From contig NC_092580.1 of the NCBI RefSeq assembly GCF_037975245.1, positions 32,265,001 to 32,329,000 on the forward strand: DNA of 64,000 nt. Direction: 5' to 3'. Shown in pieces: positions 1 to 64,000 of the stretch. The stretch comes from Apostichopus japonicus (lineage: Eukaryota; Echinodermata; Holothuroidea; Aspidochirotida; Stichopodidae). Position 1 is the stretch's first letter. The number at the start of each line of letters is the position of its first letter. Made by a program: the position numbers and the translations under genes. The notes beneath the pieces were generated by a model, which did not search any database, was not told the origin of the DNA, and saw nothing but the letters and a program-made list of their open reading frames with translations.

Positions 1-1516
1 GAGTTGGGGTTGCTGGTGAAATCGCTGCAGGTCAAAGCATCGAGGTACTATATACGGAGTTGGAGAGGAGGAAAGAGTGGCAGGGCAGGCGAAATGAAGG
101 TCGGACGGCCGCCCTTGTAAAACAGCGAAGCTAGGGCACTGGATGGCATCCGCAATATATATATATTGTGTAGAGCATTCACAAAGTACAGGCAGTGATA
201 AGATCGCATCTTCTCAACTATAAACACTAGTAAAAAAATAGGTCATATAATAAACGCAATTGGTGTTCGATCGGGACGAAAACATTTGTCTTTAGTAATA
301 TTACTGTCATTCGTTTTACTTGATTGCCGACATTCACAACATATCCAGACATCATGTAATGGTTCAATAATTCAATTTTAAGTACAGTATTTTATGCTGG
401 CATTTTGTCTCGACACTCGTTTTACTTGACTTTTTACTTTACTTTACATTCCCAGATTATCTCTACACATTGTTGGAGGGGCTCAATGAAATCAGATTAA
501 AAGTGCAGTATTTTTATGCTGGTACTTTGTCTAGACACTCGACGTTGTACTTGATTTCCGACATTCACAGCGTATATGCATAGCCTATAAGTATAACATT
601 ATAACATTTTAAAAGTTGTTTACCGTGCAGCCTCCTACTCGTATGAGTTGTACTAACGCCATAGAAATTTATTATCAATTTCTAGGACTAACGCACATGT
701 TATCTGATAGGCTGGCTGTGAGAGATACGGTAGCTTATAAAACAAGGTTTCCACAAGTTTGCGTTTGGTGACTCCAAATGGACTTGGACCTCCAAGACCC
801 CTATTGTTTTTGGTGCAGGTGTGTATAACCACGTACAGTAGACTGACCTGTGTTTATCATGCCGTAGTGTTAATGTATCAAAATGGTGGTTCGGGCCATT
901 TCTATAGTAACAGCTAGTTCTGCTTATACTAACACCTTTCTAGTGTACTGAAGTCATCGAAACCTCAATGCATTTTGCATTCTGGTTTACATTACGCGGT
1001 TGAGCAATTTTGAACAGCGCCGATAGCAACAACGTAAGTTTAGACAACGACGTATGCTTAGGCATTGGAAGTTAAAATAACAACGTGAGTTTGAGCAACA
1101 ACGTGGTAAAACAGCAGCAACAACTTTAGTTTAGACTGCAACAAACTTAGTTTAGACAACGAAATATGGTTGCCCTTTTCGCGTTCCATACAAACGGCAT
1201 TCTTACTTCTGCATGAGGTCACTTAACTGATTATCTTGTTGATCTAGCCTTGCAGAATGGTCATCTTGACGTGGACGTGGGCAAGATATCGTCAACCTGG
1301 ATTGCGGATTTTGTAATGGAAAGTTTGTCACTAGGTTTTCAAATGTTTCCAAAATTCTGTCCGTATCATATAGTCGTGGTCACATTTGATTGCTTCTCAA
1401 TAATCTAAACCTGATGAAGTTGTCAATGGTGACTTAGTACCACTGCATTCTTCCTCTCCAGCAGGGTTCCCGAAGATGTATATTTTGGAATTCCAAGGAT
1501 TAAAAGAGAGTTTGTC
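1..1516. other. Non-coding, partly dispersed repeat
   Basis: No supportable gene. Bases of about 290-620 contain two diverged copies of a repeat with the phrases GCTGGCATTTTGTCT and TTCCGACATTCACAG. The same phrases recur at about 18590-19040 in the TRABD-like gene. Confidence 0.5.
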
Positions 1517-1524
1517 CTTAAATT

Positions 1525-2911
1525 CAGTGGCGTCACCAGACTTTTCAGTCTGGGGGGGGGGGCACAGGGGGCACCAGCATTTGATGGGGGGCACTTAGGT
1601 GGATACGGATCGCCGTCCTGGGGGAGGGGTCTTTGGAAAATTTTCGCATACGGAGGATGGGCTAGATGCAAAATGGTGCCACATTTGATGCTAAATTCGT
1701 TCTTAAGATATCTCCAGTAATTGCTATTTTTGAGGTAATGATTTTAACAACGCGCAGAATTTTGCAGAGGATATGAACCACATGCTGTCGATATTATGCC
1801 TAACCCTATCAATAGAACCTACATTTGTGAATTAATGTGTGCATGACCCCCGACTCCTTCTTGTCCTTCTCGTTTTCTCCCATTATCTATTAAGATGTAA
1901 CAGGTTCCAGCATCGTTATTGGCTCCTATCAGGGATCTCACTATGCAATCCAAAGTTTGATCACACATCGAGTATATGGCTCAGTATGCAGGTGTGAACA
2001 TTCGCCATTTGTTCCTACAAGCATCTGACCTATGACCTCTGCACCCCCTACACAACAAGATTAATATATGGGTCCACAAATATAGGCAAGTATGGTGCCT
2101 GCGGACCCTCACATTCTCACAATTCGTCAGCTCCTAACCTGTCAACCTCAGACCAAGGCAACATACTGCAGTACCCTCCCTTCTCACAGCAGGTCCGGAT
2201 TTTCGGCATTCGGCAACGCGACATTCTGCAGCACGCAAACTTTTATTTCCTAGGACGGATAGGGTTAATCAATTTTTCCGGGATTCTCAAATTTGTTTCG
2301 AAATCAATGTTAGGGTTCAGAGCAACGATATTACCCATCGGTCCAGAAAAAATAAAGCGCGTTCTTTCATATTCTGATAAAAGAATCATGAGAAAGGTCC
2401 AGAAATAGTGTTCTCTGGAGAGTAGGGGTGGCCTACTTTTCAGGAATTTGATTGGACTGCACCTAGTGATTTTCTGAATATTCGTCCTAATTCCTAGGAA
2501 ATAAAAACACGACTGCAGCACAGCCAGAACAGGGAAATTCATTGTTTTGAAAGATGAGTCATGTAGCTGGCGAAGCGGACGTGTATAGCGGCTGGTATGG
2601 CGTGAGCACAGACACATTCAATGTAAATATCGACACCTGTTGTGAAGGCGCGGGTTACGACTTCGATACCCGACGGTCAAGGATAAACTTTTTGATTTTT
2701 TTCGCAGCTCATTTGAAGAAAATACGAATTACTGTGCTTCTTTGTCCTTATGAAAAACCAACTCAGATGATGGGAGTTGAATATAACAAAATATATATAT
2801 ATATTTTTTTACCAACCCAAATCTCAGATGGGGGGGGGGGGCACTCGGGGGGCACTAGGCTTTCCAGGGGGGCCCGTGCCCCCTGGCCCCCCCCCCTTGG
2901 CGACGCCACTG
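1525..2911. mobile_element. Non-autonomous hAT-type DNA transposon with 8-bp TSD
   Basis: Begins CAGTGGCGTCACC and ends with the inverted form GGCGACGCCACTG. Both ends are followed inward by long G or C runs. Perfect 8-bp direct repeats, CTTAAATT, flank it at 1517-1524 and 2912-2919. At 1387 bp it holds no transposase-like frame, so it would depend on enzyme supplied elsewhere. CAG-type ends and 8-bp duplications are typical of hAT elements. Confidence 0.88.
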
Positions 2912-2929
2912 CTTAAATTTCTTCAAGCC

Positions 2930-3119
2930 GTAGATACTTTTTTAGAAAAAGTCGCCCAGGAAAGAACCTGGGCACGAAAACCTAACTACCGAACGACTGA
3001 TCCGCTCTCAACCCCAGTCCCCTTGCATCGGGACTGTGACTGTGTGATCATCGTCGGATGTGCATCACCATTCCCCTCGAAAGGGAACATATACTACACA
3101 TGATCTTAGCCAAAAGGCC
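2930..3119 (-). pseudogene. U2 snRNA 5'-domain-like retrosequence or SINE head
   Basis: On the minus strand, bases 3091-3119 match U2 snRNA nucleotides 11-39 at 28 of 29 positions, including the branch-point-pairing GTGTAGTA. The sequence beyond position 39 is not U2. It contains hairpins (CCCTTTCGAGGGG; an inverted repeat at 2951-2972). This suggests a U2-derived retrosequence or U2-headed SINE, not a working U2 gene. Its 5' end abuts a reverse transcriptase remnant. Confidence 0.6.
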
Positions 3120-4075
3120 ATAGATGCACCAAAGGCCACATGTGTTCACGGACTGAGTGCAATGATACTTAAAAGCAGTGCCTATATTATTGCAGATTGT
3201 ATTACTCATATAGAAGCATTGATACTAATACGTTTCCAAGTAGATGGAAATTGGCCAAAGTTATCCCAATATACAAGAGTGACTCAAAATTAGAAATTTC
3301 CAATTACAGACCGATATCAATTCTTCCTGTCTTGTCAAAAGTGTTTGAAATGCAGTGAAGGTGCTAACAATATAAGTAAATGGTGTAGAAACAACAAGAT
3401 GGTTATTCATTCCAATATAACAAGTACTATGCTAAACTGTTCTAATTTTTAAAGTTATAGAAGAGTGCTGCAAGGATAATTTTAAATGCTTCTTTTCACG
3501 ACATATCGACTTTGCTATTTGATGAATTAGGATGGAAGACTTGTGATAGATACATAAAGCAAAAAAGAATGATAATGGTATACAAAATTATAAATGATCT
3601 TACCCCATCTTACTGAAAAGAATTATTAACCCCGATAACGGAATTCCATAACCATTTGCTAAGATCCTCATCATCTGAGAATTTCTACATTACTGGGAAA
3701 CATACTGAATACCATAGAAATAGATTTAAATACTTAGCGGCAAAATAATAGAATGAGCTAAATCCTATAAGATAAAACATGCCAACACTCTTGAGAGTTT
3801 TAAAGAAATGATTTCTAATGTTTAGTAATGGTGCATTTACCAGACCTTGATACATGTTTTATCTACTCGTTGTAATTCTATTTCAGTGTTCTTTGTGATT
3901 TTATTTTGTGTTTTATTCTTATTTTACTCTGTTATTTAAATGTTCATATGTTCTAATTTCTGAAATTGTAAATTATGTTTGAGGGAATTATGTAAGATTA
4001 GCGTTTTGTATCGCTATATGAGTTTTACCCTTGAAAGTTGAAATCAATAAATCAATAAATCAATAAATATTGATA
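3117..4075 (+). pseudogene. Decayed non-LTR retrotransposon, reverse transcriptase C-terminal half
   Basis: Broken frames read LSAMILKSSAYIIADCITHI, SRWKLAKVIPIYKSDSK, NYRPISILPVLSKVFE, then after a deletion LLFDELGWKTCDRYI and MVYKIINDLTPSY, typical of non-LTR reverse transcriptases. The catalytic core is missing. It ends in an ATCAATAA repeat tail (4041-4068). Stops and frameshifts make it inactive. Confidence 0.8.
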
Positions 4076-5389
4076 CAATACAGGTGTCGGATCACAATTT
4101 ATCGTTCCATTGACTTACACACTGAGTTCGTCACTCTGAAGGGCCCGCTAAAATATAGATAGAATTTTTCAGCTGGAATATCCTTATTACCCACCACATG
4201 ATAGCTGAGATTGGCACTGGTAAGTTTTCTTATTGTCAATGTTTATCTGTATGGGTTTTTTATCATTATAAAACAAAAAATTGTTGGACACAAACGCCGT
4301 AGGTCATTGCAATATTTTTCACAACTTGTCAATAGAAACCGATCTGAATCGAAGACTTAAGTCGCTAAGCTGATTTCTGACTCGCTCGCCGACCTTGACT
4401 GGAAATTTTCTGGACAGTGTATGTATAAGGACGAGACATATAGCTGCAGTGAAAGGCAACGTTTCTTTCTTATAGTGTAAATCCATCCCTCGTGGCTTCT
4501 TTTCTGACAAGCTTGGTAATCTTTGCTCCGTTCGGGAATGTTCTGTCATTATTTAGAATATTACGAACCGCTAAGTGTGGAAACAGTGTTGCTCCTGTTA
4601 GAACTATACTGTTTCTTACGTGCTGCTTAACTGATGCGGGCGTTTGAAAGAAAATGTGACACAAAAGGTCGTACCGTTGGCATAAGCAATTCCACGAGCG
4701 TGTATGGGAATTATATTGAAAAAGCTGAAATAACTTCATCATTTTACAGACAGGAATACGAAACTATGTGGTGCCCCATCCTTGAGATCCTCCCCCTCCT
4801 TTCCACCCCTCCTTTCCGTAGGTGCCACTCATCCGACATGATTAAAATGTGGTGTGAAATGGGGTGCATTCGCCTCTACTTGCATAAAAGAAATCGAAAG
4901 ATGCGATAATAATGACAGTATAGACAAAGTAGAAATGCAGATACGGCAGAAATCGCCGAAAATAAAATATAGTAGCGTTTAGGATCCAATTATGACATAC
5001 GTAGGACTTTCCACTGGTAAACTTTATTCATTGTCGCGTAAATCTCTCTAATTTCTACCATATCTACCTTATGCTATTTGTTTCCAACATGTACCTCTTT
5101 ATTGTAAGTATTATGACAAAAATTGATAAAAATCACGACAATTGCCATAGAACTTATATATTTGTCTAAGATATATAACGTTCCGTTGCTATCGAAAAAT
5201 CATGAAATAACAGTACGTCCGGTATGGTACCTGAAAGAAGCCTCAAGTTACTTTACCAAACAGAGGGCGCTTAACACAAAACGGTTACAGAGCCGTACAT
5301 CGACACGGCTCTGTACGTATCGGCATATGCAGAAAAAGTACTTTTCACATCATCGACGATTTGTACCGTATATGATTAAAGGGTAATGT
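4076..5389. other. Non-coding stretch
   Basis: Short frames only, none resembling a known family. A 10-bp perfect inverted repeat (ACAGAGCCGT ... ACGGCTCTGT) occurs near 5286-5313. Confidence 0.4.
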
Positions 5390-6440
5390 ATATTAAGTTA
5401 ATTTTGAGGAGTTTTGATGTTAAATTTTTTGATAGTTATATCAATGCTGGATGTTTTGCCAATTTCATATACTTGTTTATTGGTAGTATACCTTGGGGTT
5501 TTGAGGCAGATACGGTAGGCAGAGTTATTATTAAAGTACGGAGAGCTAATAAAGGCGAAACTACCATACAAAAAAATAGGTTTCACTTTGGAATGATAGA
5601 TTTTAAGGAGAGTTACTGCTCTTAATATGGTTGTATTACTTAATGCTCTAAGAGACTAAAGGGTTCTTCATGCTATCCCTGTAACTATATATGAGTTTTA
5701 TATTTTAGTTCTTTGTCATCAATTGTTACTCCTAGGAAAATAGCTTCTTTAATATTAGTTATTGTATTATTAAATAGGTTGATTGTCTTGGTTTTTATTT
5801 TATTTCTACTAAAGGGGTATTCGAATATTATGAATTTACTCTTAATTTGGTTTATTTTTATTCGCTGCTGGTAACACCACTCTCATCTATTATGGTTTTG
5901 TCAATAATTTAATGCATTTGTGACTGCTTTACATGTGTTCCAAATGGCTAAATCGTCTGCGAATTGGCTAATTTTGGTAGTACTGACTTTATTGGTGGGT
6001 AGGTCGTTTACATACAAAGAGCATAGTAGAGGACTTAGTATACTGACACCTGGAGAGTACCAGCTTCAAGAATGAAAGGATCGGAATGGATGGAGTTGTA
6101 CTTAATTTGCATGAACCGGTTAGTTAAATAAGAAGAAAGGAGCCTGGTGATATTGGAAGTTAAATTTGAATAATTGCATTTGAGACCATTATACCAGGTT
6201 TTATCGAATGCCTATTCAGCATCAAGGAAGACTGCCGTTGTGTTAAGTCTACTTTTCAATCCTATTTTAATTCTTTCAGTTAATCTAACAAGTGGTTTTA
6301 TTTTGTAGATTTATTGTTCTGAATCCGGATTGAGAGGTATTAAGAGGTTATTGCTTTCTAGGTGGGTTCTTATTCTGTTGTCCATTATTTTGTCGATTTT
6401 TTATCCTATTGCTAAAAGTAGGCTTATATGTCTGTATTTT
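5390..6440 (-). pseudogene. Decayed non-LTR reverse transcriptase
   Basis: Minus-strand fragments from right to left read RTHLESNNLL, KSRLNTTAVFLDAE, SVLSPLLYALYVNDLP, KISQFADDLAIWNTCKA (the catalytic FADD box), AIFLGVTIDDKELKYKTHI, then ICLKTPRYTTNKQVYE. The order is that of a non-LTR reverse transcriptase domain. Several stops and frameshifts interrupt it. Confidence 0.8.
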
Positions 6441-7508
6441 CTTGGTTAGAGGGGGGGGGGGGTCTGCCGCAGCAGAAAGAACTTACTCGAGAGAAGGGGC
6501 TAGTATCTAATGGAGTTGGGCTGGGCGACATACTTCTAAAAAAAAGAAGAGAGAAATGAATAGAAAAAACATCCTGATTGGAGTGACCTCTCCCAACTCT
6601 CCCTTCTCTGAAACTCTGCTCCGGGACCTTTTCATCAAATCCCCCCCCTCCCTCCCCCACAGTTTTCAGTCTGCAGGCTGATTTTGTTCTTAATCCAGAC
6701 CGGGGAAAAAACTTTTCAGTATAAATTAGTGTAGTCCGTTGCAAACCACTGCAAACTAACTTAGAATTGGCTTCAATTCTTCTTTCCAAAACACGTGATA
6801 ATAATCAATGCTTGTTGTAAACTCCTCTTATATTTCTCATAGCCCTCTTAAAATATTTTGGGGATCACTGTTCAATGTATTTGGTAAACAATAACTAGGA
6901 TATTTATTAAGCATATTGCGTAATTATTGACTGGTCACATTATTTGGGCCTTAGAAGATTTGAGAAGTTAACAGCTGTGTCACTCACTCACTGTTACTCG
7001 TGTTTTAGGACCATTGATGTTATGGAAACAATCAAAGGTACAGTTCGATTGTTGAGGAAACAAACAGCATACATTTGACCATGAGAACATATTTAAATAT
7101 GTTATTTCATACATTTACTTAGTTAGAAAAACATTGTTTAGTGTTACTGTGTGAAAGGATAGCCTAATGTTAATCACTAACGTTACTAACTTACATTACG
7201 ATGCATCGCCGGCCTAGCCTAACTATAGTATAGACCTGTATACATGTAACCTGACTAGGCTAGTGTACGATTAATGTAAAGGTAAAGTCAAATATCGCAT
7301 AAGACCTGGCCTTGAACTAGCACAAACGTTACAATACAACAATTCTTCAAAGGTAGTTTGAGACTGCTTCGAAAAAGAGTCAACATTTCAAAAAGTTACC
7401 ATTGTCACTCTTTGAGAGTAGCAGTCATAGTAAAGTTGGCACTACACACTAGTATTGCATTAAATTGGCTACAAATGAGGCCAATACAATAAATAAACTT
7501 TCAGGTAC
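6441..7508. other. Non-coding stretch with a G-run
   Basis: Starts with a G-run near 6451 and a C-rich tract near 6640. The open frame over 6424-6789 (minus) is compositional and resembles nothing I know. Nothing else is seen. Confidence 0.4.
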
Positions 7509-8189
7509 AATTATAAAATACAGGGCCATTCATTAACTCTTCCCAGCATCCGGATGGGCCGATGCGCGGTATGTCTGTACATGTCCGTACACGTATGACG
7601 CCCTCTAAAATTCCATCACGTATTTCATTTTGACTCTGCATCCGCGCATCTACCACGGAAGTACTAGGAAAGGACTCCCCAAAATTTTCCCTATATACCA
7701 TCACGTATTATAAATACTGAAAGTCCCGCATGTGCGAAGATATTCCACATCATTAGTGCACATGTCGTTCTAGACTCTGCATCCGCGTACTAGGAATGGA
7801 CTTGGATAATTTTCCAAAGTTTCCCCATATACCATCACGTATTTCATTTGGCTCAGCATCCGCACATCCACCCAGGGAATACTAGGAATGGACTTAAAAA
7901 TTTTTCAAAAAGTTTCCACATATACCATCACGTATTTCAAATACTGTGACGTGTGACGTTCTTAAAAGGCACCCGTACATGTGCAACGCCCTCTAAAATT
8001 CCACCACAGAAGTACTAGGAAAGGACATAGGAAATTTTTGACTCCGCATCCAAGCATCCACACATCCACTCAAAAAGAAAGAACTTGGACTTTGACATGT
8101 TTTCCTCACATACGTACTGGGGTGAGACTGAGCATCCGCACATCCAGATGCTCAGATAGAATCATCGAGTGGCCCTGTATTCTATAATT
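7509..8189. mobile_element. Inverted-repeat (MITE-like) element with internal repeats
   Basis: Ends are imperfect inverted copies over about 55 bp: AATTATAAAATACAGGGCCA at the left, and the inverted AATTATAGAATACAGGGCCA at the right. Between them, three to four diverged copies of a unit with GACTCTGCATCCGC and GAAGTACTAGGAAAGGAC occur at about 7620-8060. No clear target duplication was identified, so the superfamily is open. Confidence 0.6.
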
Positions 8190-9080
8190 ACTCCAACTTT
8201 CTGATAGCATAAAAGGAATGTCTCAATAATTTCCAACTAACAGCCCCATTTTAACAAAAGTCATACACAATAAATAAAATATAAATGTTTTCTGATGGGT
8301 TGTCTTAGTGGACAAAATTTCTTTGTCAGATATTTCAATGTCAATTTTATTTCTCATATGTTTGTACAAGATAAATGCAATATAACATAGCAGTAGGAAG
8401 GTTAACATATGAAGGAAACTAGAAAAATAGCAAGGCTGCTATCTCAGCTAGTGACCAAGTAGAAATATAAAACAATGAAACACTTAAATTATCTTCAGAG
8501 GGAATAGGAAAGACACAAAAGACAGAAGAACAGAAAGAGAGAAGGAAGAAGGAAAAGAGGCAAGAAGGATAGCAAAGACTTCAAGTAAAGAAAAACAATA
8601 AGTAGAGTGTGGTATTTAAAGAACAAAGTTTAAAGTCAACATGCCTACATGTATATACTTGTTGAGAAGATCATCCTTACATTGAAATGACTTTAGAGAC
8701 TTAGCATATTTAACATATTGAGACAGAGACTGCCATAGATTGTAACAATAAGTTGTTAAAGCAAATTTGCCATGCTGATTATGTTACTTCAAATAAATTT
8801 GTTTTACCAGTTATGATGGAGTGATCACAAGCATTAGAATGGCTCACAACAGCAGAAAATAACATTTGGTAACTTGTTATTTTAATGATAAAATAAACAA
8901 AACAATACAATATTAAATGGTTATCTTTTATCATAACCAACTTATTTTCTTTGTATAAGAGGTTAGTTGGAAATGTCTAGGCTTGTTCAAAAGTAGCTTA
9001 ATCATCTATTTTGTAGGGTTGGTAGTGGTCTGAAATATGGCACTTTAGTAGTGCTGTACATTTTAATGGCATACCTTAGC
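8190..9080 (-). pseudogene. Possible decayed non-LTR reverse transcriptase C-terminus
   Basis: At about 8655-8740 the minus strand reads LWQSLSQYVKYAKSLKSFQC, the usual end pattern of non-LTR reverse transcriptases (LWN.LP...K...SL..FK). Weaker matches lie to its right up to about 9070. The stretch 8190-8640 is A-rich and shows nothing else. Confidence 0.35.
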
Positions 9081-12048
9081 TTAGAGTAAATCAAAGAATA
9101 ATGGACTTGAGTTGCAATGACTCAAGAGAGAATTCCCCTAAGGAGGTAAAAAGGTAGATATCTGGGAAGAAGCTTACTGCATATATCCAATTCTAGCATT
9201 CATTGTTAAGGATCTAAAAGTTATGTTGTGAATGTATGACAGTGTTGACTTGTTTAATTGTAGGACAACATCAAAGAGATTGTCATTACCAATGTTTTAT
9301 ACGACGGTTATTTATGTTCTTAACATCATGAAGTTACCATAGATCGTCTTACGATAGACACCAAAAGCAGGGTTCACCGTGAGAAGCACTAGCCTTGGGG
9401 ATATAGTGGCCACAGCTGTCGCTAAGTCAGTTCCTCAGAAAGCAAAGTAGCAATTTGAGTTGAAATAGAAAATGAGCAGGGACACAAAGATACCACTACA
9501 ATATACATTCATCACACCTGTTTGATAGATTGATTTAAGAAAATGAATAACAAATTTAGACCAAAGTTTTGATGATAGGTACCCGGTGTTGTGAACATTT
9601 TCAATTTTTTTGGAATGGCGGAACAATTCATGGAATAGGCTAATTAATGTACAAATATGTTGAAATAAAAATTTTGCATAAAAAAAACTTGCTATACATC
9701 TTTAAACTTGAATAACAATTGACCACTTGCATAGCAGTTTGTGATGCCATGCCAGATAATTTATTCTCTGCAATTAGCTTGAAAATATCTTGTTTTAATG
9801 GTGTAGTAATATCTAAGTACTGTTCTGTCCTTGCCAAAAGACTTTGTGATTCTTTGGAATTGAGGAATTCACCTAAAAGTAATTTACAAAGAAGAAAATA
9901 CAGAGTTATACCTAATTTTTTGGATACATGTATACAGTGTAAGTGGTCAAAATGGCAGATAGGAAAATGGCCATCCGATTCTAGCTGCTATTGACTACTT
10001 TGAGAATGTAGTTTCCAAAAACAATACCTACCTTCTAACAGAAAATTCTCAAGTTCTTCAACTTATTTACAATGATCTTAGATTGATCACCAGAAGTTGA
10101 AATTGAAGTGTTATACAGCAAAATGATCACAAACAGAAACCTAGTTATTTTCTCTGTTTACTCATTATGTTGAAAAGACTTGTGAAATATTTCAGGTTTT
10201 TGACAACCACCAGTCAGCAGCTCTTACAGTTTGCATCATTTCAAAAATCAAAACTTAAGTTGCGCGGTATTGCTTCTCTTTTTGGTTTTCCTCTCGACGA
10301 ATTTGAATGAAAACTTCAGTTCAATGAGATTTTGACTTACGTTAAGTAAAGCGATTGAAGTTTTGTACAATCTGTAACAAATCTAAACAGGAGTATAATT
10401 CTGTAGCTGGACTACAGGTATAAGCTGGTACCATAGGTTTCCACATCATTCGCGGTCAATTCTGCTAGAATGAAACCTGCTCATGAATGTTCAAAATAGT
10501 TTGATAGTTGATACAGCATTTTGATTTCTTGCAGAACTTTTATGAGTTAAGTCAAGACTCGCATTACACTGAACTTGTTTGTTTCTCTTATAAATCTGTC
10601 CTTTTGATTCTTTGTCTATATTTCAAATTGTTGAAAGATTCCTTCTCTCTTCTCTTCTACAAAGCTTTCAAACTAATCCTAGTCTTGCTTAATTGTTTAC
10701 ACTTAATTAGCTTGCCATTAATGAAGTGCCTGTAATTTCTTTGTATTACTTCAGTTGCCAAGTTGCACAGTTTTTGTCTCCTTTGTCAGATCTTTAAGCC
10801 TCCTATGGTTGTGTTCCTGCGTTTGACATTCCCAAATTAAGTATCAATTCTTTGTACAAGCCAGTATAAATGGGTCTCCTTTTGTATCGACATAATAATG
10901 TTTAGCAGTCTTGCTTTTGAAGTATTAAAGCTGCAGAGATGAGCAGAGACTGTTCAGCGAATGTCATTGGGACTTTTTCTCATGTGGATGTAACATTCAT
11001 CAAAACACTGTCAAGGCACAACTTACATCGGTGGCAAAACAAAACCAGTAAGAAATTGCCTCCCTCCACACTGCCTGTTGGTTTTACATCTCCTGTAGTA
11101 GCAGTGTGCCCTTCATATAAAAGGAAAAAAACAAATATGTTCTGTTTCTTTGCTGGTAGGGAGAGGGGGGTTAGTTGATTGCCATTAAAAAGTCAGACAT
11201 TTTAATTAAATTTGCATAATTTGCATCAGTATTTTAACAAACTTACCGATTACTACTTGCTCAATATAAAATTGCGATGGACCAAACAGAGACACAGTTG
11301 TAGAGGCTTTTTACCAAATGAAGGTTAATAAGGAATAATTAAATGAATTCATTTGATCCTCAACTATTCCTCTCTCAGAATAAAAAAATCTATTTGAGTA
11401 AATATCCAAATGTAATAGGGCTTGGAATTTTTGGTATTTCAAGTAGGGATATTTTAAAGTAAGATCCCATTTTGATAATTTATTCAGACCTATTAGAAAC
11501 TTTTTGAGGAGATAAGTTATATTAAATTTTTCTGTGAAGACATTTTGGAGAAAAGTAATTCTGGAAATTTATGGTAATAGTAGTTTATACTGAAAGTAGC
11601 CTTTATTAAAGGGGAATATTTACAAATTTGTACCTCAAATGTGGAAATTTCTGAATCATGAGCCGAGCGGATTAGGCGAAAATGTGGATTATGACCACAA
11701 TACACACTCTCAGCTACAGTATATATGTCTCAGAACAGTAAATTGAACACTTATTTAAAAAGGAATATATTTAAGTCCATGCCCAGAAGATTATCCTTGT
11801 CTTGTCATTTTCCAACAAGTTGAAACACAACAACATTAATGTTTCTATTTATAAAAGTACATGACTAATACTCTCCTAATGCCATAGAACCCCTCACAAA
11901 CTTACACTGATACACAATATTAGATCTAGTATCTTTGCAGATTGAGTTTTTCTTCTGGTAAGTACTCTAGATCAGCTTACTATCATGTGGTACAGTAATC
12001 TTGCGAAAATTCTTTGCCAGAGCTTCACTTCCTTTTAGTACCAAAGCT
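9081..12048. other. AT-rich non-coding stretch
   Basis: Only short frames with no recognisable family. No RNA gene was seen. Confidence 0.4.
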
Positions 12049-12330
12049 TGAAACTTGATTGGTTGATCAATCATCATGATTTTAAAGATTGAAACTTGAT
12101 TGGCTGATCAATCATCATGATTCTAAAGGTTGAAACTTGATTGGTTGATCAATCATCATGATTCTAAAGATTGAAACTTGATTGGTTGATCAATCATCAT
12201 GATTTGAAAGATTGAAACCTGATTGGTTCATCAGTCATCACTATTTAAGTTTGAAACCTGATTGGGTGATCAGTCCTCAAGATTGAAGTGATTGAAACCG
12301 GATTGGTTAAGCAATCAACATGAATTGACT
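12049..12330. repeat. Minisatellite, about 42-bp unit, 6-7 copies
   Basis: Units share TTGAAACTTGATTGGTTGAT and ATCAATCATCATGATT; copies become more diverged to the right. Each unit carries an ATTGG (inverted CCAAT) and a TGATCA palindrome. It lies about 1.6 kb upstream of the TRABD-like first coding exon. Confidence 0.85.
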
Positions 12331-13920
12331 AGGTATCCTATCATAATGGATCAATATGGCCTAAGGTCATTCATAAACAAACTTAGAAGCTCACATAAAA
12401 TGCACTTTTAATGTTGTCTAGTTTGACCTACTGTATACTCTGGCAATTCCCTTGTTGATGTCCCCACATACACTAGTTACATAAATCTGCTAAATATATG
12501 ACGTTGACTGGTAGGCCTAAAGGTCCTCAGAAAAGTCTGTCATGGCTTTACGGAATTTTAATGATGTCATTGTACCCTGCTTGACTAGTTTATGTGACAG
12601 CTAATGTTGTGGTGATAACACACTGGTTATTAGAGACCAAAAATCAAGGAGCAGCAAAAGTATGTGCTACAGTAGTACTCATGCATACCAATGTAATTAC
12701 TTGCATTAAAAACTTAAAGGACTACTTGCTAAACTAGAAATATATATTTGATGTATTCTCTCTTGCTCTCTCTTTGAAGAGGGGAGGAGGGGACATGGTA
12801 GGGTCTGCTATACCAGCTTATGTTACTATACATGCTTTTCCAGTAATTTCTTGTATAAAATATTTACCGTTAAGAAGCAAAAATACCATCTGAATCAAAT
12901 GCCTTAACAATCAAAATTTTTCTGAATCCAGCTTGCACGATTAGGTGAAGACTATCAGTAAATTACATCGTCAATGAACGATGTGAGAATTTAAACGAAA
13001 TGTTCTTGAAGTTAGTGAACTAGCAATATTACTGTGATGAAGGAAACCAGTAGACCATTAAGGTATCAGCCCTTACCAAAGTACAACCTGAAATGTATGG
13101 ACACCACTGGTTTCTTAAAATCCTGTGTTCTGGACCTCTGGTGGGGGATCATTGGCTTTTTCTGACACTGGATCTGGGATAAATAATTGAAGAATGCAAA
13201 CATGATTTTTCTTCTACTGAGTACATGGCATTCTCTTTGTTGGGATTTGGGAGGATGACTTGGAGAAGGGGGTTGGGGTGGGGGGGGGCAGGGGGAGGAG
13301 GAGATTATCTCCTACCATCCCACTTATTAAGAAGGTATCGTGTGAAGCCTAGAACACAAGGATCATAGAAATTGACTGGTTTACTTCAAGCATTGGAGTC
13401 AATATCCATGCCAATATGGAAATGTAAAAACCAATCCAAAAATGGAGTACATATATGTCCTTGATTTTTTATCACAAAACTTGAATCGTTGTAACCTTAA
13501 TGATGAATAGAAGTCATGACATAACCACCATTGCTGTCTTCTGTCACATGTGTATGGACATCCAATCAAATTTGATGACTGTCACCACATGATTGAACAT
13601 TCATGTCCCATCCAAAGAAACTTATTAGTGAACATCCATTCTAAATTGCTGTTAATTTGTCTTGTTAAGGTAAAACAAATCAACTATTGTATCAAACTTT
13701 AAATAAAGTTCTCTTCATCTCTCTGTTAAACATTGAGGTAGTCTTTATTACTGGCAACAACAAGAAGCTACAATTTATTGAGATGTCAATTAACCTGGTG
13801 ACCTACATACATAGATCTGTATCGTGTAGTATGTCGTGGTCTGTCTTCCTCGGCCCACGACTAACTCCTTAAACTCCAACTGGAATGGAATGCAGATGAA
13901 GAGATTATTTACGTTGTATA
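12331..13920. other. Upstream region of the TRABD-like gene
   Basis: No coding exon recognised. A G-rich run at about 13265-13305 could form a quadruplex. The promoter and non-coding first exon may lie here or further upstream. Confidence 0.35.
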
Positions 13921-13975
13921 TCTTCTTGTTTATCTTATCGTAGACGGCTTAAATGGTGGTTTGAATTTATCATCG
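13921..13975 (+). promoter_or_regulatory. Probable 3' splice acceptor and 5' UTR before the TRABD-like start codon
   Basis: A T-rich tract runs into TAG at 13941-13943, a good acceptor, so a non-coding exon probably lies upstream. The leader 13944-13975 holds a four-codon upstream ORF (ATG 13953, stop at 13962-13964) out of frame with the main start. The upstream exon and promoter were not located. Confidence 0.5.
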
Positions 13976-14644
13976 ATGGCACAAGATACACAAGGAGGTC
14001 TGGGTTACAATGAAGAGAAACTAGACGGTAGCGAAGGGGAGGACGGAGGGAGGGAAGGCAGCTACGAGATGAAGAGCGACAGAGACAGCGAGTGCGACAG
14101 CCTCAGCGACGAAGGCAGTTATTCTCCGAGGAAGGCCGAGGTCGAGATGAACGAGTCCGTGACTCTGGAGCAAGGAAATTTCAGAAAGTTGGAACCGAAC
14201 GATAGGTTGGGTAACGGTGAAAGATTGCACCTGGAGGACGAAGACGAGATTGATGTCGGCTTAGAGGAGGAAGGGGAGAGATTCCTCGCCGGTGACGAGA
14301 ACCCACCCCGGGTCGAAAACGGGGGCGTGGTGATAGCGGATAACGAACTGGGAGACGACAGCGCCAGCGAGATCGGCAGCTATCACGTCAACTCGGACAA
14401 AGAGAGCGTGAAAACGGAGTCCAGTCACGAGAGTGACGCAGAGTACGACCTGGACTCAAACGAATCCTCGGGCGAGGAGGATACGATGGACGAAGTAGAG
14501 TTGATAAGGATGAGAGAACTTAAACGTCAGGATAATCCTGAATTACCGGAAACTGTTTCAAAGTTAGTCACACCATCAGGAGCCCGGGTATATCTCATTG
14601 GAACAGCACATTTCAGTGAAAAAAGCCAGGAAGATGTTGCAAAG
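13976..14644 (+). CDS. TRABD: TRABD-like coding exon 1
   Basis: Starts at ATG 13976 (MAQDTQGG). The in-frame TTG at 13961 is not a likely start. It encodes the acidic N-terminal region and the first TraB motif, GTAHFS, ending DVAK with donor GTATTT in phase 0. Two similar motifs of the form GSY..SD..S (near residues 29 and 132) suggest an internal duplication in the acidic tail. It is more GC-rich than the surrounding DNA. Confidence 0.9.
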
Positions 14645-17600
14645 GTATTTATATCTCTCTCATTGCTTTTATTGATTTCTGTGATAAAATGCAGGTCATT
14701 TTGAATTGTTATTTTTGAACGATTTTGTTAATTGGGTTAGATTTGTGCCATATCGTATGATTTCATTCTGCTTAAGGCTAGGGCAAGTAACCTCAGGTTG
14801 TTAGTGTCTGCAGTAGTTTTCCTGCAGTTATATTCTATGCTGCTTTTCTTTCTTGCCTCTCAAGTTGCTAGCAGTATATACCCATGTATAGTAAGTTGCT
14901 TGTACAAGGCACATATTTGAACCCGTGCCATGATGATACCAAAAAAGTTGAAGAAAAATAAGGAGCATCGTATACCTTTTGATATAAATGACCCAGTTAC
15001 ATTCTCCCAAAAGCCAAGACTTGTTCAAAAGGGACTGATAAATTTGATTGGGACACAAAACCTTTCATTGGTATGACTGTGATGTGTGTTTGCATGAAAA
15101 AAGGAAGAAATAAGAAAAAAAAACTATTTACTGTATGATACATCTCCCATAGTATCTAGAAAAGAGTTCTGTTAGTTTGAAACGTATTACGTGAATGCCC
15201 TTAATACATTACATCCCAAGAAGTAATGAAGAAGATGCGATTCAAAATAAAAAAAACTGTATTAATTTTTTTAAACCAAAACCGTTGAAAATATTAAGAT
15301 TGGCAAAAAAACAAATGCGTGTGAACGTTTGAAGCTTGTCAACTTCAACAAGGTTAAAACTCAAATACAGGGAATAATTTGATCCAGTATCGCATTGCGA
15401 AATGCTATACAAAATGGACAAATTGCTATGTAAAGATGTACAGTATAGTAAGACGGGGTAAAAAAAAAAAACCTTTCCTTAAAGTTTAACATAAAACTCG
15501 TTAGGTAGATGCTTAGGTAGATATTTTATCATTGTCAGTTGACAAGTGGGAATACCTTCCTAAATAGCCATAATAAAAATTTCAATCACAATGAGTAAAG
15601 GAGAAATTCCAGAAAAGGGGTGGTTTTTTTTTACCCCGGCTGTTAGTCATTTTTGGGGTAAAAAAAAACCCTGCTGGGGTAAAAAAAGTCCACACTGTTA
15701 AAACAACATACTACCAAAGAAAATGTGCAAAACCACCAGAAATATTTTCAGCACACTTTAGAAAAGCTTTATTTGGGCATTTTCAATCAAGTTCTGCATG
15801 AATTAACCTATTGCCAAACGATAAACTCCGGGAAACAAACCCCACCTTCCGAGACTATAGCAAGATTCTATCAAGACTGTTTATTACCCCCTAAAACATT
15901 ATTGACCATGTTTTATGAGTTTTATTCTATATATTAGTATCACATCCAGCTGTGGGGTTGGGACTTAGGGTAGAGAATATTTTAGGACTCTAAAAATAAC
16001 AAGATAACCATATACAGCAGACATATATTGTGTTAGGCTATAACACTAGGCTAACATAGAAATAACTTAGGTTAAGAACAGGCAACAGTTAGTTATAAAA
16101 AGGTAAATTATTATATTGGTAGAAATTAGAGGAGCATAGATGTACTCTCTGTGTCAATCATATAGCAATTCTAACATTCTGTGATAAATATAAACCATTT
16201 TGGGAGGAAATTAGGACTGGTCTTTTTTTACCCCAAACGGACACTAAACCCTGGGGTAAAAAAAACCCACGTCATTCGAGAAATCTGGCAGATCGTGCGG
16301 GTAATTACATTACTGATTCATGTAGGTACACCTCTTGTTATCATAACCAAGAAACAAAAACCTCTATATCAGTTCTAATATTTTTGCAGGATAAAGTTAA
16401 AGGACAGTGTTCAGAACTTAAATATTTGCTATTTTTAGAGTATGGGAAAAATCGGCGCTAAAAGTATTGGTCCGCCGATGGAAAAGAATAGTAACAATCA
16501 ATAAAGTATGTCAGAATTGACTTGGGCACCATGGTTTTCACATACACCATACAAAAATGTGTTTCTATTTCTCACGACTTGTAGTTGGGGGGTGGTTTTT
16601 TTTTACCCCAACTACCCTGTGGTTTTTTTTTACCCCGTTTTACTATATAGTGCATTTTTTTCTGTACACAGAAACCATAGTAAGAGTCTGTACACAGAGT
16701 TTCTGTACACAGAAACCATAGTAAGAGTCATAGTTCAAAGTTTTCAATACTGCTACACAAAATTTGAACGCTAAATTATTCGGTGAACGTTCATACATAG
16801 AGTACGTGTTAGACCATACAAAGCCTGTATTCTAAGTAATTAATGACATTCAATTGATCGATGTACCACTGAAGTCAGTTCATGACAGTGTACATGCAGA
16901 AACAGTATCTTTATGCTCTTTCATTTATAAGTATACTTATAAAGCAAACAAAGTGTTAACAGAAGACTGTAGAGAATAACCATCATTTTTCTATGTTTGA
17001 ATTCAAGCTATAAAAGTTATTTGAAAGAAGTACTGTATTTGTAGTCATTGCTGGTACTAATGATCTGAGCACTAGTTAATTCTCATTTTGAATCAAGGGA
17101 GAATACTCTCTAGATATACCTACATATAGTTGTTGCAATGGTATAAAATGGAGAGTGAATCCAAGGAGACTATTAAGCTTCCCTGGTTAACATTGATAAG
17201 CTACATTAAGTACTGATCATTCCCATGTCTGCATACATTTATTGCATTTTTCTCACGTTGTTGAACAACCTTTTAGGACCCCGTCCTTGCTCTGTTTACG
17301 ATCCTGTTTACGATTCATAACTGTTTTATTCTTGCCTTCCATAGATAATCCAATCAGTGCAACCTGATGTAGTAGTATTAGAATTATGTAAGAGCAGACT
17401 GAGTATACTAAGTTTAGACGAGGAGACCCTCCTACGAGAAGCCCAGAATCTCAATACCGCAAAGCTGAGACAATCAATACAACAGGTACAGTAGGATGAA
17501 CATCACCATATCTACTCTAAAACAGTGCACACATCAGCTGGTCGCAAACAACTGCTGTACTGCACATTTGTCCTGTAGACTTTATCTAAACGCTGACTTG

Positions 17601-20600
17601 TGTCACCTCCAGGAGATCTTAAAATTTATTTATTAAGCTTGATTAAATTTCAAGTCATGTTTTCGGATTAGGTAGATGGGAAAGTGCATGTGTTGGTTGG
17701 AGACAGGTAAGTATTTTGGATCGTAAGTATCCAACCCAGTAAGTGTTGGAGGAACTAGAGAAATCTACCATTTTTACACCGAGTTCCCGAGGGGAATTTT
17801 AGCAGGTGTTCCATTTGTTTAACTTTTGGATTTAATATATAAGTGTTTTCAGAAATTCGAGGACAATTTGTTCTTTTAATATGCAACATGAGGAAGATAA
17901 TAGATATGAATATTTATGACTTAAAAAGATGAAAATCTATTAAATTTAGAGTATCTTAAACTTCAAACACAAACCGATTATCAGTCCTCCCATCAATGAC
18001 CTCCTAGTGTTTTACACAGTTGTAAGGAATTCTTTCATCGTTACTATACCTCTCCTGTTGCATGTAGCTTCACCATCATAAAAAAAACCCATTTTCATGG
18101 CTTGAAATAAATCTAGTGTTGTACTACTTTTGGAATGTATTATTCTTGTTGATGTTACAGTGTGTCCTAGTTACCTACTGTACATCATTCTAATGAGAAA
18201 GCAGCACATTACTTGTACAGTACAGTAGCTACCCTGTACATATACAAATGCTAAAAAGAAACTGAAATGTAAAGATTGATAGAGCTTGACAGTTGGTGCA
18301 ATTCATTTTAAGCTTCAGGTAACATATGGTATGCCATGTATGCAATGTATCCCATACGGTCTGAAATCATTCTCCACAGAGTGGTGTAATTGGAGGTGTC
18401 ATGCAGCTATTATTACTCTCCATGTCAGCTCATCTCACCAAAGAACTAGGTATGGCCCCAGGAGGGGAATTCAGAAGAGCTTTCAAAGAGGTAGGTTAAA
18501 CAGACCAAGGTGCATTGGGAATTCTACGACTATTTTTTTTTTTTCAAAGATCTTCCTTTAAAAACCTTGATATCCAACTCATCAGGATATTAAACCAAGT
18601 GGAAGTGATTTTGAAAAAATTTGTTTTACTTAATTTTTCCGACATTCACAGCACAGCACACACCACAGAGCATTTAAGGGGCTCAATTAAATTAGTTGAA
18701 AAGTGAAAAAGTTGAAATTGCATTATTAAATGCTGGCATTTCGTCTATACACTCATTCTACTTGATTTCCGACATTCACAGTGTATGCCTAGCCTATTAC
18801 ATTTTCAAAGAAGCTTTGCGTTGGAGTTGTATCCCGTACAGCAGTGTGCAATGCACGCCATTCAGACATGCATGTATGGTAACTAGTCTACAGCCAAAGT
18901 TCTCACTTCGCAATTTGACAGTCATTTTGTTGATGTATATTAGTTACAAGTTTAATAATCATATGATTCATTTTTGTACACGTTATAAGCCTATCACTAT
19001 ATGCTTTCCTTGCGCAAAAGCCAAGCTTGTCAGGGGTCATTATAACTATTGTGTGTTCCTATAGAGGTATTTTAAAGTGCATGTTTTCATGGAGGACAGT
19101 AGCCCTAGATGCAAGTTTTACAGAGCAAACCCAAACATCTTTCAGATGTTGCATTCCGTGGACACAAGTTTTACAGAGCGGGCACAAACATCTTTCAGAT
19201 GTTGCGTCCCATGGATGCAAGTTTTAAATCTAACAACAATACTGATTTTACAGTAGTACATCTAAGTGACTTGTTGATATGAAAAAGCAAAAGTGGTTTT
19301 GAGGTTCTTTGCGATGGGTACATCATTTAGCCTTTAGGATTATTGGACAGGTATCGGCAATTCATGCATGCATACCAGGGAAAATTTTGAACGGCTGTCC
19401 GTTGTTGCGAGATGATCTAATTTACTTTGTGCTTCGCGTACCTGTCTCCTCACAACCTCAGCCCTCTCACTGAGATGACCAAAATCGGTTTGAAATGACC
19501 AAAATCAGTTTTGGAAGTGTTTGCATCAAATTCAGATTGCATTGTAAGTAAATATTCCCCCCCCCCCTTCCTCCAAAAAGATGATTAATGGGCTATACTG
19601 AAATAAAACAAGAATAATGGTAGGCATATGATCCATCTGAAGGGGAGATTTACTGACCCAATGCTGGTATTCTAATTTCACCAAACATAAACATCTCTCC
19701 TACAGTGTACATATAGGTCATACATTGTTTTAAGCCACACTGTAAACACTGGAGAAAGTAGAGATTGTAATTATTAAATTATATTACCCTTAATACATTG
19801 TAATAATTTTGAACATTCGCAACCGTTTTTTACCCCCCCCCCCTTCTCTTTTTGTACATCACAGGCTCAAACTATACCTGGCTGCAGGGTTCACCTTGGT
19901 GACAGGCCGATCCAAATAACCCTTAAACGTGCAATGAGTTCCCTCTCAATATGGCAGAAGCTGAGATTAGCCTGGTATTTACTGACCAGTAAAGAATCCA
20001 TCACGTAAGTCTAACTCATTTGGTTTAATTTTTGCCTCTGATTATTGGCTAGATTGGGGGCTTGAACCAGTGACCATAAGGTGCAAAGTCTTATGCTTAC
20101 TTACTGCACTCCTCTTTTTCACAATTCCTTTCGACTGGTTTGATCTCTAATCCGCACAGTCTACAATAAAAGATAGCTTTTGTTGCAATATGTGCCCTTG
20201 TCATTCCACTTCTGGGTCATACAGCTCCCCCACCCACCCCCTGTTGTTTATTCAGTTTTTACTATTCAAGTGTCCTACTCCTATTTGAGGAAACAAGTCA
20301 TGTGACAATTAAATCACCTGAACTATCCAGTCCCGGTTTGTGGCCGATCTCCACCCCCCCCTCCCCCCCGTCAAGATTGTTAGGGTGCTCTTCAGAAGCC
20401 TGACAGCCTTTAATCAGATTACAAAGATGTCAATCAAAGTGTCCTTATTATAAAGCCTTTTTGTCACTTTCCAAAGTTTTAATAATTGTGCGGTTTCCTT
20501 CCCTTTTTTGTTGTTTACAACAGAGCTGAAGATGTTGAGAAATATAAACAGAAAGATCTCTTGGAAGAAATGCTCGGTGAGATAACTGGGGAATTCCCAG

Positions 20601-23600
20601 GCTTAAGTAGCGTGTTTGTCACGGAGAGAGACCTGTTTCTCGCACAATCATTGAAGGGCTGCGCCCAGCCAGTACCCCGACCTGATAGTCTGACAGGTAA
20701 TTACTTTAGAGAATTAATTACTTTAGAGAATTTATGATAATAAATGATCATGAATATTCATGTTGCAAATGTATTTAACTTTGTACATTAGTTTCTTCTT
20801 TTATATACATAGATGAAGCATAATTTGTGTTTATAATTTGATCCACAAATCATATCGGATGATAGACACCTGTCAGGATACCTGGTCATAAATATACTTT
20901 TCTGGTGTTATTTAATCTTCTGTACCAGCGAGAACCAGCTATGACAAGCTGCCAGATACCTGGTCATACCAAAGAATATATTAATACTTTTCTGGTGTTA
21001 TTTATTCTTCTGTACCAGCAAGAACCAGATAAATTAACACTTTTCTGGTGTTATTTATTCTTCTGTACCAGCAAGAACCAGATAAATTAACACTTTTCTG
21101 GTGTTATTTATTCTTCTGTACCAGCGAGAACAAGCTGTGACAAGCTGCCAGAGTACTAAGTCAGGAGCAAGTTTGAACAATTATCATGTTAAAACAATGA
21201 AAAGACATATCTTAATGTATACAGTTCATCCCATCAACTATGTACATGAACTTCATGGATTCTTAGACTTTATGAAGATCAAACACAGATGCAGTATTGT
21301 TAAATTCCTACATGTTGATATTCCCAAAGTACAGTTGATAAATTAATGTAAGGTTGGTGAGAAAGTTTATAGCCCTATCCAGAGGTCACACAACTGTTGT
21401 TTGTTTGGATGTATGGCATACCTGAGCACAGCTGTTTTGACATTTTCTGTCTCCTAACCAGCGAATAGTTCACAGTTGCCCTCGCTAAAGAGTGATCAAT
21501 ATGTTGACATTTTGTTTTTGTTTTCTTGGCAATGTTGAGGCAGCCTATAATGTTTCCACTTGAGTTCAGAGTGTATCAACAGTTTTACAAGAATATAAAA
21601 TTGACAAATATTTGTTGCTTGGATGAGACTTTTATTTCAATGACAGCTAACTTTGTCTTAATCTTTAATACAAACAGCAGCCAGTTAGTTGGCTCTTTCT
21701 GTGGAAATTTAAAAATAACGATTTGTCATGTCTGTTAACCAGAGATATTCAAACAATAAATATGCTACTTTGTTAATGTTCTCATATTTCGGAGCATAGG
21801 ATAGAAATTTTAATTTTACATAATGTATTATAACTTTAAAATAAAAATAAAACTGTTAGCAAACTGCTTAACCACTAGAGAGCCTGTGTAAGAGAATGTG
21901 TAAAAAAAAAGTTGCCCTGACGTTTCGATTATAACTTTGAAAGACTTTGGGGAGATGGAATTCAAAAGCCAAAAATTAAGGAGACAAAATTTTCCACTGA
22001 TAATTTTCTGATTTTCTCTTTATACCCTAACAATATGTAAAAAAATCAACATGTTGGATTATATAAACAGGATTTAAACTGTCATAAAGGCTTGTCTAGT
22101 TCCATATGATCCTGGCAGCATTTGGACTTCGAGAAATTCAGGACTTGATTATCATATTCCGGAATATTTAAATTTAATTTGTATCCTCCTTTAAGTTACA
22201 TAGATGTGTTATTTATAGATGTGACACTTATTGGTTCATTGAGAACCGATCTATTAATAAACCATCTCCGTCACGGATAATCAGTTTAGTGCAGACGGCT
22301 GAGGTAATGATAACCAGAAATGGATATACATCAAGTTTTCGGTCTCGGCTTCTTTCCTCATGATGTTGAATATGACTGATACCTTGATGTCAAAGTCGTG
22401 TTCCTTACCGATATTGCTACGGTTCTCAAATTACCTCTGTCGTGGATGAGAATCAGCCACACAGGTCAAATTCTTTTGATGGTTGACGGAGAGTTTGACA
22501 TTTCTAACATAAAGTAAATTGGACGTTCCTTTAACTCCCTTTAGTAAGTAAGGGAATGATGCCTTTGTTTAGAGGAAACAACAAAACAACACAGATCATT
22601 TGATACAAAAACTGTCTGTTTTCTCTGTGTAGGTTGCTACCTCCCAATTGTGGTTGGTGTGGTCGGTATGGGTCATGTTCCGGGCATCATATCAAACTGG
22701 ACCAAGGAAGTTACCAGAGAAGAAATAGCAAATATCGTAAGGTAAGCACAACCCTCCCCATCTGCATCCCCTTCACCACATCCTTTCCCCAAAAGATCAC
22801 TTCTAAACTCAGATGTGAGACAAGGTTATAAAACATTGATTGGTTAACATCTGAACATTACGATGCATATGTTCACAGATATCTGTTGCCATGAGTGATT
22901 CTTCTGTTCTACTTGAATTGACATTCCAGTAGGCCTAGCAGTTCAGTGGGTGATAGTTGAAACTTTACAGCAAACAGTCAACAGGACCTAAGACAAACAT
23001 TATAAATAGATATAAATAAACCCAAGTTAAGACTGTTTGAAGCTTCCTTGAATCAAATGGAATTTAGGTAAGAAAGAATCTAAAGGTGAATAAGTCCTTA
23101 TTAGATCGTAGATAAACATGACGATAGTAATATGAAATAAGATCTGGCAGGATTAGTGAAGCACTTCATGATAGTTCTGTTCAAGAGTAAGAGACTTTCA
23201 AAATTCAGTTTCAATGCTGTTTGCATCCAGTGATTTGAATGTTTTGATTCAATGCCTTAACGGTGACAAAGCTATCTTGTTATTTTGATCTTCCTGGCTG
23301 CAAATTCAGACAAAGGATTCAAAATTGCCTTGGTTGGAGGAGCTGTTTGCTTGATTAAGAAATGATGGCGTAGTTGTGGTACTGGTTGTTTGTGTATGAA
23401 GTTGTACTGTTGTGAATGTGCAGTCATAAGGTTGGTTTAGTTTAGTTTAGCAAATCCCAAGGATTAGTAAGCGAACAGAAGCTTATTTGGAACCACATCT
23501 GTGTGGTGATTGTGGATGAACACTGGCTTTTATATACCGAGCCTTCTCTTTTTGATGAGTCTTCAGAGAGTTTATACATGTAATTGTCGCACCCATTCCT

Positions 23601-23988
23601 GTTCCCGGGACTGCTATTTAAAGTCCCCATCTGATGGACAAGAGTTTACCTTGGCATCTGACCACCTTCTCAAATACTGAGGGAGATGTAGGCACCCCCA
23701 TTCATCATCACTGAATTGCAGTCATAATGAATAAAGTTGTTACGATACCATTGAAAGAACCAAACCACAGTTTGGTTCTGTCCTTTGGTCCATACACCCT
23801 GTTGCGAATGTTACATACTCCAATGTGTTGTTATTAACCCTAAGCCGTTTGCATTGCAATCTTTCAGAGTGCCTCCACCCTCAAGATCATCTCGGTTGGT
23901 TAAACTAGGCGTACAAGGTTCTGTACTCAGTTTATTTATCTACGGCTGTGTGAGGTGCTACAGATGGTCCGGCATTAGTTTGTGGTGA
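13976..23988 (+). CDS. TRABD: TRABD-like TraB-domain protein, 7 coding exons (gene span)
   Basis: Joining 13976-14644, 17345-17485, 18380-18490, 19865-20004, 20524-20696, 22633-22741 and 23868-23988 gives 1464 nt, a 487-residue protein. All six introns are GT-AG and the phases agree. Residues 1 to about 180 are an acidic, serine-rich, probably disordered extension. The TraB domain follows, with GTAH at about 209-212, ELC at about 236-238, a KQKDLLEEM segment and GMGHVPG at about 423-429. The paired GxxH motifs and distant glutamate are the family signature shared with PrgY and the Tiki metalloproteases; the biochemical role of TRABD itself is not established. A hydrophobic stretch near residues 461-475 could anchor the C-terminus in a membrane. 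Compared with human TRABD (376 aa from memory), the N-terminal extension is longer and the tail after the hydrophobic stretch is shorter. The gene converges on the reelin gene. Family assignment is secure; function is inference. Confidence 0.92.
15444..16647. mobile_element. Inverted-repeat element in TRABD-like intron 1
   Basis: The left end TATAGTAAGACGGGGTAAAA and the inverted right end TATAGTAAAACGGGGTAAAA bracket 1.2 kb. Further GGGGTAAAAAAAACC motifs in both orientations sit at about 15620-15690, 16215-16270 and 16588-16610. The ends are TA-rich, so a TA target duplication is possible but not provable. Confidence 0.6.
17345..17485 (+). CDS. TRABD: TRABD-like coding exon 2
   Basis: 141 nt, phase 0 on both sides, acceptor ATAG, donor GTACAG. 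It encodes the QPDVVVLELC segment with the conserved TraB glutamate and the LREAQ helix. Confidence 0.9.
18380..18490 (+). CDS. TRABD: TRABD-like coding exon 3
   Basis: 111 nt, phase 0 on both sides, acceptor CCACAG, donor GTAGGT. It encodes GVMQLLLLSMSAHLTKELG and APGGEFRRAF, nearly the same as the vertebrate segment. Confidence 0.92.
19100..19225. repeat. 51-bp tandem repeat, about 2.4 copies
   Basis: Units contain CAAGTTTTACAGAGC and CAAACATCTTTCAGATGTTG. Lies in TRABD-like intron 3. Confidence 0.8.
19865..20004 (+). CDS. TRABD: TRABD-like coding exon 4
   Basis: 140 nt, ends in phase 2, donor GTAAGT. It encodes VHLGDRPIQITLKRA and IWQKLRLAW, a strongly conserved TRABD core. The intron just upstream contains C-runs near 19556 and 19834. 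Confidence 0.92.
20524..20696 (+). CDS. TRABD: TRABD-like coding exon 5
   Basis: 173 nt. The acceptor is set by frame: the alternative AG two bases on gives an immediate stop. It encodes AEDVEKYKQKDLLEEML and GEFPGL..VFVTERDLFL. Donor GTAATT, phase 1. Confidence 0.9.
20890..21165. repeat. 54-bp tandem repeat, about 4 copies
   Basis: Units contain ACTTTTCTGGTGTTATTTAT and TCTTCTGTACCAGC.AGAACC. The outer copies also carry GACAAGCTGCCAGA. Lies in TRABD-like intron 5. Confidence 0.85.
21166..23867. other. TRABD-like introns 5 and 6, no other feature
   Basis: Apart from exon 6 (22633-22741), only short frames and no recognisable element. Confidence 0.4.
22633..22741 (+). CDS. TRABD: TRABD-like coding exon 6
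   Basis: 109 nt. Encodes YLPIVVGVVGMGHVPGI with the second GxxH motif of the TraB fold, then NWTKEVTREEIANIV. Donor GTAAGC, phase 2. Confidence 0.92.
23868..23988 (+). CDS. TRABD: TRABD-like coding exon 7 and stop
   Basis: 121 nt from acceptor TTTCAG to TGA at 23986-23988. Encodes VPPPSRSSRLVKLGVQGS and a hydrophobic segment, LSLFIYGCV. It stops about 35 residues earlier than I recall for the vertebrate protein. The tail may be naturally short, or an alternative last exon may exist. Confidence 0.85.
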
Positions 23989-26900
23989 CCCGCGGGAACG
24001 GTCTAGCCGGAACCACAAATAAGGAAGGATGACAACCTAGTGGATTATTGTCATGGAGGACTCCGTCAAAGATGCAGTCACTGGCAAGCACTCTGTGGGT
24101 AGCGTACGCCTCTACAGAAGACTACGTCTGTATGGGAACTGAGGCCTAATGTTATCCCTGACTGGATCAGTCTAGAAATGTCAGCTCAAATATAAATACA
24201 GAATCATCTTATTTACTGTCGGGTCGAAGACTAGCAGAGCTACATAGTTCAAGAGATGTTCCCTTGCCTGTTAAATATCGATTTATTTATTAAGATGAAA
24301 CAGAAGAAAAGTGCCGTCTTTAATACAAGTTAAGTACCTTTGGAAAATTATGTCACAGAACTTGCAGTGTCCATAAGGTAGAACATCATAGCCCTTGACT
24401 TACTTCACATAGTTTAGAGGGCATCAAATACATCAATTACATTGTCACATATCAACTTTAAAAGCACCAAAATACTTCTTTACAAAGAATGATGTCATTT
24501 TCTCTATGTATTTCCAAGTCTGTGGTCTCATGATTTATCAAATCATTGATCAGGGATTATTTTGTTCATGTGGATACAGCTCAACAGTAAAATATTATCT
24601 CAAGATGAAGTAGGGGGTTGGGGGGGGGGTGGTTGATAAATGGAATTAAAACTTCACCGGATGGTGACTAAAAAATCCTCTGATCTCATTTGAAGGTTGA
24701 ATGATTTGTGGCCCAAGAAACAATTGACCCGTTACTGAGATTTTACAGACTTTTATTGATCAAGTAAGGGTACATTTGTTGTTTCTTGTAATAAGTCATA
24801 ATTTTATCATAATAAGATAGTGAAATGTTCCCAGCAATAACAAAATATCTCAAAATGAGCTGTCATTTTCAGGGGTTATTAAAGCAACATTCAGACTTGA
24901 GTTATCTATAACCCCCCTCCCCCCGTAAATATGTAAACCAAGCAATTCTCAGCCTCAATTAAACTACACATTCTATAATCTAACGTTAGAAATATTTGGT
25001 CACAGTTAGTGGAAGAAGTGAATACAGGTGAGATGTTTATGACTTTATTATTTAAAGGAGTAGTGCGGTTGTGTTTTACTGGAGTTTTATGAAGGAAACT
25101 CATTCCAGGCATGCGTACTCGATAAACAAACATAAAGAAGAAGAAAATAGGAAATGGAGGTAAAATTTACCAGAGATATGATGGCGTGGACAAACTGAAA
25201 TATTTGTCGTTGATTTTGTTTCCCAAACCTGTGGAATCAGGTCAGGTCTGGCTGATGTTACAGAGACTTGGGAAAACTTAATGAGGAAAAGTATTAACAA
25301 CTGAAACTTTATATTTAAGGTTAAGGATGAAGGGTTGTATTTTTGTCAGCCTTGGCCTAATGTTTTTTTCTTTTTTTCTTTATAAATTGATAGAGCATAT
25401 TAAAATGTGTTGTATACTACAAAACAATATACCTTAAGAATTGTAATTTGGGGAGAAGGGGAGGGGGAGGGATGGGCGGAGTTTTGAAGGAATTATGCCT
25501 TGCTATATTTTCATTTCAGATTATTTCAGTTAACAGTTTAATAGGCTTGTTGATACAGATAAAGTATTAAAGTTCAGTTAACTTGTTGTTTCAAATTTTA
25601 ATTTTGTGATCTTGTGAGGTTATTTTTTTTCCTTGTTTATAATAATGGAATGAATAACGAACGAAAATTTGACACGGTGGTATTACAGTGAATTTAAACT
25701 TACACTCTGGTGTAGTTAAATATGTGTGAAGGAAATTCAATACATGATAATTGGGGTATTTTATATGTCCTTCTTAAAGTAGCAATGGCAGGCATTTTGC
25801 ACAAATTTTATTGAACTTTTACAGGCATTTTAGACTGTGTGTATTAGTTCCTTGGGTATGGGAAGCTAACTTTTTGGGAACCAGATTCTATAATAACCTG
25901 CAGACCCCATTCAACTTTGTAATTATTTGGACAATAGAATAAAAGGTTAAGTGGAATCTGACATTGAAAACAATAGCAGACAATGGTAGTAACTGTCAAG
26001 TATGTCACTATATGCTCTATTATGTTTCTCACCTTGTTTTAAGGATTTAATCAAATGAACTTTGAATAAGATAATTGGATTTGAAACTTTATTAGATAAA
26101 CAGGTGGAACATTATGGATCATTTCAGTGTTTCTCTAGCTACAACTGGCTTATAGATTCTCACCTTTAAAATTTGCTAAATGACTTGAATGTGCTCATGT
26201 ATAAACGGTCTTGAAAAATGTGTTTAATTTTACCTCTGACAGATCACTAAACATTGGTACACGATTTTTCGTCTGAAAAATTATTCAGAAATAAATTTGA
26301 TATATCAAACCAGTTCTCTTTTGAATGTGGCAATTTGCATCCATAACTTTACTTCATTGTGACATTTCAAATAAGATGGTTGGCTATTGAAGGTGTCTCT
26401 TAAGATGGTTAAATATTCATTATAGGTGTTTCCAGTGACTTGTTCACCTTGCCAACCTCTGCTGGGATTATTGAAATGTCTCTGTCACTCACTACTCACT
26501 TCCCTCGCGAAGGACAGGTGTTGTCAGATTTCATAATTTGGTTTAACGATGAGATTTATTTTCAGTAATTAATCAAAATTTTACGATTAATCAAAGCAAT
26601 AAATAACAATATTTTAATTGTGCATAGATAACATTTATTAATCATTATTCCTCATTACCAAGGAAGACAAAAAAAGAGAATTTTTTCACTTTATTATTAA
26701 AAAGTAAAGCAGAAATTTTATATTTTTTACAGCTGGTGAAGCTGATTACTCATTTATCTTTGCTATCGTTTTTTATATTTTAAGTACAAATATGGAAGAC
26801 AGTAATAAATTAGTAACTAATTAATTTGACTCTCTGTCTAGTCTTATGCCTCTAATTTACATTTTTTTTATGCTGTTTATGATGTCTCTGTATTTGTAAC

Positions 26901-28994
26901 ACAATGTTTACGTATAACAATCATTTTGGGAACTGGCAAAATTATTTTAGATTTTGTAAGAATTGGAGGGGTTGAGGTGGGGGGGGGGGGGTGAGGGGTA
27001 TATCAAATACTTTGAATGTGTTTTATGTTTGTCTTACAGTGAACTAAGTTGTCTCTGGAATGTTTGTTCCTCTACTTTTAATATGAACTTGTTAAAAATG
27101 TATCGCTCAATATGGTAAGATATTTTAAAATTTATTATACTTGATAAAACATTGTGAATTTCCATTGAAAAAAAATTACCAAAAAACCAACGTTGAATTT
27201 ATGTTTATATATCAGGTTTATGTTTAGAAAGCTAAACCTTGGTTGAAAAATTCTGTTCGTACACAAGAACCATTTCTTGTGTAGCATTTGTGTAGCATAA
27301 TTATTGATCTATTGGACAAGTGTTAATTGTTCCTTCTTATACTGCCAAATATATCATTTTGTGCTCTAATTAATATTGTTAATGCTTCTAACAAGGAAAA
27401 AAATAAATATATTTTCAAGTTCATTAAACTGTCTGATTTAATTTGATACATTGTTGTTGTTATCTTTGCTGAATAACATAAAGTACTGGATTATGTAATG
27501 GAGGTGGGGGAGGGGGGGCACAATACTGCAGACACAGTGGGGCTAGGGATTGTATGTGTATCGAAAACTTTGGTTGACAAAGCATCTTAGTACTATCAGC
27601 TTTTGTGGTCTGTACAAAGAATAATGTGCTTTATAATTTAAGATAGACTTTACGGGTAAATCTCAACTCTAAAGTTGCAGTAGTATTGAAGGGTTGATGC
27701 CTCGAAAACCTTTCTTTTGGTCATGTTGTCTGGGAATATGACTAACACAGATAGTCCCTCCCAACCCAACCCAACCCCCCTCCCCCACCCCTTTATTTCT
27801 CTCTTAAGGTATAGAAGAAAGCAATTTCCTTAAAAAGTGATGAAATGACTTGCGTTATGAACTTTTGTCTCCATTTCAACCACTGCAGTGATTAAGTATT
27901 ACCAAAATTAAAAATAAAATGGTTTTATCAGTTTAACGTTTACGTGTATTCTGCACAGACTGTGAGATTACCAGTGAATGTCAAATAGAATTTAATTCGA
28001 AAATAAAATAAAAATGCACGGTACAAATATAATGAATTTACATAAACCTCCTTTAGGATCTACAGTATGCTTTACAACTACCAGCAAGTTCTTTTTGATA
28101 ACAATTCCTGTACCAAGCTTTTATTAGGAGGGGAAAGTCTGATCTGTTGAAGACTGCTGGTCTTGGGATCTAAGAGAAATTCTTGTATAAATAGGGCTGC
28201 TTAAAATGAATGCAAAATAGTGAAATCTTTTAGAAATAAAAAAGAAATACACCAAAGGACCTACATCCATTTTTTATCTCAATACATTACATGTATAGAG
28301 ATATTGTAACAGTAAGTGGGACTTTCTCTTCTCTTAAAAATTTTTCAGCGTCTTCAAACAAAGTTCTTTTTCTCTGGAATTTCCAGAGCAAGAATATATC
28401 ATATAGACCAACAAAAGTTACTATTTTTTATTCCAGAATTGTATCTCATTCTGTGACTTTTTCACCGATTTATGTCCAAATCGGGCCAATTTGGACTGAA
28501 AACACACTTTGGCACAGCTGTTTTGCACACGCTCCAAAACTTATGTTTTATGAAAGAGAATAGAATAGAACTGTCTTTCAACAGTGGTATCGTCTACGAT
28601 AGGGTCCTATGTATTATATATTTTATTAAAATTTTAAACTTCCATTTTTTGTTTACAGGTAGGTATTAATAAGAATTTTACTACATGTATATGACATTTA
28701 ATGGCTTTTATTTGCTTTATTTGATGTTTAAATGATTTTTCTTTCTTAAAACAACACTGAGCTGCCGCCCCTACTTTTAGTAAAAAGGTCCGTTTTTGAT
28801 GATTAAGCCCCGCCCCCAAGTCTGTTTTGTAGCAGATTGGCTATGACTCATAACAGCTACATGTTAGATATACGAAAATGGCTACCCTCGCGAACAATTT
28901 TCTGTTCTGTAGTTAGGTACGCGAGGTGTTAGTGTATTGCATGCTAATTACATTCTGTACTGCTGAATTCTACGTAACATCCATTTAAGGATAG
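23989..28994. other. TRABD-like 3' UTR and intergenic DNA
   Basis: The 3' UTR begins here; no strong AATAAA close to the stop was found. The rest is AT-rich with G-runs at about 24607-24632, 26972-26998 and 27505-27520. Near 28807-28850 a GCCCCGCCCCC box and an ATTGG sit before a short ATG frame; this is not enough to call a gene. Confidence 0.4.
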
Positions 28995-29002
28995 TACTGG
29001 TG

Positions 29003-30702
29003 TAGTGTTCAACCGATTAACCAAATCGGAATCGGAATCGGTACGAATATTGCATAATCGGTACATAATCGGTATCGGTAAAAATTACGTGGAATACCAG
29101 TTATGTCATACCGATTATTCAAAAACATATGGAAGGTGAAAATATCATTATTCAAAAACATATGGAAGTTGAAAATATCAACTGATGAATTAGGTTTGTT
29201 CTTTTACTACGAAATATTACAAAAAGGCACCCCCTATACGTCTTTCACAGTGTATACTTTCATCAAATTAGGCTGCCAGAGTCGCCGATTTTGCTTCCTT
29301 CGTGGTTATTGGCTGCATATTTCTTGGCACAGTAAGCATAGCAGCAATAGCAATTTCGCGAATTCAGGAATGTGCTGGACAGGGTAGGAAATAAGCGGGG
29401 GCAACGGGCGATTCGCCCTCGCCTAAAGCACAATTACGAGTGCGAAAAAGAAAAATGAAATATAAAAAAATCGCCCTCTTTATATCAGGTGTCTGTGTAA
29501 AATTAATTGTGACATGCGTTTGCTTTAGCTAGGAATTGCAGTTGCATCGCGAATCGCGCAGTTTTCTCACCCCGCATCAAAATTTGAAGCAGTGCGAGAG
29601 GGTCGCGCACAATCACCGGGAACTTCCCGTGGTAAATTACGGCCTGCAGTACCAGCGAAAATAACGTAAAATCCTCACAAATCTCCGACCACATAGTAGC
29701 CTTACTTCACACTAAATCAACTGCATGGAAATCTAAACTTGGCATCTGTTTATTCGCTCTAGTTGTGTCGCAAATAAAAACTAAAAATATCCACGGAAAC
29801 TGCAATCTTCGACCACATGTTAGCCTAACAACCACACTAAGTCAATGGGAAATGTAGCCTAACCATCGGTTTGCAAAAAAAAAAAAAAAAAATTGCGTAG
29901 CTTAGTTTACAACTTTCAATTTGCTGGAAATCGGCATTTGTTTGGAAGGTAATGTAAGTGATATGTCTTATAGAGGGAATGTTATATTTTATATTGGAGT
30001 AGTTTCTAGTTGTTATTATTTCTTTACATTAATCTGGTATTACATTTTAGAGTAATTTTAAACAAGTTACGATGGTACAATTTGTTTTTCAGTTTGATTG
30101 GCCTAAGCTTACACATTCTAATTGAACCTGAATGGAGTTATATAGTTAACGAATAGGTATGTTTAACTTCAAGTTCGTAACATTTCTATTTGTTCATAAA
30201 CGGTATAATACTGAAAATAAGTACAAAATATTGTCGGAATGAAGGCAATATGTCATTAAAATTTACACTTTGGTAAAGATTGCAGATGGATGGTTTGTCT
30301 GAGATACTTTTTGAGATGGATATTTTGAGTAACTATTCGTAGCCCATTTCGAGCCATTAACAGGTGACATTTACGTCGAGGTGCTTAGGCCATTCGCTTA
30401 GCACAGTGCTGACTAGGTAGGATGTCATATCTCCGTATTTTGGAAATTTAAAAAAAAAAAATTCTTTCCGAGAAACTCCAGAGGTAATTTGGTACATACA
30501 AAATGGTACCTTAGAGCCTTGTATAACAACGAAGCAAAAGGAAACTGGGGAAAATCACAACAATAATTGTTTCTGTCAAACTTTATTGCCGATTTCGTAT
30601 AAACGGGATATTTTCTCATTTTCAAATAATCGGAATCGGTACGATTATGAAAAAATAATCAGTAATCGGTATTTTCTGTTATGCATAATCGGTTGAACAC
30701 TA
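29003..30702. mobile_element. hAT-like non-autonomous transposon with subterminal repeats
   Basis: Perfect 17-bp terminal inverted repeats, TAGTGTTCAACCGATTA and its complement. It is flanked by TACTGGTG (28995-29002) and TAATGGTG (30703-30710), an 8-bp duplication with one difference. Both ends carry clusters of AATCGG motifs within the first about 90 bp, possible transposase-binding sites. No transposase frame is visible. Confidence 0.8.
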
Positions 30703-30710
30703 TAATGGTG

Positions 30711-30841
30711 TTCAGGTAGCTTTTCAGAGCAAGGGCCATGATAAGTTTGTTTGATTGCCCTTCATGTATTTTGTATAATTACGTATACACATTCTTGTAT
30801 TTCTGAAGGCTATTTACTGTAGGCCTAGTAAAATTTAAAAA

Positions 30842-30872
<31 letters not shown>

Positions 30873-31866
30873 TAGGCCACTAGGCCTATTAGGCTTTCAG
30901 TGATAGCCACATTAGCATTGTACTGGTGTTCAGACAGCTTTTCCTAGGAAGGACCAGGGTAAGTTTGTTTGATGGGTACGTATAAAAGAGGAGCCGGCCA
31001 TAGCATCACAACTTTGATAAGACAATAAAAATTGTATAAGGTTATGTTTTATTTATAAGGATATAGGCCTAAGATGTATAAGGTTATAAGAAGTATGTTT
31101 AGCTTTCTTTTGAACCTGTAATGTTTGACATCAAATGTACAAAGAATTAAAATAAAATAACAAAATGGAGAGGAACTGAGGTGGCTATTAGGGGAAGAGG
31201 AGGCCACCCATCACTTGCATATAAAAACTTGTAATCTTCTTTTACATTATTTTTTCCAAGTCATAAATCCATGAAATCTTCATGTCCGAAAAATTGAGAT
31301 GGAAAAACGTGGGTTGTTTTGATATCTAGAAGTGGACACAGTTTTGATGGTAGTCACCACTACAGTCTACATTAACATACAGTAGGTCAATAGGCCTAGC
31401 TCTCAAGGCAGGCATCAAGAATATGGTCGAGTTGTTCGCCTCTTCTAATTTGGCTGTTGTCATTGACATCAAACTATATGACCAAAAAGTCCAACAGAGA
31501 CTGACCTAAGATGAAGGATACCACATGAAAAACAAGTTCTTAAATATTCTATGACATTACTAAACCTTGCAACGTCGTTCTTTCGACTAACAGGCAATAA
31601 GCGCTAAAGGCAAGACTAGCAGGATAAAGTGTAACCTGCAGAGATTATTCGTGGCAAAGTAGCAAAAATGCAAGTTATATATTTGTTGTACCATGATTGA
31701 TATTGATAATTGTAGAGACAGAGCAAAGATTTGAAATTAGGAATCAAAATTAAAACTTCCAGTATTGAGATACTGCATCATTGATTCTCTTGTTTAATCT
31801 TGTTGAAAATTATCAAGCTTACAGAGATCAAAATTTACACATCTCATTACTTACACAACAAACTTA
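30711..31866. other. Intergenic DNA with local duplication and TA microsatellite
   Basis: A TA microsatellite lies at about 30850-30873. The sequence around 30700-30755 (TGGTGTTCAGG.AGCTTTTC, AAGTTTGTTTGAT) recurs at 30922-30975. No gene seen. Confidence 0.5.
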
Positions 31867-31874
31867 TTAAAATC

Positions 31875-32253
31875 CAGTGGCGTAGGAAGGTACTTTTGAG
31901 TGGGGGGGGCTGAAGACTGATGGCCGGCCTGGGGGAGGGGTCTAAGGGGGGTCTAAGGGGAGGGGGTGTCCCCCTCCCCTTTGGATTTTTTTTTGCATTT
32001 CCAGGTGGCCTCAGATGCAATTTGGTGCAATATAGCACACTTCAACTCTCACTCCATTTTATAAAGAATTTTGCATTTTCACCTGGCCTTAAATGCAATT
32101 TAGTGCTCCAAATGAGATTTTTTTCTCATTTGGAAATGAAAAAGGGGTTTTCTGACTTGCGGAGCGGGGGGGGGGCGGAATGATACTTCCGCCCCCCCAT
32201 ATTTTTCACTGGGGGGCTGGCGCCCCCCAGCCCCCCCGGTTCCTACGCCCTTG
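31875..32253. mobile_element. Short hAT-type MITE with 8-bp TSD
   Basis: Begins CAGTGGCGTAGGAAGG, ends with the inverse of CAAGGGCGTAGGAACC. Perfect 8-bp direct repeats TTAAAATC flank it at 31867-31874 and 32254-32261. The CAGTGGCGT end and G-rich interior relate it to the element at 1525-2911. Confidence 0.88.
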
Positions 32254-32364
32254 TTAAAATCTATGTTAGGCTCGGTGGGTGGGGTGGGGTTGGGGTGCAC
32301 TCTGCTTTTAAATATATTGACAGATGGTAGTCATGGGGTACATGAAGTGTACATTTGATGCAGG

Positions 32365-32547
32365 AGGGTAAGTACAACAAACTCATGCAGTCGGCCTTCA
32401 GCTTGACAGAATTAATCTGATAAGTCCTACAACAAACTCAAGCAGTATGCCATCAGCTTGACAGAATTGATCTCAGAAGTCCTACAACAAACTCATGCAG
32501 TTGGCCTTCAGCTTGATATCAGAATTAATCTGAGAAGTCCTACAAGT
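32365..32547. repeat. 62-bp tandem repeat, 3 copies
   Basis: Units share CTACAACAAACTCA.GCAGT, CAGCTTGA and AGAATT.ATCT.A.AAGTC. Intergenic. Confidence 0.8.
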
Positions 32548-35030
32548 TAGTACCCTAAATAAGATACATATTATTCTCCACAAAATATTAATTTCAAGAA
32601 TCCAACAAGAAGTAAATCTAAGGTGATTTGAACTATCAAAATATATAGACATTGAATTGAGTTGGTGGTTCTTTAATTTTTCTTTGGTGGAGGGTGGGTG
32701 GGGGAGGGAGGCTTTGTCCAAAACCAAAGAACCCTCCCTCCCCCCCTTGCATAGCCATGTCAAAAGTAGTACAAGACATTTACAGACACTGAAATGGAGA
32801 GATAGGTAGCCAGGGTCTTTCCTAAACCACTGCTAACAATTATGTTACTCAGTTTGTTTGGAATTGAAAACATAATGAAAGTGAACCTAAACATGGCTGA
32901 CCGTAATATTTAAAAATTATGAAGAATTTTTTTTTTTATAATTATCATAATAATGCGGTACTTTTTAAAAATGAAATTGTCCTATGAAGACTAAACTAGG
33001 CTAAATCTGAAAGAACTTACATAGTAGGTCCTTTTGAAGTCTTTCTACACCATTGTGAATTGTTTACTGCAAGTGTTAAATATGTCATTCTCTTTTTAAA
33101 GATATTTTGCCAGGTGCATAATTTGGTACACTTCACCGTGAATGTTCAGTTTCTACGTAGCCTCGTATATTCATCTAAAGGCTATTAGTGTTACGAGATT
33201 ATAAATATCGGAATGCAGTATCGTGGCATTTCATTGTGTTCCGTCATACGGATTGCGTGATGGACGTTCGTTTAAACACACGTTGCTCTCGTAAATTGAT
33301 ATTAATGCTGCAAGGACACCACATGTACGAAGTTCGCTTAGATTTTGCACATAACAGAGGGTACTTTAGTTTTCAGAGCAGTAACTATTTCTTTCAAAGT
33401 CATGAATTCCTTAAGGGCAACTCTCAAGTCTAGTCTCAATTCAACTGGGTCAAGTCCATGCCGATTCTCAAGTCACAAAGTGATGGGACTTGAGTCCCAA
33501 GTCAGCGGCTTGAGTCACCAACACTGCACTATGGTTTTCTACAGTGCTTGAACATGTAAGGACAAAAATTACAATAAATTTACAGATTAAGGTGTAAGAA
33601 GCTGTTTAATATTTAATCCAAGTGTACAAGAACACATAACTTTTCGTCTCATATCAGTCAAATTTTTAAAAACATGCATGTTCTAATCTGTTCAATTTAT
33701 CAATTTACCTGTACAATAAATGCTTTGCTAAAAACCTAAAAATATTGGTGTAGAAACCACCTGGAAAAGAACTACCCTCTTACTTTATTTTACTTGAAAC
33801 ATTATAAAAGTACATCTTTGCAATGTTAGTAAAAACTTGAGGCTGAACTATGTGAGACCATAATTCCAAACCAAACAAACAGTTATTTCGATACCGTTGC
33901 CATAGAAATCTGAAATTAATCATCCCCAATTTATCATGTTTAAATATCAACTTTTGGTTCGACTAACAATGCATTTCTAACAAGCTGTCACATGCGGGAA
34001 CTTGGTTAACCATATACTCACTTCCTAAATTTTTGCAAAGCAGTATAAAATAAATATTTAAGCTACATAATTATCTTAATGGCAGTAATTTAACTTTAAA
34101 GTGAAACATTGATTATTCAGTCCTATCATAAAATTTTCAATATTTTCAGATATGAACATCTTCTTCCCTCAAAACAGAGCCCCAACTTCTACAATTTTGT
34201 CGTCAACTTTTATTTGTCGTCTAAAAATGTACTACAAGAAGACACGCCTTTCCCTCATCAAATTTGCAAAATTGCATAAACCTCACTCCAACCTGAATAC
34301 AATGGCTGCTAACTTGAGGTTGGTTCCAAGGTCTTAGCCTTTAACTACAAACATTTTAATCAACTCAAAAATACCCAACAGAATATGTTAACAAAACATG
34401 ATCTCTTCTTGTCTCGAAAATGGATTGGCAGATATCTCTCACTTGCCTGTCCTCGTAACCAAGCAGCATTTTTTGGTTTTCATCATTGTAACGTTGCCAC
34501 TTTAAACTCATGGACAGTCAGAAAAAATCTCCAGTTTTTTAAATGGTTCAGCTTCTTGTCACATTAAAAGTGTCAGTAATTGTTCTTTCAATCATCAACA
34601 AACTCTTGTTCAAAGAAATCTCAGAATTTCCGCTACCTATTTCTATACCCATAGCAACGACAGACTTGGCAACAACATGGCGTATCTCAAAATGCTCTAT
34701 TCTACGGGCAAATGAATGCCGAATGTATGATGGAATGACGGGATTAAAAGTGTTTTAGTTATTAGCCTGCAAAATATTAATATTAAGCTGAATCAACTAA
34801 ATCCGTGAAAAATTCTATGAAATTTCATATTCTATAACTACAAACCGTTAGATATTTCTACAAAGCTGAATAGGAAAGGTATAAAATTTTACACAAGAGA
34901 AGAAAATAAAGAAACAAGATTAAAGAAACAGGTAAAAACCTCTTTGGTATGCTAATTAATTTCTCCCTCTCTCTCACTCTCAACAAGGCATCAAAGCTTC
35001 ATCTTGGTGAGATCTTCAACGTGCAATAAT
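32548..35030. other. Intergenic DNA and reelin 3' UTR
   Basis: Reelin 3' UTR probably covers the right-hand part. Short frames only; no other gene recognised. Confidence 0.4.
34209..34214 (-). terminator. Candidate polyadenylation signal for reelin
   Basis: AATAAA on the minus strand about 0.8 kb beyond the proposed stop codon. Another copy lies at about 33783. Neither is proven; the 3' UTR end cannot be fixed without transcripts. Confidence 0.25.
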
Positions 35031-35097
35031 TCAGTTTACTTCACGTCTTTTTCGTTCTGCTGGACTTCCTGGTATCGAACTTAGTTGATGGAGAACC
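35031..35097 (-). CDS. RELN: Reelin last coding exon: short basic C-terminus (proposed)
   Basis: After a pyrimidine-rich tract, acceptor TAAAG joins in the required phase to encode VLHQLSSIPGSPAERKRREV, then N and TGA at 35031-35033. Vertebrate reelin also ends in a short arginine-rich tail encoded beyond repeat 8B. There is no direct sequence identity to it, so this exon rests on phase, splice site and composition only. Confidence 0.55.
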
Positions 35098-38000
35098 CTT
35101 TAGATAGAAACATAAGAAGTAATCTTGAGTTGCTAACATGAGGCAGAAAATAAAAGGGGAGTTCATTAATCTTAAAGTAAATTAATAGAATGCAATGGTA
35201 GTGTACTCCAGCAGTCTGCAACAATGTTACGTAACAACCCGGCCAAATGTTTGACATTTTGGTCGTGACCTTTCGATCATCACCACCACCGACTTCCCAA
35301 CCTTGTTGAAATTTGAGTTTGCGTGACCATCAATTAACTTTCTATTACATCTGGGGGAGCTCAGGACAACCTGTCATCTTCAATCAATATATTCTCCATG
35401 CTATGAAATAACCTTAATCATAATGTGTGACGTTTTGCAGTTTTAATTTGTCCAAGACCCGCAACAATTGGCTCTTAGTAAAAAAAAAAAAATACAAATT
35501 GTTATCATGCAGCAAGCACGAACATGGAAATATTTAGATCTGTAAAAATTGAATGTTGTTGAAGTAGATTGTTTGGGTATATGATGGGAGATTGTATATC
35601 TGGATGACTGAAACGATAACATCCCTCATGAGACCGTGTCTTTAAATCACAGGAATGATATTCTTACGTGTCAAGGTGAATGTGATCGACTGCCCATTGG
35701 TCCTCGTTTGGTCCGTCGTGTCCAGGCTGCCACCATCGGAATCGCACCGCAGGTCTTCTGGCTCCCTCTGGCAGAGGAAGGGACAAACGCACCGCCCTAC
35801 CAAACTGCGTAGGGTCATGGTCCTGGAGGAGGTGCCAGTCTATGCCGTTGTTGTTGGTGTACTGCAGGATGACGGACTTGATGGCAAGGTTTGAGCTATC
35901 CGTGTTAATGTGACATTGAGGGTCCTCCGAGCTACTGCCAATCTGTAGAACAAAGTTGATTCGACTGCAAGAACAAAAGGGATGGACAAACGATAGAGCA
36001 GACGATAAGTAATAACAACCATGAATCACAGATTTTAATTGGGAAATGTGGTTGTTAATTTCTGTTCTTCTAATTGGTCTGCAAACAGCTTAGGTCAACA
36101 CATTTCCATCAGAGAGGTGTTGAAGGCAGTACCTTTAAACAGCTTAGGTCAACACCTGACAATGAGCAGACTTGGTCCGAGGAGCAGGAATGTTAACCAG
36201 TACACCTGCTTTTTAATGCCTTGTAATTGCTTTGCAAAGAGGTAGTTTATATACATATGCAGGAAACACCTGAAATCTGTTACAGATTTCTCACTTTAAC
36301 CAAGCCTCATTTTGACTGAATCAACAGCCACACTTGGACCGATTGGGCCTTGGTGTCAAGTAATGTTGTATATACCTTGCTAATCTAGTGTCCAGTTCTT
36401 GGTGTCAAGTAATGTCATACATACCTTGCTAATCTAGTGTCCAGCTCTGCAGTGATTGCTTCCCTCCTGCCACAGCCACTGAAGTAGAGGGATTTCCCCA
36501 AAGCATGGGGAACTAGGCCTCCACACCCCTGACCGATACGCCCCCCACGAACCACTGACCACATTTCATTGAGCAATGTACCCTCAAAGTTATCGACCAG
36601 ATCATTGGAGAGCTCACGGCCAGGTACACAGGTTCCACCTCTCACTACAAAGGAGATCAGATTAACATATATATATATATCTATATATGCTAGATCAGTG
36701 CAGTACAGTGTGCAAATATGACATGAGGTCAAGGGTTGATGCAGGCTTTTAATACTATTCAGTTGATTAGCAAACTTTATGAAATCAGATTGAAATTGAA
36801 AACTATTTATTTCCACTTCACCATAACATAAACAAAGTGAACATATAACATTGAATAAACAATACAAATACATTCCATAGGAATTAAACAATTGATATAC
36901 AAATGATGTGAAGTGGGGGAGACCTGGCAGAAAGCAGAGCTTATCAAGGCCAGGCCACCAACCCCCCCCCCCCACCACCACCAAAAAAAATGATATAAAA
37001 AAGATGATATAATGCCATAGATTGAGAGGAGCCTATATCATTGTTAAACTGACATTGTGTATGATTTGGAGGGCGATTATTAACCGTATAAGTACCCCTT
37101 GCTTGTAAATGGAATAAGTTCATCATTACAGCCTCCAAAATATGCTAGAAAAGTCAAATAATTGTCACCAATCATGCACATACATAAACAACGACCTCTT
37201 AACCAACCACTCATCATTTCTCTCTGTGGGAAAATTTAATAGACCATTTTGACATCTGAACATGCAGATGTACTTAATTTGGGCTGCTTTAATACTTTCT
37301 TTTATTTTGATGCAAGCATATATTGAAAAAAACAAAATTCAAAAGTTGGTTCTACCTTGGAATCCTTGATCACAAACACATGTTCCCTGGACGCAGCGAC
37401 CATGGCCATGGCAGAGGTGGTGACAAGGTGGACCGATATAAACGTCATCTATTGCCCATGACGTCAAAACACCATTACTGGCTTCCTGGACCCAGCGGAA
37501 TTGTGTTGAGCTGTTAATCAGAGAAGACAAAATTCATAATTGATCTGCTTCAGGCATTAAGGGAGGTGAGGTCTGATAGTTTGTTCTATGAAAGCATCCA
37601 TGGCAGAGGGTCAAATATTTGTAAGTTATAATACCTTTGCGTTCAATCCAAATCAAGTTGAGGCCACTTATGCACTGCGTCGCCTAGAATCATGCATTGA
37701 TGACTGGAGACTTTGGATGACGCAAAATTTCTTAAAATTAAACGATGACAAATCTGAATTCATTGTTTTTGGATCAATACAGCAGCGTGAAGAGGTAAAA
37801 ATTCCTCACCTTCCCATTGGTACTACAAACATAACTACTTCAACAAAAGTGCGGAATCTGGGTACCATATTTGATGCCAACATGTCATTAAATGATCACA
37901 TTACCTTAATATCTCAAAATGCTGCATTTCATCTTCGCAACCTTGGTCTTATTAGGAAATACCTTACACAGAATGCTACAGAACAACTAGTCCAAGCATA

Positions 38001-41000
38001 CGTAACATCACGCCTTGACATGGGAAATCTCTCCTTAATGGTCTACCAAAAATACAAATCAACCGTCTTGCACGACTACAGAACATTGCTGCACGAATTG
38101 TCACCCGTTCCAAGCCAAGGGAATATATGTCGCACATATTCTGAGAGAATTACACTGGCTCCCGATCAAAGACCAGATTATTTTTAAAATATTGATTTTC
38201 ACACATCGCTATTTTGTGAGAACTTCGCTATTCTACTTGTCAGAACTTCTGCAACTATATCACGCAAATCATAGTTTCTTGAAATGACACAATCAATTAC
38301 TTCTGTGTGAAAATCGCTCAAATCGTTCATGGGGCAAAAGAGCTTTTGCTGCTGCTGCCCCTTGTCTGTGGAACAGCCTGATTCCTGAACATGTAAAACA
38401 CAGTCCATCTCTTTCTTCTTTTTTCAAATGCTCTCTCAAGACTCATCTGATGAAAACTGTTTAATTAATTGTCATTGTAGCCAATTTTTGCTTGCATTTT
38501 TGTCTTGTACTATGTTTCCTGTTCATTGTTTTTGCTGTCACACTGATTGTGTCACTGGGCCATGAGAATCTTTTGACGGATACCGGCGCATTATAAATGT
38601 CCATTATTATTATTATTATCTTTTTTGTGCACCACTGTAACTTGAATTAAATGACACTGTTATTAACCAGTTTAAGTCTGTTTCCATTTGAACTCACTGC
38701 TGGCATTAACCTCCTCCTTTACTTATGGTTTTCCTGATAACTTTTGATTATCTTTCTTATACCATGAATCATGTGAATTATAACAAGTTCTACACATGTA
38801 AAATAGAAAGATGAAGAATAAACACCTCAACACTTGATGGTAATAGATTCCTCAATCAATTTGTTATCTTCTCTCAATATTGATGTTCTCACTCTGTGCC
38901 TTGATTGAATGATTGCTTGAAATTAAGTTGTACTGACTTGAAAGAGATATAAAGTATTCACATAAATTGCGGATAAAATAACGAATATCTCCTATACACT
39001 AATATAACCTGTAGCCTACCATGGTCTTTCATCTGGAAACCATGAATGTTCAAACCTTCACCTGCTTTAACAAAATCATGAAGAATTTGCAAAAACAATA
39101 TATGTTACCCTGAAATCGCTTGATGAGGCACCCTCAGGGTCACCCTGGTCCAGGTGCTGTGTACATTATCATCATAAAGGCTCCCATGATGGTATTTCAT
39201 GGGAGAGCATTGATAATTGTGACCTCCGGGGTGACACTCTGGCTGTACCAGTTGCCATGACGATGGATCTTGTGGCATTGTGGTATACTCTAATCTGATT
39301 GGTTTACCAGTCGAGCAGGAATAACCAAACTCAGAGTGCTGACTGCATCCAATTATAATCTGTTCAAAGATAAACAAAATTGTTAGATAATATTTCAATC
39401 TTCTTTTATGAAATGATGCACAGAATATTCCTTTAGTTAACTCATCCAGCAGTTTCTTGGCTAATCTAGAAGGTCATGAGTCTATGCTAAGAGGTCATAG
39501 GTCTATCTATGAGGTCATGGGTCCATCAAAGGGGTACCTCAGTTCATGTAGGGGGTCCTACATTCATCTAGGAGGTCACAAGTTCATCTAAGAGGCTATG
39601 GGTACAACTAGGAGATCAAGAAGTACATCATGAGTCCATCTAGGAGGTCATGGGTACATATGTTAAGTCATGAGTCAATCTAGGACACTACCAGTCCATC
39701 AAGAGGTTTGTGATTTCTTCTGATCTATTTGGGCTTGTTATTCAATATCATCTCTACCAAGTCAGATGATAATAGTGCTTGAGTATATATGTTTCCTTTT
39801 ACTTTACTTTCTTTTCAAACAGAAAATATTGAAAAAAAACAGCACCAGACCTTAAATTGAATTATGAAGTGTTTGTCCACAATCATCTCCCTTGTCGTGA
39901 CTGATCTATTCAGGTTTTCGCTTTCTGCCGTTTGCCAATAGAGGGCTGGATCAGAGGTCCAGCACACGCCGACTTGGCTGTTCCCGTACGGATAGAAGGT
40001 CCACAGCGAATCATCCGGCTGGCGGTCAAAAGAATCTTCCAAAGAGGTTGGGTTTATCTCTGACCCTCCTGAAAAATTATTATTATTACCATTATTGATA
40101 AATCATAAAGACAATATTGCAATTGAAATATATCTCTGATTTGAAGTTTAGTTTTAGATGATAAATTTGTGCACCATACTGTGATAATATCAGCAAATTT
40201 TGCCTTTCTGGCACTCCATGGTAAAGTTTATGCCTGTGACATTTCTTAGTAGGTGTTACTTCACTTCTTGAATCCACTCCTGTCAGCTTCCAAAGAACCA
40301 GAAACAATGGTCTTCTTGGGATGCATCACATGTGTTTAAGAAATGAATAGTACACTTGTGTGCATACTCTTTACCCAAACAAGCTATGACCATGCAACTT
40401 TAACCAGGGATAATTTACACCCTAACATTTCTTTATTCTGGTGGTGTATATTTGTTCAGCTTTTTAAGAGAATCATCACAGCTTGTTAATTAGTTTTCTT
40501 GCAGGCAACTCTGAGGTGTTGAGCAAGTACTTGAGACAGTAAAAACACAATCAACTCCAATACAGCAATTAATCATTACAATTGAAGACTGAGGCATCGG
40601 TTCTAGAACCAGTTAATTGTTGAGATGCTCTTGGTCACTAATTAATATGACTACAGTTGAAAATATCTATCAAAGCAAACCTAAACAAAGTTAGTTTAAC
40701 TGGTTCGATTTCATAAACCACATTCTACTTCTCACCAATGTTGCAGGTGTACTTGAAGGTATTGGTTTTTTTCTCTTTCAAACTGAACAGATTTTTCTCT
40801 CCGGATTCTTACCCACTTGATAAGACATAAATGTAACATATGAGCAAGATGGCTTCTGTTCTTCAAATGCATTCAAGATATGGCAGGATGAGTTATTCAG
40901 TATAAGCAGACAACTGTTTCAAGAAACCCTACCGATTAAGATACTATCAATGGCCCATTGTGCTGTTGGCCTCCCTTGGTGCCACGGCTGCCACCAACGG

Positions 41001-44000
41001 ACCCTTGTGGCCTTTGTCCTGGCCCCGAGAGGCATGGTCAGGTACACAAGCTGTGGTGTGGTGTAAGCACTGAAATCCAGTTCATGTAGTGTGGTCCACG
41101 TGACACCTGTAAGTAGCAGAATGAACAGTGTAGTCTGCATTTGTGTCAAAAAACCATTAAATTTCACCATTTACAGGGATGATCAAACAATTTATCAAGT
41201 TATGTTTTATGCCACAGATGAAAGCCAGGTTTGTTTGACATGTGTTGTAAAGATGGATATTTTGTAACTTTATTTTAACGTACTGGACATAAATGGCTAG
41301 GACTGTTTGTGAAGTCATGCGAAACAATCGATAATCCAGTGGTAAATGATTTTTTTGTTAATTTTACATAATTCTGTGTTATATTTAACACAATGCCATT
41401 ATACGTTCCAAATATTTGACTTTTGAAGAAGAAAAATTCAGCATAACCATAAAATAGAAGCTTTTGTATAAAAGCAAATGTCACATAGAACATCACAAAT
41501 TTGTGATTAAGCTTATTACAACGTATAGAGAAAAATCATTGTCCATCAGAGGTCACAGAAAATAAAGCCTTGTCACAGCTCAATGAATATCCCCAAATAT
41601 GCTAGAACATGAAATTTGTTGCACATTTCTCTTTAGCTACTGGTTACATTTGACTGTATTGGTCTTACCTCCATTGGCAGAAAATTGCACGATCACAGAT
41701 TCTTGTCTCATTATTGGACTTTGACAAGTGAAGTAGCCATTTTGGTCTCCAATAACCAGATAAAACTGAATGAAACTGTAGATTAACAGGAGAAGATACC
41801 ACGGTCATTTTAAAAAAGTGATTAGGTGGGGTGGTTGGGGATGGGAGTGGGTGGAAGGTAATAGTGCGTGGGTTGGTGGGATAATACACATGACATTATC
41901 ACAACTCTCTGTAGCATAACATCATCTAAGAAGTGTAAGCATTCACAGCAAAGTAAACATATGCGTATTTAATATGCAAGACTACAAACTACACACTGCT
42001 ATTTTACAGCATTGGCACAAAACTACTGCAGTTTCCGTCATTTTCCAGCATTCCCATCATTCTCCAATTAATACCATCCTATCCCACTTTTCTCTCTCCC
42101 CAGCTAACCCCACTTCATCCCCAATCCCCCTCACTACCTTCTTTCCCACCCTCAAACACACTTATTCTCTCAATTTGTTCTTACCAACAATTCACTGCAA
42201 CCAAAAGAGCAGTCATTTCTGAGAAAGTTTCTGTAGGTAACAACTTTTTACACAAGTGACATATTAGGTCATCTATCATACTCTTCATAAAAGAAACTAG
42301 TGCAGTAGTTTACCTCTTAATGTCTTCTGAAATGAGTAAATATAAACAACATGAGCCCCTGACACCTGAGTGGAGGGTCAGAGGTACATATATGGCCCCC
42401 AATTTATTTTCACAGGAATGATATTCATGCAGTTGTGGCCCCAGAACACTGCCCCCCCTGAACAATGGTCTGAGACCTGCCCAATCCACTCCACTCCCCT
42501 CCCCCCCACCCCCACCCATCTACCTCAATCCTGTGTCTGGCTTCTCTGAACATTTGAATAATTTCTACATTTGCATTCAACGTGCCTGGAATCCCTGAGA
42601 TCTAAGTCCTGCGTCTCTGCCAGCCGTTGTCCGCTACCACCGAAGTAAAGGTTTTCAAGTTCGTGGATTGGCCCACAGGAAGTAAATCTGTCTTGGGTTA
42701 CCATAGCGCCTTGAACCAAAATCCACTTGGTAGAGTTAGTCTCTCCAGCAGAAAATGTTTCTTTCAAGTGAGTCTAAAATTGTGACAGAAATGAAATCGG
42801 TCTTACTGTGAATTACTTTAATGTCACTGATCATCGATAGGTTGTAAATGAAGCCCGAGTACGTGACCAAGTGTTAAGAAACATATCAAGCACTGAACAG
42901 AAAATGTCTAAGGTCTCATTTCTTTGAAAAGGCCCATCCTTTGCTTTGTACTGTATTTTATATATTATATTTTGTGGTAGTAAACAGGCACTATGTTACT
43001 TTCAATGTATTATATGTAGTGAGTAGTGACCTCAGTACACTGTATATGCTAAATATATTAAACTATACAAAGTTTTGCAGACTCAACAACGCACACTCGT
43101 CACACAATTCCTTGAGAAAAATGTTTACGACTGGGTTCCATCTTTGATCAGACTGATCACTTAATATGATAGGTAACACGACAAATATGCAACAAATGTA
43201 CAGTAGAGATAGCTAATTAAAATAACACGCTCAAACATCAGTAGAGTAAGCTAATTAAAATAACCCACTGAAATATAAGCATTGTACATACAGTACAGGT
43301 GATACTGTCACACCCGAAGCATTCCATACTATAATGAGGGCTATGCAGTCCTGCTGAGAAAATTATAGAAATTTAGATATACTTCAAAAAGTCTATTTAA
43401 ATACTTACTGGCAGTGAGGGCGATATTTCACAGGCATCTCCTGAGTAGCCAGCATCACAGACACACAGAGGATATTGACAATCTCCATGTCCGTTACAAA
43501 ACTCTGGACAGGGTGGGCCAATGTATACATCATCTAAGGCCCACTGAGGGGTGTAAGGGACCAGGGGATCATACCGCTGAAACCATCTGAACCGAATTTT
43601 CCTGGTCAAGTGAAAAAATGGAACGATTTGACACTTTAAGAAACAATGCTGTAGAATGATGTCAAACAGCAAACAACCAATTATGTGTTTCATTGTAAAC
43701 ATGGCCAGAATAATATGACATGTCAGCCTAAGAAATCTTATGTCTTCCCTCCATGTGGCAGTCAAAACCTTTCCAAACACACTTCTTAACTTCATTCAAG
43801 TACACACATATTTATTAATATGACTGTGCATAAAATCTTTAATATGACTTTGCACTCATTAATAATAATAATAAGACTTATAATGCGCACACACCACTCA
43901 AAGAATGTTCATGGCGCAAATGACAATGAGAAATGATACAATACAGAATAATACAAAACAATGACACAAGAAAAACTTAATGGTACAAGATCATATAAAA

Positions 44001-47000
44001 GCTTTTGTCATTAAGTGGGATTTTATGCTCTTCTTAAAGTTAGAGAGAGTAGATGTTTTTCTGATTTTTAAGGGAAGTTGGTTCCATAAGCGAGGGGCAG
44101 AAACAATAAATGACCTATCCCCCCAAGAATGTTTAGACTTAATTTCAGATAATAAAAATTGAGAGCTGGATCTTAGATTACGAGAGGGGACATAAATATG
44201 TAATAAGTCAGAAATATACATTGGACCATGTCCTTTAAGTGATTTATAAACAATAAGGAGAATTTTATACATAATACGATATTTTACAGGTAGCCAGTGC
44301 AGTTTTTTTAAGACAGGGTGGATATGACAATGCTTATGAGAATGAGTTACAATACGTGCAGCTGAGTTTTGGATTAATTGGAGTCTATGAATCTGTTCAT
44401 ATGGAAGATCGAGGAGTAAGGAATTGCCCATATCCAACCTTGAAGTGATAAAAGAATGTACAATTTGTTCAGTTGCCTTATCATTTAAATATAATCATTA
44501 TCAATAGAACCACTATCAGCCGCTAAAAAACCTCTTTTATGCCTTGCTAGGCAGCTAACGAACATCTTTTTTGCCTTGCTAGGCAGCTAACAAACCTCTT
44601 TGTTACCTTGCTAGGCAGCTAACAAACCTCTTTGTTGCCTTGCTAGGTAGCTATCAAACATCTTTGTTGCCTTGCTAGACAGCTAACAAACATCTTTGTT
44701 GCCTTGCTAGGCAGCTAACAAACATCTCTGTTGCCTTGTTAGGCAGCTAACAAACATATTTGCTGCTTTGCTAGGCAGGCAACAAACCATTTTGTTGCCT
44801 TGCTAGGCAGCTAACTAATCTCTTTGTTGCCTTGCTAGGCAGCTAACAAACCTCTTCATTGTCTTGCTAGGCAGCTAACAAACCTGTTTGTTGCCTTGCT
44901 AGGTAGCTATCAAACATCTTTGTTGCTTGCTAGACAGCTAACAAACATCTTTGTTGCTTTGCTAGGCAGCTAACAAACATCTCTGTTGCCTTGCTAGGCA
45001 GCTAACAAACATCTTTGCTGCCTTGCTAGGCAGGCAACGAACCATTTTGTTGCCTTGCTAGGCAGCTAACTAATCTCTTTGTTGCCTTGCTAGGTAGCTA
45101 ACACCTCATTGTTGCCTTGCTAGGCAGCTAAAAATCCTCTTTGTTGCCTTGCTAGGTAGCTAACTAATCTCTTCATTGCCTTGCTAGGCAGCTAACACCT
45201 CATTGTTGCCTTGCTAGGCAGCTTACATACCTCTTTGTTGCCTTGTTAGGTAGCTAACACCTCATTGTTGCCTTGCTAGGCAGCTAAAAATCCTTTTTGT
45301 TGCCTTGCTAGGTAGCTAACTAATCTCTTCATTGCCTTGCTAGGCAGCTAACACCTCATTGTTGCCTTGCTAGGCAGCTTACAAACCTCTTTGTTGCCTT
45401 GCTAGGTAGCTAACACCTCATTGTTGCCTTGCTAGGCAGCTAAAAAACCTTTTTGTTGCCTTGCTAAGCAGCTAACAAACCTCTTTGTTGCCTTGCTAGG
45501 TAGCTAACACCTCATTGTTGCCTTGCTAGGCAGCCAACAAACCTCTTTGTTGCCTTGCTAAGCAGCTAACAAACCTTTTTGTTGCCTTGCTAAGCAGCTA
45601 ACAAACCTTTTTGTTGCCTTGCTAGGCAGTTTCATAATAACTCTCCTCCAGCTAACAAACCTCTTTGTTGCCTTGCTAAGCAGCTAACAAACCTTTTTGT
45701 TGCCTTGCTAAGCAGCTAACAAACCTCATTGTTGCCTTGCTAGGCAGCTAAAAATCCTCTTTGTTGCCTTGCTAGGTAGCTAACTAATCTCTTCATTGCC
45801 TTGCTAGGCAGCTAACACCTCATTGTTGCCTTGCTAGGCAGCTTACAAACCTCTTTGTTGCCTTGTTAGGTAGCTAACACCTCATTGTTGCCTTGCTAGG
45901 CAGCTAAAAATCCTCTTTGTTGCCTTGCTAGGTAGCTAACTAATCTCTTCATTGCCTTGCTAGGCAGCTAACACCTCATTGTTGCCTTGCTAGGCAGCTT
46001 ACAAACCTCTTTGTTGCCTTGCTAGGTAGCTAACACCTCATTGTTGCCTTGCTAGGCAGCTAAAAATCCTCTTTGTTGCCTTGCTAGGTAGCTAACTAAT
46101 CTCTTTGTTGCCTTGCTAGGTAGCTAACACCTCATTGTTGCTTTGCTAGGCAGCTAACAAACCTCTTTGTTGCCTTGCTAAGCAGCTAACAAACCTTTTT
46201 GTTGCCTTGCTAAGCAGCTAACAAACCTTTTTGTTGCCTTGCTAGGCAGTTTCATAATAACTCTCCTCCATCCCTGATTGGCGTGGAACTGAGAAGAAAC
46301 CGTAGCTTGATCTTCACGACACTGAGGGTCAAAGGTCATGCACTGTAAACTCAATAATGACCAGGTGAGACCACTGTCAGCTGAGTAGAAGAGATCCACT
46401 GGGTTCATGAAGGTATCTGTTGTAGCATTACAACCAACAGATATCTGAGGATGTGAAACATCAAAGCAATTGTAAACATGCTTTCCAAGTTTAATACTGT
46501 ATAACTTGTTATGTATCTGTTGTTGCATTACAACCAACAGATATCTGAGGACGTGAAACATCAAAGCAATTGTAAACATGCTTTCCAAGTTTAATACTGT
46601 ATTACATGTTATGTTGAAACCGCTTGGTATGTAATATTATTATTATTACTAAGTATTATTATTATTATAACATTATAGTTATTGAATGAAATCATCAAGC
46701 ACCAACATTGTCAGGTAACATTTCTGCATTGATTTTGGGCAAATTTTGACCCTCTTTTACACTGAAGACCGAATTAAATGTAGTTCACTATCATGGCTAG
46801 CTACATTCCTTTCCATATCATGAAAGAATAGTATAAAATTTTTACCTTTTCTAATTTTTATGTTTACATACGATTATTGGATGGCAATGAGAGTGTGGCA
46901 AACAAACTGTTTAGATAATAAATTAATCACTTTACTAATTAAGATTCAGTTAGTAAACAATTCTAATGGGAGGCTTTATTTTGATCAGTTTTAGTCAGGT

Positions 47001-50000
47001 AAAGGTTTGAAAAGTTTAGACCAACAAACTGCTATAAGTGGCTTCGTTTTAGTTGCAGCACTAACATCTCCTGTCACTCAAATAAATGTATTTTTCTAGA
47101 GTGAAACATTATTGTCATAGCAGGTGTTCAGTACATCAAGGAAACTATTTGTCTATTGACATTGTGTTTCAAAACAATCAATGTAATACTTTCAGAAGAG
47201 TTACACCTAGGCCTAGCCTAATTTGCATATAAGGATTGGGACAGAGGTTGTGATCCTCATGAACTAATAAGGTTATGAACCTGCTAATTTATTACTCTAT
47301 GTGAAGGAATTACACATATAAAGGTGGTTATCATTGTAATGCAAACATATGAAAACTAACCTTAAATTCCAAAACAGCGCCCTCTTGTAACCTCAGGTCG
47401 AGTGTGGTCACCGTGGTGTCTTCAGCAGGGTTGATACCTCCAAAGAGAGAAGACAAAGATGGTGACCCTCCATAGCCCGGAGGAGATTCCGTGCAAAACT
47501 CTCCAACGTCTGCGTTATCCGTGAACAGCCACTGATTGCTGACCGATCCGGTCTCAAAGTCATCTCTGAGCGAAGCCGGTAAAGTCGACGTTCCTCCCAC
47601 GAATATATTATCGATGGCAAAATCAGCCTCATCCTCTCCGGGATGTATAGGCTGCCACCATCTCAACCTCGTACCGTTCTGTCGAGCTCCAGGTGGGAGC
47701 ATGATAGAGACAAATCTAAGGAAATGGAGATTAAGAGGTCGTGATATGGTTTGATTTCAAAATTATGTCGATGAGCAGATTTGGCTGGTTTTCTCACTTT
47801 ACAACTTTCCCTCTACGAAACAAAAATGGCCCCCACGGGGATGCCACTTTTTCAGGTTCTTTTCATGACAATTCCTCTAGTCTGCTTCACCTTAAAGTGA
47901 GTTCTCTTCTTCCCCTACTTTTCCTTCTTTATAACACAGGTCCCAATGAATTCATAACTGCTTACCTTTGGTATGGGTTTATACTGAACACATGTCATTT
48001 GTCATATCTTCGATCCCAATAGAAACTGTATCATTCATTTCCATATTTATACTCGCTACTGACATTTGCTTACCTTGGTATGAGGTACTGATCATGAGCA
48101 AGTTCTTTCAGTAAGTTCCACTGAATACCACCGTTGATGGAATACTGTACTATAACACTCTGGTTATGGTAGGTTGGATGTACGATGCAGCCGTAAACTA
48201 TATGAAACTGTAGATAGTCTGCTTCTGTGAGATCCATGTCATTTGAGGTCAAGATCCTGGAACACCCCTGAAGACAATAATTATTAAAATTAATTCCCAT
48301 TTCATGTCTGCATAGATTTTGGGAAAGTATTCAGAAAACAAAATTTGTAGAATAATTGATTTTTCAAAGTAGTATTTTATCACAATAACTTTGCTCCTGA
48401 ATCTCAACAATCTGTAAATTTTTGTCACTAAGAAAGCCATCTGATTTGGAACAAAATGCTGGTATTGCTTTGAAGATGTAATATACTTTAATTTGTTACT
48501 ATTTCTATTCATTTCTAAATTTCAAATGTTTCTATTTCTTCAAAAAGTACAAACAGATTTACCAGGTGAAAATGAAGTGCAGATCCTGAGGCAACTGGGC
48601 CACAGACTTGAGTAAGTTCACCCCCTTGGATACTGTTCCAACCTCCTGATCCAATGAATGGCTGATGATTGAAGGTATCCCTCAGAGAATTTGGCAATGC
48701 TATGTTTGGCTGGTTGCAAGCATTACCCTCCCAGCCACTATCACATCTGAGAATGCAGAAGATATATAGAAGTAAATATTTCAGTCTGACCTTGAATAAC
48801 TGCCAGGATTGGAGGATATTAAATAACATTTTCAGATAACCACTGCTGAAGCTGACAAAGGATCCTAAGATTGTGATGAAGATCATTCAAATATACGACC
48901 CAAATAATGCCAGAGCTATCGACAGTGAAAAGGGATATGCTAATGGCAGATACTGTGACAAGTTAATATCCTGGTGGATTCAATGCATCCCCTACGTAAA
49001 ACAGACATATCACACTCTGGTAGTGGATACGACCTAAAACCTAGGTAAACAGATATATCCAAATGAGGCTGGTGAATTTAATGTAACCTCTAGGTAAAGC
49101 AAACATATCTCATGCTGCTAGTGGATACAATCTGAAACCTAGGTAAAACAGATATATCCCATGATGCTGGTGAATTTAATATAACATTTACATAAAATAA
49201 ACATATCCCATGCTGCTAGTGGATACAACATGAGACCTAGGTAAAACAGAGATATCATGATGCTGGTGTAGTCCAAACCCCCCATCTCAGTCTCTGTTTT
49301 CTAACTTTCGTTTTGCCAAAGTTACTGCTGGTTTTCCTCAGGAAATACAATGAAGATGGTAAACTTTCATGTCTTCATAGAAGATATTCTTCCAGAGGTT
49401 TTGATTCCTTTTCTAATATTCTTGCTGGATTTCCTGGTTTACATTATTTGCTTAAAAAGCTGTCACAATAAACTGTAATATAAGGTTTTGTCTAAATGCA
49501 GCTCTGTGCAGAAACAATATTTACAAACTTTTAACAAAAAATCATGCTATGACTATAAATATGATTAAAATTGTTTTGATTTTCTGGTGTCCATCATTCA
49601 TACTAATTATAGTGTATTATTTTTATTAAACAGACCTAAATTGGCAATTTGAATCTGATATTGTTAATGCATTTCATAACATTATGTAGACAACAATTGG
49701 TGCAGTGCAACGTTTCTTTACATAAAACAACATGTACACAAAACACAAAAGCTATAAATAATCTTTCCACTAAGGCTTAGGATAAAATGACATGTGTTCA
49801 GTACAGAGATTTTCTCACAAGCAAATTTCGTTGTCACAGCGACCATGTCCAGAGCACATGAGCGGGCAGGCATATCCAATGTAGACGTAAGACAAAGCCC
49901 AGGTATTACTGGGAACAAAACCAGAAGGTTGAATCCAACGGAATCTAGTCGCTTTTGATCTGGAAGAAAGGACAGAAGAACATGCGAATAAGTGATGGCA

Positions 50001-53000
50001 ATTATTCATTACAGAAATAAATGAGGAATAATTAATATTAGAGTTAAAATTATACCTCACTGTTAAGGAGTCCTCAAGAACTTTAAATAAATATACTCAA
50101 AATCTAATTTATTTTTGTCAAAAATATGGAGCAAATTTTGATCAACTTAGCAATATAAATGATTAAACAATTGAAAATTTCAGTCTATTTCATATGAAAA
50201 TGAATTGCGGTTCCTCTAAAGTCCAAGTAAGGCAAGGTGGGTGGCAAGTAAGAAAGGAAACATTGATAGTTACACATAACAATTATAAATTCATTACGAT
50301 CTTCCCTGCCTATAGCAAAAAACACCTGAGTCCCTTGTGTTTATAATCATACAGGTGGCTGATCAATTAATTAGGTGCACTCAAGGATGAATCCTAATAA
50401 CAGTACTTGGGATAGTTAGTGCTCCAGTGAATTTGAGATGGACAGTTTTAAGAAAAAAACAACAACAGCAAGAAGGGTGTTCATGCATATGCATGAAAAG
50501 ATGCATTGCATTGAACACACTAGTTGTTTTAATGATTGAAAATCTTGTTAAGTGACTTTATTTGATGTAAATACTTAAGGCTGATTGTAACTACCTTGTC
50601 CATAGTGGCATAGGTACAACAACCCTTGTCCACTGGTTGTATACATCAGATGCAAATGAGCTGTCTCCATGGTAACTGTCACAGTTCATATCTGAAGGTA
50701 GACATGGCTCATAAACAGGATTCCAGTTTTTGCCCATGTCTACTGAATATTCAAGATAGATTCCTGTGAGAAGAAAGCAGATATGACTGAATATTCATGA
50801 CTGATGCATAGTCCCTAGCAACAATTAAAAAATAAAATAAGTAATTAAATATCCGTATAATGTATGGTTTCTATTATATAACCAAAAACTGCTGTTACAA
50901 ACCATTACTAGATATATTTCTATATATCATAAACCTGAAATAAAATCTACCTGTAAGCATGCGTCAACAAATCATACTAAGTTGTACTATTGCCATCAAT
51001 ATAAATAATAACTTTATATTAATCATTAATAAGTAAGGTTAATGCAAAATTATGCATTGCAAATGGCTCAGTAAACATTTATTGTTGATGGGAGCATCCT
51101 ATAAAGTTCTTTATCAATGTCTTAGAAGGTAGAATACATCATAAAATAAGGAGAATGAGTTAACTACAAGAGACAATAGAGTTGCATAACTTTACATTTA
51201 AGATGACTAAGTGAGACAGCCTCGTGGAACAGTTGAATTTACTCACTGTAGCAGCCAGGATGCCTGAACTGACAGGACATCGCTAGTTCAAATTGGACAA
51301 TGCTGCCCTCATCGATATGTACATCAGCAGAGATGGTGTACCTCATCTGACTGTTCCCGGAGAAGTGGAGGGTGTTGCTAGGAGAATTACAGACCTGTTC
51401 AGGATTGAAGCAAGAGAGTTAATCAGAACATATTTGAATTGTGACAGAAATGGGAACTTAAATTACTGCATATTTTTTTGTATGAAAAGTACCAACATTT
51501 CTTGTGTAATATTCAATATCTGTTGAGATATTAACATGTAACAGTGCTACAGTAGACAATATGCAAAATAATCTGTACAGACGTTTATGGATTTGGGTGA
51601 GAGGAAACAGTTTATCAATATTCAATCAGATTATGTAATTGCTATTGTTGTTGTTGACAACATGGATGACATTAGATAAAAAATGTTCCTGAATTTTGAA
51701 TAAAACAATGTAGTGCTTTGCTGATAAAGATGAGTATATCTTATAGAAGTTTAAACGTATTGATTAGCTATGAGTAAACTCAAAAGTACAGTCCCAGCAC
51801 TGCCAAATAACATGAATGTATGCCATGTACCTAACATTTATGACAGCATTCACATATGCTGATTAATTGGTGAATGCAACATGTCAGTCCCGTAAATGGT
51901 TCCAAAACTACCACATAGCATCCCTACCTGAAGAATGAAGGTCTACCCTCTACCCCCATTGACAGAACTAAGGAGATGTGAATGGAAATTGTGGCACAGT
52001 GCATATCTGTTTCTATTTCAATGCTCACAAATTAATGCAGCAGATGATCAGGTACCATGTAATCCCCTCTCTCCCCCCCCACCATCTCAAAACACTGGAG
52101 TAAAAGTCGCTCCAATAACTAAATCCACAGTGGTACTTACACATAAAATGCCATATTCACAAGTTAATGGGATTAACTTATCCCTCACCTACTGTACCTC
52201 CAACTTCAAATGTCTATTAAACAGCCTTCCAGATCATGAGCACAGACTGTAATGGTAACCATTCATCACCACATAAGTGAAACAAAACAGGCCAGTTTAA
52301 AAAATCTATTTGTACCGTGGTTAAACTACAAACATTTTAGAATAAAAGATGGATTGTGGTTTTTCATCCATCCATACAAACATTCAGTGCGACAATATAA
52401 ATAATTTAAATTCAATGACTTCAACAAAGGAGAGTAAAATGAATGACAATCAACTGGTGAAAATGCAAGGTGATTCAACTATGTTAAAATGAACTCTGTG
52501 CTACAAAGGTTCTTCTCAAACAAGTCTACCTGTTCCATAGAACTTCCTGGGGAAATCAACCAATTTTGATCGTGGACGGAGAATAAACCGGTTCCATCGC
52601 TCTGCAACGAAGATGTAAAATCATCTTGGAGGACAATCTGACCAAAGACATTACCTCCGATAAAAATCTGCCAAAACAAAAACAAAAACGTAATACGAAA
52701 ATTATCATAACAGCTGGGGAACTGAGGAAAGGAAACCACTTTTTCAGGTGAAAATTCAAAAACTTAAATTTAATGCAAGGACAATAAACAGCTTAGCTCA
52801 TCACTTGATTTAAATTTCTTAAAGTCACAAATAATGAAACAGAACATCTTAAATGCTAACATGTACAATAAAGCATTTCCTCTCCATGAAGAAAATGAAG
52901 TATTATGCTTTCTCCTAAAATTGATTGAAACAGATACAACCATTGGAACATTAATGTAACTGGCAAGAGGGCGGTCTACCTTTCAGTTTCTAATTTAATC

Positions 53001-56000
53001 TACTGTAGTCTCTTGTCACAGTTACGACTAAATAGTGACAATCACTTGTGTAAGATTTAAAGTTTCCAAAACCAATAACACTTGTATGAAGAAAGCATAT
53101 TGAGGTGGGGAAGCCTTATTGACCTGAAATATGTTTACTACAGAAACAGCTCAAATTATTCATTAGGTTTCTCGTTACTGTGACAACGATATGCAGACCA
53201 GTAAAATCATATATGCAGCTAAAAAATATTCTGGGAGACTGCCAAAAGATGAGTAGTGCAGTGAAATCAAAGATAGACAAGGTTGAATTGCAAATTGGTA
53301 ATTATTGAAATGAACATGTACATAATTAATTGATCAATCAATCAATCAATCAATCACAATGATTACCTGATCAATGGCCCAATCATCTAAAAACTCTCCA
53401 TTCCTTGAAGGCTGCCACCATCTAAGTCTCGTAGAGTTTGTCTGTGCTCTCAAAGGTATCTCCAAGGCAACTTTATTGTTAAGCAGATGGTTAGACTCTG
53501 TAAAAGGGATTTCAATAATTGGTTGCCAGGTGATGCCGCCATCTATAGAGTACTGGAGTAAGATAGGATGGCTCTTAGCGTTAGGTGCCTCACGAACACA
53601 GCCAAGTCGGATGAAGAAATGGATTTCACTGGGAAGACAGAATATTCATTGTAACTGGAAATTATAACGAGATATGATTGGATATGATGGAAATGTGTAT
53701 GATAGTTTTTCCTCATAATAACCCTGTTGATGACAAACCGTGCTGTCTTTGACATCGTCCAGGCCTACTGACCCATACAGTTGCTGAAGGGTAATCATGC
53801 AGGAACATAATTCATCGACTGTAGCTGAAATTTAATTTAGTTTCTTTGCAAATTGTCCACAAAACAATAATACAATTAGGCCTACATAGAGTAGACAGAT
53901 TAAAAATATGTTTGTGAAAGAAAGCCTTTTAGAGAAAAACATTAAACTAGTCTTTTAGTGTGATGCATATATTATTTTCTCTCTTATCTGATTGCAAACT
54001 ATCTGATTATTAAATAACACTGACTTACAATCCTCATATCGAGTGACCAGGTGCTTAATGAATTATAATAAAGCTGATCAAGTGGTCAGACATCTCAACT
54101 GATATATATGAATCTCAGTGATAAAAAATGCTGAGTCTGAATTGTTGGTTACCGCAGCATAATGGCTCCTCATCTATTAAGACGACTTAATTGTATTGAT
54201 ATTTGCATATATTTATGAAAACAATATTATATCTAAATTGCCAAGAACTTCAAATCAATTATGAAACATTTTAACCTTGCCATTGGGACGGTAGAAACAT
54301 TAGAAATATATCAGTGGAATATAGTACGGCTAGCCCATAATTCAATGTTTTAATTTTGTACCTGGCAATACTCAGATCTAAATCTTTGGTCATGAGAATT
54401 CTGATCCCTGTCCCGGTGAAATGGAGGTTCTTGCCCGTTATTATAATCCCACATTTCTTGGTCCTTTCAGCTCCACTCCACTCCAGATATTTCATGGGAT
54501 TAATAAGTCCTGCAAAATACAGCCAACAGAGTATTATACATATGACCCATTGTTTACATGAAGCTAATTATATTCAACATGTGTTCTTTACTATCAACAT
54601 TTTCCTGGTAAAGCATTAGCTGTAATATAAGGGATCATTGTGCACAGTGTATATACAACTGCCATGTTATCACCTTGGTCAGCCTAACCATGATATTTCT
54701 GTGGGGATAAAGCACTGAATGAGAACTATGGTTACATCCATGCTGAGCTATCCTATACTCCAATGATTTGGAGAGGTATGCATTGTGTCAAACATTGATC
54801 AACATTCCAGATAAACACATTTACCTATATTATCCTACAGGAGTTTAAGTTATCCAAGAAAGTATAATGATTTCATTTAACCTCTCCATCTCCTATTCCA
54901 TCACTTTCTGTTGCCCCATCACCTTCACCTTTGCCTCCCTTTTGCCAGACTGCTAATGGTCCTCATCAATGAAAATAGAGATCAGTTTAACCAGTTGAAC
55001 AATTCAAGTAAATGTACTCAAGTCCCATATCAATAATACTTTACTAATTTGGCTAAAAGTAATTTCCATAGATGTAATATTTTCCAAGCTGATCAGCTCC
55101 TCTGAGCAACAAACACAACATTAAAATCTGTCTGTGGGTTCTTGGGTGTTATTAGCTTCAACACAAGTTTGCACTGATTACATTTTGCATGGACTACATT
55201 TTGAATGGATTACATTATGCACAGATTATATTTTGCACAGATTATATTTTGCAAATATTATAGTTTGCACAGATTATATTTTGCACTGATTACATATTAC
55301 ACGGATTGCATTTTGCATGGATTACATTTTGCTTGAGTTACATCTTGCAGACAAGAATATTCACCTTCAAAATCGTCCTTCAGGAAGTAAGGCTTGGCTT
55401 CTCCGTATGCACAGGACCACCCTGAGTAGCCTGGATCACAGATGCAATGAATTCCCCTCAAACAGGTCCCATGGCCATAACAGTTATTGGGACACGATGG
55501 CCCAATGTAAACATCATCCAGGGCCCAGGATGGGGGTCTCATGGTGCTGGTAAAATTACCCTGGTACCAACGGAAACGGATCGTCCTTCAAAACAAAGAG
55601 AAATAAAACGCCGGAATTCAAAATGTAACTTTCTAAATTCAAAGCATCATGCAAAAAGTTAGGTTAGGTTAAAACTCTTTTTAATCAAAATGATTAGTTT
55701 TTGGAGGGTTTATTCCAAGACAGCAAAACATTACCACCACTCATTACCACCCTACCCCCCCATGACCACCCCAACCTCTCATTACACCACAACCCCTCAT
55801 TAACACCACTCATTACCACCCCAATCCCTCATTACCACCACACCCAACTTGCATGACCACCATGCATTACCACCCCAACTCCTCATTACCATCACTCATT
55901 CCCACCCCAACCCCTCATTACAACCCAACCCCTCATTCCCACCACTTGAATCTGTGCATGCTCTATATCCAATCAAAACTATCACGCACATCTTATCACA

Positions 56001-59000
56001 AGAAGTGAAAAGTAGTTTCTCCTCATAACCCACAGCTGTCCTTCCCTCACTCCCCCCTCCCCCACCCTGAACATTTCTAGTAAGTCCAGGATGCAGTTTA
56101 AGATTATTGAATATTCATGATGGTGTATGACTCACCCACAGAAGTGCAGGTTTGCCAGTGGTATAAGGTATCTCCTCCAGCCTGGTATTGCTCCGCTGTA
56201 GTAAATGCTCGGTGGAGACAGATCACCGGAGCAACCATTGCTCTTGGAACGATCATCGCCGAAGCAATCTTCCTGAACCAGATGCCAGGTCACACCGTTA
56301 TCAGCGGAGAACTCTAAACGGACAGGGTCCTCGGCCGACGACATCGTTGAACATCCTACATTGATCTGTGGACCATATTTGAAATATTAAATATTTAATC
56401 TATTAGTCTCACTATTAGGTAAGTGTTATAATATATTTCTTGGAGTATTAACATTAAGTAGTGGTCATAGCGAAGTGTGGGGGGGGGGAGGGAAAGGGAA
56501 GGGGAATTATAATTAATGTGGACTGAGATAGTAGTTTATTTTTCTGTATGTTTATGTGTACATATCTATGTACTATCACAGGGGTTCACAAAAACAAGCT
56601 TTCAGTAGTTTTCTTTTGTTGTTTTCTTTGTTACAATGGTTGAAATCAAGTTGAAGTGGAATTATATTTACTTGATGGTCAATGGACAAAAAATGAAGAG
56701 CTAGAACCACCAGAAATGTCAAAACCAAATTCTAATTACTCCAAGGATGGACTTTCTTTAGTACAACTCTGCGAAACTAATTGCCCATATGGTATAGTAC
56801 ATGAAAACTATTTGCTTATTTACACGTGTGCAAATGTTTCCTTCCGTTCTTAGTTCCTGTTGGGAGCGACCATGAAAGGTTGTCGCCTTGTTCACATAGA
56901 CACACGTAACCACATAAAAAACTATTAACTTACTCTGACAATTTCCTACTTATTATATAATATTATAATAATTATTATTACAAGTGTCAAACATTCGAGT
57001 GTGCGACTATCCACTTTACCTTGAATTGCAATACTGTGTCGGTGTCTACGTCAATGTTTCTCGTTGTCACCGAATGTTCACCAAGAGCATCAGAGAACAC
57101 CAACGAATTACCTCTGAAAGCAAAAGAAGGGTCATGCAAGAGATGTTAAGATGATTGAATAATTTACCAAACATTCTCTTTTCATTCAGGTATGGCCCTT
57201 GAAATCAAAGACAAATTAGATTCACAAACAGAAATTATCAAAATTACTCATGAATAATTAAAAACAAAACAAAGCATGTTAACAGACTTCTTAATATCTA
57301 CTGCAAAGTTTTTAATCAGCTTTGTTTGGCTTATTTTGACTCCTTTTGTTGCTCAGTGGTCCAAAGTAGTTGTCTGTCTATCTTTCTAGCATTTAATGTG
57401 CTCTTTCTGTTTATCGTTTAAGTTTGCATTTGAAGAAGATCCTGCTAGGATTGAAACGTCGGACCCTCTAATCTGTACGTAATAACTTATAACTAAAAAT
57501 AACATCATTGATATGTTATAATGGTTGGATACAATATGCAAAATGGTATCTAATACTTGGTTTTAAAACAAAGAATCCCCTTGTCAACAGATTAACAAAT
57601 TCTGAAAAGTTCGGAATAACAAAAACAGAACAGCTTTGTTTTAATATTCACTACAGGAGGCAGCCAGATTTGAATATGGTAAACAACAAATGATGGTCTT
57701 CATATGCTCTTAGTAAAGTTCTAGGTCCAAAATTCTTTGCTGTTTCACAATTTACAGTAAAATTATCTAATTAAAAAAAAAAGAAGAGCCCCAAATAGAT
57801 AGACACACCCAATAGACACACAAACAAACTACACAAAAAACACACACATAGATAAACACACACACAGACATACACCCGGACAAACACATTCAGAAACATT
57901 TGTGCAACATAATCATTATAGCTACTCACTCTCTTGATGTGTTAAAGTCTTCCCCATCACAAAAGTTCCCAATCTCTCCTCCAGGATAAAATAGAAAGTT
58001 CTCCTCTGAGATTGTGTCATCGAAGTTGGCTCCTATTTGACCTCGATTGAGGAGGTCACCACCGATCAGTAAATTATCCAGGACCCATACATCCCCTCTC
58101 CCGGAATGGTATGGTTGCCAGAATCTGAACCGTGTGGTCTTCATTCGAGCCTGCGATGGTAACTGCATGCTGTAATATTTGGCACTAAGGGAGTCCCTGG
58201 GGGCCAACTCTGCTACCAGTTCCCATGTTATGCCACCATTGTAAGAGAATTGGATGAGGAGAGGACTGGGTGGGGTGCTTCCAGTGGGATCCATAGAGGT
58301 ACAACCAAATTGAAGAGTGAACTGGATAAAGTCCATTAAGCTGGCGTCCAGATCTACGGTTTCTAGCATTCTAATCCCTGGCTGCTCGGAGAGGAGAGTA
58401 AACAAGAAATGAGAGAGAGAAGAGAATGGGAGAGGTAAAGGAATAAAAAACATTAGTGTTCAGCGTCATTGCAGGTGTATTAATGTGTTGAAATGCAGAA
58501 GTACTGATGCAACAAACATTACTGTTCAGTATTCTTTGCAGGTGTATTAATGTGTTGAAATGCAGAGGTTTCGTTAAAACAAACATTAGTATTCAGTATT
58601 CTTTGCAGGTGTATTAATGTGTTGAAATGCAGAGGTATCCATACAACAAACATTAATGTTCAGTATTCTTTGCAGGTGTATTAATATGTTGAAATGCAGA
58701 GGTATCCATACAACAAACATTAATGTTCAGTATTCTTTGCAGGTGTATTAATATGTTGAAATGCAGAGGTATCCATACAACAAACATTAATGTTCAGTAT
58801 TCTTTGCAGGTGTATTAATGTGTTGAAATGCAGAGGTATCCATACAACAAACATTAGTGTTCAGTATTCTTTGCAGGTGTATTAATATGTTGAAATGCAG
58901 AATTACCAATACAACAATCATTAGTGTTCAGTATTCTTTGCAGGTGTATTAATATGTTGAAATGCAGAGGTATCCATACAACAAACATTAATGTTCAGTA

Positions 59001-62000
59001 TTCTTTGCAGGTGTATTAATGTGTTGAAATGCAGAGGTATCCATACAACAGACAATAATGTTCAGTATTCTTTGCAGGTGTATTAATATGTTGAAATGCA
59101 GAGGTATCGATACAACAGACATTAATGTTCAGTATTCTTTGCAGGTGTATTAATATGTTGAAATGCAGAGGTATCCATACAACAAACATTAATGTTCAGT
59201 ATTCTTTGCAGGTGTATTAATGTGTTGAAATGAAGAGGTATCCATACAACAGACATTAATGTTCAGTATTCTTTGCAGGTGTATTAATATGTTGAAATGC
59301 AGAGGTATCGATACAACAGACATTAGTGTTCAGTATTCTTTGCAGGTGTATTAATGTGTTGAAATGCAGAGGTATCGATACAACAAACATTAATGTTCAG
59401 TATTCTTTGCAGGTGTATTAATATGTTGAAATGCAGAGGTATCCATACAACAAACATTAATGTTCAGTATTCTTTGCAGGTGTATTAATATGTTGAAATG
59501 CAGAGGTATCGATACAACAGACATTAGTGTTCAGTATTCTTTGCAGGTGTATTAATGTGTTGAAATGCAGAGGTTTTGATACAACAGACATTAATGTTCA
59601 GTATTCTTTGCAGGTGTATTAATGTGTTGAAATGCAGAGGTTTTGATACAACAAACATTAGTGTTCAGTATTCTTTGCAGGTGTATTAATGTGTTGAAAT
59701 GCAGAATTACCGATACAACAACCATTAGTGTTCAGTATTCTTTGCAGGTGTATTAATATGTTGAAATGCAGAATTACCGATACAACAAACATTAGTGTTC
59801 AGTATTCCTTGCAGGTGTATTAATGTGTTGAAATGCATAAGTACTGATACAACAAACATTAGTTTTCAGTATTCTTTGCAGGTGTATTAATATGTTCAAA
59901 TGCAGAGGTTTTGATACAACAAACATTAGTGTTCAGTATTCTTTGCAGGTGTATTAATGTGTTGAAATGCAGAGGTATCCATACAACAAACATTAATGTT
60001 CAGTATTCTTTGCAGGTGTATTAATGTGTTGAAATGCAGAGGTTTTGATACAACAAACATTAGTGTTCAGTATTCTTTGCAGGTGTATTAATGTGTTGAA
60101 ATGCAGAGGTATCCATACAACAAACATTAATGTTCAGTATTCCTTGCAGGTGTATTAATGTGTTGAAATGCATAAGTACTGATACAACAAACATTAGTTT
60201 TCAGTATTCTTTGCAGGTGTATTAATATGTTCAAATGCAGAATTACCGATACAACAAACATTAGTGTTCAGTATTCTTTGCAGGTGTATTAATATGTTCA
60301 AATGCAGAATTACCGATACAACAAACATTAGTGTTCAGTATTCTTTGCAGGTGTATTAATATGTTCAAATGCAGAAGTAATCAAATAACTAACATTAGTG
60401 TTCAGTATTCTTTGCAGGCCTATAAGGTTGATATACAGTATCACTGATAATACAGTTATAACTGTGTTATGTTGTTAAGGATATTTACTGCAAAGATTCT
60501 ACAGCCCACATATAATCCTCTTTCAATCATCTTGCTGACCAGTGACTTTAGCAATACATTGGTTTCTTAAGCTTTATTTCCAAGTACGTTTTCCGTTACC
60601 AATCTGTTCAAGTGGTAATAATACTATGAAACAAAACAGTTTTGATGATTAGATCACATTATACCAAACCTGGTTGAATATTATAGCGGTACTGGAAACC
60701 AATCTACCACACTGAATGCCAATGAAAGATCCAAGGTTTCTATTCCAGAGTTGAGTTGAAAGGGGTCCATCAAAAGTCTCCTTTAACTGCTTAGGCAGTG
60801 TCACGAAGGGTGCACAAAAGTTGCCATGATTGTAACCAGGATCACATCTGTTATGAAATGTATGAATGGCATTAAATCACAAGAGGAGCACAACAATTTT
60901 TACACTTTGCTCAAAATATTGTGTTTAATGTAACACTGAGTGTTACATACTTTTATATTGATGAACCAAGTAAAGGCATTAGGTCAAAGTTTACAGAAAC
61001 AGATCTCTCGATGGCTGATGTTGGAAGTTGTGCAAGTGTCTAAACTCACTAAATATCTGAACGTTCAGAAAGATAAACACACAAACATACAGAGCAAACA
61101 TCCTTTTACTTTTCCTGATGGATGGCCAGTTCATTTATTGTAAATATTAGACCAGTTATGTGTCCACGTAAACTACTGTTAGTTTGCAGTAAAGAAAATT
61201 TTAACGAGTGAAGATGTCGAAATTAAATTACTTCTTATTCATTCCCAAAGTAACCAAACTCATAGTAAAAGTACAATGGCCTACTCCACTTTCATAAACA
61301 TGGCGATTATTATGCAATGGACATCGGTTTGGTCAAGCAAACTCTGCTGTTTGGAAAAGTTTAAGACCAAAGTTCTGATTATTCTAAGAAACAACTAAAA
61401 GCTAGTAGAAGAAATATTTTCAAACCAATATTTTCACTGACGATATCAAAGTTCTACACTTTATAACACAAACCAATTTCACAGTTTAATATGTATATTT
61501 AGGCAACCCGCAAAATCGAAAAAATGGTTATGTAAGGAAGTTAACAGCTGGATATTATTGTGCAAAACAAACAAAGAAATCAAAAGGTAATACACAGAAT
61601 TCGAATAGGAAAGTAAGTTTTCCATTGTTCTTTAACTAATTACAACTAGATATTATTGGTTGCAATTTGTCCTCGGTGTAAACAAGAGCACTAATTTTTG
61701 CATATTTTTTAATCCTCAGTTTTAAAAATGCTTTTGAAAGGTTTATAAACAAAAAAACAAGCATTCTTGGAAAGTTTTCAGTTGGCAATGATAAAAAAGC
61801 AATATATAGATGAATTTAACAATAAAATGGAATTAATTCACTTGTAAAGAACATCAACAGTATATCAGGTTAAAAGATTATAGTTCAGATATAAAATAAG
61901 ACTTTGTGAAATTAGATACTTTACATGCATCTGAAATTAGATACTTTACATGCATCTGAAATTAGATACTTTACATGCATTGGTTCTCAAAGCATCTTCC

Positions 62001-63693
62001 GTGTCCAGAACAGAGCCAGGGACACCCACCGCCAACATGAACGTTGTCCAATGCCCATCCAGCATTAATGCCTGAGAACCTGGGCTGACTCCATCTAAAA
62101 CGGGTGGATTTGGTTCTAAGAAGGGAGAATCATCAAAACAAGTTACAAGCTTTGTGCAGAGTTTAATAGAAACGGAAGAGTACACTAAATGTAGGTATCA
62201 TGAAACGTTACGACATACCTACTAGATTCTTACATAACACGATGGCTAGAGTTTCTACAAAAGCTATTGAAGCAAATGTTTCAAGTTTAACATTTTTCCA
62301 AACTATAAGTGAAACAAGGCTCTTCTTAAATGTTTTTTATGTGGGGGGGGTATAAATTAATACCCAAGGCTAAATGGAAAAAAAAATGGAAAGTTCGAGA
62401 TTGATTAGTTCCTTGTCCAATGGCAGCTGCTTTTAAGTAGAGGGCAGCATACTACTATTGTCACAAACTATTTTGTCTTGTAAAGTTCTCTATTAAGTCA
62501 TTGAAGTAACAGGCCATGTGGTGAGTTGTGGTTTGGAGAGGAAAGGGACGGATGGTTTGGTGTGCTTTAGAGTGGCTTGGAGAGGTATGGGGTGGTTTGG
62601 AGACGTACGGGACGGTTTGGAGCGGTATGGGATGGTTTGGAGAGATATGGGATGGTTTGGAGAGATATCGAGTGGCTTGGAGTGGTATGGGGTGGTTTGG
62701 AGAGGTATGGGGTGGTTTGGAGTGGCTTGGAGTGGTATGGGGTGGTTTCAAGAGGTGTTTGGGGTGATCAATAGTTCTGATCAATCTTATCGCTTAAATT
62801 GGCAATAATCATGTGTTTAGCTAAAGACAAAATTTGACTGAAAATTATCTTCACTTACACAGCACCCTCTGGAAGTAATATTGTGACCCTAGTCCAATTT
62901 GTAAACATCTGTGCCTTGTAATTGCTACCCAGTCTGTATTTTCCGCAGCTCATATCAGGCGGTATGCACTCCTCCACAACCAGGTGCCAAGTACGTCCCA
63001 TGTCTCGAGAGTACTCTAACGTCACAGGGTAGCGGTCAGGAATAGACGGGTCACCGCCACACCTCATGGTGAGGTCAAACTGCAGGAATGCGACCGTCGT
63101 CATCTCAAAGTCCCACGTCTCGGCATACCGTGGAGAATCTGGGTGAAAGAGAGAGGCAAAGAGAGGAAATCACACCCACCAATCAACATAAGGTGGTACT
63201 TACTGACTTATTGTTTAGACAACAAAAACAGCAATTAATGTTAGCTCTTCATAAAGGGAATAATCTATACTTTGAGTTGAAATTTATTGTATAGTTTTAC
63301 ACTGCCTCTTTTGGTTTTAATGCATTTATTTGAAAAATCTTTAATAAAGTGATTGCCATTAAGGATATGGAAATATCTACAAGCCTCGAGTAAACAAGTT
63401 CTCAATATTTTTTCTTAAGAGTATTTTAATAGATCTGTCAGTTGGGTAATGGTCTTGTCAATATATGTTGTTGAAACACACCAGACATCCATGAAAATCA
63501 AAATGTATACCTTGTCTACGACCAAATACGATAGCCTGTTGGTCTGACTGGCAGAATACCTCTGGTGTTGATCCCATTAAGGAATACCAGTTGTTAGAAG
63601 GCTGAGGATCAAATTCATCATCGAATCCCAGGGAGTGAGTGTCATTAGCACCGATGAGGACGTCATCTAAAGCCCATGATGCTCTGGATTGTC
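35031..63693 (-). CDS. RELN: Reelin, 3' half: end of repeat 3 through repeats 4-8 and C-terminus (28 exons)
   Basis: Reelin is a large secreted extracellular-matrix glycoprotein. In vertebrates it signals through ApoER2 and VLDLR to Dab1. Each reelin repeat is subrepeat A, an EGF module, then subrepeat B. The window encodes EGF4 to EGF8 in order: CPWLCSGHGRC, CPNNCYGHGTC, CPLMCSGHGRC, CPEFCNGHGDC, CHHLCHGHGRC. Each is flanked by A and B modules with Asp-box-like sequences (YSxDxGxxW) and WxxDxVYIG motifs. The repeat numbers come from register against human reelin, including the extra residue in EGF5. The 28 exons total 5600 nt with every phase compatible, about 1865 residues ending in TGA. 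The reeler domain, the F-spondin-like domain and repeats 1-3 must lie beyond the right edge. The gene converges on the TRABD-like gene. Repeats 4-8 are certain; the last exon is less so. Confidence 0.96.
35668..35964 (-). CDS. RELN: Reelin exon: repeat 8B end
   Basis: 297 nt. Encodes RINFVLQIGSSSEDPQC, VILQYTNNNGIDWHLLQ, VRFRWWQPGHDG and EDQWAVDHIHLD. It ends GACAC|GTAAGA; unspliced, the frame stops at once (ACG TAA). The strong donor and the usual reelin tail favour splicing to one more exon. Confidence 0.93.
36349..36452. repeat. 49-bp duplication of a reelin exon end and its donor
   Basis: The last 28 bases of the repeat 8B exon and its donor (CACTAGATTAGCAAG|GTAT) are copied 49 bp further into the intron. 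Use of the second donor would add 49 nt and shift the frame. Alignment with human reelin supports the upstream donor. Confidence 0.85.
36425..36638 (-). CDS. RELN: Reelin exon: end of EGF8, repeat 8B
   Basis: 214 nt with the acceptor GAGAG|GTGG, which gives FQGGTC, aligned to human FQGDDC. A second acceptor six bases upstream (exon right end 36644) is also in frame and would add two residues. Encodes SNDLVDNFEG, MWSVVRGGRIGQGCGGLVPH, LGKSLYFSGCGRREAIT. The donor region is duplicated 49 bp downstream. Confidence 0.92.
36660..37355. other. Reelin intron, EGF8 region
   Basis: AT microsatellite near 36670 and a C-run near 36961-36973. Nothing else seen. Confidence 0.4.
37356..37510 (-). CDS. RELN: Reelin exon: end of repeat 8A and most of EGF8
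   Basis: 155 nt. Encodes STQFRWVQEASNG, SWAIDDVYIGPP and CHHLCHGHGRCVQGTCVC. Donor CAAG|GTAGAA, phase 1. A plus-strand retroelement fragment occupies the upstream intron. Confidence 0.95.
37600..38625 (+). pseudogene. Non-LTR (CR1/L2-like) retrotransposon fragment in a reelin intron
   Basis: Plus-strand frame 37588-38187 reads LESCIDDWRLWMTQNFLKLN, KSEFIVFGS, VRNLGTIFDANMSLNDHI, ATEQLVQAYVTSRLDMGN, the C-terminal part of a reverse transcriptase. A frameshift follows, then REY..HILRELHWLPIKDQII. It ends GGCGCATTATAAATG with a TTA microsatellite, the usual 3' end of such elements. Opposite in strand to reelin. Confidence 0.85.
38626..39108. other. Reelin intron, nothing recognised
   Basis: AT-rich, no element or RNA seen. 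Confidence 0.4.
39109..39359 (-). CDS. RELN: Reelin exon: repeat 8A
   Basis: 251 nt. Encodes IIIGCSQHSEFGYSC, IRLEYTTMPQDPSSWQLVQP, CSPMKYHHGSLYDD and STWTRVTLRVP. Donor GTAACA, phase 2. Confidence 0.94.
39465..39705. repeat. Degenerate about 22-bp tandem repeat
   Basis: Repeated phrases AGGAGGTCA, TGGGT.CATCTA in a reelin intron. Copies are strongly diverged. Confidence 0.65.
39851..40068 (-). CDS. RELN: Reelin exon: start of repeat 8A
   Basis: 218 nt. Encodes GSEINPTSLEDSFDRQP, DSLWTFYPYGNSQVGVC, PALYW and RSVTTREMIVDKHFIIQFK. Phase 0 out. Confidence 0.94.
40933..41106 (-). CDS. RELN: Reelin exon: repeat 7B
   Basis: 174 nt. Encodes GVTWTTLHELDFSAY, TKATRVRWWQPWHQG and AQWAIDSILIG. Donor G|GTAGGG, phase 1, chosen because the join reads SILIGGSEINP as in human NILIGGAEINP. 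Confidence 0.93.
41669..41775 (-). CDS. RELN: Reelin exon: repeat 7B, short exon
   Basis: 107 nt. Encodes FIQFYLVIGDQNGYF, CQSPIMRQESVIVQFSANG. It splits the B subrepeat at the Asp-box-like turn; in repeat 5B the same part is one exon. Phase 2 in, 1 out. Confidence 0.87.
42586..42773 (-). CDS. RELN: Reelin exon: repeat 7B, GC splice donor
   Basis: 188 nt. Encodes HLKETFSAGETN, FTSCGPIHELENLYFGGSG and LAETQDLDLRDS. The frame and the paralogous exon at 54362-54509 place the donor at CCAG|GCACGT, a GC rather than GT donor, phase 2. Confidence 0.88.
43409..43601 (-). CDS. RELN: Reelin exon: end of repeat 7A and EGF7
   Basis: 193 nt. Encodes KIRFRWFQRYDP, QWALDDVYIGPP, CPEFCNGHGDCQYPLCVC and DAGYSGDACE. 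Donor GTAAGT, phase 0. Confidence 0.96.
43865..44500 (-). pseudogene. CR1/L2-like reverse transcriptase C-terminal fragment in a reelin intron
   Basis: Minus strand reads ATEQIVHSFITSRLDMGNSL, IQNSAARIVTHSHKH, LKKLHWLPVKYRIMYKILL and APRLWNQLPLKIRKTSTLSN, a clear non-LTR reverse transcriptase C-terminus. The 3' end GCGCATTATAAGTC plus TTA repeats is at about 43870. Its frame is open from about 44490 to 43991, so it is younger than the other copies here. Confidence 0.88.
44519..46257. repeat. 32-bp minisatellite derived from a reelin exon-intron boundary
   Basis: About 50 copies of a 32-bp unit (TTGCCTTGCTAGGCAGCTAA with C/A-rich remainder; some shortened to 27-28 bp). On the minus strand each unit is the last 23 coding bases of the repeat 7A exon plus the first 9 intron bases, including the GTTTGT donor. 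A block of about 110 bp, including 24 further exon bases (CATAATAACTCTCCTCCA), is repeated 620 bp apart (about 45541-45650 and 46161-46270), so higher-order duplication also occurred. Confidence 0.95.
46227..46444 (-). CDS. RELN: Reelin exon: repeat 7A, both edges inside tandem duplications
   Basis: 218 nt. Encodes ISVGCNATTDTFMNPVDLFY, SADSGLTWSLLSLQC, GWRRVIMKLPSKATK, then AG of a split codon. The donor AAAAAG|GTTTGT is supported because joining to the next exon gives LPSKATKRKIRF, the same spacing as human LPESLVGNPVRF. The 3' end and donor form the first unit of a 32-bp array; the 5' edge lies in a 100-bp duplication. Phase 0 in, 2 out. Confidence 0.88.
46412..46611. repeat. 100-bp duplication of the 5' edge of the reelin repeat 7A exon
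   Basis: Two nearly identical 100-bp copies, each with TCAG acceptor and the first about 33 exon bases. The outer copy would reach a stop after ISVGCNATTDT, so it can only act as a decoy acceptor. Confidence 0.9.
46612..47360. other. Reelin intron, nothing recognised
   Basis: A TTA microsatellite at about 46636-46668; otherwise AT-rich with no element seen. Confidence 0.4.
47361..47715 (-). CDS. RELN: Reelin exon: end of repeat 6B, shortened linker, start of repeat 7A
   Basis: 355 nt. Encodes FVSIMLPPGARQNGTRLRWW, FAIDNIFVGGTS, LRDDFETGSVSNQWLF and DLRLQEGAVLEFK. The repeat 6-7 linker between DDF and QWLF is about 30 residues shorter than in vertebrates and lacks the segment with the C-t cleavage site. 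Phase 0 out, donor GTTAGT. Confidence 0.94.
48074..48267 (-). CDS. RELN: Reelin exon: repeat 6B
   Basis: 194 nt. Encodes GCSRILTSNDMDLTEADY, FHIVYGCIVHP, VIVQYSINGGIQWNLL and HDQYLIPR. Phase 2 out, donor GTAAGC. Confidence 0.95.
48563..48746 (-). CDS. RELN: Reelin exon: second half of EGF6, start of repeat 6B
   Basis: 184 nt. Encodes CDSGWEGNACNQPNIALP, LRDTFNHQP and VCGPVASGSALHFHL, matching human VCGAVASGMALHFSG. Phase 0 out. Confidence 0.93.
48990..49270. repeat. Tandem repeat, about 117-bp unit, 2-3 copies
   Basis: Units share GCT.GTAGTGGATACAA, AACCTAGGTAAA.CAGATAT and GCTGGTGAATTTAAT.TAAC. In the intron between EGF6 halves. Confidence 0.75.
49819..49959 (-). CDS. RELN: Reelin exon: end of repeat 6A and first half of EGF6
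   Basis: 141 nt. Encodes SKATRFRWIQPSGFVPSNTW, ALSYVYIGYA and CPLMCSGHGRCDNEIC. The position of vertebrate Lys2467 is proline (codon 49911-49913). The usual WAIDNVYIG is WALSYVYIG, so the otherwise conserved aspartate is lost. Donor GTGAGA, phase 2. Confidence 0.93.
50595..50763 (-). CDS. RELN: Reelin exon: repeat 6A
   Basis: 169 nt. Encodes YLEYSVDMGKNWNPV, CLPSDMNCDSYH and YNQWTRVVVPMPLWTR, matching human LEYSVDLGLSWHPL and NKWTRITLPLPPYTR. Phase 2 out. Confidence 0.93.
51247..51394 (-). CDS. RELN: Reelin exon: repeat 6A, first receptor-lysine position
   Basis: 148 nt. Encodes VCNSPSNTLHFSGNSQMRYT and SADVHIDEGSIVQFELAMSC. Aligned without gaps from VC to RY, the position of vertebrate Lys2360 is asparagine (codon 51353-51355). 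Phase 1 out, donor GTGAGT. Confidence 0.92.
51395..52529. other. Reelin intron in repeat 6A
   Basis: No element recognised. The short frames (for example 51935-52252) have no coding support. Confidence 0.4.
52530..52667 (-). CDS. RELN: Reelin exon: end of repeat 5B, start of repeat 6A
   Basis: 138 nt, phase 0 on both sides. Encodes IFIGGNVFGQIVLQDDFTS and QNWLISPGSSMEQ. Donor GTAGAC. Confidence 0.9.
53367..53628 (-). CDS. RELN: Reelin exon: repeat 5B
   Basis: 262 nt. Encodes HFFIRLGC, HPILLQYSIDGGITW, TNSTRLRWWQPSRNGEF and DDWAIDQ. Phase 0 out, donor GTAATC. A short ATCA microsatellite lies just inside the downstream intron. Confidence 0.94.
54362..54509 (-). CDS. RELN: Reelin exon: repeat 5B
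   Basis: 148 nt, phase 1 in, phase 2 out. Encodes TKKCGIIITGKNLHF and GIRILMTKDLDLSIAR, very close to human. Confidence 0.93.
55175..55352. repeat. 20-bp tandem repeat close to the EGF5 exon donor
   Basis: About nine copies of GATTACATTTTGCA(T/C)(G/A)(G/A), ending about 12 bp from the donor of the EGF5 exon at 55365. Confidence 0.85.
55365..55585 (-). CDS. RELN: Reelin exon: end of repeat 5A, EGF5, start of repeat 5B
   Basis: 221 nt. Encodes TIRFRWYQGNF, WALDDVYIGPS, CPNNCYGHGTCLRGIHCIC, DPGYSGWSC and YFLKDDFEG. The extra residue before the fourth EGF cysteine matches vertebrate EGF5. Phase 1 out, donor GTGAAT. Confidence 0.95.
55735..55945. repeat. Pyrimidine-rich degenerate repeat (ACCCC.CATTACCACC)
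   Basis: Repeats of CCCCTCATTACCACCA in a reelin intron; strongly strand-asymmetric, purine-rich on the reelin sense strand. Confidence 0.75.
56136..56365 (-). CDS. RELN: Reelin exon: repeat 5A with the dimer-type cysteine
   Basis: 230 nt. Encodes INVGCSTMSSAEDPVRLEF, FSADNGVTWHLVQEDC, IYYSGAIPGWRRYLIP and LHFCG. The cysteine codon at 56138-56140 aligns with the vertebrate intersubunit disulfide cysteine (mouse Cys2101). Donor GTGAGT, phase 2. Confidence 0.95.
57020..57113 (-). CDS. RELN: Reelin exon: repeat 5A, short exon
   Basis: 94 nt. Encodes GNSLVFSDALGEHSVTTR and VDTDTVLQFK, matching human VFVSNEVGEHSITTRDL. Acceptor TTTCAG, donor GTAAAG, phase 0 out. Confidence 0.92.
57114..57929. 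other. Reelin intron with possible Penelope-like motif
   Basis: Contains TTGAAGAAG, hairpin ATCCTGCTAGGAT and TGAAACGTCGG at about 57429-57463 and a CA-rich tract at 57785-57900. The motif resembles the hammerhead-like ends I associate with Penelope-like elements, but the core is imperfect. Confidence 0.35.
57930..58381 (-). CDS. RELN: Reelin exon: repeat 4B and start of repeat 5A
   Basis: 452 nt, the longest reelin exon here. Encodes PGIRMLETVDLD, FSYNGGITWELV, TRFRFWQPYHSG, DVWVLDNLLIGG, FDDTISEENFLFYPGGEIG and NFC. Donor GTGAGT, phase 2. Confidence 0.95.
58448..60418. repeat. 67-bp minisatellite, about 29 copies
   Basis: Unit contains CATTAATGTTCAGTATTCTT, TGCAGGTGTATTAATATGTT and GAAATGCAGAGGTATC. 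It fills most of the intron between the EGF4/4B exon and the next reelin exon. Variant blocks (GAATTACCGATAC, AAGTACTGATAC, GGTTTTGATAC) recur at intervals, pointing to higher-order duplications. Confidence 0.95.
60670..60847 (-). CDS. RELN: Reelin exon: second half of EGF4, start of repeat 4B
   Basis: 178 nt. Encodes ICDPGYNHGNFCAPFVTLP, LKETFDGPLSTQLW and STAIIFNQ. Phase 0 out, donor GTTTGG. The next intron is almost filled by a 67-bp minisatellite. Confidence 0.92.
60848..61907. other. Reelin intron inside EGF4
   Basis: AT-rich; the frame at 60940-61143 has no recognisable homology. Nothing else seen. Confidence 0.4.
61908..61982. repeat. 25-bp triplication spanning the EGF4 exon donor
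   Basis: Three copies of GAAATTAGATACTTTACATG plus CATCT. On the minus strand each has ATGCAT|GTAAAGTATC; the rightmost is the true exon end, and two donor copies lie 25 and 50 bp into the intron. Confidence 0.92.
61975..62115 (-). CDS. RELN: Reelin exon: end of repeat 4A and first half of EGF4
   Basis: 141 nt, phase 2 both sides. Encodes TRFRWSQP, WALDNVHVGGG and CPWLCSGHGRCFENQC. It has the same length and phases as the paralogous EGF6 exon at 49819-49959. The donor ATGCAT|GTAAAG lies in a threefold 25-bp tandem repeat. Confidence 0.93.
62516..62765. repeat. G-rich minisatellite (GGTATGGG.TGGTTTGGAGA)
   Basis: About twelve diverged 20-bp units in a reelin intron. Open frames on both strands here are repeat artefacts. 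Confidence 0.88.
62859..63138 (-). CDS. RELN: Reelin exon: repeat 4A core
   Basis: 280 nt, phase 1 in, phase 2 out, donor GTAAGT. Encodes PRYAETWDFE, FLQFDLTMRCGG, the Asp-box-like YSRDMGRTWHLVVEEC and TNWTRVTILLP, nearly matching human repeat 4A. Confidence 0.95.
63511..63693 (-). CDS. RELN: Reelin exon: end of repeat 3B, start of repeat 4A
   Basis: 183 nt, enters and leaves in phase 1. Encodes SWALDDVLIGANDTH, then FDDEFDP..NNWYSL and EVFCQSDQQAIVFG, matching the start of human repeat 4. It is the most 5' reelin exon found in the window. Confidence 0.9.
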
Positions 63694-64000
63694 CTAAAGA
63701 AAGAAAAATATCGAGCAGGTAGTTGAAAAGATCCCGCAGTTTTAGCTTGTCAGATTTAATAATGAAATTATTGATAAACCCATCTGAAAACTTGTTCCAG
63801 TAAAAAAAAATTTAATCAAGTACGAGATTGATAAAATTCCTTTTGGAATTCCTGCTACTAGGGACCAAGGCTTGAGCTAAATGGCCTATTTGACTGATTT
63901 CAAAGTCCATCAATGCTCTGGCAATATTCTCAAATTCTGAGAAAACCACAAGCCATGGAAGATCACTGGTAGCCATAGTAACCAACAGATCCAAAATGAA
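63694..64000. other. Reelin intron at the right edge
   Basis: No exon recognised. The minus-strand frame 63812-63994 does not resemble reelin. Confidence 0.4.

Follow-up and report, generated by a model that had tools for sequence, protein, structure and literature searches.

When the end of an exon becomes the unit of a tandem repeat, where did the repeat come from, and which of its many splice donors can still lead to a protein? Such a locus lies in the reelin gene of the sea cucumber Apostichopus japonicus, on the 64,000-nucleotide stretch of contig NC_092580.1 analysed here (positions 32,265,001 to 32,329,000 of the forward strand; 'the window'). The reading that we favour, at roughly two chances in three, is of a minisatellite seeded by an exon–intron boundary, mostly neutral, with its first donor the productive one.

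The exon and its array

The gene is on the minus strand, and a profile search gave 21 matches to the Pfam family Reelin_subrepeat-B (PF21471), every one of them falling on this contig within 32300673–32344074. The exon concerned is labelled R7A by counting back from the last repeat, which presumes eight repeats. A slash marks splice sites in what follows.

46227 to 46444, minus strand: reelin exon R7A, 218 nt, from translation and splice signals; phase-0 start (ISVGC...) and phase-2 end (...MKLPSKATK-AG)
43409 to 43601, minus strand: the reelin exon that follows, encoding an EGF-like module (RKIRFRWFQ...); its acceptor is CCAG/GAAAATT
44519 to 46249, minus strand: minisatellite array with 54 units, each roughly 32 bp; higher-order periods 94 and 156 bp
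46218 to 46249, minus strand: seed unit, comprising the last 23 exon bases (46249 to 46227) and the first nine intron bases (46226 to 46218)

The 3′ end of R7A and the start of its intron read AAAAAG/GTTTGT. Joined to the exon at 43601–43409, R7A reads ...WRRVIMKLPSKATKRKIRFRWFQ... in protein, and the joined product matches five mouse or human reelin sequences from the PDB, the sole source of comparison sequences, with E-values from 4.7e-51 to 2.6e-22; the junction is free of gaps in the best-scoring stretch of all five alignments. Pfam recognizes Reelin_subrepeat-B in the joined protein (5.5e-19), with EGF_2 above cut-off, and together with the PDB match this gives a reelin subrepeat with an EGF-like module after it. 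Five of the ten subrepeats read in the window are interrupted by an intron at the equivalent point, each time in phase 2. With a gap-free reelin alignment and a phase-2 intron common to paralogous subrepeats, the end of R7A is well supported, and the preliminary description, which took the first unit of the repeat to be the true exon end, would appear to have placed it correctly.

Tandem Repeats Finder (TRF) delimits the array as 44522–46249, with period 32 and 55.0 copies, and parsing of the sequence into units yields 54, of which 40 measure 32 bp, 11 measure 30, two measure 31 and one measures 54. The units are thus head to tail, mostly 30 or 32 bp, and within the 10–100 bp range of minisatellites. 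On the exon side the border is CTGCC (46249), and the seed unit carries the inferred true donor, AAG/GTTTGT, with 46226 as first intron base. Both the parse and the exon reading bear out a unit of 23 coding and nine intron bases as previously described; the interval then singled out, 44519–46444, comprises R7A together with the array.

Might this be a genomic satellite, neutral to transcription, that merely adjoins an exon? Other introns of the gene do hold minisatellites, for instance one of 67 bp × 29 at 58448–60418, but the present unit includes the final 23 bases of R7A itself and is not found elsewhere in the assembly. A 21-base piece of it, with two mismatches allowed, has 49 matches in the 672-Mb assembly, all inside the array, while the reversed control pattern has none; a similarity search of the assembly with the array yielded three matches, all at the locus, both searches being limited by masked stretches and skipped common words. 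One of the three is an opposite-strand self-match of 65% identity, for which the palindromic character of the unit is responsible. A widespread satellite, which the preliminary description had named as fatal to its own proposal, is rejected on these counts, as is a transposon tail, and the reading of a mere neighbour, largely refuted, is scarcely credible.

About 25 bp past the array, and in contrast to it, lies an interspersed element (43991–44494) with at least 40 matches at 92–100% identity on many contigs. Pfam gave no match for its frame, which to our eye resembles the last part of a reverse transcriptase from a LINE. Another reelin intron has a plus-strand open frame (37570–38187) that looks similar to it, also with no match in Pfam.

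Origin and growth of the array

Which was there first, the exon end or the repeat? In frame the coding part of the unit gives LPSKATKR, which scores 6.83 bits on a matrix built from 20 reelin segments of the window and the PDB. Shuffling the same bases 200000 times reached this score in 435 cases, 176 of the 127952 24-mers of the window attain it, and eight of the 20 reelin segments score below LPSKATKR when each is left out in turn. Since the unit encodes so reelin-like a peptide, it is the repeat that holds coding sequence of reelin and not the exon that holds sequence of the repeat. To judge from its letters, with LPSKATKR in frame and reelin alignments free of gaps, the array very probably started from an exon–intron boundary of reelin, the origin that had been proposed for it.

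Traffic between exon and array has nevertheless occurred. A 620-bp tandem duplication took in the exon tail along with array sequence, and at an offset of 620 the identity extends to 501 of 511 positions over 45760–46270.

45630 to 45650, minus strand: exact 21-base copy of exon sequence from upstream of the seed unit, lying inside the array; a mark of the 620-bp duplication

Such exchange, clear from the 620-bp step, would suit a repeat that arose inside the intron and later overran the exon end, whether by conversion or by a shift of that end, so that the last codons would be repeat-derived. The identity of the exon unit to several array units (five units have one and the same 32-base sequence) is likewise compatible with that course. 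It is quite improbable all the same: the unit encodes the LPxxA pattern of the family in the right frame, and the alignment to reelin passes the exon end without a gap.

On the favoured reading the 23 coding and nine intron bases at the 3′ end of R7A would have been duplicated head to tail, with the initial slippage plausibly aided by the inverted repeat AACAAA-AAGG-TTTGTT across the quasi-palindromic junction. A 136-base piece folded as single-stranded DNA is more hairpin-prone than its shuffles, in which the repetition was not kept (z −2.99 for the minus strand and −4.69 for the plus strand), and its folding is consistent with slippage at the junction-straddling inverted repeat. The array would have been enlarged to 54 units by duplications of single units, of 156 bp and of 620 bp, outward into the intron. 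With the 54-bp unit omitted, an identical twin exists for 19 of 26 units in the half nearer the exon and for 10 of 27 in the more distant half, which agrees with recent duplication on the exon side while falling short of proof.

Protein constraint would have held the coding copy as the intron copies drifted, many of them losing the donor. Among 53 units (again omitting that of 54 bp) the donor columns, 18–23, are among the less conserved. Few of the losses are independent, because lost-donor types have spread by higher-order duplication, and the columns are not taken as a sign of selection against decoy donors.

Decoy donors and the reading frame

The 'about 50' donor copies of the preliminary description are right as a count of units (54) but not of donors, which number 17 or 18 of the 54: 17 units, the true one included, have NAG/GTTTGT and one has NAG/GTATGT. 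Of the remainder 11 have NAG/GTGTTA, two NAG/GTTTTT and two ATG/GTTYGT, with the −1 G lost in nine and the GT itself in 12. Downstream of the true donor there are thus 17 units with AG/GTWTGT, within about 1.6 kb.

By a vertebrate weight matrix, here applied to a sea cucumber, the true donor scores 1.45, the fourth lowest of 17 donors read in the gene and the third lowest in a set of 16, so that its earlier description as weak was right in direction. By the same vertebrate matrix the array's 90 other GTs include eight whose score is as high or higher, with one well ahead.

45225 to 45233, minus strand: top-scoring decoy donor, GAG/GTATGT (GT at 45230); 4.61 versus 1.45 for the true donor, vertebrate matrix

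The 9-base signal alone therefore leaves a preference for the first donor unexplained. That RNA structure guards the first donor received no support from the three pieces folded (z −0.42, 0.06 and −0.56 versus shuffles); the donor itself sits within a predicted RNA stem. It may be favoured over equal decoys because it adjoins the exon's own enhancers. Whatever the means, an apparently productive donor with 17 donor-like decoys downstream of it, and at least eight GT sites equal to it or better on the vertebrate matrix, makes the locus a natural and extreme test of how the spliceosome chooses among near-identical 5′ splice sites.

What would use of a downstream copy entail? From the true donor to the end of the array only two of 91 GTs leave the frame open into the exon that follows. 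One is the true donor; the other is 46190 (TTT/GTTAGC), which adds 36 nt and, with a score of −3.83 on the vertebrate matrix, is a very poor donor. Downstream copies had been expected 'usually' to shift the frame, and 12 of the 17 with AG/GTWTGT do so, but the five that keep it also run into a stop and not one of the 17 is open. The unit that adds 32 nt meets its stop in the next exon, read in the shifted frame, and the remaining 16 meet one that begins 46 nt into the intron. An mRNA with a stop far upstream of its gene's end is expected to decay, and as the stops here are so placed, decay of the mis-spliced mRNA is to be expected.

The proposal that one or other unit serves as an alternative productive donor, giving a variant reelin, could look to 46190, one of the two open GTs when the true donor is counted. 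That site, however, has to set −3.83 against 1.45, and with all 17 donor-like copies closed the idea is highly improbable. The variable productive isoforms once envisaged consequently lack support, and the suggested buffering of a weak donor fails as regards protein yield, a downstream copy being unable to replace the first. Since the donor-like copies yield stops, the first donor must presumably be the one mainly used if reelin is to be made. The boundary-seeded, mostly neutral minisatellite that we favour would accommodate this with a spliceosome that mainly uses the first donor, any spill-over to decoys being lost, probably through nonsense-mediated decay.

The decoys would be less innocent if they competed with the first donor for the spliceosome, each use generating a premature stop, and the effect grew with the number of copies, longer alleles making less reelin. 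A weak true donor, eight decoys that match or beat it and 17 closed frames downstream would all suit such unproductive splicing, as would the human CBS boundary repeat, where PMC5188458 has more copies going with lower activity. Yet 36 of the 54 units are without the AG/GTWTGT core, which weakens the competition, and the CBS data drawn on here are of association rather than mechanism; this account is rather unlikely. The further thought that the array is a heritable rheostat, with dozens of decoys, nearly all of them ending in stops, diverting a share of pre-mRNA to unproductive splicing by copy number and thereby tuning reelin dose, is a little less likely again. Were it true, differences in array length between animals would set the amount made of a matrix protein of the nervous system.

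Boundary repeats in other genes and in this one

The kind is known from human CBS, for which Lievers 2001 and Kraus 1998 are reportedly the original papers on the variable number tandem repeat (VNTR), and from human IFI6 (6-16), whose minisatellite unit is short, about 12 bp; the reelin array therefore widens the taxonomic range and adds no new principle. A limited literature search found no report of such a repeat in reelin. The CBS VNTR, c.1444_1467+7(16_21), has a 31-bp unit at exon 13/intron 13 made up of 24 exonic and seven intronic nt (PMC2630376), with the boundary position given also in PMC5188458 and PMC1395315. Like it, the reelin array consists of tandem units that span an exon end (23 bases) and an intron start (9) and can carry the donor. 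Apart from gene and phylum, the two differ in that the reelin array has 54 units versus 16–21 in people, and in that the reports of allele lengths and of an association with activity concern CBS.

The IFI6 minisatellite provides multiple splice donors, and its downstream units are used, according to PMC4526556, which cites Turri et al. 1995. There as here, downstream units of a minisatellite carry donor sequence, but in IFI6 they lead to isoforms and in reelin the donor-like copies lead to stops; open-frame isoforms of the IFI6 type would come from none of the 17 AG/GTWTGT copies and from one of the 90 other GTs, the very poor donor.

A third human case, CBS 844ins68, is a tandem duplication of the intron 7/exon 8 junction with two competing sites (PMC2630376). 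Reelin has a counterpart at the other end of R7A, where a duplication doubles the acceptor junction.

46413 to 46614, minus strand: 100-bp tandem duplication, two copies, of the R7A acceptor and first part of the exon; TRF 96% matches, 98 of 102 positions alike

The CBS insertion differs in its size, 68 bp, and in being known to be silent through the use of one site. Use of the second, upstream R7A acceptor, with 46544 as first exon base, would add TAA. With its acceptor side duplicated as well, R7A is flanked by copied splice sites at either end. Two smaller tandem repeats span donors elsewhere in the gene.

36349 to 36448, minus strand: 49 bp × 2 across a reelin donor, AAG/GTATGT, the second copy being AAG/GTATAT; use of the latter adds 49 nt and a stop
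61907 to 61980, minus strand: 25 bp × 3, identical, across a reelin donor, CAT/GTAAAG at 61975, 61950 and 61925; use of the second or third copy brings in a stop

These are plausible as first steps toward an array like that of R7A, and cases of two copies, three copies and 54 units in one gene suggest how a minisatellite can start from the edge of an exon. Exon borders as such do not attract repeats: four of 13 arrays hold a border versus a mean of 4.52 when placement was randomized 20000 times (P(≥3) 0.94), for 27 exons read by eye with several borders approximate and one entered as 43451 that was later placed at 43409. Enrichment is accordingly rejected, and the position of the array at a boundary may be plain chance. 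A further 19 kb on the gene side, with exon borders unmapped, revealed no other border-crossing array (TRF 0 and 2 rows).

Two other repeats come close to inferred splice sites. The 67-bp minisatellite mentioned above ends about 60 bp upstream of an inferred acceptor, and a 16-bp × 10 repeat (55168–55332) starts about 33 bp after an inferred reelin donor.
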